Source: Bosea sp. NBC_00550 (GTDB lineage: Bacteria > Pseudomonadota > Alphaproteobacteria > Rhizobiales > Beijerinckiaceae). From it: a stretch of DNA of 64,000 nt. Position 1 is the stretch's first letter, and every line of letters starts with the position of its first letter. The position numbers and the translations under genes were made by a program. The notes under the pieces are model-generated. The model made no database searches and was not told where the DNA came from. It worked only from the letters and a program-made list of their open reading frames with translations. The stretch spans positions 2,914,001-2,978,000 of the forward strand of contig NZ_CP102772.1 of the NCBI RefSeq assembly GCF_026020075.1. The letters run 5' to 3'. This document shows positions 1 to 64,000 of this stretch, in pieces.

Positions 1-52
1 GGACGCTCCAGCCGAGAACGGTGATTTCGGTCGTCATGGGAAGTGCGGTCAT
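1..52 (-). CDS. MAPEG family membrane protein, N-terminal fragment
   Basis: Only the first 17 codons lie in the window; the gene runs off the left edge. The start ATG (50-52, minus) follows a strong GGAGGGG ribosome-binding site. The visible residues include MTTEITVLGWS, which resembles the opening of bacterial MAPEG proteins, small four-helix membrane proteins related to eicosanoid and glutathione enzymes. A second in-frame ATG five codons later could also be the start. The family call rests on this short stretch and is tentative. Confidence 0.5.
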   Translation of the reverse strand, partial: MTALPMTTEITVLGWSV

Positions 53-139
53 GGTCCCCTCCAGCCCGGATAGGCGGGGAGCATGACAGCTTGTCGAGTT
101 CAGGCCAATCCGATCACGGGCGCGGCGGCGAAGGCGCGA

Positions 140-556
140 TCACAGCGGCGCGTTGAACGCCCAGACATGGCCGAAGGGGTCGCGCAGCCTGCCATAGCGG
201 GCGCCCCAGAACACGTCGCTCGCCGGCATGAAGATTTCGGCGCCGGCAGCCTCGGCCCTGGCCAGCGCGGCATCGACATCGGCCGGCGCCGGCAGGTTGA
301 TGCTGATCGCGACGCCAGTGCCCTTGAGGCTCGTCGGCGCCATGACATGGCCGCCGAACTCCGGGAATTCGTCATGCAGCATGATCTCGCTGCCGAACAA
401 GGCGAGGTTGGCGTGCATCACGCGCTCGCCATCCTCGGCTGGCTGCATCAAGGTGCACTGCGCGCCGAAGGCCTTCTCATAGAAGGCGATCGCCGCCTTG
501 CCGCCCCTGACGCAGAGATGCGGCTGCAGCGGCGGAACATTCGGTGGAAAAGCCAT
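140..556 (-). CDS. VOC family (PhnB/glyoxalase-like) protein
   Basis: A 138-residue vicinal-oxygen-chelate protein of the PhnB-like group. It opens with a PHLCVRGGKAAIAFYEKAFGA segment typical of the first beta-alpha-beta unit and ends with the family closing pattern DPFGHVWAF. These proteins bind a metal or small ligand; the substrate here cannot be told from sequence. The start follows an AGGAGGAG ribosome-binding site. It lies 42 bases downstream of sucB on the same strand and may be co-transcribed with the TCA operon, but no metabolic link is evident. Confidence 0.85.
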   Translation of the reverse strand: MAFPPNVPPLQPHLCVRGGKAAIAFYEKAFGAQCTLMQPAEDGERVMHANLALFGSEIMLHDEFPEFGGHVMAPTSLKGTGVAISINLPAPADVDAALARAEAAGAEIFMPASDVFWGARYGRLRDPFGHVWAFNAPL

Positions 557-598
557 GGCTCATCTCCTCCTGCCCCGCCGTCGCGGGTCTGGCTGTCC

Positions 599-1876
599 TC
601 AGAGATCGAGGACGAGGCGCGCCGGGTCCTCCAGGCCTTCCTTGACGCGGACGAGGAAGGTCACGGCCTCCTTGCCGTCGATGATGCGGTGGTCGTAGCT
701 GACCGCGAGATACATCATCGGCCGGATCTCGATCTTGCCGCCGACCACGACCGGGCGCTCCTGGATCTTGTGCATCCCCAGGATCGCCGATTGCGGCGCG
801 TTCAGGATCGGGGTCGACATCAGCGAGCCGTAGACGCCGCCATTCGAGATCGTGAAGGTGCCGCCCTGCATCTCCTCGATCGAGAGCTTGCCGTCGCGGG
901 CCTTCTTCCCGAACTCGCCGATCTTCTTCTCGACACCGGCGATGGAGAGATCGTCGGCATCGCGAACCACCGGCACGACGAGGCCCTTCTCGGTGCCGAC
1001 GGCGACGCCGATATGGTAGTAGTTCTTGTAGATGATGTCGGTGCCGTCGATCTCGGCATTGACCGCCGGGATCTCCTTCAGCGCCTGGACGCAGGCCTTC
1101 ACGAAGAAACCCATGAAGCCGAGCTTCACGCCGTGCTTCTTCTCGAAAACGTCCTTGTACTGGTTGCGCAGCGCCATGACGTTGGTCATGTCGACCTCGT
1201 TGAAGGTCGTCAGCATGGCAGCGTTGGACTGCGCCTCCTTCAGGCGGCGCGCGATGGTCTGGCGCAGCTTCGTCATCTTGACGCGCTCTTCGCGCGAGGC
1301 GTCGTCCGGCGCCGAGGGAGCGCGGACCTGCACGGGCGCGGGCGCGGCGGCCGGAGCGGCAGCGCCGCCGGTCGCGATCGCGGCCAGCATGTCGCCCTTG
1401 GTGACGCGGCCGTCCTTGCCCGAGGCCGGGACGGAGGCCGGGTTGACGCCGCTCTCGGCGGCGAGACGCGACACGGCCGGGCCGGAATCGGCAGCCTTGG
1501 TCGCCGGCTTCACCTGCGGCTCGCCGGCGATGGCGGCGGTCTTCTTCTCGGCATCGGCGACCGTGTTGGAACCGGCCTTGCCGGCCGCCTGGGCGACGGC
1601 GGCGTCGTCCTTCTTCGGCGCGGCGGCAGCAGCGGCACCGCCTTCGGCGATCGTGCCGAGCAGGGCGCTGACGCCGACCGTCTCGCCTTCCTTGGCGACG
1701 ATCTCGCCGAGCACGCCGGCGGCCGGGGCGTTGACCTCCAGCGTCACCTTGTCGGTTTCCAGCTCGACGAGAGGCTCGTCGGCCTTCACCGCCTCGCCCG
1801 GCTTCTTGAACCACTTGCCGATCGTGGCCTCGGAAACGGATTCGCCGAGGGTAGGTACGCGGATTTCGGTCGCCAT
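599..1876 (-). CDS. sucB: Dihydrolipoyllysine succinyltransferase, E2 of 2-oxoglutarate dehydrogenase
   Basis: A 425-residue E2 subunit of the 2-oxoglutarate dehydrogenase complex, moving the succinyl group from E1-bound TPP to CoA. Visible domains are an N-terminal lipoyl domain with the lipoylated lysine in ETDKVTLEV (K43), an Ala/Pro-rich linker, an E3-binding domain near residues 130-165 ([14 protein letters not shown]) and the acyltransferase core ending in [12 protein letters not shown] with catalytic H396. It follows sucA after a 129-base gap carrying a hairpin. The E3 gene (lpd) is not in the window. Confidence 0.97.
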
Positions 1877-1969
1877 GTCAGGCCTCTGTTGTCTCGTTCT
1901 CTGGCGGTCGGTTCGGCATCGGCTCGGGAACGCGGATCGGTCCCCGGAAACACCGGTGCGGCATGAAAG

Positions 1970-1998
1970 CCCGGCGGCGCCCGAAGGGCGCTGCCGGG
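1970..1998 (-). repeat. Intercistronic hairpin between sucA and sucB
   Basis: Two 13-base arms (1970-1982 and 1986-1998) form a GC-rich stem with one imperfect pair and a GAA loop. No T-run follows, so an RNA-stability, processing or attenuation element is more likely than a terminator. Confidence 0.55.
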
Positions 1999-2005
1999 AG
2001 AATAA

Positions 2006-4963
2006 TCAGCCCGCGAAGGCCTCGTCGAGGAAGGCGTTGAGCTGCGCGACGTGCTTCGACATCAGGCCGGTCGCGGTCGCGGCCGAAGCCGGACGGCCGA
2101 CATAGCGCGGCCGCTTCGACTTCGAGCCGGCATGGCCCAGCACCCATTCGAGATAGGGCTCGACGAAGGTCCAGGAGCCCATGTTCTTGGGTTCCTCCTG
2201 GCACCAGACCACGTCGGCACCCTTGAAGCGCGCCAGCTCCTGCGCCAGCGTCTTCAGCGGGAACGGATAGAGCTGTTCCACGCGCATCAGGTAGACGTCG
2301 TCGAGGCCGCGCTTCTCGCGCTCCTCAAGCAGGTCGAAATAGACCTTGCCCGAGCAGAGCACGACCCGGCGGATCTTCGAGTCCTTGACCAGCTTGGTCG
2401 ACGACCGGCCGCGCTCGGCATCATCAGCCAGCACGCGGTGGAAGGTCGATCCCTCGGCCAGCTCGCTGAGCTCGGAGACGCAGCGCTTGTGGCGCAGCAG
2501 CGACTTCGGCGTCATCAGGATGAGCGGCTTGCGGAAGTCGCGCTTCAGCTGCCGGCGCAGGATGTGGAAGTAGCTCGCCGGAGTCGAGCAGTTCGCGACC
2601 TGCATGTTGTCCTCGGCGCACATCTGCAGGAAGCGCTCGAGGCGCGCGGAGGAGTGCTCGGGACCCTGACCCTCATAGCCATGCGGCAGCAGGCAGACGA
2701 GGCCGGACATGCGCAGCCACTTGCGCTCGCCCGAGGAGATGAACTGGTCGAACACGACCTGCGCGCCATTGGCGAAGTCGCCGAACTGCGCCTCCCACAT
2801 CGTCAGCGCGTTCGGCTCCGACAGCGTATAGCCGTACTCGAAGCCGAGCACCGCCTCTTCCGAGAGCATCGAGTTGATGACCTCGTAGCGGGCCTGGTCC
2901 TCGCGGATATGGTTCAGCGAGGTGTGGCGCGCCTCGGTCTCCTGGTCGATCAGCACCGAATGGCGCTGCGAGAAGGTGCCGCGCTCGCAATCCTGGCCGG
3001 AGAGGCGGACCGGGTTGCCGTCGAGCAGCAGCGAGCCGAAGGCCAGCGCCTCGGCGGTCGCCCAGTCGATGCCCTCGCCCGCCTCCACCGCCTTCTTGCG
3101 GTTGTCGAGGAAGCGCTGGATCGTGCGGTGCGCGTTGAAGCCGGCAGGCACCGCAGTGATCTTCTCGGTGATCTCCTTGAGCACGGCTGCCTCGACGCCG
3201 GTGGCGCCGCGGCGCGGATCGTCCTCGTCCGCGCGGATCGCCTTCATGCCGGCCCAGCGGCCGTCGAGCCAGTCGGCCTTGTTCGGCTTGAAGGACTGGC
3301 CGGCGTCGAACTCGACCTCGAGCTTGCTCTTCCAGCCGGCGCGGATCTCGTCGATCTCGCCGGCGTTGAGCACGCCCTCGGCCTCGAGCTTGGCGGCGTA
3401 GAGCTCCAGCGTCGTCTTGTGGCCGCGGATCTTGCGGTACATCAGCGGCTGGGTGAAGCCCGGCTCGTCGCCCTCGTTATGGCCGAAGCGGCGATAGCAG
3501 AACATGTCGATCACGACCGGCTTGTGGAACTTCTGCCGGAACTCGATCGCGACCTTGGCAGCGAAGACGACCGCTTCCGGATCGTCGCCGTTCACGTGGA
3601 AGACGGGAGCCTCGACCATCTTCGCCACGTCGGACGGATAGGGCGAGGAGCGCGAATAGCGCGGATAGGTGGTGAAGCCGATCTGGTTGTTGATGATGAA
3701 GTGCAGCGAGCCGCCGGTGCGGTGGCCCTTGAGGCCCGACAGGCCCAGGCACTCCGCCACGACGCCCTGGCCGGCGAAAGCCGCGTCGCCATGGATCAGC
3801 AGCGGCAGCACTTTGGAACGCTCGACGATGTCGCCGAACTGGTCCTGCTTGGCGCGGACCTTGCCGAGCACGACGGGGTCGACGATCTCGAGATGCGACG
3901 GGTTGGCGGTCAGCGAGACGTGCACGTTGTTGCCGTCGAACTCGCGGTCGCTGGAGGCACCGAGATGGTACTTCACGTCGCCCGAGCCCTCGACGTCATC
4001 CGGCGCGAAGGAGCCGCCCTTGAACTCGTGGAACAGCGCGCGGTGCGGCTTGCCGAGCACCTGCGTCAGCACGTTGAGGCGGCCGCGATGGGCCATGCCG
4101 AAGACGATGTCGCGCACGCCGAGCGCGCCGCCGCGCTTGATGATCTGCTCCAGCGCCGGAACCAGCGACTCGCCGCCATCGAGGCCGAAGCGCTTGGTGC
4201 CGGTGAACTTCAGGTCGAGGAACTTCTCGAAGCCTTCGGTTTCGACCAGCTTGTTGACGATCGCGCGCTTGCCCTCGCGGGTGAAGGCGATCTCCTTGTC
4301 CGGCCCCTCGATGCGCTCCTGCAGCCAGGCCTTCTGCTCGGGGTCGGAGATGTGCATGAACTCGATGCCGACCGTGCCGCAATAAGTCCGCTGCAGGATC
4401 GCGACCATCTCGCGGACGGTCGCGAACTCCATGCCGAGCACGTTGTCGATGAAGATCTTGCGGTCGAGATCGGCCTCGCCGAAGCCGAAGGCGGCCGGCG
4501 ACAGCTCTTCCGTATCGTCGCGGCTCTCGATGCCCAGCGGGTCGAGCTTGGCATGCAGGTGGCCGCGCATGCGGAAGGCGCGGATCAGCATGATCGCGCG
4601 CACCGAGTCGCGCGTCGCCTGCTGCACGTCGGCGGCCGAGATCGTGGTGCCCGCGGCCTTAGCCTTGGCGCCCAGCTTGTCGGAAATCACCTTCTCGACC
4701 ACGGCCCAATTGCCGTCGAGCGCCGAGATCAGTTCGCTATTGGCGGTGACCGGCCAGTTCGGCTTCTTCCAGGACGCGCCCTTGGCATTCTCCAGCACGA
4801 CCTGCTTGTCGTCCTGCAGCGCGCCGAAGAAGCTCTGCCACTGCTCGTCGACCGACTTCGGGTCGGCCTCGTAGCGGGCATAGAGATCCTCGATATAGGC
4901 CGCGTTGCCGCCATAGAGGAAACCGGTCTGCGCGAGAGCCTCGTTGATGTCCTGGCGAGCCAT
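2006..4963 (-). CDS. sucA: 2-oxoglutarate dehydrogenase E1 component
   Basis: A 985-residue thiamine-diphosphate E1 that decarboxylates 2-oxoglutarate and succinylates the E2 lipoyl group. The start at 4963 (MARQDINEAL) is chosen over an in-frame codon 11 residues upstream because AGGAAGGCAGGAG lies just before it. The N-terminal E2-docking motif (FLYGGNAAYIEDLYARY), GMAHRGRLNVL, GDAAFAGQG and the HGYEGQGPEHSSARLERFL block are all canonical. Length matches the family. It precedes sucB and follows sucD in an operon-like run. A palindromic repeat lies between sucD and this gene. Confidence 0.97.
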   Translation of the reverse strand: MARQDINEALAQTGFLYGGNAAYIEDLYARYEADPKSVDEQWQSFFGALQDDKQVVLENAKGASWKKPNWPVTANSELISALDGNWAVVEKVISDKLGAKAKAAGTTISAADVQQATRDSVRAIMLIRAFRMRGHLHAKLDPLGIESRDDTEELSPAAFGFGEADLDRKIFIDNVLGMEFATVREMVAILQRTYCGTVGIEFMHISDPEQKAWLQERIEGPDKEIAFTREGKRAIVNKLVETEGFEKFLDLKFTGTKRFGLDGGESLVPALEQIIKRGGALGVRDIVFGMAHRGRLNVLTQVLGKPHRALFHEFKGGSFAPDDVEGSGDVKYHLGASSDREFDGNNVHVSLTANPSHLEIVDPVVLGKVRAKQDQFGDIVERSKVLPLLIHGDAAFAGQGVVAECLGLSGLKGHRTGGSLHFIINNQIGFTTYPRYSRSSPYPSDVAKMVEAPVFHVNGDDPEAVVFAAKVAIEFRQKFHKPVVIDMFCYRRFGHNEGDEPGFTQPLMYRKIRGHKTTLELYAAKLEAEGVLNAGEIDEIRAGWKSKLEVEFDAGQSFKPNKADWLDGRWAGMKAIRADEDDPRRGATGVEAAVLKEITEKITAVPAGFNAHRTIQRFLDNRKKAVEAGEGIDWATAEALAFGSLLLDGNPVRLSGQDCERGTFSQRHSVLIDQETEARHTSLNHIREDQARYEVINSMLSEEAVLGFEYGYTLSEPNALTMWEAQFGDFANGAQVVFDQFISSGERKWLRMSGLVCLLPHGYEGQGPEHSSARLERFLQMCAEDNMQVANCSTPASYFHILRRQLKRDFRKPLILMTPKSLLRHKRCVSELSELAEGSTFHRVLADDAERGRSSTKLVKDSKIRRVVLCSGKVYFDLLEEREKRGLDDVYLMRVEQLYPFPLKTLAQELARFKGADVVWCQEEPKNMGSWTFVEPYLEWVLGHAGSKSKRPRYVGRPASAATATGLMSKHVAQLNAFLDEAFAG

Positions 4964-5030
4964 GATGCTCCTGCCTTCCTTCGCCGCTTGCGTCACGTCC
5001 GAACCCTTGCCCGGACATCCTTCGATCTGC

Positions 5031-5110
5031 CGTCATGCTCGGGCTTGACCCGAGCATCTCTTGGGAATTGGCGGCGCGTCATGGTCGACTCAAGGCTGAC
5101 CATGACGCGC
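5031..5110. repeat. REP-like double palindrome, sucD-sucA gap
   Basis: The first palindrome (5031-5060) is ATGCTCGGG...CCCGAGCAT flanked by GTC and CTC, a form seen again near 10,663, 45,300 and 50,850. The second has perfect 13-base arms at 5074-5086 and 5098-5110. Both lie between two co-oriented TCA genes. Confidence 0.8.
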
Positions 5111-5119
5111 GAGAACGCC

Positions 5120-6004
5120 TCAGCCCTTCAACACTTCGACCAAGGTCTTTCCAAGGCGCGCCGGCGAGGGCGAGACCTTGATGCCGGCCGCTTCCATCGC
5201 CGCGATCTTGTCCTCGGCGCCGCCCTTGCCGCCCGAGATGATCGCACCCGCATGGCCCATGCGGCGGCCCGGAGGCGCCGTGCGGCCGGCGATGAAGCCG
5301 ACCATCGGCTTCTTGCGGCCGCGCTTGGCCTCGTCCTTGATGAACTGCGCCGCGTCCTCTTCGGCCGAGCCGCCGATCTCGCCGATCATGACGATCGAGG
5401 TGGTCTTGTCGTCGGCCAGGAACATCTCGAGCATGTCGATGAACTCGGTGCCCTTGACCGGGTCGCCGCCGATGCCGACGGCCGTGGTCTGGCCGAGGCC
5501 CTCGCGCGTGGTCTGGAACACCGCTTCATAGGTGAGCGTGCCCGAGCGCGAGACGATGCCGACCGAGCCGGGCTTGAAGATGTTGGCCGGCATGATGCCG
5601 ATCTTCGACTCGCCGGCGGTGACGACGCCGGGGCAGTTCGGCCCGATCAGGCGGGTCTTCGAGCCGACCAGCGAGCGCTTGACCTTGACCATGTCGAGCA
5701 CCGGGATGCCCTCGGTGATGCAGATCACCAGCGGGATCTCGGCGTCGATCGCCTCGCAGATCGCATCGGCCGCGCCCGGAGGCGGCACATAGACGACGGA
5801 CGCCGTGGCGCCGGTCTTGTCCCTGGCCTCGACGACGCTGTCGAAGACCGGCAGGCCGAGATGCAGAGAGCCGCCCTTGCCCGGCGAGGTGCCGCCGACC
5901 ATCTGCGTGCCATAGGCGATCGCCTGCTCGGAGTGGAAGGTGCCGTTCTTGCCGGTGAAGCCCTGGCAGATGACCTTGGTGTTCTTGTCGATCAGGATGG
6001 ACAT
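5120..6004 (-). CDS. sucD: Succinyl-CoA ligase, alpha subunit
   Basis: A 294-residue ADP/GDP-forming succinyl-CoA synthetase alpha subunit, which converts succinyl-CoA to succinate with substrate-level phosphorylation. It has the N-terminal CoA-binding Rossmann segment ([17 protein letters not shown]), GPNCPG in the middle, and the phosphohistidine in [13 protein letters not shown] (H251). The start follows GAGGAG. Only nine bases separate it from sucC, so the two are surely co-transcribed and probably translated in balance. Confidence 0.97.
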
Positions 6005-6013
6005 GTCTGCTCC

Positions 6014-7210
<1,197 letters not shown>

Positions 7211-7247
7211 GTGCTCGGTTTCCCTGACAGCGACCGAAAATTGACGA

Positions 7248-7281
7248 GAGGGCGACGGCGCGAATCCGCGCCGTCGCCCTC
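7248..7281 (-). repeat. Strong intercistronic stem-loop between mdh and sucC
   Basis: Perfect 15-base arms (7248-7262 and 7267-7281, GAGGGCGACGGCGCG and its complement) enclose a four-base loop. No U-run follows on the minus strand, so it may act as a 3' stabiliser of mdh mRNA or a partial terminator lowering sucC expression. Confidence 0.65.
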
Positions 7282-7289
7282 ACTTAAGC

Positions 7290-8255
<966 letters not shown>

Positions 8256-8485
8256 CTAGTCCTTTTGTCCTGGCGCTGCAAAATGCCGGCGAGCCGGCCA
8301 AACCGTGCGTTCCTTTGGCCCAAACCGGGCTTTTGCCGCAACCCTTGCCCGAAAAGCGGCTTTTCCGGGGCGCCCGCCCCCGCATCGCGCGAGGGAACAG
8401 GGCAGTCTTAGATTTTTCAATGACTTGCGGGAGCACATTTCAGTGGCTCGATCGAGGATGGTCGGAATTCGAGCAGTTACAATTT

Positions 8486-8503
8486 ACGAATTCTGTAATT
8501 CGT
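8486..8503. promoter_or_regulatory. 18-bp palindrome, candidate operator upstream of mdh
   Basis: Perfect inverted arms ACGAATT and AATTCGT with a CTGT spacer, in a locally AT-rich patch 12 bases past the TetR stop codon and about 230 bases before mdh. The shape suits a dimeric regulator, possibly the adjacent TetR protein. No binding evidence exists. Confidence 0.4.
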
Positions 8504-8514
8504 CACCAGATTTT

Positions 8515-9114
8515 TCACACGATGCCGCTACCGAGCACCCGCAGGATCACGCGGATCAGGGTGGAGAGTCGCGTATCGACCGAAGCCAGCGGCACATCCG
8601 CTTCCAGCGCCAGCGAGGCGGGATGGATGAAGCGATGCGTGGCGTCGATGACGAAGGCGATGGCGCGGTCGCGGTCGCGCGGCTCGAAGACGCCCGTCGC
8701 GATGCCCTCGTCGACGACGCGCTCGAACAGGGCGCGCACGCGCGTGCGGTTGCGCCGGCTGATGGCATGGCGCTTGGCGACGGCGAGCGACAGCGCCGCG
8801 AACAGATGCGGATCCTCGCTCAGGAGGTCGCGATTGGCCTTGGCCAGCGCCAGGATCAACCGTTCGAGCTTGTCGTCGGCCGGGTCGGGCCCGTCGGCGA
8901 CATCGGCGAGCCTGCGCTCCGTCGCCTTCAGCCAGACATCGACGACAGCATCGATGAGCGCCACCCGCGAGGGAAAGTAGCGGTAGACATTGGCATGCGT
9001 CATGCCCGCCTCTTCCGCCACGGCGACGACGGTGAAGCGCTTCAGCCCGAACTTGCGCAGATGCTCGCTGGCGACCGTGAGGATGCGGGTCTCGCTCGGC
9101 TCGCGCTGCGGCAT
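8515..9114 (-). CDS. TetR family transcriptional regulator
   Basis: A 199-residue regulator with an N-terminal TetR helix-turn-helix (residues about 10-55: RILTVASEHLRKFG, VVAVAEEAGMTHANVYRYFPSR). The C-terminal ligand domain is diverged, so the inducer is unknown. It is transcribed toward mdh, and a palindrome lies between the two, so it may regulate the TCA operon or only be adjacent to it. zapE upstream is separated by a REP-like repeat. Confidence 0.88.
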   Translation of the reverse strand: MPQREPSETRILTVASEHLRKFGLKRFTVVAVAEEAGMTHANVYRYFPSRVALIDAVVDVWLKATERRLADVADGPDPADDKLERLILALAKANRDLLSEDPHLFAALSLAVAKRHAISRRNRTRVRALFERVVDEGIATGVFEPRDRDRAIAFVIDATHRFIHPASLALEADVPLASVDTRLSTLIRVILRVLGSGIV

Positions 9115-9146
9115 GGGTCAGCGATCCATCGGCTCAGATAGCACCG

Positions 9147-9297
9147 CCGTCATTCCGGGGCATCGCGCAGCGATGAGCCCGGAACCCAGAACCGATGCCC
9201 CTCGCGCGGTCGCTGTGCCATCCGATGCCTCTCTCTGGATCGGCGGCGTCGGCTCTGGATTCCGGGCTCGCCCCTGCGGGGCGCCCCGGAATGACGG
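9147..9297. repeat. REP-like composite inverted repeat (CCGTCATTCCGGGGC class)
   Basis: Perfect 15-base outer arms at 9147-9161 and 9283-9297, with inner inverted matches (GAGCCCGGAA / TTCCGGGCTC). Sister copies lie at 26,911-27,058 and 52,993-53,142. It fills the gap between the TetR gene and zapE. Confidence 0.8.
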
Positions 9298-9323
9298 TGA
9301 GGGATTCGCGCCGCCGGCCGTCA

Positions 9324-10502
9324 TCACGTCTCGACCAGACCGGTGGTGTCTCCGCTCGCCGTCGAGTCGGGGCGGCCATGCGGCATGGCGAGGTATTCCT
9401 CGGAGCGCATCTCGATGAGGCGGGACACCGTGCGGTCGAACTCGAAGGCCTCGCGCCCCTGCCTGGCATGGTAGAGCTCGTGCGGTTCGGCCGCCGCCGA
9501 GGCGACGAGCTTCACATGGTGCTCGTAGAGCGTGTCGATCAGGATGATGAAGCGCTTGGCCTCGTTGCGCCGGTCGAAATCGAGGATCGGGATGCCATCG
9601 AGCACCAGCGTATGGAAACGCTGCGCCAGCGCGATGTAGTCCGAGGCGCCATAGGCCTGGGCGCAGAGATCGGCGAAGCCCGCTCGCGCCACGCCGCCCG
9701 CCGCCTGCGGCAGGACGAGGTCGTGCCCCTGCACGTTCAGCACCGTGCGCGGCCCCTGCGCCGTGCCGGACAGTGCCTTGAAGGCCGTGTCGAGCGCGGC
9801 CTTCGCCTTGTCGTCGGCCGGCACATGGTAGACCGGCGCGCCGCCGAGCTTCTCCAGCCGGAAATCGGTGCGGGCATCGAGCTTGAGCACCTCGACCTTG
9901 GTCTGCAGCAGCGCGATGAAGGGCAGGAACAGCGCCCGGTTGAGCCCGCCCTCATAGAGGCGCGAAGGCTCGACATTCGAGGTCGCGACCACCACGACGC
10001 CGGCGGCGAACAGCGCCGTGAACAGCCGCCCCAGGATCATCGCATCGGCGATGTCGGTGACGGTGAACTCGTCGAAGCAGAGCAGGTAGGCCTCGTCCGC
10101 GAGTTCGGCGGCGACGGGCGCGATCGGGTCGGCGTCCTTGACCTCGCCGCTCTTGATCTTCTGGCGGTAGATGTTGATGCGTCCGTGCACATCGGCCAGG
10201 AACTCGTGGAAATGCACGCGGCGCTTGCGCTTCACCGGCGCGGCCTCGAAGAACATGTCCATCAGCATGGTCTTGCCGCGGCCGACCGAGCCCCAGATGT
10301 ACAGCCCTTTCGGCGCCTCGGCCGTGTCCGGCTTCTTGCCGAAGAGCCAGCCCAGCGCGCTGCCCTTGCGGGCGAGGCGGCGGGCCGCGAGAGCGGCGGT
10401 CAGGACTTCCAGCCGCTTCACCACCGCGACCTGCGCGGGATCGCGCTCGATGGCGCCCGCCTCGACCAGGGCGGCATAACGGTCGGTGATCGAGGCTGAC
10501 AT
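9324..10502 (-). CDS. zapE: Cell division protein ZapE / AFG1-like ATPase
   Basis: A 392-residue AFG1-family P-loop ATPase. Walker A is in WGSVGRGKTMLMDMFFE (about residues 90-106), Walker B in LLCFDEFTVTDIADAMIL, and a sensor-like ATSN follows. In Escherichia coli the family member ZapE acts at the Z-ring; in mitochondria AFG1 assists protein turnover. In alphaproteobacteria the gene often sits near mdh/suc, as here. It is separated from the TetR gene by a repeat and probably has its own promoter in 10,503-10,600. Confidence 0.93.
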   Translation of the reverse strand: MSASITDRYAALVEAGAIERDPAQVAVVKRLEVLTAALAARRLARKGSALGWLFGKKPDTAEAPKGLYIWGSVGRGKTMLMDMFFEAAPVKRKRRVHFHEFLADVHGRINIYRQKIKSGEVKDADPIAPVAAELADEAYLLCFDEFTVTDIADAMILGRLFTALFAAGVVVVATSNVEPSRLYEGGLNRALFLPFIALLQTKVEVLKLDARTDFRLEKLGGAPVYHVPADDKAKAALDTAFKALSGTAQGPRTVLNVQGHDLVLPQAAGGVARAGFADLCAQAYGASDYIALAQRFHTLVLDGIPILDFDRRNEAKRFIILIDTLYEHHVKLVASAAAEPHELYHARQGREAFEFDRTVSRLIEMRSEEYLAMPHGRPDSTASGDTTGLVET

Positions 10503-10597
10503 GACGGCGGGCGCTGGCGATCCGGATGAGACCAGACGGGGTTACGGCAGCCCTGCCATCATCGCAAGTCCGACGGACCGTTTCGGGAAAAGAGCGT

Positions 10598-10685
10598 GAT
10601 TCTCGGGGCGACGCATCGCGTCGACCCGAGAATCTCATGACGAGCGCGCGCCGGTTTCCGAGATGCTCGGGTCAAGCCCGAGCAT
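10598..10685. repeat. REP-like double palindrome abutting the IS110 element
   Basis: First palindrome: GATTCTCGGG (10598-10607) with CCCGAGAATC (10625-10634). Second: ATGCTCGGG (10663-10671) with CCCGAGCAT (10677-10685). The usual flank after CCCGAGCAT in this window (GACGG or CTC) is replaced by IS sequence from 10686. Confidence 0.75.
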
Positions 10686-10914
10686 TGTCTGTTTGTGATG
10701 GGGTATTGAGGTTTTGTTCCGCGTGAGCGGGATGTCTGGTCCGGCTGGCCGGCCGGACCAGACGCGACTCGTCGACCGTCCCGAGCCAGGGCTTTCGCCC
10801 GTCGTCATCGAGGTTGCGGGTCGCTTCCCTTGTCACGCTTGGTGAGTTGCCAGGGCCTCTTCGCATGAGCCGAACGCCCGCAGACAATCACAAGCCCTTC
10901 GAGGATAGCTCCCG
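10686..10914 (+). ncRNA. Candidate IS110 bridge RNA region
   Basis: IS110-group elements encode a structured bridge RNA in the noncoding left end that guides donor and target recognition. Here the left end contains an 11-bp stem (GTCTGGTCCGG 10734-10744 with its complement 10753-10763). A CCCGAGC heptamer (10780-10786) is identical to target bases 10677-10683. RNA ends and loops are not determinable by eye, so the whole noncoding end is given. Confidence 0.45.
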
Positions 10915-11865
10915 ATGCCGGTTTGCACCACGGTCCCTGAACCCTCCCGTTTCCTCGGCTGTGATGTCGGCAAGGCCGGGATCGTCGTCTTCGACAGCCG
11001 CGGCGACACCCTCGGCAGTCTCCCTAACGAGGCTTCGGCCCTGGCAGCCTTCGCAGCCGGGCTCGGCCCGGACTGCCTCGTCGTCTGCGAGGCGACGGGC
11101 GGCTATGAGGACGCCCTGCTGGCGGCGCTCGTCTCAGCCGGCTGCCCGGCCCATCGCGCCGATGCCCGCAAGGTCAAGGCCTTCATCCGCTCCTATGGGA
11201 CGCTCGGGAAGAGCGATGCGCTCGATGCCAGGGCGCTTGCCCGCTACGGCGCCGAGCGCCACGCTCGGCTGATCCGCTGGCAGGCGCCCGCCCCGGCACG
11301 CGAGCGCCTCCAGGTCCTGGTGCGGACCAGAGCCGATCTCGTCGCCCAGAGAACGGCCTGCACCAACCGGCTCAACGCTCCCGGCATCGAACCGGTCAAA
11401 GCCCCGCTCCAGGCCCTGCACGACTGCCTCAAAGCCCAGATCGCCGCCCTGGCGCAAACCATCGCCGAGACCCTGCGCACCATCGCCCGCACCGACAGAA
11501 GCGAGCAGGCCTTGCGCTCCATCCGCGGCATCGGAACGACCACCGCCGCCACCCTCATCGCACTCATGCCCGAGCTCGGACGCATCAGCCGGCGCCAGGC
11601 CGCCGCACTCGCAGGCCTGGCTCCTCATCCAAACCAGAGCGGCAGTCGAGACGCCTACCGCCCAACCAGAGGCGGCAGGGCCGAAATCAAGGCCGCCCTG
11701 TTCATGCCCGCAATGGCCGCCGCAAGGCACGACCCCGCCATGCGCGACGCCTACACACGCCTCATCGCAAACGGAAAAAAGCCAATCGTCGCTCTCACCG
11801 CAATCATGCGACGCATCATCGTCATCGCAAATGCCCGCGTCAGAGACCAAAACAAACTGAGTTGA
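10915..11865 (+). CDS. IS110 family transposase
   Basis: A 316-residue DEDD serine recombinase-like transposase. The N-terminal RuvC-like domain has FLGCDVGKAGIVVF (first acidic residue), CEATGGYE and KSDALDARALARYG. The C-terminal Tnp20 domain has the GIGTTTAATLIALMPELG helix-hairpin-helix-like segment and the nucleophile serine in LAGLAPHPNQSGS. The length is near full size for the family and I see no frameshift, so it may be active. It ends at the inferred right end of the element, just before the ABC-transporter operon's last gene. Confidence 0.93.
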   Translation: MPVCTTVPEPSRFLGCDVGKAGIVVFDSRGDTLGSLPNEASALAAFAAGLGPDCLVVCEATGGYEDALLAALVSAGCPAHRADARKVKAFIRSYGTLGKSDALDARALARYGAERHARLIRWQAPAPARERLQVLVRTRADLVAQRTACTNRLNAPGIEPVKAPLQALHDCLKAQIAALAQTIAETLRTIARTDRSEQALRSIRGIGTTTAATLIALMPELGRISRRQAAALAGLAPHPNQSGSRDAYRPTRGGRAEIKAALFMPAMAAARHDPAMRDAYTRLIANGKKPIVALTAIMRRIIVIANARVRDQNKLS

Positions 11866-11889
11866 TGACGCGCAGATGCTCCGCAGGAC

Positions 11890-12720
11890 TTACTTGCCCT
11901 GGTTGACGGTGATCGGCTTGATCGCGTTGTCGGGCAGGCCGTACTTCTGGATCAGCGCGTCATAGGTGCCGTTCGCCTGGAGCCGGTCGAGCGCGCCCTT
12001 GACGGCGTCGCGCAGCTGCGTCCCTTCCGCCGTCTTGGCGAAGGGGATGCCGGCCAGCGAATGGGTGAAGGGCTTGCCGAGCGGGATATAGGTGTTCGGC
12101 TCGAGCTTCTGGAAATGGCTCATCGTCTCGCTGCCCTGGACGCCGCCCTGCAGGCGCTGCGTCTTGAGCTGGGTGCGGGCATCGACCGAGCCCTCGGTCT
12201 CGACCACGTTGACCGCGGGCTTGCCCTTGGCGACGCAGTTCGATGCGCTCCACTCGCCGATCTGGCGCGGCCAGTTGGTCGCGCGGCTGGCGCCGACACT
12301 CTTGCCGCAGAGGCCCTCGGGGGTCTTGATCGTGTCCTTGAACGCCGTGACCGTGTAGAATTGCGCGCCGGAATCCAGGTAGTTGATGAAATCGGCCGCC
12401 TCGCGCCGTGCCGGCAGGTCGCTCATCCCCGCCATCACCGCGTCGACGCGGCCCGTCTGCAGCGAGGACAGCATCTGGGCGAAGGCGGTCTCCTGCCACT
12501 CGACCTTGATGCCGAGCTCCTTGGCGATGGCCTCGCCGAGCTCGATATCGAAGCCCGAGAGCTGGTTGGTCGCCACGTCCTTGAAGGTGATCGGCGGATA
12601 GTTCGGCTGGGTGGCGATGATGATCTTGCCGGCGGTCTTGACGCGGTCCGGCAGGGCTTGGGCCTGTGCGGCGAGCGCGGTGCCGGCGAGCAGCGCGGCG
12701 GCGATGGTCAAACGAAGCAT
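11890..12720 (-). CDS. Amino-acid ABC transporter, periplasmic binding protein
   Basis: A 276-residue family-3 solute-binding protein. A Sec signal peptide (MLRLTIAAALLAGTALAAQAQA) precedes a PBPb domain with TQPNYPPITFKD, LSGFDIELGEAIAKELG and GRVDAVMAGMSDLPARREAADF. It is exported to the periplasm and delivers a polar amino acid or related ligand to the adjacent permease. It is the last gene of the operon ArgH-like lyase, permease, ATPase, binding protein, 36 bases after the ATPase gene. The IS110 element ends only about 25 bases beyond its stop. Confidence 0.92.
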   Translation of the reverse strand: MLRLTIAAALLAGTALAAQAQALPDRVKTAGKIIIATQPNYPPITFKDVATNQLSGFDIELGEAIAKELGIKVEWQETAFAQMLSSLQTGRVDAVMAGMSDLPARREAADFINYLDSGAQFYTVTAFKDTIKTPEGLCGKSVGASRATNWPRQIGEWSASNCVAKGKPAVNVVETEGSVDARTQLKTQRLQGGVQGSETMSHFQKLEPNTYIPLGKPFTHSLAGIPFAKTAEGTQLRDAVKGALDRLQANGTYDALIQKYGLPDNAIKPITVNQGK

Positions 12721-12756
12721 GTGGTCTCTCCCTCTAGTGAACTGATTCCGTTGCCG

Positions 12757-13551
12757 TCACTTCAGGACGGCGGCGATGAAGTCGCGCGTGCGCGCCTGTT
12801 TCGGCGCGACGAGAACGGTCTGCGGCGGACCCTGCTCGACGATCTCGCCCTTGTCCATGAAGACGACATCGCCCGCCACCTCGCGCGCGAAGCCGAGCTC
12901 ATGCGTGACCACGATCATCGTCATGCCTGAGGCCGCGAGATCGCGCATCACGTTCAGAACCTCGCCGACGAGTTCGGGGTCGAGCGCGGAGGTCGGCTCG
13001 TCGAACAGCATCAGCTTCGGCTTCATCGCCAGCGCCCGGGCGATGGCGATGCGCTGCTGCTGCCCGCCCGAAAGCTCGCTCGGATAGGCGTCGCGCTTCT
13101 CGGCGAGGCCGACACGCTCGAGCAGCGCCGTCGCCTCGGCGACGATCTGCTTGCGCGGCCGCTTCAGCACGGTGAGCGGCCCCTCGATGATGTTCTGCAG
13201 CGCCGTCATGTGGTTGAACAGGTTGAAGCGCTGGAAGACCATGCCGGTGGCGAGGCGCTGGCGCGCGATCTCCGGGTCGGTCAGCTCGTGCAGCTCGTCG
13301 CCGACGCGGCGATAGCCGATCAGTTCGCCATCGACGCGGATGGCGCCCTGGTCGATCTTCTCGAGCTGGTTGATGCAGCGCAGCAGCGTCGACTTGCCCG
13401 AGCCCGACGGCCCGATGATGCACTGGACCGTGCCGGGCTCGATCGAGAGCGAGACGTTGTTCAGCGCCTTCAGATCGCCGAAGAACTTGCTGACATTGGC
13501 GATCGTGACGATCGCGCTATCGGCCTCTGCCGTGTTCGCCACCGCGCTCAT
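12757..13551 (-). CDS. Amino-acid ABC transporter ATP-binding protein
   Basis: A 264-residue ABC ATPase of the GlnQ/HisP type. Walker A is [18 protein letters not shown], the signature is [15 protein letters not shown], Walker B is [18 protein letters not shown], with the switch histidine in [13 protein letters not shown]. The start ATG at 13551 overlaps the permease stop by four bases, showing translational coupling. It powers uptake through the adjacent permease. Confidence 0.95.
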
Positions 13552-14441
13552 GCGGGCTCCTCCTGAACCGCGGCGCGTTTGATGCGCCGTCCCACCCGCC
13601 CCTTCGAGAAGTGGCATTCGAGAAAATACTGGCCGATCTGCAGCAGCGTCACGACCAGCAGGTACCAGCCCGCGGCGACGATCAGCAGTTCGATGACCCG
13701 CGCATTGGCATAATAGATCGTCTGCGCGTTGCGCAGGATCTCGGCGTACTGGATCACGCTCGCCACCGAGGTGAGCTTGACCATGCTGATCACCTCGTTG
13801 CCCACCGGCGGGATGATGACGCGCATCGCCTGTGGCAGCACGATCCGGCGCAGCGTCGTCAGCCGCGTCATGCCGATCGCCTTGGCGGCCTCGGTCTGGC
13901 CGGTGTCGACGGAGAGGATGCCGCCGCGCACCACCTCGGCCGTATAGGCGCCCTGGTTCATGCCGAGCCCGAGCAGCGTCGCCATGAACGGCCCGATGAT
14001 ATCGATCGTCCGCCAGGAGAACACACCCGGAATGCCGATGGTCGGGAAGACCAGCGCCAGGTTGAACCAGATCAGGAGCTGCAGCAGCAGCGGCGTGCCG
14101 CGGAAGAACCAGATGTAGAACAGCGCCACGCTGCGCAGCACCGGGTTCGGCGACATGTACATGATCGCGAAGACGACGCCGAGCACGACGCCGAGCGTCA
14201 TCGCGCAGACGGTCATGATCAGCGTGTTGCCGAGGCCGGCGATGATGGCGGGCGCCGTGAAGAACTGCCGGACCACCGGCCAGGCGATGTCGCCCTCGAC
14301 GAAGGCCATCACAATCCAGGCCAGGATGGCGAGGATCACGGCCGAGGCGAACCAGCGGCCGTAGAAGCGCCGCGGCACGATCCTGAGATGGGCGATAGCA
14401 GAGAGATCGCGGCTGCTGATCGGTGAAGTGGCGTCGGTCAT
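13548..14441 (-). CDS. Amino-acid ABC transporter permease
   Basis: A 297-residue HisM/GlnP-type inner-membrane permease with several hydrophobic helices and the EAA loop ([32 protein letters not shown]) that docks the ATPase. Only one permease gene is present, so the transporter probably uses a homodimer. Its ends overlap both neighbours by four bases (ATGA), the lyase gene upstream and the ATPase gene downstream. Confidence 0.94.
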
Positions 14442-15853
14442 CGCCGCGTCTCCCGGCTCCAGGCTTCAAGAGCCGTCAGGTTGTCACGGAAGCGCGCGAT
14501 CTGCTCGCGCACGCGGTCGGGTGCCGTGCCGCCATGGCCGCTGCGGGCCGCGACGGCGGCATCGAGCGTCAGATGGTCGATCACGCCAGCGTCGAGCCGC
14601 GGATCGACGGCCCGGAGGTCGACGGCGTCGAGCGTCTCCAGCTCACGCCCCATTTCCTCGCAATAGCGCACCAGGGTCCCCGTGATCTCATGCGCCTCGG
14701 CGAAGGGCACGCCCCTGCGGGCGAGATAGTCGGCCACTTCGGTCGCCAGCGCGAAGCCGGAGCCGGCCTGGGCACGCATCACCTTGGCGTCGGCGCTCAT
14801 GCTGGCGATCAGCCCGGCAAAGGCGGGCAGCACCTCTTCCAGCACGTCGACGGCGTCGAATGCGGCGCGCTTGTCCTCGGCGAGGTCGCGGTTGTAGGAA
14901 AGCGGCAACCCCTTCAACGCTCCGAGCATGGCGACGAGATCGCCGGTCAGCCGCGCCGCCCGCCCGCGCGAGATCTCGGCGATATCGGGGTTCTTCTTCT
15001 GCGGCATGATCGAGGAGCCGGTGGCGAAGGCGTCGTCCAGCGTCACCCAGGCGAATTGCCTGGAAGCCCACAGCGTCACCTCCTCGGCGAGCCGCGACAG
15101 GTTCGTCGTCAGCATCGCCGCGACGAACAGGAACTCCGCGACATGGTCGCGCGCGCCGACCGCATCGACCGAATTCTCGAACGGCCGATCATAGCCGAGC
15201 GCCCGCGCGCTGAGCTCGGGATTGAGCGTGATCGCGGAGCCGGCAAGCGCCGCCGCCCCGAGCGGCGACTGGCCGGAGCGCGCTTCCCAATCCTTCAGGC
15301 GCGAGGCATCGCGCATCAGCACCTGGCCATGCGCCATCAGCCAGTGGCCGAAGGTGACGGGCTGGGCGCTCTGCAGATGGGTGAAGCCGGGGCTGACCGA
15401 GGCCGCGTGCAATTCCGCCTGGTCGGCGATCGCGGTCAGCAATTCGGCCAGCATCGCCGCCAGCGAACGCGACTTCTCGCGCAGATAGAGCTTGAGGTTG
15501 TTGGCCGCCTGGTCGTTGCGCGAGCGCCCGGCCCTGAGCTTGGCACCGGTCGAGCCGATCCGCTCGGTCAGGATGCGCTCGATGAAGGTGTGGACGTCCT
15601 CGTCCTGCGGCCCCGGCGCGATGCGGCCTTCGACCGTGTCCCGCGCGATCGCGTCGAGGGCGGTCAGGATGGTGTCGAGTTCCGGGGCCGTCAGCAGCCC
15701 GGCGCGCCCGAGTTCGGCCGCATGCGCCTTGCCGCCCGCGACATCCTGGGGCACCAGCCTGGCGTGCTCGCCGGCTGCGCTGGAGAGCTTCATCAACCGC
15801 GCATCCGGCGGTTTGCGGAAACGTCCGCCCCACAGGCGGGTCGTCTGGTTCAT
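14438..15853 (-). CDS. Argininosuccinate lyase family protein (ArgH-like)
   Basis: A 471-residue fumarase/aspartase-superfamily lyase. The start at 15853 ([12 protein letters not shown]) fits the family opening. It keeps [35 protein letters not shown], the mobile-loop signature [11 protein letters not shown] and [13 protein letters not shown]. ArgH releases fumarate from argininosuccinate, but related enzymes such as EDDS lyase act on other N-substituted aspartates. Here it is the first gene of an amino-acid importer operon and divergent from a LysR regulator, unlike biosynthetic argH, so a catabolic substrate is plausible. I therefore give no symbol. Confidence 0.88.
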
Positions 15854-15882
15854 GATGCTCGTTCCTCCCCTAGCGGAAGAAT

Positions 15883-15902
15883 GGCCTCTTGACCGAGAGG
15901 CC
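15883..15902. promoter_or_regulatory. Palindrome between lyase-transporter operon and LysR gene
   Basis: Perfect arms GGCCTCT (15883-15889) and AGAGGCC (15896-15902) with a six-base spacer, in the 96-base divergent gap. The position suits a LysR operator, although LysR sites are usually T-N11-A and AT-richer. Confidence 0.4.
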
Positions 15903-15949
15903 GGCAAACGAAACGATCTCCGCAGAGATAGTCCGAAAAGGAATACCCC

Positions 15950-16876
15950 ATGGCCGCCGGTCGGCCTCCCCCGTCATCGACCGCCCTGCGGGCCTTCACC
16001 ACCGTCGCACGACTGGGCTCGACGGCCCGCGCCGCGCAGGCGGTCAACCTCACCCAGAGCGCCGTCTCCAAGCAGATCCTCTCGCTGGAGCATCATCTCG
16101 GCGCCGTGCTGTTCGATCGCAGCCCGCTCGGCCTGAAGCTGACCGAAGCCGGCGCGATCTATCTGCCCTATGCCGAAGCGGCGCTGGAGCAGATGGATCG
16201 CGGCGCGCGGCGCCTGGCCGAGCGCTCCGCCGTCGCCCGGCCGATCCGGCTGCACATGGTCGCCATCGTCGGCGAGCGCTGGCTGATGGGGCGCTTTCCC
16301 GCCTTCGCCGAGGCTCACCCAGGCGTCGACGTGCAGTTCACCAACTATGTCAGCGAGAGCGAGACCGAAGAGCCCGATCTCGATATCGCCCACGGCGTCC
16401 CGCCCTGGACCGGCAGGGAGGCGCACTATCTGTTCGGCCGCGATGTCGCCCTCGTCGCCGCGCCGAGCCTGATCGAGCGCATGGGCGGTTTCCGCCGCGC
16501 CGCCGACATCCAGAAGATGACACTGCTCCAGCACTATCAGATGCCGACCTTCTGGGCCGAGTTCACCGAGGCCCACGATCTGCGCGGAGCCGTGCCCGAG
16601 CACACCGTGCGCTACGGCTACTATTCCGTGATTACCAGCGCCGCCGTCGCCGGGCTCGGCGTCGCCTTGACGCCGCGCTGCTATGTGGCGGATGAATTGG
16701 CCTCCGGCGCGCTCGTCAACCCGCTCTGTCTCGGCTTCACAAGCGCGACCGGCTGCTGGCTCACCCGCCCGCTCGGCCAGCCGGATCGCCCCGGCCTCGA
16801 CGAATTCGTCACCTGGTTGCTCAGCGAGGCCGGGCAGTTCGACGCCGCGACACGGGCGCCTTCTTCAGCAGACTGA
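15950..16876 (+). CDS. LysR family transcriptional regulator
   Basis: A 308-residue LysR regulator of the GcvA-like group. The winged helix-turn-helix covers residues about 8-65 (SSTALRAFTTVARLGSTARAAQAVNLTQSAVSKQILSLE), followed by a substrate-binding effector domain (IRLHMVAIVGERWLMGRFPAF). The start follows AAAAGGAA. It is divergent from the ArgH-like lyase/ABC operon with 96 bases between starts, the usual layout for a LysR controlling its neighbour. Confidence 0.92.
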   Translation: MAAGRPPPSSTALRAFTTVARLGSTARAAQAVNLTQSAVSKQILSLEHHLGAVLFDRSPLGLKLTEAGAIYLPYAEAALEQMDRGARRLAERSAVARPIRLHMVAIVGERWLMGRFPAFAEAHPGVDVQFTNYVSESETEEPDLDIAHGVPPWTGREAHYLFGRDVALVAAPSLIERMGGFRRAADIQKMTLLQHYQMPTFWAEFTEAHDLRGAVPEHTVRYGYYSVITSAAVAGLGVALTPRCYVADELASGALVNPLCLGFTSATGCWLTRPLGQPDRPGLDEFVTWLLSEAGQFDAATRAPSSAD

Positions 16877-16929
16877 TTCCCCGCGAAACTTCCCTCCGGG
16901 CGGTGCGTTGTCTTCGCCGAGGAGGAGAC

Positions 16930-17316
16930 ATGCTCACCATTCTGCCCGCCCCGGACCATGTCGGCGCCTATCGCCTGTCGCGGACGCTGACAGCCGACGA
17001 TCTCGATCAGATCATGGCCGATATCGATGCGAAGCTTGGCCGCCACGAGAAGATCGGCATCCTCGCCGACTTCACCGAGTTCACCGACATGACATTGGCA
17101 GCCGCCTGGAAGGATGCGCGCTACAGCCTCGGCGAGCTCTGGGAGCTCCAGCGTTTTCCCCGCGAGGCCGTGGTCACCGACAAGAGCTGGCTCGCCGCCT
17201 TCGTCGACCTGCTCAACCCCGCGATCCCCTTCGTCACGGTGCGCACGTTCAAGCCGGAGGAGTACGACACCGCGCTGGCCTGGGCCGGCGATATCGAGGG
17301 CGGTCCCAACGCCTGA
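16930..17316 (+). CDS. STAS/SpoIIAA-like domain protein
   Basis: A 128-residue protein of the SpoIIAA-like fold. The pattern is GAYRLSRTLTADDLDQIMADIDAKLGRHEKIGILADFTEFTDMT, with an aromatic/acidic tail. Such proteins bind lipids or small hydrophobic molecules or serve as anti-anti-sigma-like adaptors; no specific role can be assigned. The start at 16930 follows GGAGGAG. It is convergent with phoB, 12 bases away, and lies downstream of the LysR gene. Confidence 0.75.
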   Translation: MLTILPAPDHVGAYRLSRTLTADDLDQIMADIDAKLGRHEKIGILADFTEFTDMTLAAAWKDARYSLGELWELQRFPREAVVTDKSWLAAFVDLLNPAIPFVTVRTFKPEEYDTALAWAGDIEGGPNA

Positions 17317-17328
17317 CGATCGCGCGCG

Positions 17329-18027
17329 TCAGCTGCGCGCGAAGGTCTCGTCGAAGGCGTAGCCGGCGCCGCGCACCGTGCGCAGCGGGTCCTTGGTGTT
17401 GGCAGGCGTGATTGCCTTGCGCAGCCGCCCGACATGGACGTCGACCGTGCGCTCGTCGATATAGACGTCGCGGCCCCAGACGGCATCGAGAAGCTGGGCG
17501 CGCGAATAGACCCGCCCCGGTGCCTGCATCAGGAATTCGAGCAGCCGGAACTCGGTCGGCCCGAGATGCAGCTCGCTGCCGGCGCGGCGGACGCGCCGGG
17601 TCGTGCGGTCGAGTTCGAGATCGCCCGCGGCCAGCAGCCCCGCGACGTGACCTGGCTTCGCCCTGCGAAGAAGCGCCTGGATGCGCGCGATCAGTTCCGG
17701 CAGCGAGAACGGCTTGACGACGTAGTCGTCGGCGCCGGTCGCAAGGCCGCGTACCCGCTCGGTCTCCTCGCCGCGCGCCGTCAGCATGATGATCGGCACG
17801 CGCTCGGTGTCGCGCCGCGAGCGCAGCCGCCGGCAGAGCTCGATGCCGGAGAGGCCGGGCAGCATCCAGTCGAGCAGCACGAGATCGGGGGTGTGGTCGC
17901 GCAGATGCAGCTCCGCATCGTCCCCGCGCGCGACGCTGTCGACCTCGAAGCCCTCGGCCTCGAGGTTGTAGCGCAGCAGCAGGGTGAGCGGCTCCTCGTC
18001 CTCGACGATCAGGATGCGTGCGGCCAT
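17329..18027 (-). CDS. phoB: Phosphate regulon response regulator PhoB
   Basis: A 232-residue OmpR/PhoB-type response regulator. The receiver domain (residues about 4-118) has ILIVEDEEPL, the phospho-acceptor aspartate in LVLLDWMLPGLSG and the switch lysine in DDYVVKPFS. The C-terminal winged helix has LGPTEFRLLEFLM and VYSRAQLLDAVWG. The start at 18027 follows phoU by 11 bases. It is the last gene of the phoR-pst-phoU-phoB run and should bind the Pho box upstream of pstS. Confidence 0.96.
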   Translation of the reverse strand: MAARILIVEDEEPLTLLLRYNLEAEGFEVDSVARGDDAELHLRDHTPDLVLLDWMLPGLSGIELCRRLRSRRDTERVPIIMLTARGEETERVRGLATGADDYVVKPFSLPELIARIQALLRRAKPGHVAGLLAAGDLELDRTTRRVRRAGSELHLGPTEFRLLEFLMQAPGRVYSRAQLLDAVWGRDVYIDERTVDVHVGRLRKAITPANTKDPLRTVRGAGYAFDETFARS

Positions 18028-18038
18028 GATGTCTTGCC

Positions 18039-18758
18039 TCAGCTGCCCGTGATCGCCTCGACCTCGATATTGGTCGTGTCGAGCTTCGGCCTGTTCACGT
18101 CGAGCGAGTCGCCGGTGATGAGATAATGGATCGTCTCGGCGATGTTGGTGGTGTGGTCGCCGATGCGCTCGATGTTCTTCGCGCAGAACAGCAGATGTGT
18201 GCAGAAGGTGATGTTGCGCGGATCTTCCATCATATAGGTCAGGAGTTCGCGGAACAGCGAGGTGTAGAGCGCGTCGATCTCGTCGTCGCGGCGCCAAACC
18301 TCGAGCGCCTTCTGCTCGTTGCCGGCGGCATAGGCGTCGAGCACGTCCTTGAGCTGCGCCTGGACGAGGCGGCTGATGTGCTCGAGGCCGACGACCGCGC
18401 GATGCGGCGGCTGGAACTGCCCGGCGATGGCGACGGCCCGCTTGGCGATGTTCTTGGCGAGATCGCCCACGCGCTCGACATCCGCCGCGATGCGGATCGC
18501 CGAGATCAGCTCGCGCAGATCGTTGGCGAGCGGCTGGCGCCGGGCGATGGTCAGCACCGCCTTCTCCTCGACCTCGCGCTGGAGATTGTCGAGGCGCTGG
18601 TCGGCCGAGATGATCTTCTGGGCGAGCGCGGTGTCGCGGCGCACCAGGGCGACGGTGGAATCGCCCAGCATGCGCTCGGCCATGCCGCCCATTTCGGCGA
18701 GGCTGCGGCGGATGCCCTCGAGATCGGTGTCGTAGGAACGGACGATGTGATCGGTCAT
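18039..18758 (-). CDS. phoU: Phosphate transport system regulator PhoU
   Basis: A 239-residue all-helical PhoU protein with two tandem PhoU repeats. The metal-binding patterns are in RVGDLAKNIAKRA and ERIGDHTTNIAETI. PhoU links Pst transporter activity to PhoR signalling and represses the Pho response when phosphate is ample. It lies between pstB and phoB; an 85-base gap with a repeat hairpin separates it from pstB. Confidence 0.96.
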   Translation of the reverse strand: MTDHIVRSYDTDLEGIRRSLAEMGGMAERMLGDSTVALVRRDTALAQKIISADQRLDNLQREVEEKAVLTIARRQPLANDLRELISAIRIAADVERVGDLAKNIAKRAVAIAGQFQPPHRAVVGLEHISRLVQAQLKDVLDAYAAGNEQKALEVWRRDDEIDALYTSLFRELLTYMMEDPRNITFCTHLLFCAKNIERIGDHTTNIAETIHYLITGDSLDVNRPKLDTTNIEVEAITGS

Positions 18759-18773
18759 GGCGTTATCCTCGAA

Positions 18774-18817
18774 GCATTTTCAAGCGAAGTGGGCACCGGT
18801 TCGCGCGATGAAAATGC
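18774..18817. repeat. Palindromic repeat in the pstB-phoU gap
   Basis: Arms GCATTTTC (18774-18781) and GAAAATGC (18810-18817) enclose a GC-rich core (AAGTGGGCACCGGTT). Short repeats of this style are common between genes in Hyphomicrobiales. It could moderate expression across the operon. Confidence 0.65.
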
Positions 18818-18843
18818 GATAAAACAAAGAAGTCCGTCGCCGC

Positions 18844-19650
18844 TCAGCCGAAACGGCCGGTGACGTAGTCCTGCGTCTGCTTTTTGCCGGGGTTCATGAA
18901 GATCGTGTTGGTCGGCGCGAACTCGATGACCTCGCCCAGATACATGAAGGCGGTGTACTGCGAGATGCGGGCCGCCTGCTGCATGTTGTGGGTAACGATG
19001 GCGATGGTGAAGTCGCTCTTCAGCTGCTCCAGCAGGTCCTCGATCTTGCCGGTCGAGATCGGATCCAGCGCCGAGGTCGGCTCGTCGAACAGGATCACCT
19101 CCGGCTTCTGCGCGATGGTGCGCGCGATGCACAGGCGCTGCTGCTGGCCGCCGGAGAGGCCCATGCCGGAGCTCTTCAGCTTGTCCTTGACCTCGTCCCA
19201 GAGCGCGGCGCGGCGCAGGGCGCCTTCGACGCGGTCGTCGAGCTCGGACTTAGGCGGCCTCTCATAGAGCCGGATGCCGAAGGCGACGTTGTCGTAGATC
19301 GACATCGGGAACGGCGTCGGCTTCTGGAACACCATGCCGACGCGCGAGCGCAGCTCGTTCACGTCGACATCGTTGGAGATGATGTTGCGCCCGTCGAGCA
19401 GGATCTCGCCGGTCGCCCTCTGCTCGGGATAGAGCGAGTAGATCCGGTTGAAGATGCGCAGCAGGGTCGACTTGCCGCAGCCGGAAGGGCCGATCAGCGC
19501 CGTGACGTGCCGGTCGCGGAAGTCGAGGTTGATGTTCTTCAGCGCCTTGTGCTCGCCGTAGTAGAAATCGAGGTTTTTCACCGCGATCCGGACGGGCGCC
19601 TCGGCATCGAGCGATTGCGGGGAGAGTTCAAGGGTCGAAAGCATCGACAT
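18844..19650 (-). CDS. pstB: Phosphate ABC transporter ATP-binding protein PstB
   Basis: A 268-residue PstB ATPase driving high-affinity phosphate import. Walker A is [16 protein letters not shown], the signature [15 protein letters not shown], Walker [17 protein letters not shown], and the switch histidine is in [13 protein letters not shown]. The protein ends with the PstB-typical QDYVTGRFG. It follows pstA by 40 bases in the operon. Confidence 0.97.
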
Positions 19651-19690
19651 GGTCCTTCAGGATCAGACGCGACCGGGTTGGATTCAAGCT

Positions 19691-20581
19691 CTACTTGCCG
19701 CCGCTGACGATGCGGCGGGCAACGATCGAGAGCAGCAGGATCGACATGGTGATGATGAGCGAGCCGGCCCAGGCCAGCTGCTGCCAGTTTTCGTAAGGGG
19801 CCGAGGCGAACTGGTAGATCGTCACGGGCAGGTTCGAGACGCCGCCGACGAGGCTCGCCGAGAACCAGAAATTGTTGTTGAGCGCTGTGAAGATCAGCGG
19901 CGCGGTCTCGCCGGCGATGCGGGCAAGAGCCAGCAGGATGCCGGTGACCATGCCGGCCTTGGCCGCCCGCCAGGTCACGCTGGTGATGACGACCGAGGGC
20001 GGCGCGCCGAGAGCGGCTCCGGCCTCGCGCAGCGGGCCGGGCACGAGGCTCAGCATGTCCTCGGTGGTGCGCACGATGACGGGGATCGCGATGATGCCGA
20101 GCGCGACGCCGCCGGCCCAGCCGGAATAGCCGCGGAACGGCTCGACCAGCAGGACGTAGACGAACAGGCCGATCAGGATCGACGGCGCCGAGAGCAGAAT
20201 GTCGTTGATGAAGCGGATCAGGTTCGCGAGCTTCGAGCGCCTGCCGTACTCGGCGAGCCAGGTCCCCGCCAGCACGCCGATCGGCGTGGCGATGGCGATG
20301 CCCAGGAAGGTCAGCACCACCGAACCGACGATGGCGTTGGCGAGGCCGCCGCCCTGCGAGCCGGGGCCGGGCGTGACCTCGGTGAAGGTCGCGAGCGAGA
20401 GCCCGCCGATGCCCTTCACCACCAGCATGCCGAGGATCCAGAAGAGCACGAAGATGGCGCAGAAGGTGAAGCCGGTGGCGATGATCTTCATCAGCCGGTC
20501 GGCGGTGCGGCGGGACTGGCGGACGCGCCCCCAGGGGGTATGGGGCAGTTCGCGCGGCTTGGAAGCAGTGGTCATGCTCAT
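19691..20581 (-). CDS. pstA: Phosphate ABC transporter permease PstA
   Basis: A 296-residue inner-membrane permease with about six hydrophobic helices and the inner loop [27 protein letters not shown] that contacts PstB. The start at 20581 ([17 protein letters not shown]) follows pstC by 11 bases. It forms the channel together with PstC. Confidence 0.95.
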
Positions 20582-20592
20582 CTCCCGGGACC

Positions 20593-21567
20593 TCAGTAGC
20601 GCTTCACCCGCGAGACCAGCAGTCGCGCGATGACGAGGACGACGAAGGTGACGAAGAACAGGATGCAGCCCAGCGCGATCAGCGAGTTGAGCTGGAGGCC
20701 CATCGCCTCGTTGAACTCGTTGGCGATGCGCGAGGCGATGGTCGAGCCCGGATCGAGGATCGAGCTCGACAGGCGGTTGGCGTTGCCGACGACGAAGGTC
20801 ACCGCCATCGTCTCGCCGAGCGCGCGGCCCAGGCCGAGCATGACCGCGCCGATGATCGAGACGCCGGCCTGCGGCACCAGCACATGGCGCACGACCTCCC
20901 AGGTCGTCGCGCCGATGCCGTAGGCGCTCTCGCGCAGCACGGAGGGGATCTGCTCCAGCATGTCGCGGGTGATCGAGGCGATGAAGGGCACGATCATGAA
21001 GGCCAGGATGATGCCGGCCGTGAAGATGCCGAGGCCCGAGGGCGAGCGCGAGTAGAGCACGGTGCCGACGATCGGGATGCCCTCGACGATGTTCGAGAGC
21101 GGGATCTGCACATAGGCCGCGAAGAGCGGCGCGAAGACGAACAGGCCCCACATGCCGTAGATGATCGAGGGCACGGCGGCGAGCAGCTCGATCGCGGTGG
21201 CGACCGGCCGCTTGAACCAGGGCGGCGCGAGCTGGGTGAGATAGACGGCGATGCCGAGCGAGAGCGGCACGCCGATCAGCAGCGCGATCAGCGCCGTCGA
21301 GAGCGTGCCGACGATCGCCGGCCAGGCGCCGTACTGGTCGTTCTGGGTGTCCCAGACGCTGGAGGTGATGAAGCCGAGGCCGAATTCGCGGAAGGCCGGC
21401 CAGCCGCCGACGACCATCGAGAGCATGATGCCGGCGAGCAGCACCAGGACGAACAGCGCCGCCGCGAAGCTGGCATTGCGGAAGAACAGGTCGAAGCCTG
21501 CCTTCGGCGTCCTGCGGACGATCGGCGCCGCGCCGGGAATGCTCGTCATGTCGGTTGCTGCGGTCAT
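20593..21567 (-). CDS. pstC: Phosphate ABC transporter permease PstC
   Basis: A 324-residue permease with six to seven hydrophobic helices, including [22 protein letters not shown] near the N-terminus. The coupling loop is [25 protein letters not shown]. It pairs with PstA. It is separated from pstS by 228 bases holding a long inverted repeat, which may reduce read-through from the abundant binding-protein mRNA. Confidence 0.95.
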
Positions 21568-21631
21568 CCGCGGAAGCTCCGGTGTCGTAGCCGAGGTCGT
21601 CTGCGGCCGGTTGCCCGGCGCCGATCAACCT

Positions 21632-21744
21632 CAGCCCTCATCCTGAGGAGCGCTCTGCAGGAGCGCGTCCCGAAGGAGGCTCCCGTGCACTCTGGATCCA
21701 TCCTTCGAGACGCCGCGCACCGCGGCTCCTCAGGATGAGGGCTG
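21632..21744. repeat. Long inverted repeat (CAGCCCTCATCCTGAGGAGC class), pstS-pstC gap
   Basis: Perfect 20-base arms at 21632-21651 and 21725-21744 around about 73 bases that contain further complementary segments. A sister copy lies at 34,261-34,379. This class is distinct from the shorter CCCGGG-type palindromes. Confidence 0.85.
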
Positions 21745-21795
21745 AATGTATCGGCAAGGCGGGAATGTCCCGCCTCGCCTTGTCGGCGGCAGCGA

Positions 21796-22821
21796 TCAGA
21801 AGATCGGCTTGCCGGCGGTATCGGTCACGCCCTTCCAGGCGGCGCGGACCTGGTCCTTCACATTCGCCGGCAGCGCGACGTAGTCGAGTTCGCTCGCCAG
21901 CTTGTCGCCGCTCTTGTAGGTCCAGTCGAAGAACTTCAGCGCGGACTGGACATCTTCCGGCTTCTCCGGCTTGGCATGGACGAGGATGAAGGTCGCCGAG
22001 GTGATCGGCCAGGCTTCCGCGCCCTTCTGATTGTTGAGCGAGATGCCGAAGCCGGGCTGCTCCTGCCAGTTGGCGTTGGCCGCAGCCGCCTGGAACGCCT
22101 TCTCTTCCGGAGCCGGGAAGTTGCCGTCGGCATTCTTCACCAGGGCATGGGCGAGCTTGTTCTGCTTGGCATAGGCGTACTCGACATAGCCGATCGAGTT
22201 CGCGACCTGCTTGACGGAAGCCGAGACGCCTTCATTGCCCTTGCCACCGATGCCGACCGGCCACTGGACCGACTGGTTGGTGCCGATCTTGGACTTCCAG
22301 TCGGGCGAGACCTTGGAGAGGTAGTCGGTGAAGACGAAGGTCGTGCCCGAGCCGTCCGAGCGGTAGACCGGGTTGATGTTGGCGTCCGGCAGGGTCACGC
22401 CGGCATTGAGCGCCACGATCTTCGGGTCGTTCCACTTCTTGATGTCGCCCAGATAGATCTGCGCGATGATCTCGCCCGAGAGCTTGAGCTTGCCCGGCTC
22501 GATGCCGGCGATGTTGACGGCCGGAACGACGCCGCCCATCACGGTCGGGAACTGGATCAGGCCGTCCTTGGTGAGGTCCTCGCCCTTGAGCGGGGCGTCG
22601 GTCGCGCCGAAGGCGACGGTCTTCGCCTTGATCTGGCGGATGCCGCCGCCCGAGCCGATCGACTGGTAGTTCAGGCCGATGCCCGTGTCCTTCTTGTAGG
22701 CCTCGGCCCACTTGGAATAGATCGGGAAGGGGAAGGTCGCGCCGGCGCCGGTAATGTCGGCGGCCTGGGCGGAACCGGCGATCCCGGCGGCGACGGCCGC
22801 GAGAACGAGAATCTTGCGCAT
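21796..22821 (-). CDS. pstS: Phosphate-binding periplasmic protein PstS
   Basis: A 341-residue phosphate-binding protein with a Sec signal peptide (MRKILVLAAVAAGIAGSAQA). Phosphate-contact segments are ITGAGATFPFPIYSKW, YQSIGSGGGIRQI and YRSDGSGTTFVFTDYL. It delivers phosphate to PstC/PstA. The Pho box at 22,877-22,894 lies 56 bases upstream of its start, between phoR and pstS, so the pst genes can be induced apart from phoR. Confidence 0.97.
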   Translation of the reverse strand: MRKILVLAAVAAGIAGSAQAADITGAGATFPFPIYSKWAEAYKKDTGIGLNYQSIGSGGGIRQIKAKTVAFGATDAPLKGEDLTKDGLIQFPTVMGGVVPAVNIAGIEPGKLKLSGEIIAQIYLGDIKKWNDPKIVALNAGVTLPDANINPVYRSDGSGTTFVFTDYLSKVSPDWKSKIGTNQSVQWPVGIGGKGNEGVSASVKQVANSIGYVEYAYAKQNKLAHALVKNADGNFPAPEEKAFQAAAANANWQEQPGFGISLNNQKGAEAWPITSATFILVHAKPEKPEDVQSALKFFDWTYKSGDKLASELDYVALPANVKDQVRAAWKGVTDTAGKPIF

Positions 22822-22876
22822 TGAGATGTCCTCTCTGGGTCGCTGTATGCAGCGGCCCTGTCAGAACACCCTCTAT

Positions 22877-22894
22877 ATGACAGCCAAATGACAT
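22877..22894 (-). promoter_or_regulatory. Pho box upstream of pstS
   Basis: On the minus strand the sequence is ATGTCATTTGGCTGTCAT: two 7-bp direct repeats (6/7 and 7/7 matches to CTGTCAT) at 11-bp spacing, exactly the PhoB-binding layout. Further GTCAT half-sites lie at 22,895-22,927, suggesting more PhoB contacts. Confidence 0.85.
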
Positions 22895-22934
22895 TTCGTC
22901 ATGAAAGCTGTCATGAAAGGCTGACAGCCGGTCT

Positions 22935-23987
22935 CTAGCCGGCCTGCTGAGCGCCGAAGCGGGGCAGGATCGCCTTGAAGGTCGCGCCCTCGCCGGGCTT
23001 GCTCTCGATCGTCAGCCGGCCGCGATGGCGCAGCACGATATGCTTGACGATGGCGAGGCCCAGGCCCGTGCCGCCCGCCTCGCGGCTCGCCGCGGTATCG
23101 ACCCGGTAGAAGCGCTCCGTCAGGCGCGGCAGATGCTCCGGCGCGATGCCGGGGCCGTCGTCGCGGACATGGAAGCTGGCCTCGCCCTCCCCGGCCTCGA
23201 CAGTGATCAGCACCTCGCCGCTCCGCTTGCCGTATTTGATCGCGTTCTCGACGAGGTTCTCCATCAGCCGCAGCAATTCGTCGCGATCGCCGGGAACCTG
23301 GAGCGGCTCGCGCGGCGTGCGCAACATCAGCGTCACCTCGCGCTCGCGCGCCATCAAGGTGAGCGAGTCGACGATCTCGCGCGCGATGCCGGCGAGATCG
23401 ACGGGCGTGTCGGGCGCAACATGGGCGCGCTGCTCGATGCGCGAGAGCGACAGCAGGTCATCGACGAGGCGCGCCATGCGTAGCCCCTGCTCGCGCATGA
23501 TCCCGAGGAAGCGCTCGCGGGCGCGCTCGTCGTTGCGCGCCGGCCCCTGTAGCGTCTCGACGAAGCCGAGCAGCGAAGCGAGCGGCGTGCGCAGCTCGTG
23601 GCTGGCATTGGCGACGAAATCGACGCGCATGCGCTCGATCACCCGCTGCTCGCTGAGGTCCTGGAAGGTCAGCAGCGTCGCGCGCCGGCGCCCGGCGCCC
23701 AGCGCCGCGATATGGATGCGAAAGGCCCGCTCGAACGGCACCCGCTCGACGAGCTCGACGGTCTTGCGGTCCCCCCCGAGCGCGACATGCTCGATCGCGT
23801 CGTTGAGATCGGGGTCGCGCAGCACCAAGGCCAGCAGCTTGCCGATCTCGAGCCCCGGAATGAGCGCGCGCATCGCCGGGCTCAACGCCTGCGCGAAACC
23901 CTGCTCGTCGAGCAGCACGACGGGAGCGCCGAGCGCCTCGATCATGTGCCGCGTCGTCGCGGAGTGGGAAACGGTAATGTCGACCAT
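22935..23987 (-). CDS. phoR: Phosphate regulon sensor kinase PhoR
   Basis: A 350-residue histidine kinase with an N-terminal PAS-like domain (about 10-110), the phospho-acceptor H130 in ANASHELRTPLASLLGF, and an HATPase with N box (ENLVENAIKYG), DDGPGIAPEHLPRLTERFYRVD and GGTGLGLAIVKHI. The position before pstS supports PhoR. I see no transmembrane segment, whereas classical PhoR has N-terminal membrane helices; upstream in-frame sequence does not supply one. It is divergent from ppk2. Confidence 0.92.
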   Translation of the reverse strand: MVDITVSHSATTRHMIEALGAPVVLLDEQGFAQALSPAMRALIPGLEIGKLLALVLRDPDLNDAIEHVALGGDRKTVELVERVPFERAFRIHIAALGAGRRRATLLTFQDLSEQRVIERMRVDFVANASHELRTPLASLLGFVETLQGPARNDERARERFLGIMREQGLRMARLVDDLLSLSRIEQRAHVAPDTPVDLAGIAREIVDSLTLMAREREVTLMLRTPREPLQVPGDRDELLRLMENLVENAIKYGKRSGEVLITVEAGEGEASFHVRDDGPGIAPEHLPRLTERFYRVDTAASREAGGTGLGLAIVKHIVLRHRGRLTIESKPGEGATFKAILPRFGAQQAG

Positions 23988-24106
23988 GGAGCGCCCGAAG
24001 CCTGCCGGCGGCGGCCGGCGCGCCCTTCCTGAGCGGAAGAAGCGGAAGCGTCAATTCCCTTCCGCGCGGCAGCCGGCTAGGCTTTGCGCGAAACAAGGAG
24101 CCGACG

Positions 24107-25060
24107 ATGGCGAAGAAATTCTCCGGTTCAAATGCGAAGAACGCGATCGAATTGCCGTCGGGGAACCAACCGAAGCCGGCGAAGGCCCGCTCGAAGCCCG
24201 CCAAGCTCAAGGACTTCGATATCGAGGCCGATACGCTGCCGGAAGCCATCGTCGATGCCGCCTATCACAGCGGCGACTATCCCTACGGCAAGCGGATGAA
24301 GCGCAAGCGCTACAACCGCGAGCTCGAGCCGCTCCAGATCGAATTGCAGAAGCTGACGCGCTGGGCCGCCAAGCAGGGCGAGCGCATCGTCATCGTCTTC
24401 GAGGGCCGCGACGGCGCCGGCAAGGGCGGCACCATCGCCCGCTTCACCCAGCATCTCAACCCGCGCCAGGCCCGCATCGTCGCGCTGCCGAAACCGTCCG
24501 ATACCGAGAAGGGCCAGTGGTACCTGCAGCGCTACGCTGCCGAGATGCCGACGGCGGGCGAGATCGTGTTCTTCGATCGCTCCTGGTACAACCGCGCCGG
24601 CGTCGAGCGTGTCATGGGCTTCTGCACGCCGGAGGAAACCGAGCATTTCCTGCGCGAGGCGCCGGTCTTCGAGGGCATGCTGGCGCGGGACGGCGTCCGC
24701 CTGATCAAGCTCTTCCTGACCATCGGGCGCGAGATGCAGATCACGCGGCTGCATGCCCGCTGGCACGATCCGCTGAAGCGCTGGAAACTGTCACCGATCG
24801 ACTTCGAAGCCCTGCCGCGCTTCGACGATTATTCCCGCGCCTTCGACGAGATGCTCGGCCGGACCTCGACCGAAAGCGCGCCCTGGCATGTCGTGCGCAG
24901 CAACGACAAGCTGCGCGCCCGCCTCAACGCCATCCGCCACGTGCTGAAGGCGATCCCCTACAAGGACAAGGACGAGGCGGCGATCGGCACGCTCGACGAG
25001 GAGATCGTCATCCCCGTCGACCGCTATCTCGACCATGGCGGCGAGCCGGAGGGCCGATAG
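24107..25060 (+). CDS. ppk2: Polyphosphate kinase 2 family protein
   Basis: A 317-residue PPK2 enzyme that phosphorylates nucleoside diphosphates with polyphosphate, or the reverse. Walker A is EGRDGAGKGGTIARF, the lid/Walker B region is FFDRSWYNRAGVERVMGF, and RPPK-like motifs (MQITRLHARWHDPLKRWKLSPID) complete the fold. The N-terminal 40 residues are basic and low-complexity. The start follows AAGGAG. It is divergent from phoR, so phosphate sensing and polyphosphate metabolism are neighbours, but I found no Pho box in the 119-base gap. Confidence 0.93.
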   Translation: MAKKFSGSNAKNAIELPSGNQPKPAKARSKPAKLKDFDIEADTLPEAIVDAAYHSGDYPYGKRMKRKRYNRELEPLQIELQKLTRWAAKQGERIVIVFEGRDGAGKGGTIARFTQHLNPRQARIVALPKPSDTEKGQWYLQRYAAEMPTAGEIVFFDRSWYNRAGVERVMGFCTPEETEHFLREAPVFEGMLARDGVRLIKLFLTIGREMQITRLHARWHDPLKRWKLSPIDFEALPRFDDYSRAFDEMLGRTSTESAPWHVVRSNDKLRARLNAIRHVLKAIPYKDKDEAAIGTLDEEIVIPVDRYLDHGGEPEGR

Positions 25061-25076
25061 CGCTCCAGCGGCCGCG

Positions 25077-26363
25077 TCACGGCCCCATCACGTGGTTCGG
25101 CAGCCAGGTCGTCAATGGCGGCCAGAGCGTGATCATGGCCAGCACCACCAGCAGCGGCACGAGCCAAGGCAGTATCGCCTTCGACATCGTCTCGAAGGAG
25201 ACGTTCGCGATCCGCGTCACCACGAAGAGCACGACGCCGATCGGCGGGTGGATCGTCCCCAGGATCAGGTTCAGGATCATGATGATGCCGAACTGCACGG
25301 GGTCGATGCCGAAGCTGTGGGCGGCTGGCACCAGGATCGGGATCAGGATCAGGAGCGCCGCCAGCGCCTCCATGAAGCAGCCGACGACGAGCAGGATGAG
25401 GTTGCAGACCAGCAGGAAGACCAGCGGGTCCTTGATCGTGTCGACGATCAGCGGGGTCAGCGTCTGCGGCACGCGCGAGATCGACATGCACCAGCCGAGC
25501 GCGCCCGCCGCCATGACCAGCACCGTGACGAGGCCGGTGGTCTCGACGGTCTCGATCAGGATCGGCCAGATCTGCTTCACCTCCAGCGTGCGGTAGACGA
25601 AGAAGCCGAGGAAGAGCGCGTAGAGGCAGGCGACCGCCGCGGCTTCCGTCGGAGTGAAGATGCCGGTGAACATGCCGCCGAGGATCAGCGGCGGCGTCAT
25701 CAGCGCGAAGAAGCCGCTGAGGAAGGTCCGGCCGATCTCGCGGAAGCCCTTGAACTTCTCCTTCCGGAAGCCCTGGCGCTTGGCGATGATCGCGACCATC
25801 ACCATCAGCGACAGCCCCATCAGGATGCCGGGAATGACGCCGCCGATGAACAGCCGCCCGATCGAGACATCGGCCGTGACGCCGTAGATCACCATCGGCA
25901 GCGAGGGCGGGATGATCGGGCCGATCGTCGCGGCCGCCGCGGTGATCGAGGCCGCCGTCTCCGGCCGGTAGCCGGCCTTGCGCATGGCGCGGATCTCGAT
26001 CGCGCCCGAGCCCGCCGCATCCGCCACCGCCGAGCCGACCATGCCGGCGAAGATCATGCTGGTCAGGATCGAGGCATGGGCATAGCCGCCGCGCAGCCAG
26101 CCGAGCACTGCCGTGGCGAAGGCGACGATGCGGTCGGTGATGCGCGCCGCGCCCAGGATGTTGCCCATCAGGATGAAGAGCGGCGCGGCGACGATCGGGA
26201 AGGAGTTCATCGCCTGCGCCATCTTCTGCGGCACGATCGAGGCGGAGAAATCGCCGATCAGCACGAAGGCGAAGGCGGCCAGCCCCATCGAGGCGAAGAG
26301 CGGGAAGCCCGCCAGGATCGAGAGCAGCCAGACCCCGGAGATCTGGAAGATCAGCGTGCTCAC
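25077..26363 (-). CDS. TRAP transporter large permease (DctM)
   Basis: A 428-residue TRAP large membrane subunit with about 12 hydrophobic helices. Family features include IVAAPLFILMGNILGAARITDRI, the GSAVADAAGSGAIEIRAM region and PPIGVVLFVVTRIANV. It couples ion flow to organic-acid or sugar-acid uptake. Its start overlaps the small permease stop by four bases. It is the last gene of the GntR-DctPQM group. Confidence 0.95.
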   Translation of the reverse strand: MSTLIFQISGVWLLSILAGFPLFASMGLAAFAFVLIGDFSASIVPQKMAQAMNSFPIVAAPLFILMGNILGAARITDRIVAFATAVLGWLRGGYAHASILTSMIFAGMVGSAVADAAGSGAIEIRAMRKAGYRPETAASITAAAATIGPIIPPSLPMVIYGVTADVSIGRLFIGGVIPGILMGLSLMVMVAIIAKRQGFRKEKFKGFREIGRTFLSGFFALMTPPLILGGMFTGIFTPTEAAAVACLYALFLGFFVYRTLEVKQIWPILIETVETTGLVTVLVMAAGALGWCMSISRVPQTLTPLIVDTIKDPLVFLLVCNLILLVVGCFMEALAALLILIPILVPAAHSFGIDPVQFGIIMILNLILGTIHPPIGVVLFVVTRIANVSFETMSKAILPWLVPLLVVLAMITLWPPLTTWLPNHVMGP

Positions 26364-26875
26364 TCGACCGCCTCCTGCATCGTCGGCACGACCGGCGCGA
26401 TGGGCGGCGCGTTCCAGTTGCGCAGATTGTCGACGAGATCAGCCACGCCCTGCAGCGCGGTTACGACGCCGGCCAGCAGCATGGGCACATAGAGCACTCC
26501 CATCGACAGCGGCACCGTCGTCGCCTCGAGGTCGTAATTCGCATGGACCAGATGGACGCTGTACCAGGTCACCAGCAGGCCGAAGACGATCATCGCCAGC
26601 TGCATCACGGTCTCGGCCGCCCGCCAGCCATGCTGCGGCAGGAGATTGTGGAAGAAGCGGATGCGGATATGGGCGCGCCGCCGGCTCGCCAGGACCCAGC
26701 CCGCGACGGCGACCCACAGCATCAGGAAGCGCGAGACCTCGTCGGTCCAGATCAGCGGGTCACCCAGCGCCCGCGTCACGATGCCCAGCGTCACGGTGAC
26801 GAGCAGCGCGACGAGAAGGATCGCCGCGATCACCTCCATCAGGCGGTCGAATATTGCGCGTACCAATACGGCCAT
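26360..26875 (-). CDS. TRAP transporter small permease (DctQ)
   Basis: A 171-residue DctQ-type subunit with four hydrophobic helices (LMEVIAAILLVALLVTVTLGIVTRAL first) and the conserved WTDEVSRFLMLWVAVAG. It acts together with the DctM subunit, whose gene overlaps it by four bases. A 211-base gap with a composite palindrome separates it from the binding-protein gene. Confidence 0.93.
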   Translation of the reverse strand: MAVLVRAIFDRLMEVIAAILLVALLVTVTLGIVTRALGDPLIWTDEVSRFLMLWVAVAGWVLASRRRAHIRIRFFHNLLPQHGWRAAETVMQLAMIVFGLLVTWYSVHLVHANYDLEATTVPLSMGVLYVPMLLAGVVTALQGVADLVDNLRNWNAPPIAPVVPTMQEAVE

Positions 26876-26910
26876 CGGGATATCTCTCAGCCTCGGCTCG
26901 GAACCACGCG

Positions 26911-27058
26911 GTCATTCCGGGGCAGGCCAGCGGCCTGAGCCCGGAACCCAGAACCACGACGACGACCCCAAAAAGACGAAGCGAACGTCCCGCTCTTCCC
27001 GGGTGAAATCGGCGGCTATGGATTCCGGGTTCGCTGCTGCGCAGCGCCCCGGAATGAC
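26911..27058. repeat. REP-like composite inverted repeat, dctP-dctQ gap
   Basis: Arms GTCATTCCGGGGC (26911-26923) and GCCCCGGAATGAC (27046-27058). Same class as 9147-9297 and 52993-53142, with the same inner GAGCCCGGAACCCAGAACC motif. Confidence 0.8.
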
Positions 27059-27086
27059 GGCGGAACGATCTTTACGGACGACCGAC

Positions 27087-28079
27087 TCAAAGCGCCTGGA
27101 TGCGGTCCCAGAGCCCCTTGCCCCATTTACTCTCGAACTTGGCCGGCACGCTCGCCAGAACCGGCTTGCGGAAGGCCTCGTTGTCGGGCTTGACCACCGT
27201 CATGCCGCCCTTGGCCAGCGTGTCGGCGAGGCCCTTTTCCTGCTCCAGGATCTCGTTGTCCTGCCAGGTGGCGGCCTTGTCGACGGCCGCGACGATGACG
27301 TCGCGATCGACCTGGGGGATCTTCTGCCAGGCGCTTTCGTTCACGATCACCAGCCGCGGCGTGATGATGTGCGCGGTCAGCACGAGGTATTTCTGGACCT
27401 CGCCGAGCTTGGCGGAAGCGATCGTCGGCAGCGGATTCTCCTGGCCGTCGACCGCCCCTTGCGACAGGGCGAGATAGAGCTCGGAAAAGTTCAGCGGCGT
27501 CGGCCGCGCGCCCCAGGCCTCGGCCATGGCGCGGAAGGTGTCGACCTCCGGCACGCGCAGCTTGAAGCCCTTCATGTCCTCGACGGAGTTGATCGCCTTC
27601 TTGCCGCTGGTGAGGTGGCGCACGCCGTAATAGTTGACGCCGATCATGCGCATGCCGCGCTTCTCGACCAGCGCCTTGTTGAGCTCGTCGATCAGCGGGG
27701 ATTTCAGCGCCCGCGTCATATGCGCCGAATCCTTCCAGATATAGGGCGCCTCGATGATCGAGAGCTGCGGCACGAACTGGCCGAGCTGCGCCGCGCCTTC
27801 CGTGACCATGGTCAGCGCGCCCGATGCCACCGACTCGACCATGTCGCGCGAGGAGCCGAGCTGCCCGTTCGGGAAGGACTGGATCTCGACGCGCCCGCCG
27901 GTCTTCTCCTTGATCTCGGCGCCGGCCTTCACCGCGCTCTGCGGCGAGGGATGGCTCGCCGGCTGGCCGTCGGCCCAGCGCAGCACCAGCTGTTGCGCGC
28001 GCAGGATGTTGGGCGCGGCGATCGCTGCCGCCCCTGCCGCCGTGGCGGCCAGAAAATCGCGCCTCGTCTGCCTCTTCAT
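27087..28079 (-). CDS. TRAP transporter solute-binding protein (DctP)
   Basis: A 330-residue DctP-family periplasmic protein. The N-terminus KRQTRRDFLAATAAGAAAIAAP is a twin-arginine (Tat) signal. Ligand-domain segments are ADGQPASHPS, GSSRDMVESVASGALTM and the conserved RVPEVDTFRAMAEAWGARPTPLNFSELYLALSQGAVDGQENP, whose arginine normally binds a carboxylate. The ligand is probably a sugar acid, judging from the aldolase and lactonase nearby, but this is inference. Confidence 0.94.
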   Translation of the reverse strand: MKRQTRRDFLAATAAGAAAIAAPNILRAQQLVLRWADGQPASHPSPQSAVKAGAEIKEKTGGRVEIQSFPNGQLGSSRDMVESVASGALTMVTEGAAQLGQFVPQLSIIEAPYIWKDSAHMTRALKSPLIDELNKALVEKRGMRMIGVNYYGVRHLTSGKKAINSVEDMKGFKLRVPEVDTFRAMAEAWGARPTPLNFSELYLALSQGAVDGQENPLPTIASAKLGEVQKYLVLTAHIITPRLVIVNESAWQKIPQVDRDVIVAAVDKAATWQDNEILEQEKGLADTLAKGGMTVVKPDNEAFRKPVLASVPAKFESKWGKGLWDRIQAL

Positions 28080-28131
28080 CGCTGTTCCCTCCGGGAGCGG
28101 CCGGTTCTCCGGCTCGTGGTGGTTGCGGATG

Positions 28132-28809
28132 TCAGTACTGCATCGCCCGTGTCCTGGCGTTGCCGATATGGGCGGCCATCGCCTCGGCCGCGCGCTCGGG
28201 ATCGCGCGTCTCGACCGCCGCGATGATCGCGAGATGGTCCTGCATCACCGGCACGATGATGCTGTTGTGGATGCGCGTCTCGTATTGCCGGATCAGGCGG
28301 ATCTTGAGCCAGGTCACGCGGAAGGCCTGGCTGACGATGTCGTTGTCGAGGTGATCGATGATCGCCTCGTGCATCAGCCGGTCGATGTCCTCGGCGTCCT
28401 CGATCAGGCGCTCGTCGCCGCCCGCTTCGGCGCGGGCGACGATCGCCTCGTGCCGCACCCGCTGCTCGGCGATCTCCTCATCCGTGGCGTTGCGCGCATA
28501 GAGCGCCGTCGCCTCCTTCTCGAGGAAGAGCCGGAACTGGAAGGCGTTGCGGATCAGGTTGAGGTCGACATGGGCAACCTGCATGCCGCGCTGCGGCACG
28601 GTCTTGATCAGCCCCTCTGCCTCCAGTCGCGGGATCAGCTCGCGGATCGCGCCGAGCGGAAAGCCGGTCATCGCGACGAGCTCGCGCTGGGTCACGAACT
28701 GGCCGGGCTTGATCTCGCGCGCCAGCAGCCGCTCGGTGAAGGAGGCATAGGCGCGCTCCCTCAGCTTCAGCGGTTCGCCTTCGCGCGGTTCCTGCTCCGG
28801 CTGGTTCAC
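28132..28809 (-). CDS. GntR family transcriptional regulator (FCD/FadR-type)
   Basis: A 225-residue regulator. The GTG start at 28809 is preferred because GAGGGAGG lies six to eight bases upstream. The N-terminal winged helix covers residues about 15-75 (YASFTERLLAREIKPGQFVTQRELVAMTGFPLGAIRELIPRLEAEGLI), followed by an all-helical FCD effector domain with metal-type histidines (RLMHEAIIDH). It lies between the aldolase and TRAP genes and probably controls this sugar-acid locus through the CTAACATGT sites at 29,760 and 33,305. Confidence 0.92.
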   Translation of the reverse strand: MNQPEQEPREGEPLKLRERAYASFTERLLAREIKPGQFVTQRELVAMTGFPLGAIRELIPRLEAEGLIKTVPQRGMQVAHVDLNLIRNAFQFRLFLEKEATALYARNATDEEIAEQRVRHEAIVARAEAGGDERLIEDAEDIDRLMHEAIIDHLDNDIVSQAFRVTWLKIRLIRQYETRIHNSIIVPVMQDHLAIIAAVETRDPERAAEAMAAHIGNARTRAMQY

Positions 28810-28834
28810 GTTTTCCTCCCTCAGGCCGCCTCCT

Positions 28835-29731
28835 TCAGGCGGCTTTCGCCTGCGAGATCGAATCGAAGGCGGCGAAGAGCCGCTTGCGGGTCGCCTCGTC
28901 CAGCGCCTCCAGCGGCGGGCGCATCGCGCCATAGCCGGGATCGCCATGGATATGGCCGGTCAAAGCCTTCACCGCCGCCAGCACCGGGTGCGAGCAGATC
29001 TCGTCGACCAGCGCGTTCACCACCGGGCTGTCCTTGCCCTCGTAGACCATCGGGCGCAGCAGGCCCGGCACCAGATTGGCGAGGCCGCAGATCGTGCCCT
29101 CAGCACCATTGCGCACCGCCTTGGCAAGCTGGCGCTCGTCCCCGACCAGGATGGCGAGCTCGCCATGCGCCTTCAGCAGCGCCTCGGTATTGGCATAGCT
29201 GCCCGAGGAATCCTTGACGCCGATGACGAGCCCGGGGAACGTCGTCTTGAGGCGCTGCACCAGCCCGACACTGATATCGACCGCCGTCACCGAAGGAATG
29301 TGGTAGAGGATGACGTTGCGGGCCGAGCCTCCCAGTTTCTCGAAGAACTGCGAGAACCAGACATAGAGCCCCTCGTCGCTGACGCCCTTGAAGTAGAACG
29401 GCGGCGCGACCAGCAGGCCCTTCGCCCCGGCATCCAGCGCCAGCCCGGCCTGCTCAACCGCCTCATGCATGGAGGCCGCCGCGATGCCGGCATAGATCTG
29501 CCGGGCAGGATCGATACCCGCCCCGATCAGCGCGCCCATCATAGCCGTCCGCGCGGGCAGGCCGAGCGCCGCGCCCTCGCCCGTCGTGCCGAACAGCGTG
29601 ACCGAGTCGCAGCCCTGGGAAAGCACGTGCCGTGCATGCTTGACGAGACGCGGCAGGTCGACGCCGCCACCCTCCCGCATCGGGGTGGTGATCGCGCAGG
29701 AAAGGCCGAAGCGGTTCTTGTCGGTGGCCAT
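28835..29731 (-). CDS. DapA-family aldolase (dihydrodipicolinate synthase-like)
   Basis: A 298-residue class I aldolase of the DHDPS/N-acetylneuraminate lyase family. It has LFGTTGEGAALG, the proton-relay tyrosine in ILYHIPS and the Schiff-base lysine in VIGVKDSSGS. Context with a TRAP transporter, lactonase and FucU suggests cleavage of a 2-keto-3-deoxy sugar acid rather than lysine biosynthesis. An operator-like site begins 29 bases upstream of its start. Exact substrate unknown. Confidence 0.9.
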   Translation of the reverse strand: MATDKNRFGLSCAITTPMREGGGVDLPRLVKHARHVLSQGCDSVTLFGTTGEGAALGLPARTAMMGALIGAGIDPARQIYAGIAAASMHEAVEQAGLALDAGAKGLLVAPPFYFKGVSDEGLYVWFSQFFEKLGGSARNVILYHIPSVTAVDISVGLVQRLKTTFPGLVIGVKDSSGSYANTEALLKAHGELAILVGDERQLAKAVRNGAEGTICGLANLVPGLLRPMVYEGKDSPVVNALVDEICSHPVLAAVKALTGHIHGDPGYGAMRPPLEALDEATRKRLFAAFDSISQAKAA

Positions 29732-29759
29732 TTGAGGGAGCTTTCAGGTCTGAACGGTG

Positions 29760-29773
29760 ACTGACATGTTAGT
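29760..29773 (-). promoter_or_regulatory. Candidate GntR operator upstream of the aldolase gene
   Basis: Minus-strand sequence ACTAACATGTCAGT, a near-palindrome. It shares CTAACATGT with the site at 33,305-33,318. It lies 29 bases upstream of the aldolase start and near the GntR gene. Confidence 0.5.
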
Positions 29774-29814
29774 ATGAAGACAGAGGTGCTCGCAAGCGCT
29801 CGCCAGCGGTTTCG

Positions 29815-30633
29815 CTAGCCGTCCTTGAGACCTCCGGAGGAGAGCCCGGCGACGATCTGGCGTTGCGCGATCACCGTCACCAGCAGCACCGGCAGCGTCA
29901 CCAGCAGCGCCGCGGCCGCCAATGGCCCCCAGGAGATCTGCTCGAAGGTCAGCGAGTTGTAGACGGCCGATGGCAGCGTGCGGCTCGCCTTGCCGCCGAG
30001 CACCACCGAGAAGATGAAGTTGTTCCAGGAGAAGATGAAGGCGAGGATGCCGCCGACGACGATGCCCGGCTTCGCCAGCGGCAGCGCGACATGGCGGAAG
30101 GCCTGCCAGCTCGTCGCGCCGTCGATGCGCGAGGCATCCTCCAGCTCCATCGGCACGTTCTCGAAATACCCGATCATGATCCAGACGATGATCGGGATGG
30201 TGATGACGAGATGGGTGATGACGAGCGCCGTGATCGTGCCGACGAGGCCGGTGATCTGGAACAGCAGGAAGAGCGGGATGAGATAGGACAAGGCCGGCGT
30301 CATCCGCGCCACCAGGATCAGCACCGCGAACTTATGCGCCTTGCCGCGCGCGATGCCGTAGCCGGCGGGCACGCCGACCAGAAGCCCGATCAGCACCGCC
30401 CCGCCGGTGACGAGGATCGAGTTCCAGAGATAGAGCCCGAAATTGTTCTGCGCGAAGACGTCGACATAGTTCTTCAGCGTCGGCGGATCGGGGATGAACA
30501 CCGGCGGAAAGGCGGTGTTGTCGAGCTCGTTCTTGAGCGACAGCGAGATCATCCAGAGGAAGACCAGCACCGCCGGCGAGACCAGCACGAAGACCGAGGC
30601 CCAGAAGCCGACCTTTTTGAGCGTGCGGGTCAT
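29815..30633 (-). CDS. Carbohydrate ABC transporter permease (MalG-like)
   Basis: A 272-residue permease with six hydrophobic helices and the EAA loop (ELEDASRIDGATSWQAFRHVALPLAKPGI). The ATG at 30633 is chosen because GAGGAG sits eight bases upstream; a GTG three codons earlier overlaps that site. It works with the permease encoded upstream and the binding protein at 31841. No ABC ATPase gene accompanies the set. Confidence 0.93.
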   Translation of the reverse strand: MTRTLKKVGFWASVFVLVSPAVLVFLWMISLSLKNELDNTAFPPVFIPDPPTLKNYVDVFAQNNFGLYLWNSILVTGGAVLIGLLVGVPAGYGIARGKAHKFAVLILVARMTPALSYLIPLFLLFQITGLVGTITALVITHLVITIPIIVWIMIGYFENVPMELEDASRIDGATSWQAFRHVALPLAKPGIVVGGILAFIFSWNNFIFSVVLGGKASRTLPSAVYNSLTFEQISWGPLAAAALLVTLPVLLVTVIAQRQIVAGLSSGGLKDG

Positions 30634-30667
30634 GGCGACCACTCCTCGCCCCGACAGGAAAGGACAC

Positions 30668-30757
30668 CGTCATCCCGGACGCAGCGAAGCGGAGTTCCGG
30701 GATCCATCGTAATGCGCCGAGCCCTCCGATGGGTCCCGGGACAAGCCCGGGATGACG
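30668..30757. repeat. REP-like palindrome between the two sugar permease genes
   Basis: Outer arms CGTCATCCCGG (30668-30678) and CCGGGATGACG (30747-30757) with internal inverted segments (GGGATCCATCG / CGATGGGTCCC). It separates two genes of one transporter. Confidence 0.75.
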
Positions 30758-30811
30758 TCGCGTTCGCAATGACGCGGAGAGACGAGGCAAGGAAGCCGGA
30801 AGAGGAGCCCA

Positions 30812-31738
30812 TCACGCGTTCCACTTCGACTTCTGCCGCGCATAGAGCAGCAGCAGCGAGAGCATGATGATGATGACGAAGAAGATCACCACGACGGCCG
30901 AGGCGTAGCCGATCTTGTAGAACTGGAAGGCCTGCAGATAGAGGAAGATGTTGAGCGTCTCCGACGCCGTTCCCGGCCCGCCCTGCGTGATCACGAAGAT
31001 CGTGTCGAAGGCCTTCAGCGCATCGATGGTGCGGATCACGATCGCCACCATGATGAAGGGCCAGACCAGCGGCAGCGTGATGTGCCGGAACATGTGCCAG
31101 TCATTGGCGCCGTCGATCAGCGCGGATTCATAAGGCTCGCGCGGCAGGCCGGCTAGGCCACCGAGCACGATCAGCATGACGAGCGGTGTCCAGTGCCAGA
31201 CCTCGACCATGACGAGGGTCGGGATCACCGTCGCCGGATCGTAGACCCAGCCCTGCGGCCCGATCCCGATCAGCGACAGCAGGTAGTTGAGCACGCCGAG
31301 CTGCGGGTGGAACATCATCGTCCAGACCAGCGCGACCGCGACCGGCGTCGCCATCATCGGCATCACGAAGATGGTGCGCAGCAGGCCCCGGAACGGGAAT
31401 TCGCGATGGAAGACCAGCGCCGCCGCCGTGCCGAACACGATGGGCAGCACCACCGCGAGGACCGTGAAATAGACCGTATGCCCCATCGACTCGAGGAAGC
31501 GCTGGTCCTTCGCCAGCTCGGCGAAATTGCCGAGGCCGACGAATTCCACGCCGCCGCCGATCTTCCAATCCTGGCCGGACATGTAGAGCGTGAACAGCCA
31601 CGGAAAGACGATCACCGCCGTGATCACCAGCACCGCCGGCAGCGAGAACAGCCAGTAGCGCGGCGTGAAATCATGCGACGCGGCAGCGGCCGGAGGCGCT
31701 GCACTGGCGAGACTTGCTGGCAGGGACGTGCTGGTCAT
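30812..31738 (-). CDS. Carbohydrate ABC transporter permease (UgpA/MalF-like)
   Basis: A 308-residue permease with six to seven hydrophobic helices; the first is YWLFSLPAVLVITAVIVFPWLFTLYMS. The EAA loop is YESALIDGANDWHMFRHITLPLVWPFI. It pairs with the MalG-like permease downstream. A repeat lies on each side of this gene, between it and its partner genes. Confidence 0.94.
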   Translation of the reverse strand: MTSTSLPASLASAAPPAAAASHDFTPRYWLFSLPAVLVITAVIVFPWLFTLYMSGQDWKIGGGVEFVGLGNFAELAKDQRFLESMGHTVYFTVLAVVLPIVFGTAAALVFHREFPFRGLLRTIFVMPMMATPVAVALVWTMMFHPQLGVLNYLLSLIGIGPQGWVYDPATVIPTLVMVEVWHWTPLVMLIVLGGLAGLPREPYESALIDGANDWHMFRHITLPLVWPFIMVAIVIRTIDALKAFDTIFVITQGGPGTASETLNIFLYLQAFQFYKIGYASAVVVIFFVIIIMLSLLLLYARQKSKWNA

Positions 31739-31748
31739 GCGTTCGAAC

Positions 31749-31830
31749 CGTCATGCCCGGGCCTGACCGGGCATCTCTTTGAAAAAGGCCCAATGGTCGC
31801 GAGATGGCCGGGTCGAGCCCGGCCATGACG
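31749..31830. repeat. REP-like double palindrome upstream of sugar permease
   Basis: GTCATGCCCGG...CCGGGCAT near 31,751-31,773 followed by GATGGCCGG...CCGGCCATGACG ending at 31,830. Lies between the binding-protein and first permease genes. Confidence 0.75.
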
Positions 31831-31840
31831 CCTATGATCC

Positions 31841-33178
31841 TCACCCCTGCTCGCTCTTGGCGAGCACCGGCGCGAAGGTCTCGGTCGCCTTCTTGAGCTC
31901 GGCCGCGACATCGGCGCCACCGATCGCATTGGTCAGCGCCACGCCGAACACGTCGCGGAATTCGGTCACCGGCACGATCTGCGGCAGGCCGGCCCGCGCG
32001 ATCTTGGCGGAGGACAGCAGGCAGTCGAAATACTGCTTGCCGAACTTCGACTGCTGGATCGTCTCGGTGTCGAGATAGGCCGAGGAACGGCCCGGCGCGC
32101 CGGCGCCGGCCTTGAGCATCGCGATCTGGTTCTTCTTGTTGGTCATGAACTGCAGGTAGAGCCAGGCCGCCTCCTTCTTCGAGGAGCCGCGCGAGATGCC
32201 CATGCCGTCGGCGAACATGCCGGCATAATGCGCCTTGGGCCCCGGCGGCGTCACGCCATAGCCGACCTTGCCGACGATGCGCGACTTGGTCGGATCCTCC
32301 AGCGGCGTGGCGAAGCCGATGCCGTCGAGCCACATCGCGGCGCGGCCCTGCATGAAGGTGGTCTGGCATTCGTTCCAGTTGAAGCCGACCTGCCCGGCCG
32401 GGCCGGTCTCCTTGTTGAGCTTGCGATAGAGATCGGCCGCCCAGATCGCCTCCGGCGTATCGGTGAGCAGCTTGCCCTCCGGCGAGGTCGTCTCCATGCC
32501 CTGTCCGAGCATCAGCGAGGTCCAGACCGGGACATTGGCGTTCTTCAGGCCGCGCGAGACGAAGCCGGCGATGCCCTTCGCAGGATCGTGCAGCTTCTGC
32601 GCGACGGTGAACATCTCGTCCATCGTCTTCGGGTAGGCCACGCCCTTCGCGTCGAAGAGCTCCTTGTTGTAGTAGACCATCCAGTAATCGACGAAAAACG
32701 GGATCGTATCGAGCGCCCCGTCGGCCTGCCGCGCATAGGCGACCGGGCCGGCGCCGAAATCGGCAAAGTCGAAATCGGGCGCCGTCAGCGCGGGGTTCTT
32801 GATGTAGGGATCGAGGTTCTCGAACCACTTGCCCTTCGCCGCCATGCGCTTCTGGACGTGCAGCGAGATGCCGCTGACGTCGAAGCTCGGCTTGCCCGAG
32901 GCGAACTCGATCACCGCCTTCTGGCGCTGCTGCTGCTCCGGCACCTGCTCGGCCGAGACCTTGATGCCGGTGAGTTCGGTGAACTCCTTTTCCGCCGCCT
33001 GCATCAGGTCGGAGCGCGGGTTCTTGACCAGCAGCACGTCGATCGACTGGCCGGAGAATTTCTTCCAGTCGAACGCGCCTTGCGCCTGCGCCTTCCGCAG
33101 CACCAGCGGCGAGGCGATCGCGGCGGCCGCGCCGCCCAGAAGAACGCGGCGGGTCGGTTTCAGAATGCTGTCGGTCAT
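31841..33178 (-). CDS. Sugar ABC transporter substrate-binding protein
   Basis: A 445-residue extracellular solute-binding protein family 1 member. The start at 33178 (MTDSILKPTRRVLLGGAAAAIAS) gives a Tat-type signal peptide. Typical features are AEKEFTELTGIKVSAEQVPEQQQRQKAVIEFASG, FVDYWMVYYNKELFDAKG and a C-terminal set of aromatic residues. It is the first gene of the ABC operon and divergent from the lactonase gene, with a putative operator between. Ligand probably a mono- or oligosaccharide related to fucose. Confidence 0.93.
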   Translation of the reverse strand: MTDSILKPTRRVLLGGAAAAIASPLVLRKAQAQGAFDWKKFSGQSIDVLLVKNPRSDLMQAAEKEFTELTGIKVSAEQVPEQQQRQKAVIEFASGKPSFDVSGISLHVQKRMAAKGKWFENLDPYIKNPALTAPDFDFADFGAGPVAYARQADGALDTIPFFVDYWMVYYNKELFDAKGVAYPKTMDEMFTVAQKLHDPAKGIAGFVSRGLKNANVPVWTSLMLGQGMETTSPEGKLLTDTPEAIWAADLYRKLNKETGPAGQVGFNWNECQTTFMQGRAAMWLDGIGFATPLEDPTKSRIVGKVGYGVTPPGPKAHYAGMFADGMGISRGSSKKEAAWLYLQFMTNKKNQIAMLKAGAGAPGRSSAYLDTETIQQSKFGKQYFDCLLSSAKIARAGLPQIVPVTEFRDVFGVALTNAIGGADVAAELKKATETFAPVLAKSEQG

Positions 33179-33304
33179 CGGCGTCCTCCCCAGGACAAAA
33201 GGCTGCCCTTTGCGGGCTTTCAGGTCGCGCGGAACTGGAAGGAAGCACCGCTTCCGTCTCCCGCGATCGGGGTGGACGCTAATCCGCTTTCGAGGCGGTT
33301 GCAA

Positions 33305-33318
33305 GCTAACATGTTGGC
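33305..33318 (+). promoter_or_regulatory. Candidate GntR operator in the lactonase/ABC divergent promoter
   Basis: GCTAACATGTTGGC, a 14-bp palindrome with one mismatched pair, in the 201-base gap between the binding-protein gene and the lactonase gene. It shares CTAACATGT with 29,760-29,773. Confidence 0.5.
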
Positions 33319-33379
33319 GTGCACATAGTGGCGCCGCGCCGGCCCTGCCCGGCCTTGAGCCCATCCGCGAGAGCCGCCG

Positions 33380-34240
33380 GTGAAGAGTCCGCCCCGCATC
33401 GATTCACACCAGCATTTCTGGCGGCTCGCCCGCGGCGATTATGGCTGGCTGACGCCCGCGCTCAAGCCCATCCATCGCGACTTCGAACCCGCCGACCTCG
33501 CCCCGCATCTCGCCGAACACGGCATCGCCGCGACCATCCTCGTCCAGGCCGCCCCGACCGAGGCGGAGACGCTCTTCCTGCTCGAAACCGCCGCCGCGAC
33601 GCCCTTCGTCGCCGGGGTGGTGGGCTGGGCCGATTTCGAGGCACCCGACGCCCCCGCCCGCATCGCCGCGCTCGCCGCCGACCCGCTGCTGGTGGGCCTG
33701 CGGCCGATGGTGCAGGACATTCCCGATCCGAACTGGCTCGCGCGGCCGGACCTTACCCCCGCCTTCGCCGCGCTCAAGGCCCACGGCCTCGTCTTCGACG
33801 CGCTGGTGAAGCCGGCGCAGATCCCGGCGCTGCTCGCCCTGCTCGACCGCGAGACCGAGCTTCCGGTCGTGATCGATCACGGCGCCAAGCCGGACCTCAC
33901 CGGCGCCGATCTCTCCGCCTGGCGTGCCGGCATCGCGGCGCTGGCCGCCCGGCCGAACACGGTCTGCAAGCTCTCCGGCCTCGTCACCGAGGCGCCGCCC
34001 GGCTGGCGCGAGGCGACGCTGGCGCCGGCCGTCGCCCAGCTCCTCGCCTGCTTCGGACCGGAGCGCCTGCTCTGGGGCAGCGACTGGCCGGTCGCGACGC
34101 TTCGCGCCTCCTACGACCAGTGGCTCGCCACGGCCGAGCGGCTCACCGCCACGCTCTCCGAACCCGAGCGCGCCGCGATCTTCGGCGGCAACGCCGCCCG
34201 CATTTATCTGACGAAGAGGGGGCGCCGCCCGGCAGCCTAG
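33380..34240 (+). CDS. Amidohydrolase family lactonase (L-fuconolactonase-like)
   Basis: A 286-residue COG3618-type metal-dependent hydrolase. It starts at GTG with the family hallmark IDSHQHFW. Other motifs are GVVGWADFEAPDAPARI, GLRPMVQDIPDPNWLARPDL, VIDHGAKPD, KLSGLVTEA and LLWGSDWPVA, all as in L-fuconolactone and related sugar lactonases. It would open a sugar-acid lactone in a non-phosphorylating pathway. The start has only a weak ribosome-binding site. It is divergent from the ABC binding-protein gene and followed by fucU. Confidence 0.9.
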   Translation: MKSPPRIDSHQHFWRLARGDYGWLTPALKPIHRDFEPADLAPHLAEHGIAATILVQAAPTEAETLFLLETAAATPFVAGVVGWADFEAPDAPARIAALAADPLLVGLRPMVQDIPDPNWLARPDLTPAFAALKAHGLVFDALVKPAQIPALLALLDRETELPVVIDHGAKPDLTGADLSAWRAGIAALAARPNTVCKLSGLVTEAPPGWREATLAPAVAQLLACFGPERLLWGSDWPVATLRASYDQWLATAERLTATLSEPERAAIFGGNAARIYLTKRGRRPAA

Positions 34241-34260
34241 CCATTGCCAACTTCACCTCT

Positions 34261-34379
34261 CAGCCCTCATCCTGAGGAGCGGCCGTGAGGCCGCGTCTCG
34301 AAGGATGATCCAGCTCGCTTAGGAGCCTCCTGGAGCATCCTTCGAGACGGCGCTGACGCGCCTCCTCAGGATGAGGGCT
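34261..34379. repeat. Long inverted repeat (CAGCCCTCATCCTGAGGAGC class), lactonase-fucU gap
   Basis: Left arm 34261-34280 is identical to the arm at 21632-21651. The right arm is CTCCTCAGGATGAGGGCT at 34362-34379. Inner segments (CTCGAAGGATG / CATCCTTCGAG) are also inverted. Confidence 0.85.
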
Positions 34380-34396
34380 CGCCAAGGAACCCCGCC

Positions 34397-34852
34397 ATGC
34401 TGAAGAACCTCGATCCCGTGCTCTCCGCAGACCTGCTCTGGGTGCTCGCCGCCATGGGCCATGGCGACGACCTCGCGCTGGTCGATGCCAACCACCCGGC
34501 CGAGACGATCGCCAGTTCGACCACGAGCGGCAGGCTGATCCGCCTGCCCGGCCTGACGATGCAGCGCGCCGCGCGCGCCATCCTCTCGGTGCTGCCGATC
34601 GACGATTTCGAGCCGGAGCCGCTGAGACGCATGGAGGTGGTGGGGAATGCGGCGGCGCTGCCGGATGTGCAGCGCGCCGTGCAAGGCGAGATCGATGCGG
34701 CGCTCGGCCGCCCCGCCCAGCTGGCGGGGATCGAGCGCTTCGCCTTCTACGCGGCGGCGCGGGGCGCCTTCGCGGTGGTGCAGGTCGGCGATCCCCGACC
34801 CTATGGCTGCTTCCTGCTGCGCAAGGGCGTCATCGCCGGGGAGCCGGGCTGA
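34397..34852 (+). CDS. fucU: L-fucose mutarotase (RbsD/FucU family)
   Basis: A 151-residue RbsD/FucU protein that interconverts sugar anomers. It begins MLKNLDPVLSADLLWVLAAMGHGDDLALVDANHPA, with the catalytic histidine in GHGD and the family aspartate. The FucU rather than RbsD pattern (FYAAARGAFAVVQVGDPRPYGCFLLRKGVI) supports fucose. It lies after the lactonase gene and fits an L-fucose or similar pathway. Its last 23 bases overlap the convergent gene on the other strand. Confidence 0.92.
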   Translation: MLKNLDPVLSADLLWVLAAMGHGDDLALVDANHPAETIASSTTSGRLIRLPGLTMQRAARAILSVLPIDDFEPEPLRRMEVVGNAAALPDVQRAVQGEIDAALGRPAQLAGIERFAFYAAARGAFAVVQVGDPRPYGCFLLRKGVIAGEPG

Positions 34853-35345
34853 GGCCCCGCCCCGGCCGCGACAGGGCGCCGCCCTCGCGCTCGGCGGCCT
34901 GCGCCTGCCGCACCCGCGCGGCGCGCGCGGCCTCGCCCTCGGGCGGCTGTGGTGGCCGCGCGGCACGCTTCGCCCTGACCGCCGGCGGCGGCACGGGTTC
35001 GGGCGGCGGTGCTGGCGGCATGGGCTCCGTCGTGGCCTGCCGGTGCTCGTCGAGACGCCGCCGCGCCTCGCGATCGGACTCCTCGGGGCTGAGCCCGGCG
35101 CTGCGCGCCTTCACCACGAGACGGAGATATTGCTTCTCGGACTCGGGCATGGCGTCGAAGAAGTCGCGCATGCAGGCACCCGGATCGGGATTTTGGCAGG
35201 CGCTGCCGCGGCGGCAGGCCTTGTGCGGGCAGAAGGACCAGACCTTGAACGCGTCGACGACCATGCGGTGCCGGCGGTCCATCTCCCTCTTGTAGTCCGC
35301 GCTCCATTGCGCCTGCTCGGGCGTCTGCCAGGGTTCCCGCTGCAT
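34830..35345 (-). CDS. Hypothetical protein with a four-cysteine motif
   Basis: A 171-residue protein of unknown function. The start at 35345 (MQREPWQTPEQ) follows GGGAGCAGGA. Residues 39-58 hold C-x4-C-x5-C-x7-C (CPHKACRRGSACQNPDPGAC), suggesting a metal-binding knuckle. The middle is helical and charged; the last 70 residues are Pro/Ala/Arg-rich and probably disordered. Similar small Cys proteins are known to me from Hyphomicrobiales without an assigned role. It is convergent with fucU, overlapping by 23 bases. Confidence 0.7.
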   Translation of the reverse strand: MQREPWQTPEQAQWSADYKREMDRRHRMVVDAFKVWSFCPHKACRRGSACQNPDPGACMRDFFDAMPESEKQYLRLVVKARSAGLSPEESDREARRRLDEHRQATTEPMPPAPPPEPVPPPAVRAKRAARPPQPPEGEAARAARVRQAQAAEREGGALSRPGRGLSPAPRR

Positions 35346-35448
35346 GTTCCTGCTCCCGCTCGTTGCCCTTGCGATCCGCGTCACGCCCGGCCTCGCCTCA
35401 CGCGTCATGTCCGGGCCTGCCTCTCGCGCCCTGACGGCTTGCGTCCCG

Positions 35449-35550
35449 CGTCATGCCCGGGCTTGACCCGGGCATCTCCTGACGAGGAGGCTTTGGAGCC
35501 TTGTCCGGCCCGAGATTCTCGGGTCTCCCTGCGGTCGCCCGAGAATGACG
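35449..35550. repeat. REP-like double palindrome
   Basis: CGTCATGCCCGGGCTTGACCC...GGGCAT followed by GAGATTCTCGGG...CCCGAGAATGACG. Same two-part design as 45299-45393. Confidence 0.75.
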
Positions 35551-35819
35551 CACGTGTTTTCGCCCGCCCGCACTTGCGCGCGAGCGTTTTGAAATTCGAG
35601 GGGCAGCGGAGCGCCGCGAGGCGCGGGGGTATCGGGCCGCTTCCATTGAGCCAGGATGCGGCGCGGAAGGATTGAGCCACCTTCCGCACGCCCGTGGCGC
35701 TCCGCCTATCGGCGTTCTCATCTAGACTCCGGGCCGCGCTTCTACGGCTCTCCGGTTCCGGTCCCGCTCGCCTCGACGCCAGTTCGGCACGGAGCGCGCT
35801 GCGCTCCGCTTTGTCTCGT

Positions 35820-35865
35820 GCATCGGATGGTCCCGAAAAGTGGGTCGCACTTCCCGGTCCGATGC
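35820..35865. repeat. Palindromic repeat (GCATCGG...CCGATGC)
   Basis: Arms GCATCGG (35820-35826) and CCGATGC (35859-35865) around GGTCCCGAAAAGTGGGTCGC, a style of intergenic repeat widespread in Hyphomicrobiales. Confidence 0.6.
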
Positions 35866-36163
35866 CGGCCTCGTCGCGTCTCGGGTTGCAGGACCTTTCC
35901 CTTCGAGCCTCCCAGCGAGCTCCTCGCGCAGGGGCCGTAGTACCCCCAGAGCGGTGCCCCGAAGCCTCCCGGGACTGGCTTGCAAGGCCAGCCGCAGGCG
36001 CCGCCCCCATCCCGCCACACGACATGCCTCCGGATGGCTGCCCCTCGGGGATGAGGTGGGCCGAGGATAGGGGCGACACGGGAGGGCGGGGATAAGTTTT
36101 GTGAGGGCGACGCAGCATCGCCGCGCGCTCGTTAGAGCATGCTGATTTTGTACGGAACCACGC

Positions 36164-36259
36164 CGTCATCCCGGGCTTGACCCGGGATGCATGCCGGAGC
36201 CTGTCCGAGGATCCCCGGGCATGGATCCCGGATCTGCGCTTCGCTCCGTCCGAGATGAC
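36164..36259. repeat. REP-like palindrome (CGTCATCCCGGG class)
   Basis: CGTCATCCCGGGCTTGACCC...GGGATGCATGCC, then ATGGATCCCGG and a degenerate closing arm GTCCGAGATGAC. Related to 47393-47489. A shorter palindrome, ATGCCCGG/CCGGGCAT, lies at 36386-36408. Confidence 0.7.
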
Positions 36260-36442
36260 CATCACTTCCACGAAAACGCGGCAGGCTCTAGCGTCGGGCT
36301 TGTCCCGACCACCCACGTCTCACACCGGAACGATCAGCCAGGCCATCCCCGACGCCGGCCCCTTCATCAGGCCCGCAAGACGTGGATGCCCGGCGCAAGG
36401 CCGGGCATGACGGCGCGCCCCGTATTCAGCGCGGCGCGCCCC

Positions 36443-36703
36443 TCACGCCCCCTTGGCGATGGCCTGCTTCAGCCGCGCGACGGCCTCGGCCGCGCCGGAC
36501 CTGACGTTGATCTCCAGTGTCGGCGCCTCGCGCTCGATCATCTCGATGAGCACTTCGGGCGTGATCTCGGCCCGCGCCGCGGTGAGCTTCAGCACGGCAT
36601 TGGCGATGATGTTGGGCCAGTACGCCGCCCCGCCCTTGGCCAGCCCCTTGGCCTTGCGGCCCTCGAATTCCTGGGCGAGCTGTTCGGGGGTCTTTTTGGC
36701 CAT
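36443..36703 (-). CDS. Small conserved hypothetical protein
   Basis: An 86-residue protein starting MAKKTPEQLAQEFEGRKAKGLAKGG. It is charged and mostly helical with no transmembrane segment or recognisable domain. The start at 36703 is preferred over an in-frame ATG 16 codons upstream, because the protein-like composition begins there; the ribosome-binding site is weak. It lies just left of the AT-rich island and has the local high-G+C codon use, so it marks the conserved chromosome edge. Confidence 0.6.
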   Translation of the reverse strand: MAKKTPEQLAQEFEGRKAKGLAKGGAAYWPNIIANAVLKLTAARAEITPEVLIEMIEREAPTLEINVRSGAAEAVARLKQAIAKGA

Positions 36704-36856
36704 GGGGAGAGTTCCGAGAATCGCTTTGGGCGGTGAGCCTAGCGCATCCAACTGAAAAGGGGCGCGATGGTTATCGCTTCAGCCGGAAAGCGTGCCCGAA
36801 CTTCAGCTGTTAAAGGCGCCGCATCGGAATTTTCAAGTGCGGTCACGAAATGAACG

Positions 36857-36877
36857 ACTTAACGCATGGCGTTAAGT
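36857..36877. promoter_or_regulatory. 21-bp palindromic operator of the toxin-antitoxin island
   Basis: Perfect 9-base arms ACTTAACGC (36857-36865) and GCGTTAAGT (36869-36877) with a 3-base centre, 39 bases before the toxin start. This is the expected shape of an autoregulatory HigA operator. Confidence 0.7.
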
Positions 36878-36916
36878 AGTGTTGACGAGGCATCATCATC
36901 ATGGTACCGCTCGAAA

Positions 36917-37225
36917 ATGCTCATTGAGTTCTCGAACCCTCGCGTTGCGCTGATTGAGACAGATCGTGCTGCTGAAACCGGCTTGCCGGTAGCGGTCATT
37001 CAACAGGCGCGACAGCGCCTTAATCTGGCTCGGGCTGCTCCGGATTTAGATACCATGCTAGCTTGGAGAAGCCTTGGATATATCCCGGAAAGTGAGGCGA
37101 ACAAAATTCGAGGAGCAATTCTGATCGGTCAGCAATGGTCCCTCCAGATACAAGTCGACGAACGCAGTGTACCGCACAAATTAAGAATCATGACACTACA
37201 AGAGCACGCTCGAGGGGTTGCATAG
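36917..37225 (+). CDS. HigB-like (RelE/ParE superfamily) toxin
   Basis: A 102-residue protein resembling plasmid-maintenance killer toxins, which cleave mRNA on the ribosome. Supporting features are small size, a basic helix (AVIQQARQRLNLARAAPDLDTMLAWRSLGYI), a beta-rich end (WSLQIQVDERSVPHKLRIMTLQEHARGVA) and the antitoxin gene starting directly after its stop. The ATG at 36917 is preferred; an earlier in-frame ATG at 36866 lies inside the palindromic operator. The DNA is clearly AT-richer than its neighbours, suggesting transfer. Confidence 0.75.
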   Translation: MLIEFSNPRVALIETDRAAETGLPVAVIQQARQRLNLARAAPDLDTMLAWRSLGYIPESEANKIRGAILIGQQWSLQIQVDERSVPHKLRIMTLQEHARGVA

Positions 37226-38356
37226 ATGACAGACCTAAAAGTGGTCGGCATCGACCCGCCTGGAAACTATATAAAGATAGAACTTGACGCAAGGGGATGG
37301 TCTCAGCGGGATTTGGCCTTTATACTGGGTCAAACTGAGCAGCAATTGAACCCCCTTCTATCAGGGAAAAGAACAATTACGCCCGACATGGCGAGGTTGC
37401 TTGGAGATGCCTTCGGGGTATCTCCTCAGTTTTTTGCTAATCTGCAAAGCCAATACGACCTCGCGAATGCAAAAGTGCCAGACCCGGCGGTTCGCACCCG
37501 AGCTCGCCTTCAAGGAACATATCCAGTTCGCGATATGATACGCCGCGGGTGGATAAATGCCGCTGATGCGGCGCTTCTTCAGTTGCAGGTGGACCGGTTC
37601 TTCGAAGCAGACAACGACCACGGAACGCAGAAGCAAATTGCCTACGCAGCCAAGAAAACTCACTACAACACAACTAACAGCTATCAAATCGCGTGGGTCT
37701 ATCGCGTACGTCAGCTGTCAAGGCAGATAGTCACTCCGGAATTTTCGGCTGAGAAACTAAGGTCAAAACTTACTCAGATAAGATCTTTGATGATAGACCC
37801 TGAGTCCGTCCGCGATATACCGGAAATTTTGGTAAGCTGCGGAGTGAGATTCGTCATTGTCGAAACTCTTCCAGGCGCAAAAATAGATGGAGTTTGTACT
37901 TGGCTCGATGATAAAACACCCGTCATTGGAATGTCTACTCTTCACGATAGAATCGATAATTTTTGGTTTGTTTTGAGGCACGAGATAGAGCACGTCCTCT
38001 TAGGGCATGGAAAAGATAGCTTTGGGATTGTAGATCATCTTCAGGGTGACGCGCTCTCCGTAGGAGACGATATCGAAGAGATTGAGAGAATAGCAAATAT
38101 AGCGGCAGGAGAATTTTGCGTTCCTAGCAAAAAAATGGACTCGTTTTACGCCAGGAAGCATCCGTATTTTTCGGAAAGGGACGTTGTTGGCTTTGCCGCT
38201 CTGATGGAAGTTCACCCCGCAATTGTAGTCGGGCAGTTACAGAGGCGAATGGATAGGTATGATTATTTACGAAAGTACCAAGTTCCTGTCCGTCGATATG
38301 TGATCGAGCGAGCTGTCACTGATGGCTGGGGTCACGTGGCAAAAGCCGAACTTTAG
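37226..38356 (+). CDS. HigA-type antitoxin fused to ImmA/IrrE metallopeptidase
   Basis: A 376-residue two-domain protein. Residues about 10-70 form an XRE/HigA helix-turn-helix (GWSQRDLAFILGQTEQQLNPLLSGKRTITPDMARLLGDAFGVSPQFF). The C-terminal half is an ImmA/IrrE-type zinc peptidase with H252-E253-x-x-H256 (RHEIEHVLLGHG) and a downstream glutamate-containing helix (RIANIAAGEFCVP). It should bind the operator at 36857 and neutralise the toxin; the peptidase may cut a partner protein. The start abuts the toxin stop (TAG ATG). AT-rich codon use marks it as acquired. Confidence 0.88.
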   Translation: MTDLKVVGIDPPGNYIKIELDARGWSQRDLAFILGQTEQQLNPLLSGKRTITPDMARLLGDAFGVSPQFFANLQSQYDLANAKVPDPAVRTRARLQGTYPVRDMIRRGWINAADAALLQLQVDRFFEADNDHGTQKQIAYAAKKTHYNTTNSYQIAWVYRVRQLSRQIVTPEFSAEKLRSKLTQIRSLMIDPESVRDIPEILVSCGVRFVIVETLPGAKIDGVCTWLDDKTPVIGMSTLHDRIDNFWFVLRHEIEHVLLGHGKDSFGIVDHLQGDALSVGDDIEEIERIANIAAGEFCVPSKKMDSFYARKHPYFSERDVVGFAALMEVHPAIVVGQLQRRMDRYDYLRKYQVPVRRYVIERAVTDGWGHVAKAEL

Positions 38357-38371
38357 GAGGCAATAGATAGA

Positions 38372-38857
38372 ATGGCCACTTTTGCAGAGCAGATGCAGAA
38401 AATATTCGATCGCTATAATGCCGAAGTTGATCCTAATCCGGTATCTCTTGATGAGGTTGCCGCTTGGGCTTTGCAAAATGGCCTGTATCGTCCAGAGCCA
38501 CGCGACGTAGCCAAGCTATGCCGCGATGCACTTGCCGAAAGTCTGCGGCAAGAGAAGCGAGTGGACGAGAAGGGGCGCAAGTACCGCGCAAAACATTCCG
38601 TCAAAACCAATATCGGGGGAAGCCAGTTGAGCCTCTGGGCAGATATCGACAAAGCGCCCCGATTGTTCATGGAAAAATCATTTGCACAGCGCCGAAAATC
38701 AGTTGTCGATGACTGCTTCCAAGTAAAACAAGACGTTGACCACTACAACGATCAACACCCCGACGATACTCCAATTCCGCTTGTTTTAGATTTTACAGAT
38801 GACGTTGCAGAAATTGAAGCCGCTGGCCGCAAAGGACGCGAAGACGACGTTGCCTGA
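38372..38857 (+). CDS. Unknown protein, third gene of the toxin-antitoxin island
   Basis: A 161-residue protein that I do not recognise. The start follows AGGAGG and lies 16 bases after the antitoxin-peptidase gene, so all three genes form one operon. It has a helical N-terminus (MATFAEQMQKIFDRYNAEVD), a basic middle (RQEKRVDEKGRKYRAKHSVK) followed by GGSQLSLWADI, and an acidic end (DFTDDVAEIEAAGRKGREDDVA). It could be a substrate, regulator or chaperone of the peptidase or toxin. No membrane segment or signal peptide. Confidence 0.75.
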   Translation: MATFAEQMQKIFDRYNAEVDPNPVSLDEVAAWALQNGLYRPEPRDVAKLCRDALAESLRQEKRVDEKGRKYRAKHSVKTNIGGSQLSLWADIDKAPRLFMEKSFAQRRKSVVDDCFQVKQDVDHYNDQHPDDTPIPLVLDFTDDVAEIEAAGRKGREDDVA

Positions 38858-38902
38858 GGCGAACACCCGGGTTTCTTATCGGCCTTGACTCCCGCCCCCT
38901 CA

Positions 38903-38964
38903 CCATCCTACCCCCATCGACGGGACACGCCCCCCCAACGGGGCGCGCCCATCTGTAAGGATGG
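38903..38964 (+). ncRNA. Structured serC leader (serC RNA motif-like)
   Basis: CCATCCT (38903-38909) is perfectly complementary to AGGATGG (38958-38964), which contains part of the serC ribosome-binding site. Between them lies a nested hairpin CGCCCC (38928-38933) / GGGGCG (38940-38945). A leader RNA called the serC motif is known upstream of alphaproteobacterial serC-serA operons; I cannot verify the exact match. Confidence 0.5.
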
Positions 38965-38972
38965 AGACATCG

Positions 38973-40151
38973 ATGGCGAACACCGCACCGACCACGCGCC
39001 CGCGCGTGCCTAACTTCTCGTCCGGCCCCTGCGCCAAGCGCCCCGGCTGGACCCTCAAGGGCCTTGCCGACGCTCCGCTCGGCCGCTCGCACCGCGCCAA
39101 GATCGGCAAGGACAAGCTGAAGGCCGCGATCGACCTCACCCGCGAGGTGCTGCAGATCCCCGCGGATTACCGCATCGGCATCGTGCCCGCTTCCGACACC
39201 GGCGCCGTCGAGATGGCGCTGTGGAGCCTGCTCGGCGCCCGCGGCGTCGACATGGTCAGCTGGGAGAGCTTCGGCGCCGGCTGGGTCACCGATGTCGTCA
39301 AGCAGCTCAAGCTTTCCGACGTCCGCACCTTCGACGCCCCCTATGGCGAACTGCCGAACCTGCGGAAGGTCGACACCAAGAACCGCGACGTCGTCTTCAC
39401 CTGGAACGGCACCACCTCCGGCGTGCGCGTCGTCGATGCCGGCTGGATCGCCGATGACCGGGAGGGGCTGACCATCTGCGACGCCACCTCCGCCGCCTTC
39501 GCCGAGCGCCTCGACTGGCAAAAGCTCGATGTCACCACCTTCTCCTGGCAGAAGGTGCTCGGCGGCGAGGCCGCGCATGGCATGATCGTGCTCTCGCCCC
39601 GCGCGGTCGAGCGGCTGTTGACCTACAAGCCGGCCTGGCCGCTGCCGAAGATCTTCCGCATGACCTCTGGCGGCAAGCTGATCGAGGGCATCTTCACGGG
39701 CGAGACGATCAACACGCCCTCCATGCTCGCGGTCGAGGATTATCTCGATGCGCTGAACTGGGCGAAGAAGGTCGGCGGGCTCGACGGGCTGGTGAAGCGC
39801 GCCGACGCCAACGCCCGCGTCATCGCCAAGTTCGTGCGCGAGAACGACTGGATCGACTTCCTCGCCGTGAAGCCGAAGACGCGCTCCAACACCTCGGTCT
39901 GCCTCAAGTTCACCGACCCGGCCGTCACCGCCCTGCCGGCGGACGCGCAGGCGGCCTTCGCCAAGCAGGTCGTCTCGATCATCGAGAAGGCCGGCGCCGG
40001 CTACGACCTCGGCCATTACCGCGACGCCCCTCCCGGCCTGCGCATCTGGTGCGGCGCGACCGTGCAGGCGCGCGACGTCAAGGCGCTGTTGCCCTGGATC
40101 GAATACGCCTTCGCCGAGGCCAAGGCCGGCTTGAGCAAGAAGGCGGCATAA
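38973..40151 (+). CDS. serC: Phosphoserine aminotransferase
   Basis: A 392-residue PLP enzyme that transaminates 3-phosphohydroxypyruvate to O-phosphoserine. It is the alphaproteobacterial type beginning [26 protein letters not shown]; the PLP lysine lies in [15 protein letters not shown]. The start at 38973 is placed six bases after the GGATGGAG ribosome-binding site rather than at an ATG four codons earlier that overlaps that site. serA follows after a 202-base gap with a palindrome. Confidence 0.96.
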
Positions 40152-40177
40152 GGCGCTGCCCGTTGTGACGCACTCAC

Positions 40178-40283
40178 CGTCATCCCGGGCAAGCGAAGCG
40201 CAGACCCGGGATCCATCGTAGAGCGAGCCGCCCTTCGATGGCTTCCGGAGCGGCGCCGCTTCGCGGCTTGTCCGGAATGACGG
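40178..40283. repeat. REP-like palindrome, serC-serA gap
   Basis: ACCGTCATCCCGGG...GACCCGGGATCCATCG at the left and CGATGGCTTCCGGA...TCCGGAATGACGG at the right; outer CCGTCAT and ATGACGG are inverted. Confidence 0.75.
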
Positions 40284-40353
40284 GGTGTTTCCCCGTCCCC
40301 TGAATTTCACGCGAGCCCGTGCGCCTCAGCGCCGCGCCGCCGGAGCCATCCTC

Positions 40354-41943
40354 ATGACAGCCCCCAAAGTCCTGATTTCCGACGCCCTCTCGCCCGCCGC
40401 CGTGCAGATCTTCAAGGATCGCGGCATCGACGTGACCTTCGATCCCGGCCTCGGCAAGGACAAGGACAAGCTCGCCGCGATCATCGGCGACTATGACGGC
40501 CTCGCCATCCGCTCGGCCACCAAGGCGACCGCCAAGCTGCTCGAGCAGGCGACGAAGCTGAAGGTGATCGGCCGTGCCGGCATCGGCGTCGACAATGTCG
40601 AGATCCCCGCCGCCACCGCGCGCGGCATCATCGTGATGAACACGCCCTTCGGCAATTCGATCACCACCGCCGAGCACGCCATCGCGATGATGTTCGCGCT
40701 CGCACGCCAGATCCCCTCGGCGGATATCTCGACCCAGGCCGGGAAGTGGGAGAAGAACCGCTTCATGGGCGTCGAGATCACGGCGAAGACGCTGGGCCTG
40801 ATCGGCGCCGGCAATATCGGCTCGATCGTCGCCGAGCGCGCCATCGGCCTGAAGATGCGCGTCATCGCCTATGACCCCTATCTCTCGCCGGAGCGGGCCG
40901 TGCAGCTGGGCGTCGAGAAGGTCGAGCTCGAGGACCTGCTGAAGCGCGCCGACTTCATCACCCTGCACGTCCCGATGACCGAGAAGACGAAGAACATCCT
41001 CTCGGCCGAGAACCTCGCCAAGACCAAGAAGGGCGTGCGCATCATCAACTGCGCCCGCGGCGGCCTCGTCGACGAGCAGGCCCTTGCCGACCTCATCAAG
41101 TCCGGCCATGTCGCGGGCGCGGCCTTCGACGTGTTCTCGCAGGAGCCGGCGGAGCAGAACCCGCTCTTCGGCCTCGACAACGTCGTCTGCACGCCGCATC
41201 TCGGCGCGAGCACCAACGAGGCGCAGGAGAACGTCGCGCTGCAGGTCGCCGAGCAGATGAGCGACTACCTGCTGAAGGGCGCCATCACCAACGCGGTCAA
41301 CTTCCCCTCGATCTCGGCCGAGGAAGCCCCGCGCATCAAGCCGTTCGTGGCGCTGGCGGAAAAGCTCGGCTCCTTCCTCGGCCAGCTCACCGAAGCCGCG
41401 GTCAAGGGCATCCGCATCGAGTATGAGGGCGCCGTCGCGGACCTCAACCTCAAGGCGATCTCGGCCGCCGCGATCACCGGCGTGCTCAGGCCCTTCCTGC
41501 CCGAGATCAACATGGTCAACGCCGCGATGATCGCCAAGGAAAAGGGCATCGTCGTCGAGGAGCTGACCCGCGAGGTCGCCGGCAATCTCGAAAGCGTCAT
41601 TCGCATCGTCGTCGAGGCCGAGGACATGCCGCGCCACGCCTCGGGCACGGTGTTCCAGGACGGCAAGCCGCGCATCGTCGAGATCCGCGACATCCAGGTC
41701 GATGCCGAGTTCGCGCCGCACATGCTCTATGTCCGCAACGCCGACAAGCCCGGCTTCATCGGCCAGTTCGGCTCGCTGCTCGGCGGCGCAGGCGTCAATG
41801 TCGCGACCTTCTCGCTCGGCCGCGACAAGCCGGGCGGCGACGCGATCTGCTATGTCGCCGTCGACGAGCCGATCTCGGACGAGCTGCTCGCGAAGATCCA
41901 CGAGATCCCGATGGTCAAGCGCGCGCGTCGACTCAGGTTCTGA
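40354..41943 (+). CDS. serA: D-3-phosphoglycerate dehydrogenase
   Basis: A 529-residue long-form PGDH that oxidises 3-phosphoglycerate in the first step of serine synthesis. The start at 40354 (MTAPKVLISDALS) fits the family. The Rossmann loop is GLIGAGNIGSIVAERA, and catalytic Arg/Glu/His lie in NCARGGLVDE, DVFSQEPAEQNP and CTPHLGAST. The C-terminus holds an intervening domain and an ACT domain (HMLYVRNADKPGFIGQFGSLLGGAGVNVATFSLGRD), the likely site of serine feedback. Confidence 0.97.
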   Translation: MTAPKVLISDALSPAAVQIFKDRGIDVTFDPGLGKDKDKLAAIIGDYDGLAIRSATKATAKLLEQATKLKVIGRAGIGVDNVEIPAATARGIIVMNTPFGNSITTAEHAIAMMFALARQIPSADISTQAGKWEKNRFMGVEITAKTLGLIGAGNIGSIVAERAIGLKMRVIAYDPYLSPERAVQLGVEKVELEDLLKRADFITLHVPMTEKTKNILSAENLAKTKKGVRIINCARGGLVDEQALADLIKSGHVAGAAFDVFSQEPAEQNPLFGLDNVVCTPHLGASTNEAQENVALQVAEQMSDYLLKGAITNAVNFPSISAEEAPRIKPFVALAEKLGSFLGQLTEAAVKGIRIEYEGAVADLNLKAISAAAITGVLRPFLPEINMVNAAMIAKEKGIVVEELTREVAGNLESVIRIVVEAEDMPRHASGTVFQDGKPRIVEIRDIQVDAEFAPHMLYVRNADKPGFIGQFGSLLGGAGVNVATFSLGRDKPGGDAICYVAVDEPISDELLAKIHEIPMVKRARRLRF

Positions 41944-41945
41944 TC

Positions 41946-42194
41946 GTGCTCAATCCGCTGAAGGCTCTCGTCGCCGCGCCTGCCGGGGCAGCGGAGCCGA
42001 TCCGCTTCGAGGTCCGCCGCGACGAGGCGGCGGGCCTCTGGTACGCCATGGACACCGGCGAGCTCGGCATCGTCACCGAGGCCGAGTCGCTCGACGCCCT
42101 ACGCGAGCGGCTGAAGCAGCTCCTGCCGGAATGCTTCGGCATCGAGAACTGCCCGGTCGAGCTCGCTCTCTGCGACGACGCGCCGGACGCCTAG
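41946..42194 (+). CDS. DUF1902/HicB-like small protein
   Basis: An 82-residue protein beginning at a GTG two bases after the serA stop, suggesting translational coupling. The core (IRFEVRRDEAAGLWYAMDTGELGIVTEAESLDALRERLKQLLPE) fits the DUF1902 pattern, a relative of the HicB fold. No HicA-like toxin gene is adjacent, so it is probably not an active toxin-antitoxin pair. Function unknown. It ends two bases before the convergent oxidoreductase gene. Confidence 0.65.
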   Translation: MLNPLKALVAAPAGAAEPIRFEVRRDEAAGLWYAMDTGELGIVTEAESLDALRERLKQLLPECFGIENCPVELALCDDAPDA

Positions 42195-42196
42195 GC

Positions 42197-43189
42197 TCAG
42201 ACCGTCACCACGATCTTCCCGAACTGGTCGTTCGACTCGAGATAGCGATGCGCCGCGACGATCTCGTCGAGCGGGAAGCTGCGCGCGATCACCGGCTTGA
42301 ACGCCCCCTCCGCCACGCCGGCGAGGATGAAGGCCTTCGCCGCGGCGAGCTTCGCCGGGTCGCGCGTGATCTCGTGGACGAGATAGCCGCGCAAGGTCAG
42401 GCTCTTGCCCAGCACGGCCGGCAGCGGGAACGGCGTCGGCAGAGGGCTCAAGCCGCCATATTCGACAAGGATGCCGCCCGGCGCCATCGCCGCCGTCAGG
42501 GGCTCGAAGATCGGCCCGCCGACGGCATCGAGGACGACGCGGAGACCAGAACCACCACCCGCCGCAGCCTCCAGCCGTTCCGCCAGCCCCTCGCCCTCCG
42601 ATAGCACCACCGCCGCCGCTCCATGGGCCATCAGCGCCTCGCGCTTGGCCTCGGAGCGCGTCACGGCAACAGGCCGTGCGCCGATGCGGTTGGCGATCTG
42701 GATCGCGGCGAGGCCGACGCTGCTTGACGCCGCCGTGATCGCCACGGTCTCGCCGGTCTTCAGACCTGCCAGATCGACCAGCGCGCCATAGGCGGTGAGG
42801 AAGGCCATCCACAGCGCCGCAGCGCCCTCCCAGTCGAGCTCGGGCGGATGCTTCACCACCAGTTCGGCCGGCACGCGGATCAGCTCGCCATGGACGGGCC
42901 AGCGCAGCATCGAACGCGGCGGGACGAGGCTGACGGCATCGCCCGGATTCAATCCCTCGACGCCGTCTCCGATGCTTTCGACGACCCCGGCCGCTTCCAG
43001 CCCGAGCCCCGAGGGCAGCGCCGCCGCCTCGATATAGCTGCCACGCCGGAGCAGCGCCTCCGCCCGGTTGAGGCCGAGCGCCTTCGCCAGGATGCGAACC
43101 TCGCCCGGCCCCGGCGGCAGCACCTCGACCTCCTCGATCCGCAGCACCTCCGGCCCGCCCAGCTCCGAGAAACGAACAACCTTTGCCAT
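42197..43189 (-). CDS. Zinc-type alcohol dehydrogenase / quinone oxidoreductase family protein
   Basis: A 330-residue medium-chain dehydrogenase of the quinone oxidoreductase type. The start at 43189 (MAKVVRFSELGGPEVLRIEEVEVLPPGPGEV) is the family opening. It has LGLEAAGVVESIGDGVEGLNPGDAV and the NADPH-site GETVAITAASSSVGLAAIQIANRIGA. It lacks the structural zinc cysteine cluster, pointing to NADPH-dependent quinone or enone reduction. It is divergent from a LysR gene, with a palindromic operator just upstream of its start. Confidence 0.92.
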   Translation of the reverse strand: MAKVVRFSELGGPEVLRIEEVEVLPPGPGEVRILAKALGLNRAEALLRRGSYIEAAALPSGLGLEAAGVVESIGDGVEGLNPGDAVSLVPPRSMLRWPVHGELIRVPAELVVKHPPELDWEGAAALWMAFLTAYGALVDLAGLKTGETVAITAASSSVGLAAIQIANRIGARPVAVTRSEAKREALMAHGAAAVVLSEGEGLAERLEAAAGGGSGLRVVLDAVGGPIFEPLTAAMAPGGILVEYGGLSPLPTPFPLPAVLGKSLTLRGYLVHEITRDPAKLAAAKAFILAGVAEGAFKPVIARSFPLDEIVAAHRYLESNDQFGKIVVTV

Positions 43190-43191
43190 GA

Positions 43192-43218
43192 CTTCATTCC
43201 AAACGATTTCGAATGAAG
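43192..43218. promoter_or_regulatory. Palindromic operator between oxidoreductase and LysR genes
   Basis: Perfect 8-base arms CTTCATTC (43192-43199) and GAATGAAG (43211-43218) around an 11-base spacer, two bases from the oxidoreductase start. The arm spacing fits a LysR-type site controlling the divergent pair. Confidence 0.6.
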
Positions 43219-43290
43219 CGATTGTCTGCGCCACCAGCCCAACGATAAAGTCGCGTGTGCTTTGCAGATCAGAAACCATTGGTTCCGAAA

Positions 43291-44190
43291 ATGGATCGCC
43301 TCACCAGTATGGAAGTCTTCGTCCGGGCGGTCGATCTCGGCTCGTTTGCGGCGGCTGCCGAAACGCTCGATCTCTCCGCGCCGATGGTCGGCAAGCATGT
43401 CCGCTTCCTGGAGGAGCGGCTGGGTGCGCGGCTTCTGAACCGGACGACGCGCCGTCAGAGCCTGACGGATGTCGGCCGCGCCTATTACGACCGCTGCCGC
43501 ACCATCCTGGCCGAGACCACGGCGGCCGAGGCGCTCGCCGGCGACCATCTCGGCGAGCCGAGCGGGCGGTTGCGCGTGACGATGCCGGCGCATTTCGGCC
43601 GGCGTTGCGTCGCGCCGGTGCTGTTCGGGCTGGCTCAGCGCTATCCGCGCCTCGAACTGGAACTCTCCTTCGGCGACCCGATCGCCGATCTGGTGCAGCA
43701 GGGCTATGATCTCGCCATCCGCACCGGCACGCTGGAGGATCGCTCCGGTATCGTCGCCAGGCGCATCGCCCGCCAGCCGATGCTGCTCTGCGCCGCCCCG
43801 GCCTATCTCGAACGTCACGGCACGCCTACGGGACTGGACGATCTCGCGCAGCATCAGGCCATTCTCTATGGCCGTGCCGGCTGGGTCCGGCCCTGGCAGT
43901 TTCCGCAGGCCGGCCTGCCGCCGCTGGAGATCGCGCCATCCGGGCGGCTGCGCTTCGACGATCTCGACGCGATGGCCGATGCCGCCGTCGCCGGGCTGGG
44001 GCTGTCATGGCTGCCGGCCTGGCTGATCCGCGACCGCTTGCGCTCGGGCGAATTGGCCGTCGTCCTGCCCGACCAGCCGCCCTTCCTCTATGACGGCTAT
44101 GCGCTCTGGCCGCAAAGCCCGCTGCTGCCGCTCAAGGTCCGCGTCGCCGTCGACGAGCTGGCGAAGGCCCTGCCGCCGCTGATGGCGTGA
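43291..44190 (+). CDS. LysR family transcriptional regulator
   Basis: A 299-residue LysR regulator starting MDRLTSMEVFVRAVDLGSFAAAAETLDLSAPMVGKHVRFLEERLG, of the group that often controls an adjacent quinone oxidoreductase. The effector domain includes LRVTMPAHFGRRCVAPVLFGLAQRYPRLELELSFGD. The start at 43291 is chosen from the domain boundary. It is divergent from the oxidoreductase gene. Confidence 0.92.
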   Translation: MDRLTSMEVFVRAVDLGSFAAAAETLDLSAPMVGKHVRFLEERLGARLLNRTTRRQSLTDVGRAYYDRCRTILAETTAAEALAGDHLGEPSGRLRVTMPAHFGRRCVAPVLFGLAQRYPRLELELSFGDPIADLVQQGYDLAIRTGTLEDRSGIVARRIARQPMLLCAAPAYLERHGTPTGLDDLAQHQAILYGRAGWVRPWQFPQAGLPPLEIAPSGRLRFDDLDAMADAAVAGLGLSWLPAWLIRDRLRSGELAVVLPDQPPFLYDGYALWPQSPLLPLKVRVAVDELAKALPPLMA

Positions 44191-44275
44191 GCCTGCCCGG
44201 TGTCGCCGGGCTGCTGCCGCAACCATGCCGCAATGTCCCCTCCCTTGTGTTGGGCGCCATCACAGAGGATCGCCC

Positions 44276-45277
44276 ATGCCTGCCCGCCTTCGCCTTGCCG
44301 CCACGGCCCTCGCCTGCCTCGTCGCCCTGCCTGCCCTCGCCGATTGGGACCGGGCCAGGCTCGACAAGGAGATCGTCACGATCGAACAGCAGTCGAAGGG
44401 CCGGCTCGGCGTCGCCCTCATCGACCTCAAGGACCGCAAGCAGTGGTCGCATCGCGGCGCCGAGACCTTCCCGATGCAGAGCGTGTTCAAGCTGCCGCTC
44501 GCCGTCGCCGTGCTGCAGCAAGTGGAGGCCGGCAAGTTCAAGTTCGACCAGCCGATCACCGTCACGCGCAAGGATTTCTCGCTGTTCCGCAGCCCGCTGG
44601 TCAAAGCCTTCAAGGGCGAGCGCAACGACTACCCGCTCAGCGAGCTGATCCGCCTCGCCGCCGGCGAGAGCGACAACACTGCCGCCGACCTGCTGATGCG
44701 GGAGATCGGCGGGCCGCAGGTGGTGACGAAGATGCTGCGCGACGGCGGCATCACCGGCATCTCGGTCGACCGCTACGAGCGCCAGTTCCAGCCGGAGATC
44801 TATGGGCTGCGCGGCTTCGCCTGGGGCGAGACGGTCGATGAGCAGCGCTTCCGCGCCGAGCTGAAGGCAATGAACCCCCAGCCGCGCACCGCCGCGCTCT
44901 CGGCCGCCTTGAAGGACAAGCGCGACGCCGCGACGCCCGAGGCGAGCGCCCTCTTCCTCGAGGCCTTTGCCAAGGGCAACTGGCTGCGCCAGCCGGCCCA
45001 TGCCGCCTTCCTCGAGAAGGTGATCTCCGAGAGCAAGATCGGCGCCGACCGGATCAAGGCCGGCCTGCCTGCGGGCTCGCGCCTCGCCCATCGCACGGGT
45101 CTCGGCCTGACGGTCGACGGCATCAACCACGCCACCAACGACATCGGCATCGCGACGCTGCCGGACGGCCGGCGCTTCGCCATCGTGGTCTACCTCGCCG
45201 GCTCGCGCGCTGATGCCAAGGAGCGGGAAGCGGCTCTGGCGGACGTGGCGCGGCTCGCGGTTTCGGCGCTGCGCTGA
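44276..45277 (+). CDS. Class A beta-lactamase family protein
   Basis: A 333-residue serine hydrolase with a Sec signal peptide (ARLRLAATALACLVALPALA). Active-site motifs are S69-x-x-K72 in MQSVFKLPLA, S132-D-N in GESDNTAAD, a probable general-base E168 in DRYERQFQ, and R273-T-G instead of the usual KTG. The usual omega-loop asparagine position appears to be glutamine. The overall fold and motifs suit a chromosomal periplasmic beta-lactamase; the spectrum cannot be read from sequence. It stands alone, without an ampR-like regulator. Confidence 0.9.
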   Translation: MPARLRLAATALACLVALPALADWDRARLDKEIVTIEQQSKGRLGVALIDLKDRKQWSHRGAETFPMQSVFKLPLAVAVLQQVEAGKFKFDQPITVTRKDFSLFRSPLVKAFKGERNDYPLSELIRLAAGESDNTAADLLMREIGGPQVVTKMLRDGGITGISVDRYERQFQPEIYGLRGFAWGETVDEQRFRAELKAMNPQPRTAALSAALKDKRDAATPEASALFLEAFAKGNWLRQPAHAAFLEKVISESKIGADRIKAGLPAGSRLAHRTGLGLTVDGINHATNDIGIATLPDGRRFAIVVYLAGSRADAKEREAALADVARLAVSALR

Positions 45278-45298
45278 CAAGGGCAGCGCATACCCTGA

Positions 45299-45393
45299 CG
45301 TCATGCTCGGGCTTGACCCGAGCATCTCGGAAACCAGTGCCTTCTCGTCCTGAGATTCTCGGGTCTTCGCTCCGATTCGCCCGAGAATGTCGG
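45299..45393. repeat. REP-like double palindrome downstream of the beta-lactamase gene
   Basis: CGTCATGCTCGGG...CCCGAGCATCTC followed by GAGATTCTCGGG...CCCGAGAATGTCGG. It lies between convergent genes. Confidence 0.75.
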
Positions 45394-45416
45394 CAGTTGT
45401 CGACGAAAGAACTTCC

Positions 45417-46325
45417 CTACCGCCCCAGCCGCTCGGCGATGAAGATGCCACCGAGCACCAAAGCGAGCGCGAGCGCGTGGTAGAGGCCGAAGGGCTCGCC
45501 GATGATCAGCACGGCCAGGATCGGCGCGAAGACCGGCACGAGATTGACGAAGACGCCGGCCCGGCCGGGCCCGATGATCTCGATGGCGCGCATGAAGAAC
45601 AGCTGCGACAGCAGCGAAGGCCCGATCACCGTGAAGGCCAGGATGCCCCAGCCCGTCGCGGTCGGGGCGTGGAATTTGCCGAGCGCGATCTCGCCGACGA
45701 GCAGCGGCAGCGAAACAAGGCAGGCAAAGCAGGCGACCGCCGCGAAGAAGACCAGCCCCGGCATCGCCGGCCGGTTGCGGATGGCGACGGTGTAGCCGGC
45801 ATAAAGCACGCAGGCGAGGATCATCAGCAGGTCGCCGGCAGCGAAGCGAAAACCGGTCAGGACATGGATGTCGCCGCGGCTCGCCGTGACGGCGACGCCG
45901 AGCAGCGTGACCGCGACGCCGAGCGCCTGCATGGTGCCGATCGGCGTGCGATAGGCCAGGAAGGCCCCGACCAGCACGAAGACCGGGATCGAGCCCTGCA
46001 GGATGCCGATATTGATCGCCGAGGTCGAATAGGCGGCGAGATACATCAGCGTGTTGAAGGCGGTGAAACCGAGGATGCCGAGCAGGGCGACGAAGCGCCA
46101 GCGCGCCAGCAGCACCGGCCAATAGGCCCGGATCTGATGGCGCAGCAGGAACGGCATGATCGCGCAGACCGCGATCCAGCGGAACGAGGTCAGCGCCATC
46201 GGCGAGATGTTGCCGACGGCGAGCCGGCTCGCCACGGCATTGCCGGCCCACATCAGCGTCGTCAGGATCATCAACAGATAGGCATTGGCCCAGGCGCGTT
46301 GCAGCCAAGTCGGGGAAGGGTGCAC
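45417..46325 (-). CDS. DMT superfamily (EamA) transporter
   Basis: A 302-residue inner-membrane protein with about ten hydrophobic helices and two EamA repeats (YLLMILTTLMWAGNAVASRLAVG and the second half ending LALVLGGIFIAERLGR). Such proteins export or import small metabolites; the substrate is unknown. The GTG at 46325 is a likely start, although upstream in-frame starts exist and the ribosome-binding site is weak (GGCGGA). It is divergent from the glutamine amidotransferase-like gene. Confidence 0.88.
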   Translation of the reverse strand: MHPSPTWLQRAWANAYLLMILTTLMWAGNAVASRLAVGNISPMALTSFRWIAVCAIMPFLLRHQIRAYWPVLLARWRFVALLGILGFTAFNTLMYLAAYSTSAINIGILQGSIPVFVLVGAFLAYRTPIGTMQALGVAVTLLGVAVTASRGDIHVLTGFRFAAGDLLMILACVLYAGYTVAIRNRPAMPGLVFFAAVACFACLVSLPLLVGEIALGKFHAPTATGWGILAFTVIGPSLLSQLFFMRAIEIIGPGRAGVFVNLVPVFAPILAVLIIGEPFGLYHALALALVLGGIFIAERLGR

Positions 46326-46440
46326 GATTCCGCCCTGTTCCGGGAAAGGGCTCTTGCAATACCCTTGCGCGAGCCCGGTCTCATATGAGATGCGGCGCAA
46401 GCCTGACCGTCGCCCTGCGCATCCCTGCGGACATTTCTCG

Positions 46441-47322
46441 ATGATCAAAACCAATTCCCGCCCGCTCCGCCTGCTTTTCGTCGACGGCAACACGCGCGAG
46501 CATCGAGAAGGGCTGCGGGAGGCTTACGGCATGGCCTATGGCGAAGCCTATGCCGCCGAGATCGCGGCGATCGCACCCGGCATCGTCTCCGACATCTGCC
46601 TGCCGGCCGACGAGGGCGCCAACCTGCCTGACGGCGCCGGGCTCGAATCCTATGACGGCGTCTTCCTGACCGGCTCGGCCCTCCACATCTACGAGACCGA
46701 GCCGGCGGTGACGCGGCAAGTCGAACTTATGCGGTCGATCTATGCCAGCGGCACGCCCTGCTTCGGCTCCTGCTGGGGCATCCAGATCGGCTCGGTCACG
46801 GCGGGCGGCACCGTCACCGCCAACCCGAAGGGCCGCGAGGTCGGCTTCGCCCGGCGGATCACGCCCACAGAAGCGGGCCGGAACCACAAGCTGCTCGAAA
46901 GCAGGCCTGCCGCCTTCGACGCCCCGGCGATTCATCTCGACACCATCGCCCTGCCCGCGCATGGCACGACGATCCTCGCTTCCAACGCCTACAGCCAGGT
47001 CCAGGCCGCCGAGATCAGGCATGGCGGCGGCACCTTCTGGGGCGTGCAGTACCACCCCGAATTCCCGCTGAAGCAGGTCGCCTCGATCCTCGGGCGCATG
47101 GTGCCGCTCCTGATCGAGGAAGGCTTCCGGCGCGACGAGGCCTCGACGCAGAGCTGGCTCGGCGATTTGCGCACGCTCGACGCCGAGCCGCAGCGGCAGG
47201 ACCTCGCCTGGGCGCATGGCCTCGACCGCGAGGTGCTCGACACCGAGCGCCGCGTCACCGAGCTGCGCAACTTCGTCGAGCACCGCATCAAGCCGCATGC
47301 GAGCGAGCGCGGTAGGGCCTGA
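46441..47322 (+). CDS. Class I glutamine amidotransferase-like protein
   Basis: A 293-residue protein with a GATase1 domain. Nucleophile C111 is in CFGSCWGIQ, and the catalytic H205 and E207 are in GVQYHPEF. It is a stand-alone member of the GMP synthase-like group, probably a gamma-glutamyl hydrolase or an amidotransferase subunit with an unknown partner. The last 60 residues, about WLGDLRTLDAEPQR to the end, extend beyond the domain. The start at 46441 fits the onset of the domain (LRLLFVDGN). Confidence 0.87.
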   Translation: MIKTNSRPLRLLFVDGNTREHREGLREAYGMAYGEAYAAEIAAIAPGIVSDICLPADEGANLPDGAGLESYDGVFLTGSALHIYETEPAVTRQVELMRSIYASGTPCFGSCWGIQIGSVTAGGTVTANPKGREVGFARRITPTEAGRNHKLLESRPAAFDAPAIHLDTIALPAHGTTILASNAYSQVQAAEIRHGGGTFWGVQYHPEFPLKQVASILGRMVPLLIEEGFRRDEASTQSWLGDLRTLDAEPQRQDLAWAHGLDREVLDTERRVTELRNFVEHRIKPHASERGRA

Positions 47323-47392
47323 GTGCTCGGCGCCAACATCCCGCGAGCATCGTCCCGAGGATCTCTTCCGGAAGGATGCCACATGACCGCGC

Positions 47393-47489
47393 CGTCATCC
47401 CGGGCTTGACCCGGGATCCATGCCGGAGCGCTTCCGGTCGAGGTTCAGGCATGGATCCCGGCTCTCCGCTTCGCTCCGGCCGGAATGAC
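47393..47489. repeat. REP-like palindrome upstream of the sugE leader
   Basis: CGTCATCCCGGGCTTGACCC...GGGATCCATGCC and the inverse GGCATGGATCCCGG...CCGGAATGAC. The 305-base gap 47323-47627 holds this repeat and the riboswitch-like leader. Confidence 0.75.
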
Positions 47490-47561
47490 CCGCGCTCCTG
47501 GCAGGGCGCAGCCTGCTCCAGCCTTGCTATCCCCAGCCGCGCTGACTAGATCAGCGTGAGC

Positions 47562-47621
47562 GAGGCCACGACCTCCCCCAACCTGGGCGATGTGCCGGGA
47601 CGACCCGGCAACTCATGGGGG
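47562..47621 (+). ncRNA. Guanidine-II (mini-ykkC) riboswitch-like leader
   Basis: Two hairpins with ACGA loops precede sugE. The second is textbook: TGCCGGG (47593-47599), ACGA loop, CCCGGCA (47604-47610), then GGGGG ribosome-binding site at 47617-47621. The first is weaker: GAGG (47562-47565) / CCTC (47572-47575) with a six-base loop CCACGA. Guanidine-II RNAs have paired ACGR-loop hairpins before sugE-type exporters, matching this context. Confidence 0.72.
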
Positions 47622-47627
47622 ACCGCT

Positions 47628-47945
47628 ATGGCGTGGCTCTATCTTTTTTCTGCCGGCATTCTCGAAATCGTCTGGGCCTACACGATGAAGCAGTCGGACG
47701 GGTTCTCCCGTCCGGGGCCGGCAGCGATCACCATCGTCACCATGATCGGCAGCTTCGCCCTGCTCTCGCTGGCGATGCGCTCTTTGCCGCTCGGCACCGC
47801 GTACACGATCTGGACCGGCATCGGCGCGGTCGGCGCCTTCCTCGTCGGCGTCACCGTGCTCGGCGAGGCGCTGACGCCGATGCGCATCGCCGCGGCCGCT
47901 CTCATCGTCTCCGGCCTCGTCATGATGAAGCTCTCGGCGAGCTGA
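47628..47945 (+). CDS. sugE: SMR family guanidinium exporter (SugE/Gdx)
   Basis: A 105-residue four-helix small multidrug resistance protein of the SugE/Gdx subtype. The central glutamate E13 is in AGILEIVWAYTMKQSDGFSR, a Gdx signature. Gdx proteins export guanidinium in exchange for protons. The start at 47628 follows GGGGG. The guanidine-II-like hairpins directly upstream support both the subtype and control by guanidine. Confidence 0.92.
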   Translation: MAWLYLFSAGILEIVWAYTMKQSDGFSRPGPAAITIVTMIGSFALLSLAMRSLPLGTAYTIWTGIGAVGAFLVGVTVLGEALTPMRIAAAALIVSGLVMMKLSAS

Positions 47946-48085
47946 TGGCGCTTGCCAAACCAGGGCCCGCTTTCTAAGCAGGGCCGGCCTCGGGACGACC
48001 CTTGGCCTTCGCTCACATCGGGGACGGCCCCACGGCACGGATTTGTCCGCGCCGTCGCGCAACCTCGTGCAGCGGAGGCCCAGCC

Positions 48086-48832
48086 TTGGCCAATCCCAGC
48101 GACCAGTTCATCGTCAAGACCCTCATCCCCCTACGCCTCGGCGGGATCGACATGGGCTTCACCAACGCGGCGCTGATGATGGCGCTCGCGACAGTCGCGA
48201 TCGGCGGCGGGCTGATCCTTGCGACCAGCTCGCGCGCACTGATCCCGGGTCGGGCCCAGGCGCTCGCCGAGATGCTCTACGAATTCGTCGCGAGGACGCT
48301 GACCGACGCGACCGGCCGCGAGGGCATGCGCTTCCTGCCGCTGATCTTCTCGCTCTTCATGTTCGTGCTGGTGCTCAACCTGTTCGGCATGGTTCCCGGC
48401 GCTTTCACCGTCACCAGCCACATCGTCGTGACCTTCGCACTCGCCATGCTCGTGATGGCGACGGTGGTCGGCTACGGCGCCTACCGCCATGGCCTGCGCT
48501 TCCTGCGGCTGTTCGTGCCCTCCGACGTGCCGGGCTGGCTCCTGCCCTTCATCACCGTGATCGAGATCGTCTCCTTCCTGTCGCGGCCGATCAGCCTGAG
48601 CCTGCGCCTCTTCGCCAACCTGCTCGGCGGCCATATCGCGCTCAAGGTCTTCGGCAGCTTCGTCGCGGCCTTGCTCGCAGCCGGCTTCGGTTACGGGCTG
48701 CTGGCGCCGCTGCCGCTGCTGATGACCGTGGCGCTGACGGCCTTCGAGTTCCTGGTCGCGGTGCTGCAGGCCTATGTCTTCACCGTGCTCGCCTGCATCT
48801 ACCTGAACGACGCGCTGCATCCCGGCCACTAG
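48086..48832 (+). CDS. atpB: F0 ATP synthase subunit a, solitary gene
   Basis: A 248-residue F0 a-subunit with five to six hydrophobic helices. The essential arginine is R174 in ISLSLRLFANLLGGHI, with the conserved EFLVAVLQAYVFTVLACIYLNDA at the end. A TTG start at 48086 (ANPSDQFIVKTLIPL) is preferred because GGAGG lies seven bases upstream and the length then fits alphaproteobacterial AtpB. No atpI, atpE or atpF gene adjoins it, which is odd. It may be a second copy or a relocated gene. Confidence 0.88.
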   Translation: MANPSDQFIVKTLIPLRLGGIDMGFTNAALMMALATVAIGGGLILATSSRALIPGRAQALAEMLYEFVARTLTDATGREGMRFLPLIFSLFMFVLVLNLFGMVPGAFTVTSHIVVTFALAMLVMATVVGYGAYRHGLRFLRLFVPSDVPGWLLPFITVIEIVSFLSRPISLSLRLFANLLGGHIALKVFGSFVAALLAAGFGYGLLAPLPLLMTVALTAFEFLVAVLQAYVFTVLACIYLNDALHPGH

Positions 48833-48989
48833 CCGGCGCCACGCCAAGACCGGGCCCCTCCTGCAAACACAGGACGCTCTCCCCGCCCGCTCGTCCTATC
48901 CGCATTCCGGCCCAATTCCGCCTTGGGCGTGCCGAATTCGACCACGCCTATCACGGCCTCGTGATTGCGATCTGGAGGGGACGATTTTG

Positions 48990-50714
48990 ATGAGAAGCCA
49001 TATTGCCGCTGCCCTGATTCTCGCGCCCGGCCTCGCCAGCGCCGCCGAGACCGAGCTGTCGAGCCGGATCGACCGCATCACGGTGTATCCCGACGGCGCC
49101 GTGGTGACGCGGCTCGGCAAGGCCGAGCTGCTGCAGGGCGTCTCGCAGGTCGTGCTGCGCGGCCTGCCGGCGACCATCGATCCCGCTTCCATCCGCGTCG
49201 AGGGCAAGGGCGACGGCGCCTTCTCGGTCGGTGCCGTCGATGTCCGCGTCACGCCGGGCGACGCCAGGCCTGTGCTCGACACGGTGCTGGAGGACAAGCT
49301 GAAGGCGCTGCGCGACGACAAGGACAGGCTCACCGGCCAGATCGCCGCGAACGAGGCCAAGCGCGCCACCATCGAGCGCTTCGCCCAGACCGGCCCCGAC
49401 AAGCTCGGCCCCGACGGCAAGGCCCTGCCCGTAACCGACTGGCCGGCCGTGTTCGAGGCGATCGGCACCGCGCTGGTCAAGGTCCAGGACGAGCTGCGCG
49501 GCGTGCGCAACCGCCTGTCCGACGTCGAGGCCGAGATCGCCTCCCTCGAACGCGCCCGTCCGCAAGGCGGCAAGCCGGGTGCACCGAAGCGCGACGTCGC
49601 CATCGCGGTCGAGGCGCCGCAGCCCGTCGCGGCCGAATTCACCGTGAGCTACCGCGTCACTGGCGCGAACTGGACGCCGACATACGAGGCAAGGCTGACG
49701 ACGACGGGCGAGAAGCCGGAGATCGCCCTGACGCGGCGCGCCGAGATCCGCCAGCGCAGCGGCGAGGCCTGGGACGATGTGGCGCTGACGCTCTCGACCA
49801 CGCGCGCGGCCGGCGGCACCCGCGCTCCCGATCTCGCGCCCGTGCAGGTCGCCTTCTTCGAGCCGCAGATCATTGCCGAGGCACGGGCGCGCGCCATGGC
49901 GCAAGCCCGCAAGCAGGAAACGGAACGGGCAGCTCCTGCTGCCGCCCCCGCGCCCCCATCAAATTTCCGTTTCAGCGGTGGAGTTTCGCGCGATGAGTTG
50001 AGGGTCGCCGCCGATGCTCAGGTCGCGACGATCGAGGCCGGCGCCTATCAGGCGAATTTCCAGGTGCCGGGCCGCGCCAGCGTCCCGCAGGACGGCGCCG
50101 CGAAGACGGTGGTCCTGACGCAGCGCAGGGCGGACGCGACGCTCGCCGCCCGCACCGTCCCGGAGCTGGAGCTGAAGGCCTATCTGGAAGCCGGCTTCAC
50201 CCATGAGGAGGAGGCGCCGCTCCTGCCCGGCCGCGTCGCGCTGCATCGCGACGGCACCTATGTCGGCATGGGGCAGTTCGGGCTCGTCGCCCCGGGCGAC
50301 AAGGTCGAGCTCGGCTTCGGCGCCGACGACCGGATCAAGGTCAGCTACGCCCCGGTGAAGCGGCGCGAGAACGAGCCGAGCTGGCTCGGCCAGACCCGCA
50401 CGGACCAGCGCGAATTCCGCACCGTGGTGAAGAGCCTGCACAGCAAGCCGGTGAAGATCACGGTGCTCGAGCGCATCCCCTTCTCGGAGAGCAGCGCGAT
50501 CACGGTCGAGACTATCGCCGCCCTCACGACCCCGCCGACCGAAAAGCAGGTCGGCGATCGCCGCGGCGTCTCGTCCTGGACCTTCGATCTGCAGCCCGCC
50601 TCCGAGAAGGAGATCAAGCTGACCTATCGCATCAAATGGCCGGGCGACCGCGAACTCTCCTACGAGCAGCAGCCCATGCCGGGACCGGAGCCCGTGGCGC
50701 GCCCGATGAATTGA
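48990..50714 (+). CDS. DUF4139 / mucoidy inhibitor MuiA family protein
   Basis: A 574-residue secreted or periplasmic protein with an N-terminal signal (MRSHIAAALILAPGLASA). The N-terminal DUF4140 region has DRITVYPDGAVVTRLGKAELLQG, a coiled-coil-like segment spans about residues 95-190, and the C-terminal DUF4139 part has VSYRVTGANWTPTYEARL and FDLQPASEKEIKLTYRIKWPGDRELSY. The start follows GGAGGGG. Function in bacteria is unclear; the MuiA name comes from a reported influence on mucoidy. Confidence 0.88.
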   Translation: MRSHIAAALILAPGLASAAETELSSRIDRITVYPDGAVVTRLGKAELLQGVSQVVLRGLPATIDPASIRVEGKGDGAFSVGAVDVRVTPGDARPVLDTVLEDKLKALRDDKDRLTGQIAANEAKRATIERFAQTGPDKLGPDGKALPVTDWPAVFEAIGTALVKVQDELRGVRNRLSDVEAEIASLERARPQGGKPGAPKRDVAIAVEAPQPVAAEFTVSYRVTGANWTPTYEARLTTTGEKPEIALTRRAEIRQRSGEAWDDVALTLSTTRAAGGTRAPDLAPVQVAFFEPQIIAEARARAMAQARKQETERAAPAAAPAPPSNFRFSGGVSRDELRVAADAQVATIEAGAYQANFQVPGRASVPQDGAAKTVVLTQRRADATLAARTVPELELKAYLEAGFTHEEEAPLLPGRVALHRDGTYVGMGQFGLVAPGDKVELGFGADDRIKVSYAPVKRRENEPSWLGQTRTDQREFRTVVKSLHSKPVKITVLERIPFSESSAITVETIAALTTPPTEKQVGDRRGVSSWTFDLQPASEKEIKLTYRIKWPGDRELSYEQQPMPGPEPVARPMN

Positions 50715-50733
50715 AAGGGCGCCGGGCCTCCAT

Positions 50734-50874
50734 CGTCATTCTCGGGCGAAGCCCTCGGGTCCGATCTTCGATCGGCCCAAGGATAAACTCCGCGCAGACC
50801 CGAGAATCTCTTGCAGGAAGAGGCTCTGGAGCCCTCACGTCATGAGATGCTCGGGTCAAGCCCGAGCATGACGG
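50734..50874. repeat. REP-like composite repeat
   Basis: CGTCATTCTCGGG at the left, GACCCGAGAATCTC in the middle, then GAGATGCTCGGGTCAAGCCC-GAGCATGACGG at the right. The last part is the best intact reference for the IS110 target site. Confidence 0.75.
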
Positions 50875-50898
50875 CGCCCCCCTTGCCCGCGGGCGACC

Positions 50899-51477
50899 TC
50901 AGACCGCCATCTCGATCTCGCGCCTGCGGCCGAGATCGTTCATCCAGGTGCGGAATTTGGGCTGCGCCTCGATCTGGTGGGCGTAGTGCCGCCCGAGCGC
51001 CGCGGTCAGCCGTCCCTGCCGGCCGAGTTGCGCGTCGGCGAAGCCGATCATCACCGAATTCGGCCAGGACTGCGGGCGGATTTCGCGCAGCCTTGCGAAC
51101 AGCGCATCCTCGCCTTCGGTCGGATCGGCCTGCGCCATCAGCGTCAGCATCGCCGCTGTCGAGCGCGAAATGCCCATATGGCAGTGGACCAGCAGATGCC
51201 CCTTCACGCGGGCGGCGGCCGTCTCCTGCAGCCCCTCGCCGAAGCGCAGGATCTCCCCGACATGCTCGGGTGCGGGCATGATCTGGCCGGGCCGGGGATC
51301 GATGATGTCGTGGAAGCGCAGCGTGACGCGGTGGTGCTCGCCATAGGCGCCGAAAGCATCGAGCTCGGCCCGGTCGGGATCGAGCACCGAGAGCACATGC
51401 GTCACCTCGCGCGCGCTGTTGCCGGGCAGCTCGTCGATGCCGCAGATCGTCAGGGTCGAGATGGCGAGGGTCTTCAT
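50899..51477 (-). CDS. Protein tyrosine/dual-specificity phosphatase-like protein
   Basis: A 192-residue phosphatase-fold protein. The P-loop is H98-C99-x5-R105 in HCHMGISRS, and a general-acid candidate aspartate lies in the upstream loop (FHDIIDPRPG). The start at 51477 (MKTLAISTLTICGIDELPG) is chosen from the domain onset. It resembles bacterial proteins annotated as tyrosine phosphatases; the substrate is unknown. It lies alone between a repeat and the M20 peptidase gene on the same strand. Confidence 0.85.
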   Translation of the reverse strand: MKTLAISTLTICGIDELPGNSAREVTHVLSVLDPDRAELDAFGAYGEHHRVTLRFHDIIDPRPGQIMPAPEHVGEILRFGEGLQETAAARVKGHLLVHCHMGISRSTAAMLTLMAQADPTEGEDALFARLREIRPQSWPNSVMIGFADAQLGRQGRLTAALGRHYAHQIEAQPKFRTWMNDLGRRREIEMAV

Positions 51478-51601
51478 GGCATTGCTCCGCGGCTGAGCAT
51501 GCCGCCTAGGTCCGTTCCGCCGATGGCGCAACCGCTGGAAACGACGGGCACCCCTGCAAGCTTGCGGCCGGCATCGTACGACACCGGCCGCCAAGCAATT
51601 C

Positions 51602-52813
51602 TCACTCGGCGGCGATCGCCTGCCAACCCTGGCCGAGCTCCTGCTCGACGAGGCCGACCCAGTAGCGCGCACCGGCCGGGATGATCTCGTCGTTGAAATC
51701 GTAGAGCGGCGTGTGCAGGCCGACGAAGGAGCCGTCGGGATTGACGCCGTTGCCGATCCGCATGAAGGCGCCGGGGCGCACCAGCATCATCTCGGCGAAA
51801 TCCTCGCCGCCCGTGCCCGGCCGGAGCTGGCCGTTGACATGCTCGGACCCGACCGCCGCGCTGGCCGCCGCGACCGCGACCTTGACCTGCTCGGCCTCGT
51901 TCACGAGCGGGCTGGTGCCGCGATGATAATAGGCTTCCGCCTGGCAGCCCCAGGCCAGGGCCGTCGCCGCCGCGAGCTCGGCGATGCGCCGTTCCACCGT
52001 ATCGCGCACCTCCTGCGAGTAGGTCCGCGCCGTGCCGCCGATGACGAGCTCGGAGGGGATGACGTTCGAGGCGTCGGCGTCGCCGCCATGGATGTAGCCG
52101 ACGCTGATCACCGCCGTGTCGAGCGGGGCGACGTTGCGGCCGATGATGCCCTGCAGGCCGAGCACGAAATGCGCTTGCGCATAGGTGATGTCGGTGGAGC
52201 GATGCGGCTGCGAGCCGCCATGGCCGCCGACGCCGTGGAAGGTGACCTTCCAGGAATCCGCCGCCGCGAGGAACGGGCCGACCGTGGTGCCGAAGCTGGA
52301 GGTCGGCATGCCCGGCGTGTTGTGCAGCCCGTAGATGGCGTCGCAGGGGAAGCGCTCGAACAGCCCGTCCGCCAGCATGGCGTTGGCGCCGCCGCGGCCT
52401 TCCTCGGCCGGCTGGAAGATCAGGTTGACCGTGCCGGCGAAGTCCCGGTTCTCGGCGAGGTAGCGCGCCGCTGCGAGCAGCATGGTGGTGTGCCCGTCAT
52501 GGCCGCAGGCATGCATCCGGCCGGGGGTACGCGAGGAATAGGGCAGGTTGGTCGTCTCTTCCAGCGCGAGACAGTCCATGTCGGCGCGCAGGCCGATGGC
52601 GCGCGGGCCGGGCCGGCTGCCGCGGATGACGCCGACAACGCCGGTCTGGCCGACATTCTCGGTGACCTCGACGCCCCATTCGCGCAAGCTATCGGCGACG
52701 AGCTTGGCGGTGCGGTGCTCCTCCAGGCCGAGTTCGGGATGGGCGTGGATGTCGCGGCGGATCGCCGTGAACGCGGCATGGTGCCGGTCGAGCCAGTCGT
52801 CGAGCTTGGTCAT
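51602..52813 (-). CDS. M20 family metallo-amidohydrolase (hippurate hydrolase-like)
   Basis: A 403-residue M20D amidohydrolase that cleaves N-acyl amino acids or related amides. Metal ligands lie in HACGHDGHTTMLL, the catalytic glutamate in FQPAEEGRGGANAML, and other ligands in YGLHNTPG and RPGTGGEDFAEMM. A lid domain spans the middle (ADSWKVTFHGVGGHGGSQPHRSTD). The start at 52813 (MTKLDDWLDRH) fits homologues. It is a cytosolic enzyme with no transporter beside it. Confidence 0.93.
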   Translation of the reverse strand: MTKLDDWLDRHHAAFTAIRRDIHAHPELGLEEHRTAKLVADSLREWGVEVTENVGQTGVVGVIRGSRPGPRAIGLRADMDCLALEETTNLPYSSRTPGRMHACGHDGHTTMLLAAARYLAENRDFAGTVNLIFQPAEEGRGGANAMLADGLFERFPCDAIYGLHNTPGMPTSSFGTTVGPFLAAADSWKVTFHGVGGHGGSQPHRSTDITYAQAHFVLGLQGIIGRNVAPLDTAVISVGYIHGGDADASNVIPSELVIGGTARTYSQEVRDTVERRIAELAAATALAWGCQAEAYYHRGTSPLVNEAEQVKVAVAAASAAVGSEHVNGQLRPGTGGEDFAEMMLVRPGAFMRIGNGVNPDGSFVGLHTPLYDFNDEIIPAGARYWVGLVEQELGQGWQAIAAE

Positions 52814-52992
52814 GATCGATGGTTTCCCCTCTCTTGCGGCGCCGGCATGCATGGTCCCTGCCATCGGCCGCCAACCGCCATTCTAGCCCTTACGCCCGAT
52901 TGCGGCAGCATTACTGCGCAGATGCTGCAGAGCGGCCATGCTCAGATGGTTTACGCCAGCAGCTTCGAGGTCGACGAGAGAGATTCGCCGCG

Positions 52993-53142
52993 CCGTCATC
53001 CCGGGGCATCGCGGAGCGATGAGCCCGGAATCCAGAACCGACGCCGCGTCTTGATGAGGCACATGTGACCGGCTCGTTTAGCGATATGACGTGTCGGTTC
53101 TGGGTTCCGGGCTCGACCCTGCGGGTCGCCCCGGAATGACGG
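52993..53142. repeat. REP-like composite inverted repeat upstream of purA
   Basis: GCCGTCATCCCGGGGC at the left and GCCCCGGAATGACGG at the right, with inner GAGCCCGGAATCCAGAACC and its inverse. It occupies part of the 516-base gap 52814-53329. Confidence 0.8.
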
Positions 53143-53244
53143 GGAGGTCTGATGGTCTGAGCCATTCACCCTGGCAATGAGACTGTCGGAAAACTTGACC
53201 TTCGGACCACATTGGCCCATGAGGGCTTGCAAGGACCTGCCCCG

Positions 53245-53270
53245 AAACCCCGGCCTTGCGCCGGGGTTTT
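53245..53270 (+). terminator. Terminator-like hairpin in the purA leader
   Basis: AAACCCCGGC (53245-53254) and GCCGGGGTTT (53260-53269) form a 10-bp stem with a 5-base loop followed by TTTT. No gene lies upstream on this strand, so it ends a short transcript or attenuates purA, whose start is 60 bases downstream. Confidence 0.7.
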
Positions 53271-53329
53271 GCATTTGCGCGGGCCGCTTGCACGGGCAAC
53301 GCGGAACGTAAAGCAGGGACACCTCGCTC

Positions 53330-54622
<1,293 letters not shown>

Positions 54623-54673
54623 GCGTGCCCTCCGAGGGTTGACGCAGGGCGCCATCAGCGACAAGTGAGGCCA

Positions 54674-55918
54674 ATGGCCGACTTCTATCCTATCCTGGCG
54701 CGAGCCGTCGCCGGGTTGCCCGACAACTCTCCCGAGGCGCGCCGCGCCATCTTCGATCGGGCGCGGGCGGCTCTCGTTGCGCAATTGCGCGGTCTCGACC
54801 CGCCCCTGAGCGAGGCCGAGATCATGCGCGAGCGCCTGGCGCTCGACGAGGCCGTCGCCCGCATCGAAGCCGATCACGACGAGACGCCCGCCGCGCCGCC
54901 TGCTGCCGAAGGCCCGGTGATTCGCCCGGTGGAGGCGGTTCCGCAGCCGCCGCGGCCGCCCGAGCCGAAGAAGCAGCCGGAGTTCGCGCCGCTGCCGGCG
55001 GCCACCGGCCAGGACGAGGGCGAACCGCTTCCGGAGCCCGCCCAGCCGCAGATCGCCCGCCCGCGCGTGCTGCCGCCGCGCGAATCGCGGGTGAAACCCG
55101 GCCATATCCGCTCGGCCGTCGTGGGAGGCGTCGTCGCGATCGCCGTCGCCGCGATCGCGGCCACCGCGATCTATGTCCACAAGCTGAAGCCGCAGGACAC
55201 GCCCCGCGCGAACGGCGAAACCGCCGCGCAGCAGGCGCGGCCGGCCCAGCCGGACAACGCCGGCAAGATCTCCGACCGCGTCGGCGAGGCTGGCGCGCCG
55301 GCACAGAACCGGCCCGGCAACAATGCCCCGAGCGCCGCGCAGGGTATCCCCGTGCCGCAGCCCGGCGGCGAGATCGCCGTCGCCCAGCGCGCGATCCTCT
55401 ACACCGAGGTGCCCGAGAACCCGCAGCAGCCGAGGGCGGTCAACGGCCGCGTCTTCTGGCGCCTCGACAGCGAGAGCGCCGGCCAGGGCCGCCCGGTCGA
55501 GACGATCGTGCGCGCGACCGTCGAGATCCCGGATGCCGGGCTGAATCTCGATTTCACCATCCGCCGCAACACCGATTCCGCCTTCCCCGCCTCGCACATC
55601 ATCGGCCTGCGCTTCACCAGCAGCGGCGACCCGGCGACGCAGGCGATCAAGGAGGTCGGCGTGCCGCAGCTCAAGACCGAGGAAGGCGAGCGCGGCGCGC
55701 CGCTCTCGGCGATCAACTCCGCGCTCGGCGACAATCTCTTCGTCGCGGCGCTGTCGAACGTGCCGGTCGAGGTCGATCGCAACGTCGATCTCATCCTCAA
55801 CCGGAGCTGGATCGACGTGCCCGTGCTGTTCACCTCCGGGCGCCGCGGCATCATCACCTTCGAGAAGGGCGTCTCCGGCAGCCAGACGCTGGCCGACGCC
55901 TTCGGCCGCTGGCGGTAA
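54674..55918 (+). CDS. Single-pass membrane protein of unknown function
   Basis: A 414-residue protein starting MADFYPILARAVAGLPDNSPEARRAIFDRARAALVAQL, a pattern I associate with a conserved Hyphomicrobiales family found beside purA. A Pro-rich cytosolic linker (about 75-140) precedes one transmembrane helix (SAVVGGVVAIAVAAIAATAIYVH, about 150-172), then a variable stretch and a beta-rich outer domain (QRAILYTEVPENPQQPRAVNGRVFWRL). No catalytic motif is visible. It probably sits in the inner membrane with the C-terminus in the periplasm. Confidence 0.78.
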   Translation: MADFYPILARAVAGLPDNSPEARRAIFDRARAALVAQLRGLDPPLSEAEIMRERLALDEAVARIEADHDETPAAPPAAEGPVIRPVEAVPQPPRPPEPKKQPEFAPLPAATGQDEGEPLPEPAQPQIARPRVLPPRESRVKPGHIRSAVVGGVVAIAVAAIAATAIYVHKLKPQDTPRANGETAAQQARPAQPDNAGKISDRVGEAGAPAQNRPGNNAPSAAQGIPVPQPGGEIAVAQRAILYTEVPENPQQPRAVNGRVFWRLDSESAGQGRPVETIVRATVEIPDAGLNLDFTIRRNTDSAFPASHIIGLRFTSSGDPATQAIKEVGVPQLKTEEGERGAPLSAINSALGDNLFVAALSNVPVEVDRNVDLILNRSWIDVPVLFTSGRRGIITFEKGVSGSQTLADAFGRWR

Positions 55919-55980
55919 AGGCCTCCGCGCCCCGGTTGTCATAACACCCCAGGGCGTTCTGACTAATCTCGGAACCGTCT

Positions 55981-56076
55981 CGTCATCCCGGGCTTGCCCC
56001 GGGATCCATCGGAGGGCGCCGGGGCTCTACGATGGATCCCGGATCGGCGCCGCTTCGCGGCTTGTCCGGGACGACA
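55981..56076. repeat. REP-like palindrome between convergent genes
   Basis: CGTCATCCCGGGCTTGCCCC...GGGATCCATCG and CGATGGATCCCGG...GTCCGGGACGAC; no T-run, so not a clear terminator. Confidence 0.75.
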
Positions 56077-56106
56077 CCGTGTTTCCGCAAGAAATCGATA
56101 AGGGGC

Positions 56107-57054
56107 TCAGCTCTTCCGCTCGGCCGCGAAGCGCGCGGCGGCCCTGAGGACATCGGCATCGGGGCCGAAGCCAACGAGAGCCGCAACCGCCGCGTCGCTC
56201 AACCGGTCGCGCTCGCGCTTGGCACCGTCCAGGCCGAGCGCGCCGACCAGCGTGCCCTTGCCCTTGTCCTCGTCCTTCGCGGTCGCCTTGCCCATCCGGG
56301 CCGCGTCGGATTCCACGTCGAGGATGTCGTCGGCGACCTGGAACGTCGCGCCGAGCGCCCGGCCGTACCGGCCGAGCGCCGCCAGCGCACCGGCATCGGC
56401 GCCGCCGAGCCGCGCGCCGATCTCGACGCTCGCCGCAAGCAGAGCCCCGGTCTTCATCGCCTGGAGCTGGCGGATGGCGGCCTCCGGCAGCGAAGTCTTC
56501 TCCGCCTCGAAACGCCCCTCGGCCGCGAGGTCGAGCATCTGCCCCCCGACCATGCCGCCGAGCCCGGATGCGCGCGCCAGCGTGCTCACCAGCGCGGCGC
56601 GGATCGCGCCGGAAGGATGCGTCGCCTCATCCGCCAGAACCGCGAAAGCCAGCGTCAGCAGCGCGTCGCCGGCAAGGATCGCCGTCGCCTCGTCGAAGGC
56701 CTTGTGAACCGTCGGACGGCCGCGCCGCAGGTCGTCGTCATCCATCGCCGGCAGATCGTCATGGACGAGCGAATAGCAATGCAGCAGCTCGACGGCCGCG
56801 CCCGCCCGCAGCGCCTGCTCGGTGGTGACGCCGAACAACCGCGCCGTCTCGATCGTCAGGAAGGGCCGCAGGCGCTTGCCGCCCCCCAGCGCGCCATGCC
56901 GCATCGCCGCGACGAGGCGCGGCGGGCGCAGGGTCTCGCCTTCAGCCGGCTCGGCCGAGAGCAGCGTCTCCAGCAGGGCCTCGACGGCCGCGGCATTATC
57001 CGCGAGGCGCAGGTCGAGATCGCCATGGCTGGCCGGTGATGTGACGGAACTCAT
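56107..57054 (-). CDS. ispA: Polyprenyl synthetase (farnesyl/geranylgeranyl diphosphate synthase)
   Basis: A 315-residue trans-prenyltransferase. The first aspartate-rich motif is in HCYSLVHDDLPAMDDDDLRRG, and the second is FQVADDILD. The region before the first motif matches short-chain IspA of Escherichia coli, which suggests C15 product, though C20 cannot be excluded. It supplies isoprenoids for quinones, carotenoids or hopanoids. It is divergent from mtgA. Confidence 0.93.
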   Translation of the reverse strand: MSSVTSPASHGDLDLRLADNAAAVEALLETLLSAEPAEGETLRPPRLVAAMRHGALGGGKRLRPFLTIETARLFGVTTEQALRAGAAVELLHCYSLVHDDLPAMDDDDLRRGRPTVHKAFDEATAILAGDALLTLAFAVLADEATHPSGAIRAALVSTLARASGLGGMVGGQMLDLAAEGRFEAEKTSLPEAAIRQLQAMKTGALLAASVEIGARLGGADAGALAALGRYGRALGATFQVADDILDVESDAARMGKATAKDEDKGKGTLVGALGLDGAKRERDRLSDAAVAALVGFGPDADVLRAAARFAAERKS

Positions 57055-57219
57055 GCGCGGGTCTCGCGTTCGCTGCCGGGACGGGGGCCTTGCCGGACGC
57101 TGGCGGCATCGTCAAGCTGCGCCACCATGGCGCAGGGCTTGGCGCGGGACTTGGCAGCAGGGCTCGGCCCCAAGACATCGAGCCTTGCGCCGATCGATCG
57201 ACGAGGGGGACGAAGCAAC

Positions 57220-57888
57220 GTGCTGGGCAGGATTCTCGGCCTCTGCTTCAAGTTCGCCTTCTGGCTGCTGCTGATCCTCATCGCTGCGATCGTGCTCTAT
57301 CGCTTCGTGCCCGCGCCTTCGACGCTGATGCTCGGCCGCTGGCTGACGCTGCGCTCCGTCGAGCGCGAATGGGTGCCGCTGGCCCAGATCTCGCCGAATC
57401 TGATCCGCGCCGTCATCGCGTCGGAGGACCAGCGCTTCTGCAGCCATCGCGGTGTCGACTGGATCGAGCTCAATGCTGTTATGGAGGACGAGGACGGGCC
57501 CAGCCGCGGCGCCTCGACGCTGACCATGCAGACGGCCAAGAACGTCTTCCTCTGGCCCGGCCGCTCCTATATCCGCAAGGGGCTGGAAATCCCGCTGGCG
57601 ATGGCGATCGATTTCGCCTGGGGCAAGCCGCGCGTCATCGAGGTCTATCTCAACGTCGCCGAATGGGGCGAAGGCCTGTTCGGGGCGGAAGCCGCCGCGC
57701 AGCGCTATTTCGGCAAGCCGGCCGCGCGCCTGACCACGGCCGAGGCCGCGCGCCTCGCCGCCGCGCTGCCGAACCCGCTTCTGCGTGACCCGGCGAAGCC
57801 GAATCGCGCCCTGCAGTCCGCCGCTGCCCGCACGCAGCGCCGGGTCGGCCAGCTGGGTACGCTGGGAGACTGCGCCGTACCCGGCTGA
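57220..57888 (+). CDS. mtgA: Monofunctional peptidoglycan glycosyltransferase
   Basis: A 222-residue GT51 enzyme that polymerises lipid II. One N-terminal membrane helix (FAFWLLLILIAAIVLYRFV) anchors it. The catalytic glutamate is in ASEDQRFCSHRGVDW, followed by GASTLTMQTAKNVFLW and RKGLEIPLAMAIDFAWGK. A GTG at 57220 is chosen because GAGGGGG precedes it; an in-frame ATG at 57127 would add 31 residues but has no ribosome-binding site. It is divergent from ispA. Confidence 0.92.
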   Translation: MLGRILGLCFKFAFWLLLILIAAIVLYRFVPAPSTLMLGRWLTLRSVEREWVPLAQISPNLIRAVIASEDQRFCSHRGVDWIELNAVMEDEDGPSRGASTLTMQTAKNVFLWPGRSYIRKGLEIPLAMAIDFAWGKPRVIEVYLNVAEWGEGLFGAEAAAQRYFGKPAARLTTAEAARLAAALPNPLLRDPAKPNRALQSAAARTQRRVGQLGTLGDCAVPG

Positions 57889-58041
57889 TCCGGCCTTAAT
57901 CGCTAGAAATCCGGATTCGGCACTAGCCATCGGCACCTCGAGCGTGTATGGGCAACGCCTCACGAGATTGATCCGTCGCCGTGGCGGAGGCGTGGCTTTG
58001 GCAAGCCTGCGCGTTCGGACGGCGGCACGATGGAGAGTACA

Positions 58042-58227
58042 ATGGCCGTTCCGAAGAGAAAGACGTCGCCGTCGAAGCGTGGCATGCGCCGCTCGGCCGA
58101 CGCGCTGAAGCAGCCCACCTATATCGAAGACAAGAACTCCGGCGAGCTGCGCCGTCCGCACCATGTCGACCTGAAGAGCGGCATGTATCGCGGCCGCCAG
58201 GTGCTGAAGGTCAAGGCCGACGCCTGA
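58042..58227 (+). CDS. rpmF: 50S ribosomal protein L32
   Basis: A 61-residue ribosomal protein with the alphaproteobacterial pattern [22 protein letters not shown]. The start at 58042 is fixed by this conserved N-terminus. It lacks the zinc cysteines found in some L32 forms. It follows mtgA by 153 bases and is closed by a strong terminator at 58279. Confidence 0.97.
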
Positions 58228-58278
58228 GGCGTTCCGGCCAGGTGCGGTAGCGATGCCGCTCCCCCGACAGAAGACGTG

Positions 58279-58305
58279 AACCGGCCGAGAGGCCGGTTTT
58301 TCTTT
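58279..58305 (+). terminator. Rho-independent terminator of rpmF
   Basis: AACCGGCC (58279-58286), GAGA loop, GGCCGGTT (58291-58298), then TTTCTTT. The remaining part of the 473-base gap 58228-58700 shows nothing else I can name. Confidence 0.9.
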
Positions 58306-58700
58306 GCCTTGTAAGTGTCTGAGTCAGGCGCGGAGGCGCGGCATCCGGCGTGCGGGCACGAGCTGCGCCGCCGCCCGATAACATCCCGCAGCCGATTGGG
58401 GCGTCGCCTTCCCCCGGCGTGCGAAGGGGCCGATTTCCGCCCGTGCCGCGGCGGCCTGCAAAAGCACAAGCGCAGATGCGTTGGTGCTGACCGCACCCTG
58501 CTCCGGCCAAACGCGGGCCTCTGCCATGTATCACTCCGGCACACACAACTTGTGACGGAGCTCAGGCTGCAAATCATTGGCCAGACTTAACGCCCCATTA
58601 ATCGGAATGACCGCATCGTTTCGAAGCACTTCCCATCATCCGGACAGGGCGACGAAGCACCAGAACGGCGCGGCGTGGGCTGTCTTTCCGAGGCCGAGCG

Positions 58701-60392
58701 ATGCCCACCCCCTCGATCTTCAGCTTCCAGAATGGCGGCCCGGTTGATCCTCGCAGCATCCTCTCCTCGATCGGTGAAGTCGTTTACGGCTGGGACGTCC
58801 AGAGCGACTCCCTGAGCTGGGGCCCGAATGTCGCGGATGTGCTGGGTCCGATTCCGGCCACGGTGCTGGCGCGCGGCCTCGCCTTCGCCGGGCTGGTCGA
58901 GCCGGGCAGCGGCCCGAGCCGCTATGACGCGATCTTCGGCTCCAGCGAGCACGACCATGGCGACGGCGTGATCTACCGGACCCGCTACGCCATCGACCTC
59001 GCCGGCCGCAAGATGTGGGCCGAGGACACCGGCCGCTGGTTCACCGGCAGCGACGGCCGCCCGGCCAGTGCGCGTGGCGTCGTGAGGCTGGAGCGCGCCG
59101 CCAGGGCCGACGAGCTGGAGCAGCTAGGCAACGAGCTCTGCGACCGCCCCGCCTTGCTGGAGCACATCGATGCGGCGCTCAAGGAGCACCTCTCGGCCGA
59201 GCGGCCGGTCGTCGTGCTCGTCGCGGCGATCGACGAGCTCGCGCGCCTCAACGACGATTTCGGCCATGAGGCCACCGACGAGATCATCAGCACCGTGCAT
59301 GAGCGGCTGCGCTCGGTCACGCGCCGCCGCGACCATCTCGTCCGCTATGCCGGCAACAGCTTCGCCATCTTGCTCGTCGGCTGCCCGCAGGACCAGATCG
59401 AATCGGCGGCCCGCCGCTTCATCAAGATCGTCGCCCAATCGGCGATCGAGACCGCGCGCGGCATCGCGCTCGTCCGGCTGCGCGTCGGCGCCGCCAGCGC
59501 CCCCGAGCTGGGCAACCATGGCGGCTCGCTGCTGGCCGCGGCCGAGGGAGCGCTCGCGACGGCGCGTGCCGGCGCGATCGATACCGCCGTGACCGCCAAG
59601 CCGCGCCCGCGTCGCGACACGGCCGGCGATCAGGTCGGTTTCGACGTGCAGGCCATCGCGGCGCTGAACGAGAGGCGGGTGCGCCTCGCCCTCCAGCCCG
59701 TCGTCAGAACCTGCTCACGCGAGCCCGCCTTCCACGAAGCACTGATGCGGGTCGGCCAGGGCGATACCGGGCTTTATTTCGCCTCGGCCGAGCTGGTTCC
59801 GATGCTGGAACGGCGCGGCCTCGTGCGGCTGTTCGACCATCGCGTGCTCGAGCTCGCCATGGACATGCTGCAGGACGACCCGGACCTCGTGCTGTCCGTC
59901 AACGTCTCACCGCGCTCGCTCACCGACCCCGAATGGCTCGATGCCTTCGTCGCCTGCACCACTGCGGCCACAGACGCGGCATCCCGCCTGATCGTCGAGG
60001 TCACCGAGACCGCGACGATCGAGAACCCGACGCGGATGGGCAAGCTGCTCGGACGCATCAAGGAACAGGGCGCGCGCATCGCGATCGACGATTTCGGCGC
60101 CGGCCATACCTCGCTGCGCCACCTGCGCGCCTTCCCGATCGACATCCTCAAGATCGACGGCGCCTTCACCCAGAATCTGCGGCGTTCGACCGATGACCGC
60201 TTCTATGTCCGCACGCTCATCGACCTCGCCGGCCATCTCGGCGTCGAGACGGTGGCGGAATGGGTCGATGACGAGATGCAGGCCGCCATGCTGCGCGACT
60301 GGGGCGTCACCTATCTGCAGGGGCACCTCGTCGGCCGGGCCGAGCTGCATGCGCCTTCGCAGCATGTGCGCCGGAGACTGGCCGCGGGCTGA
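58701..60392 (+). CDS. EAL-domain cyclic-di-GMP phosphodiesterase with degenerate GGDEF
   Basis: A 563-residue three-domain protein: a PAS-like N-terminus (about 20-130), a degenerate GGDEF domain with YAGNSF at 216-221 in place of GGDEF, and an EAL domain from about 325. The EAL core keeps E346-A-L, NVSPRSL, EVTETATIEN, DDFGAGHTSL, LKIDG and a modified VAEWVDD. It therefore probably hydrolyses c-di-GMP and cannot make it; the GGDEF remnant may bind GTP. No signal peptide or membrane helix is seen. Confidence 0.92.
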   Translation: MPTPSIFSFQNGGPVDPRSILSSIGEVVYGWDVQSDSLSWGPNVADVLGPIPATVLARGLAFAGLVEPGSGPSRYDAIFGSSEHDHGDGVIYRTRYAIDLAGRKMWAEDTGRWFTGSDGRPASARGVVRLERAARADELEQLGNELCDRPALLEHIDAALKEHLSAERPVVVLVAAIDELARLNDDFGHEATDEIISTVHERLRSVTRRRDHLVRYAGNSFAILLVGCPQDQIESAARRFIKIVAQSAIETARGIALVRLRVGAASAPELGNHGGSLLAAAEGALATARAGAIDTAVTAKPRPRRDTAGDQVGFDVQAIAALNERRVRLALQPVVRTCSREPAFHEALMRVGQGDTGLYFASAELVPMLERRGLVRLFDHRVLELAMDMLQDDPDLVLSVNVSPRSLTDPEWLDAFVACTTAATDAASRLIVEVTETATIENPTRMGKLLGRIKEQGARIAIDDFGAGHTSLRHLRAFPIDILKIDGAFTQNLRRSTDDRFYVRTLIDLAGHLGVETVAEWVDDEMQAAMLRDWGVTYLQGHLVGRAELHAPSQHVRRRLAAG

Positions 60393-60508
60393 CGCGACGG
60401 CGTGGCCACACGGAGGAAGAAGGCACGCCACGCTGGCGGCTCTTCAACATCCGGCTTCAGCCATGCTCCGGGTCGGAGGCGCCCGTCGAGCGCCCCCGGA
60501 TGGTCGCG

Positions 60509-61174
60509 TCAATTGGCAGCGAAGCAGTAAAACAGCCCGGCGCTGCCCGTGCTTTTCAGCGCATCGGGGCTGCATCCGCCGCGCGAAAGATGGGACATGT
60601 TCCAGGATTTCGAGGGCGGCGTTTCGTCGAGACCCGAGCGATCATGGTGGCCGAGCATCACCGCGCCCTCGGCGCCGCTTCTGGTATAGTTGCCGCAGGT
60701 ACGATCCTCGCCTGGGCCGAACGCAGTGCCGTCGGCTTGCGAGCCCGTCAGCATATCGTGCTCATTGGGCGTGTCGCCGCGGCCTTTGACCGTTTCTCCT
60801 TTCTCGTTGAGCGCAGTCTGCTTCGTGAGATTGGTTGCGGCGCCATGCAGGTCGGCGACACTGCTGGCGATCACGGCGCCCTTGGCATTTCGCCACGGAC
60901 CGGCGCCGATACGGTCACGCGCATTGACGGCGGCCACCCCGCCGGCCGCTTGCGTCGACATATAGGCCCGCCAGGTCTTGCTGCCGGCACCGACGGCCTG
61001 GGCGAGGCGCTGGCAGATCGCATCCGCACCTGCGAGGCCGCCCAGATCGGCCCCCTTCCCCGAGCCGCTGCTCGTGACGAAAAAAGTCATCTCGCTTGTC
61101 TGGGCTTGCGCTGCGCCGGCAGCGAGCGCCAGAAACCCTGCGGCGGCGACCAGCTCGATACACGCTATGCGCAT
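60509..61174 (-). CDS. Secreted lectin-like protein (DUF1554/C-type lectin-like fold)
   Basis: A 221-residue exported protein with a signal peptide (ACIELVAAAGFLALAAGAAQAQ). The rest resembles endostatin/DUF1554-like secreted proteins: GLAGADAICQRLAQAVGAGSKTWRAYMS at the N-side and GHHDRSGLD...SWNMSHLSRGGCSP, with FYCFAAN at the end. Cysteines at the family positions probably form disulphides. The ATG at 61174 is preferred, eight bases after GGGAGG. Ligand unknown. Confidence 0.75.
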   Translation of the reverse strand: MRIACIELVAAAGFLALAAGAAQAQTSEMTFFVTSSGSGKGADLGGLAGADAICQRLAQAVGAGSKTWRAYMSTQAAGGVAAVNARDRIGAGPWRNAKGAVIASSVADLHGAATNLTKQTALNEKGETVKGRGDTPNEHDMLTGSQADGTAFGPGEDRTCGNYTRSGAEGAVMLGHHDRSGLDETPPSKSWNMSHLSRGGCSPDALKSTGSAGLFYCFAAN

Positions 61175-61177
61175 CAC

Positions 61178-61568
61178 TTCGTCCTCCCGTTCATGACCTT
61201 GTTCTTGGATACGCCTCGTCCGGTTTCCCCTCGATACCCGGTGGCTGGCCGGAATTGTCTAACACATCCACGGTTCGGGAGCGGAATCGCTACGTCACCC
61301 AAGGCCTGTTACAGACCTCGGATGAGTGCGCAGAGGCGCTTTGGCGGGCGTATTGCCTGCAATGTCTGTTGCGCCGCAATATCGAGACGGTTTAAAGGAT
61401 GGGCCATAAACTCGGACCCGGTGAAATCCCGGGTGGCTCTTCCGGCCGCCGATCCGCCGGACAACGCAATCACGGACAGTTTCGGTCTCGGCCTCCGCCG
61501 GACTTCCGAGTTTGCGCGCCTCGTCCGCCACACCTGCCGGCGGGGCCTCGAAGGCTTCATTCTTCACT
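61178..61568. other. Gene-free divergent stretch
   Basis: A 391-base gap between the divergent lectin-like and SulP genes. It should hold both promoters, but I see no convincing site, repeat or RNA structure. Confidence 0.5.
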
Positions 61569-63044
61569 ATGGCAATCTCTCATCTTCGCAACGAATGGGC
61601 GCCCAACGTCACGCGTGAGCTGCTGGCCGGTACGGTCGTCGCGCTCGCTTTGATTCCCGAGGCGACCGCGTTTTCGATCATCGCCGGGGTCGATCCGAAG
61701 ATTGGTCTATACGCCTCCTTCTGCATCGCCGTCGTCTCGGCGTTCGCGGGTGGGCGGCCGGCGATGATCTCTGCCGCGACCGGCGCCATGGCGCTGGTCA
61801 TGGTCACGTTGGTCAAGCAGCACGGCGTGCAGTACCTCTTCGCCGCAACAATCCTGACGGGCTTCTTTCAGATTGTTGCCAGCGTCCTGAAGCTCGGAAA
61901 CCTCATGCGCTTCGTTTCGCTCTCGGTCGTGACCGGCTTCGTCAATGCGCTTGCGATCCTGATCTTCCTCGCGCAGATGCCGGAACTGATCGGCCGAGGA
62001 CCGACTGTCTATGCGATGACGGGTATCGGCCTCGCGATGATCTATCTTCTGCCGCGGATCACGAAAGCCGTTCCATCCGCGCTGGTGACCATCGTTCTGC
62101 TCACCGCCGTGTCGATATATTTCGGCTTCGATATCCGCACGGTCGGCGACATGGGCGCGTTGCCCAGCGAACTGCCATTCTTCGCAATCCCACAGGTGCC
62201 GCTCACCGTCGAGACGCTTCAGATCATCACGCCTTATGCGCTGACCCTGGCTATGGTCGGTCTCCTGGAGAGCCTGATGACGGCTGCGATCGTTGACGAG
62301 ATGACCGACACGACCTCCGACAAGAACCGGGAATGCGCCGGACAGGGCGCCGCGAACATCGTCGCCGGTCTGTTCGGAGGCATGGCGGGGTGCGCCATGA
62401 TCGGCCAGTCGGTCATCAACGTCTCGTCCGGCGGGCGTGGCCGGCTCTCGACCCTGTGGGCCGGCGCCTTCCTGCTCTTCCTGATCGTCGTGCTCGGTCG
62501 CTATGTCGCGCAGATTCCAATGGCGGCGCTCGTCGCGGTGATGGTCATGGTTTCGATCAACACGTTCCAGTGGGGATCCCTACGGTCTCTTCTGGTGCAT
62601 CCGAAGAGCTCCAGCTTCGTCATGCTCGGCACGGTCGCCGTCGTCGTCTGGACACATGATCTGGCGAAGGGCGTTCTGTTCGGCGTGATCCTCAGCGGAC
62701 TGTTCTTTGCCCATAAGGTGACGCACTTCTTCGCCGTCGAAGCCGATCGGCAAGGGGACACCACGGTCTATCGCGTGACGGGGCAGATCTTCTTCGCGAC
62801 GGCGGAGGCTTTCCACTCGGCGTTCGATTTTCGGCAGGAGGAGGTCCGACGCGTCGTGATCGATCTCAGCGCCGCGCATTTCTGGGACATCAGCGCGATC
62901 CACGCTCTCGATCGGGTTGTGCTGAAGTTCCGTCACCACGACGTCGCGGTCGATACCGTCGGAATGAACAACGCTACGGCAACCATGGTCGAGCGTCTCG
63001 CTGTGCATGACAAGGAAGGGACCAAGCTCGCTCCCGGCCATTGA
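61569..63044 (+). CDS. SulP family inorganic anion transporter
   Basis: A 491-residue SulP transporter starting [43 protein letters not shown]. It has about 10-14 membrane helices and a C-terminal STAS domain (about 395-485: [38 protein letters not shown]). SulP proteins move sulphate, bicarbonate or other anions; the substrate cannot be set from sequence. Its codon use seems slightly less GC-biased than the neighbours. It is convergent with phaR. Confidence 0.94.
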
Positions 63045-63117
63045 TCCGCCCCCGGACCAGTCCCGGCGGCTTGCAGTTCGGCCCCGCTGCAACGGAGCGC
63101 CTCGATCCCCGGTAGCC

Positions 63118-63157
63118 AATAAAAAAGCCGCGCCCTCTCCTGCGAGGGCGCGGCTTT
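63118..63157 (-). terminator. Rho-independent terminator of phaR
   Basis: A perfect 14-bp stem (63124-63137 with 63144-63157, including GCCGCGCCCTC) and 6-base loop. On the minus strand it is followed by TTTTTTATT, a proper U-run for phaR. It may also stop sulP transcripts. Confidence 0.88.
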
Positions 63158-63175
63158 GGAATCGTCGGGATCGGC

Positions 63176-63778
63176 TCAGCGCGTGCGGGAGAGCTTGTCC
63201 AGGCGCTCGCGCATCTCGTTGAGCTCGCGCTTGAGGTCGCCGAGGTCGCCGCTTCCCGCCTGGGCGGCAGGCTTGGCGCCTTCGGCCGCATCCTGCCGGG
63301 CCTGGGCCACCGCCGTGAAGGGGTTGAACAGCCGGAAGGCCTCGGTGAACATCTGCATGTTCGCCCGCGTCTGCGCCTGGATGGCGTCGAGCGCGTTGCC
63401 TCCGAACGGCGTGCCGCCGAAGGCCTTGGCCATCTGGTCGCGGAACTTGTTCTGATCCTTGGTCAAATTCTCCATAGAGAATTCGAGGTATCGCGGCACC
63501 AGCGCCTGCATGCTGTCGCCGTAGAACCGGATGAGCTGGCGCAGGAAAGCGATCGGTAGCAGATTCTGGCCGTCCTTTGCTTCCTCGTCGAAGATGATCT
63601 GTGCCAGCACCGAGCGCGTGATGTCCTCTCCGGACTTCGCGTCGTAGACCACGAAATCTTCGCCGCCGCGTACCAGGCCGGCGAGATCCTCAAGAGTGAC
63701 GTAGGAGCTGGTGCCCGTGTGGTAGAGACGCCGGTTGGCGTATTTCTTGATGACGGTCGGTTCTTTATCGGTGGCCAT
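63176..63778 (-). CDS. phaR: Polyhydroxyalkanoate synthesis repressor PhaR
   Basis: A 200-residue regulator that binds both PHA granules and DNA. The N-terminal PHB/PHA accumulation domain is VIKKYANRRLYHTGTSSYVTLEDLAGLVRGGEDFVVYDAKSGEDITRSVLAQIIFDEE, followed by LLPIAFLRQLIRFYGDSMQALVPRYLE. The C-terminus is a coiled coil (LGDLKRELNEMRERLDKL). The start at 63778 fits homologues. The 222 bases upstream to the window edge hold no visible gene. Confidence 0.95.
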   Translation of the reverse strand: MATDKEPTVIKKYANRRLYHTGTSSYVTLEDLAGLVRGGEDFVVYDAKSGEDITRSVLAQIIFDEEAKDGQNLLPIAFLRQLIRFYGDSMQALVPRYLEFSMENLTKDQNKFRDQMAKAFGGTPFGGNALDAIQAQTRANMQMFTEAFRLFNPFTAVAQARQDAAEGAKPAAQAGSGDLGDLKRELNEMRERLDKLSRTR

Positions 63779-64000
63779 CAGATCCTTCTTGACGTTGATC
63801 CGCGGCCACTGGTGATCCCGGCGTGCTCGGCGGAGCGGTCTCCCTGTCATGACGATAGCCTGTCGGTGCTGCACCGCAAGCTCTTTGAGCGCGCAGTGCA
63901 AAAATCTGTCGAAAGTGAGATGCGGCCCCTGCCTTCCGGCGTTGCCCACAGCTCCGTGTCCCGCTTCAATCCCGGAAATCGCTGCCCGCCCGTCTTGACG

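Follow-up and report, generated by a model that had tools for sequence, protein, structure and literature searches.

A small foreign DNA insert in the genome (6.27 Mb) of the soil bacterium Bosea sp. NBC_00550 carries three genes, A, B and C, which sequence comparisons support as one conserved module. It is probably a defence module, and its active part would be B or C and not A. A has the fold of HigB without its catalytic motifs, B joins a HigA-type HTH domain to an ImmA/IrrE (M78) zinc-protease, and C belongs to an orphan family. The nearest described system is PD-lambda-2 of Escherichia coli. We see even chances that the three genes make up a probably anti-phage module which is a diverged cousin of PD-lambda-2, is lodged in a defence-rich slot and works as proposed below. 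The gene pair of HigB and a HigA-ImmA fusion is already known, as is the idea of defence derived from toxin-antitoxin (TA) systems. New, as far as our limited searches show, are the orphan C, the loss of the HigB motifs under selection in one clade, the alanine C-termini and the slot beside serC. "The window" below means the whole 64,000-nucleotide stretch that was analysed.

Operon layout, control region and the HigA-ImmA fusion

The ORF list of the window gives A-B-C as three ORFs on the same (+) strand at 36866-38857. The G+C content of this segment is 0.492 against 0.673 in the remaining window, and all six of the lowest-G+C windows of 1992 bases (steps of 100, whole window) overlap it. 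The start ATG of B (37226..38356, + strand) lies immediately 3' of the stop of A, and 15 bases separate B from C (38372..38857, + strand), whose ribosome binding site AGGAGG (38355..38360, + strand) overlaps the stop of B. A previous sequence-only reading had described a tight three-gene array in one direction with a lower G+C than its flanks; the coordinates bear out the first point, and the composition (49.2% vs 67.3% elsewhere in the window) the second.

Gene A was first listed at 36866-37225 (+ strand), but the ATG at 36866 sits inside an operator-like palindrome. An in-frame Met matching position 36917 (M18) is present in all 22 aligned A proteins, which were cut there, and is encoded by ATG in 20/20 starts checked; the sequence ahead of it is not conserved among the A relatives. 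For these reasons the start of A is most likely 36917, which places the gene at 36917..37225 (+ strand). The palindrome, ACTTAACGC-ATG-GCGTTAAGT (36857..36877, on neither strand in particular), is a perfect 9-base inverted repeat with a 3-nt spacer, namely the ATG at 36866. Palindromes with TTAAC half-sites are found 60-65 bases upstream of the aligned A start in 8 of the 11 loci of the window clade (window A and its 10 clade members), and are imperfect, by eye, in the remaining three (L015, L016 and L030). They are absent from all 11 loci outside the clade, some of which carry different palindromes. The half-sites TTAACG/CGTTAA resemble those described for the GraA operator (PMC6393540), and the palindrome is taken as a candidate operator for the HTH of B. 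Directly after it comes a probable -35 box, TTGACG (36882..36887, + strand); TTGAC follows the palindrome 35-37 bases upstream of the A start in 7/11 clade loci. No -10 box for A was recognised in the window.

The B protein matches the Pfam families HTH_3 (E-value = 7.1e-9) and Peptidase_M78 (1.3e-6), with 28.6 bits against PF06114 (gathering score 22). Against the NCBIfam model of the HigA family antitoxin (TIGR02607) it scores 45.7 bits (cut-off 47.7, E-value = 4.4e-12), and it matches HigA structures by sequence. The predicted zinc-protease motif (HExxH; HEIEH at residues 252-256) is intact: H252, E253 and H256 are invariant in 28/28 aligned rows, window included, and so are D270 and E287 in the same alignment.

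An HTH domain and an M78 protease in one protein, with a palindrome upstream, would also suit an ImmA/ImmR-like regulatory switch. In that case B would be a repressor-protease responding to infection or DNA damage, C or the neighbouring genes would be under its control, and no killing would follow. ImmA is described as required to inactivate the ICEBs1 repressor ImmR, and HTH-COG2856 fusions have been predicted to be regulators (PMC2701414). Against such a switch, the operon holds no separate repressor, no integrase gene is seen in the 2.2-kb insert, and the slot in which the insert lies has much defence-like cargo (see below). We consider it an unlikely explanation of the locus.

Gene A and the HigB motifs

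The sequence-only reading had proposed A as a toxin and had set a RelE/ParE-type fold as a check beforehand. The RelE/HigB fold was indeed found for A, but its role as an active toxin did not hold up, since the HigB catalytic motifs are missing in the window's clade. The C-terminal D-x-H together with a conserved Arg occurs in 0/11 window-clade A proteins and in 11/11 of the others in the alignment; what window A (C-terminus RGVA) and its 10 clade members lack is the terminal D-x-H and the arginine of QWR. One exception is the clade member L030, whose A still ends in His; in L015 and L030 the R-x-N motif is partly retained and a GAA tail is lacking. The role of the C-terminal His is taken from GraT, the active-site cleft of which is described as lying around His92 (PMC6393540). 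The A gene of the clade is under purifying selection despite the motif loss; counted against our reading are the values for the window and its two nearest relatives, where dN/dS of A is 0.28 and 0.41 (dS 1.5-1.8). Since the motifs were lost while the gene stays under such selection, A of the window clade is probably not a ribonuclease toxin. A HigB-like D-x-H tail is kept in 19 relatives outside the clade (in L185 with one Ser after it), and A in those relatives may be a true toxin.

These 19 tails, the HigB fold of A, the HigA-type HTH of B and the HigA-like operator are what one would expect of an ordinary type II TA system, in which A acts as an active HigB-like mRNA interferase and B as the antitoxin, release being fine-tuned by C and the protease domain. 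Such a system is hard to reconcile with window A and its 10 clade members, which have neither D-x-H at the C-terminus nor the arginine of QWR, given where the active-site cleft of GraT lies (PMC6393540), or with the reported roles in PD-lambda-2, where B is toxic and A neutralises it (PMC9519451). We regard it as distinctly improbable.

No A was detected in six B-C loci (L003, L008, L009, L025, L056 and L060), which suggests that A is not always needed. L179 and L184 were added to the A-less group in the tree on weak grounds. All six loci carry a transposase-like gene in divergent orientation, about 70-125 bases upstream of B. Its product (about 296 aa) is 53-75% identical to the L056 copy, is only partly seen in three loci, and is annotated as IS1 family in L060; the gene may move the module or belong to it. 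In L032 and L033, the place of A is taken by another ORF of HigB size that does not end in D-x-H and overlaps the start of B; the active site may have been lost here a second time, independently. A stop shortens the A of L005.

Gene C and the comparison with known systems

The C protein (161 aa, C-terminus DDVA) has a confident predicted fold and no match in Pfam, NCBIfam, PHROG or PADLOC at E-values up to 1; 44 of its homologues likewise gave no convincing Pfam match. Of 385 candidates from a protein search, 316 were C homologues; the best 120 of these 316 are close relatives and not independent sequences. In three genome searches C was present in 3/61, 7/289 and 9/297 genomes, that is in 16 distinct genomes, and further C loci were found on GTDB contigs (20), IMG/VR viral contigs (9) and plasmids (3). 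Wherever the sequence extends far enough to show it, in 45 of 45 loci, C has B immediately upstream (16/16 genomes, 17/20 GTDB contig loci, 9/9 viral contigs and 3/3 plasmids). L019, L026 and L029 are uninformative for B, their C match starting within 243 bases of a contig end, and some loci depend on one another (L024 and L035 are apparently one contig, L036-L038 are near-copies of it, and the two genome collections may overlap). Seen from B, among 385 genomes of the class, C adjoins 8/8 of the close B genes (E-value at most 4e-94), and no C was found in the DNA examined around the next best 9 B loci (L100-L108, E-values 4e-27 to 8e-18). Thus, C does not occur mostly away from HigA-ImmA fusions, in line with the co-occurrence that the sequence-only reading had raised. 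Its proposal of a three-part stress or anti-phage module stands as regards the conserved unit and the slot with much defence-like cargo, and falls short as regards A as the active toxin; C may be the substrate, sensor or effector that it suggested.

Some individual loci deserve mention. On the Thauera plasmid pTX1 (L059, 9659-11324), A and B are intact, whereas of C only a piece matching residues 107-149 is present; C may have been lost naturally there. The genome of the Achromobacter phage CF418P1 (L058, 7666-9590) has the genes in A-B-C order, with an atypical A whose C-terminus is DTVH. On two plasmids, type I restriction and Abi genes (L057) and Shedu (L056) lie within about 10 kb of the module.

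Both C and the A of the window clade tend to end in alanines. Ala-Ala (108) or Val-Ala (6) closes 114 of the best 120 of the 316 C homologues, and one or the other closes 25 of 32 more varied locus rows of C, although the stretch ahead of this end is poorly conserved. For A the count is 8/11 in the window clade vs 0/11 in the D-x-H group; it is 0/28 for B and 2/58 for a background of other ORFs from the serC slot. The alanine ends of C and of clade A resemble ClpXP degrons, a likeness that is suggestive only, and C and the disarmed A may be short-lived.

In PD-lambda-2, as described by Vassallo et al. 2022 (PMC9519451), B alone is toxic and A rescues; C is dispensable for this neutralisation and required for defence against lambda vir. 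The window system shares with it the order of a HigB-like gene, a HigA-ImmA fusion and a third gene, and its B matches the PADLOC model PD-Lambda-2_B (E-value = 7.8e-45, 151.8 bits; residues 13-351 of 376 against model positions 61-386 of 402). It differs in that B is 25% identical to the PD-lambda-2-type B of L048 and is without the N-terminal extension of the latter, and in a tree very long branches separate the B proteins of one system from those of the other. Window A has no match to the PD-Lambda-2_A model at E-values up to 1. This model, PDLC03981, was not found in the window's genome and was matched in G505, which has B and C of the PD-lambda-2 type. The third gene differs as well: in PD-lambda-2 it codes for a beta family protein (P4 beta-like), with a model of 374 positions vs 161 aa for C. 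This model, PDLC03983, was not found in the window's genome and was matched in 7/398 genomes. The E. coli loci L176 and L177 have the PD-lambda-2 order: a gene of the HigB family comes first, an ImmA/IrrE gene second and the gene for a beta family protein third. A comparison of window C with a set of four such beta proteins and one probably spurious ORF gave a best blastp E-value of 3 and an hhalign probability of 0.5%. By analogy, A-B-C would work like PD-lambda-2, but it is no member of that system as defined.

Other known systems share parts of this arrangement. HigBA/GraTA has the HigB fold, the HigA-like HTH and, in the GraA operator, the TTAACG half-sites, whereas the window system lacks the HigB catalytic motifs in A, has a protease fused to the antitoxin and adds a third gene. 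A RelE gene beside an HTH-COG2856 fusion was predicted in 2009 to be a multi-component TA system (PMC2701414). These RelE and COG2856-Xre operons likewise place a RelE-family gene beside an HTH-zinc-protease fusion; in contrast to the present case, their description takes RelE as the toxin, names no C-like third gene in the part that concerns them, and makes no mention there of a loss of the A active site (PMC2701414). CmdTAC, a toxin-antitoxin-chaperone system, is similar as a three-gene, TA-derived means of abortive infection (PMC9519451). A SecB-like chaperone was considered for C and rejected, no SecB family being among the Pfam matches of the 44 C homologues at E-values up to 0.1.

Given the disarmed A, the protease motif, the alanine ends and the roles reported for PD-lambda-2, the simplest reading by analogy is a reversed TA module, in which B would be the dangerous component, A its labile keeper and C the tie to infection. 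The HTH of B would bind the palindrome and keep the operon low. A, with its HigB fold and no RNase motifs, would bind B and hold it inactive, by analogy with the neutralising A of PD-lambda-2. C would be an infection-sensing or licensing partner, by analogy with the requirement for C in PD-lambda-2, although the two C proteins are unrelated. With their Ala-Ala-type ends, A and C may be short-lived; when a phage halts host gene expression, A would run out and B be freed. The freed B, whose zinc-protease motif is intact, would then act on a cell target, and the cell would be arrested before the phage matures. Transfer of roles from PD-lambda-2 is risky, because B is distant, A matches a different model and C is unrelated. 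We also put forward, tentatively, a more specific history for the HigB of the clade: after losing the active site and acquiring a degron tail of the Ala-Ala type, it would now serve as the short-lived antitoxin of a toxic B, with a new family C coupling the pair to infection and the whole sitting in an apparently unreported, one-cassette defence slot at serC.

PD-lambda-2 poses the puzzle that its supposed antitoxin is toxic and its supposed toxin neutralises. The window clade resembles a natural experiment on this puzzle, the motifs of A being gone and A being still selected. Since the active-site motifs are gone and the protein is still under selection, the role reversal is directly testable. 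The clade also adds a tightly linked protein family, C, and the slot that houses the window module is a sampler of defence-like genes within one genus.

The serC slot

The insert lies between two conserved flanks. On the left is a gene for a 102-aa protein (36443..36751, - strand), with homologues of 62-93% identity in 15/20 same-genus regions and no Pfam match at 1e-3. On the right is serC (38961..40151, + strand), so named from the Rfam serC leader RNA RF00517 (38918..38969, + strand; 63.1 bits, E-value = 7.4e-13); its product has no Pfam match at 1e-3. The segment 38884..38960 (+ strand), where conserved sequence starts in the alignment, is the likely serC promoter and leader, and the slot ends at its CTTGACT, which is likely the -35 box of serC. 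This segment is matched in 29/29 other same-genus loci of a first set; in 27 of the 29 the points where the match starts agree to within three bases, in one it starts earlier, and in another it is cut by the contig. In all 21 aligned loci similarity begins at the same CTTGACT. One base pair of the leader hairpin is taken by four standard pair types over 49/49 parsed loci (5 unparsed). As the sequence-only reading had noted, no repeat border or integrase is visible as far as we have read; to this must be added a right edge that is sharp and common to the relatives.

What lies against this edge varies. Of the same-genus loci, 53 (one of them the window) offer 900 bases or more; G+C falls below 60% over the 800 bases next to the serC edge in 41 of these, and the other 12 have no AT-rich cargo. 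The AT-rich runs measure 0.2 to 2.6 kb. More than 200 bases of slot DNA are common to only two pairs among 28 loci of the first set with 1.5 kb upstream. From 41 loci other than the window come 61 AT-rich slot ORFs of at least 90 aa; single-linkage clustering at blastp 1e-5 sorts them into 55 families, and three of the ORFs are the module copy of G017.

Matches to PADLOC at 1e-3 were found for 11/20 cargo proteins, in 9 of 14 scanned cargo loci; the other five had none. PADLOC includes broad folds (AAA, kinase, nuclease), and a match in it is not proof of defence. The matches include a DRT9-type reverse transcriptase (L124, 2056-3600; 1.8e-154), a KAP NTPase (PDC-S20; 2.6e-87), NsnA/GmrSD, a PD-T4-6-like kinase, an AriA/GajA-like ATPase, PDC-M19A/B and PDC-M34A/B. 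As a control, ten flank proteins were scanned, those of serC and of nine genes upstream (one further upstream candidate was left out), and 1/10 matched, at 2.2e-6. A second set of 24 cargo proteins matched 195 PADLOC families in total, these totals being by family and not a count of matching proteins; 3/24 were OLD/AriA/GajA-like. Four more cargo loci, compared with Pfam only, gave DUF3800, a trypsin, a D12 methylase and no match, respectively. Some slot ORFs, for example in L123, L129 and L140, are without any family match. With its conserved flanks and variable cargo, the serC slot (window 36752-38884; L122-L174) can be read as a defence hotspot. The core defence hotspots of Pseudomonas aeruginosa (PMC10250203) are similar in having a fixed site and varying defence cargo; the serC slot differs in that its cargo is a small AT-rich insert set against a likely serC promoter. 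A limited literature search found no published description of it as such a site.

The weakest of the explanations, a self-maintaining (addiction) cassette with no defence role that is kept since its loss does harm, draws on the TA ancestry and on the occurrence on 3 plasmids and 9 IMG/VR contigs, and deserves little credence beside cargo as diverse as 55 families in 61 ORFs, PADLOC matches in 9/14 scanned loci and 12/53 loci without AT-rich cargo in the slot.

Among 36 same-genus genomes, G017 alone besides the window's genome is a carrier, and it has the same module in the same slot. Between the window and G017, the synonymous sites of B and C are saturated, whereas dS of serC is 0.31, and the two modules are therefore likely to be separate arrivals. 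For the exchange of cassettes, recombination in the conserved flanks would suffice. At 35650-36050 the window carries a G+C-rich repeat of which the genome has three more copies of about 400 bases (96, 96 and 82% identity); several relatives also have ORFs that resemble this repeat by eye, placed between the cargo and the conserved gene on the left.
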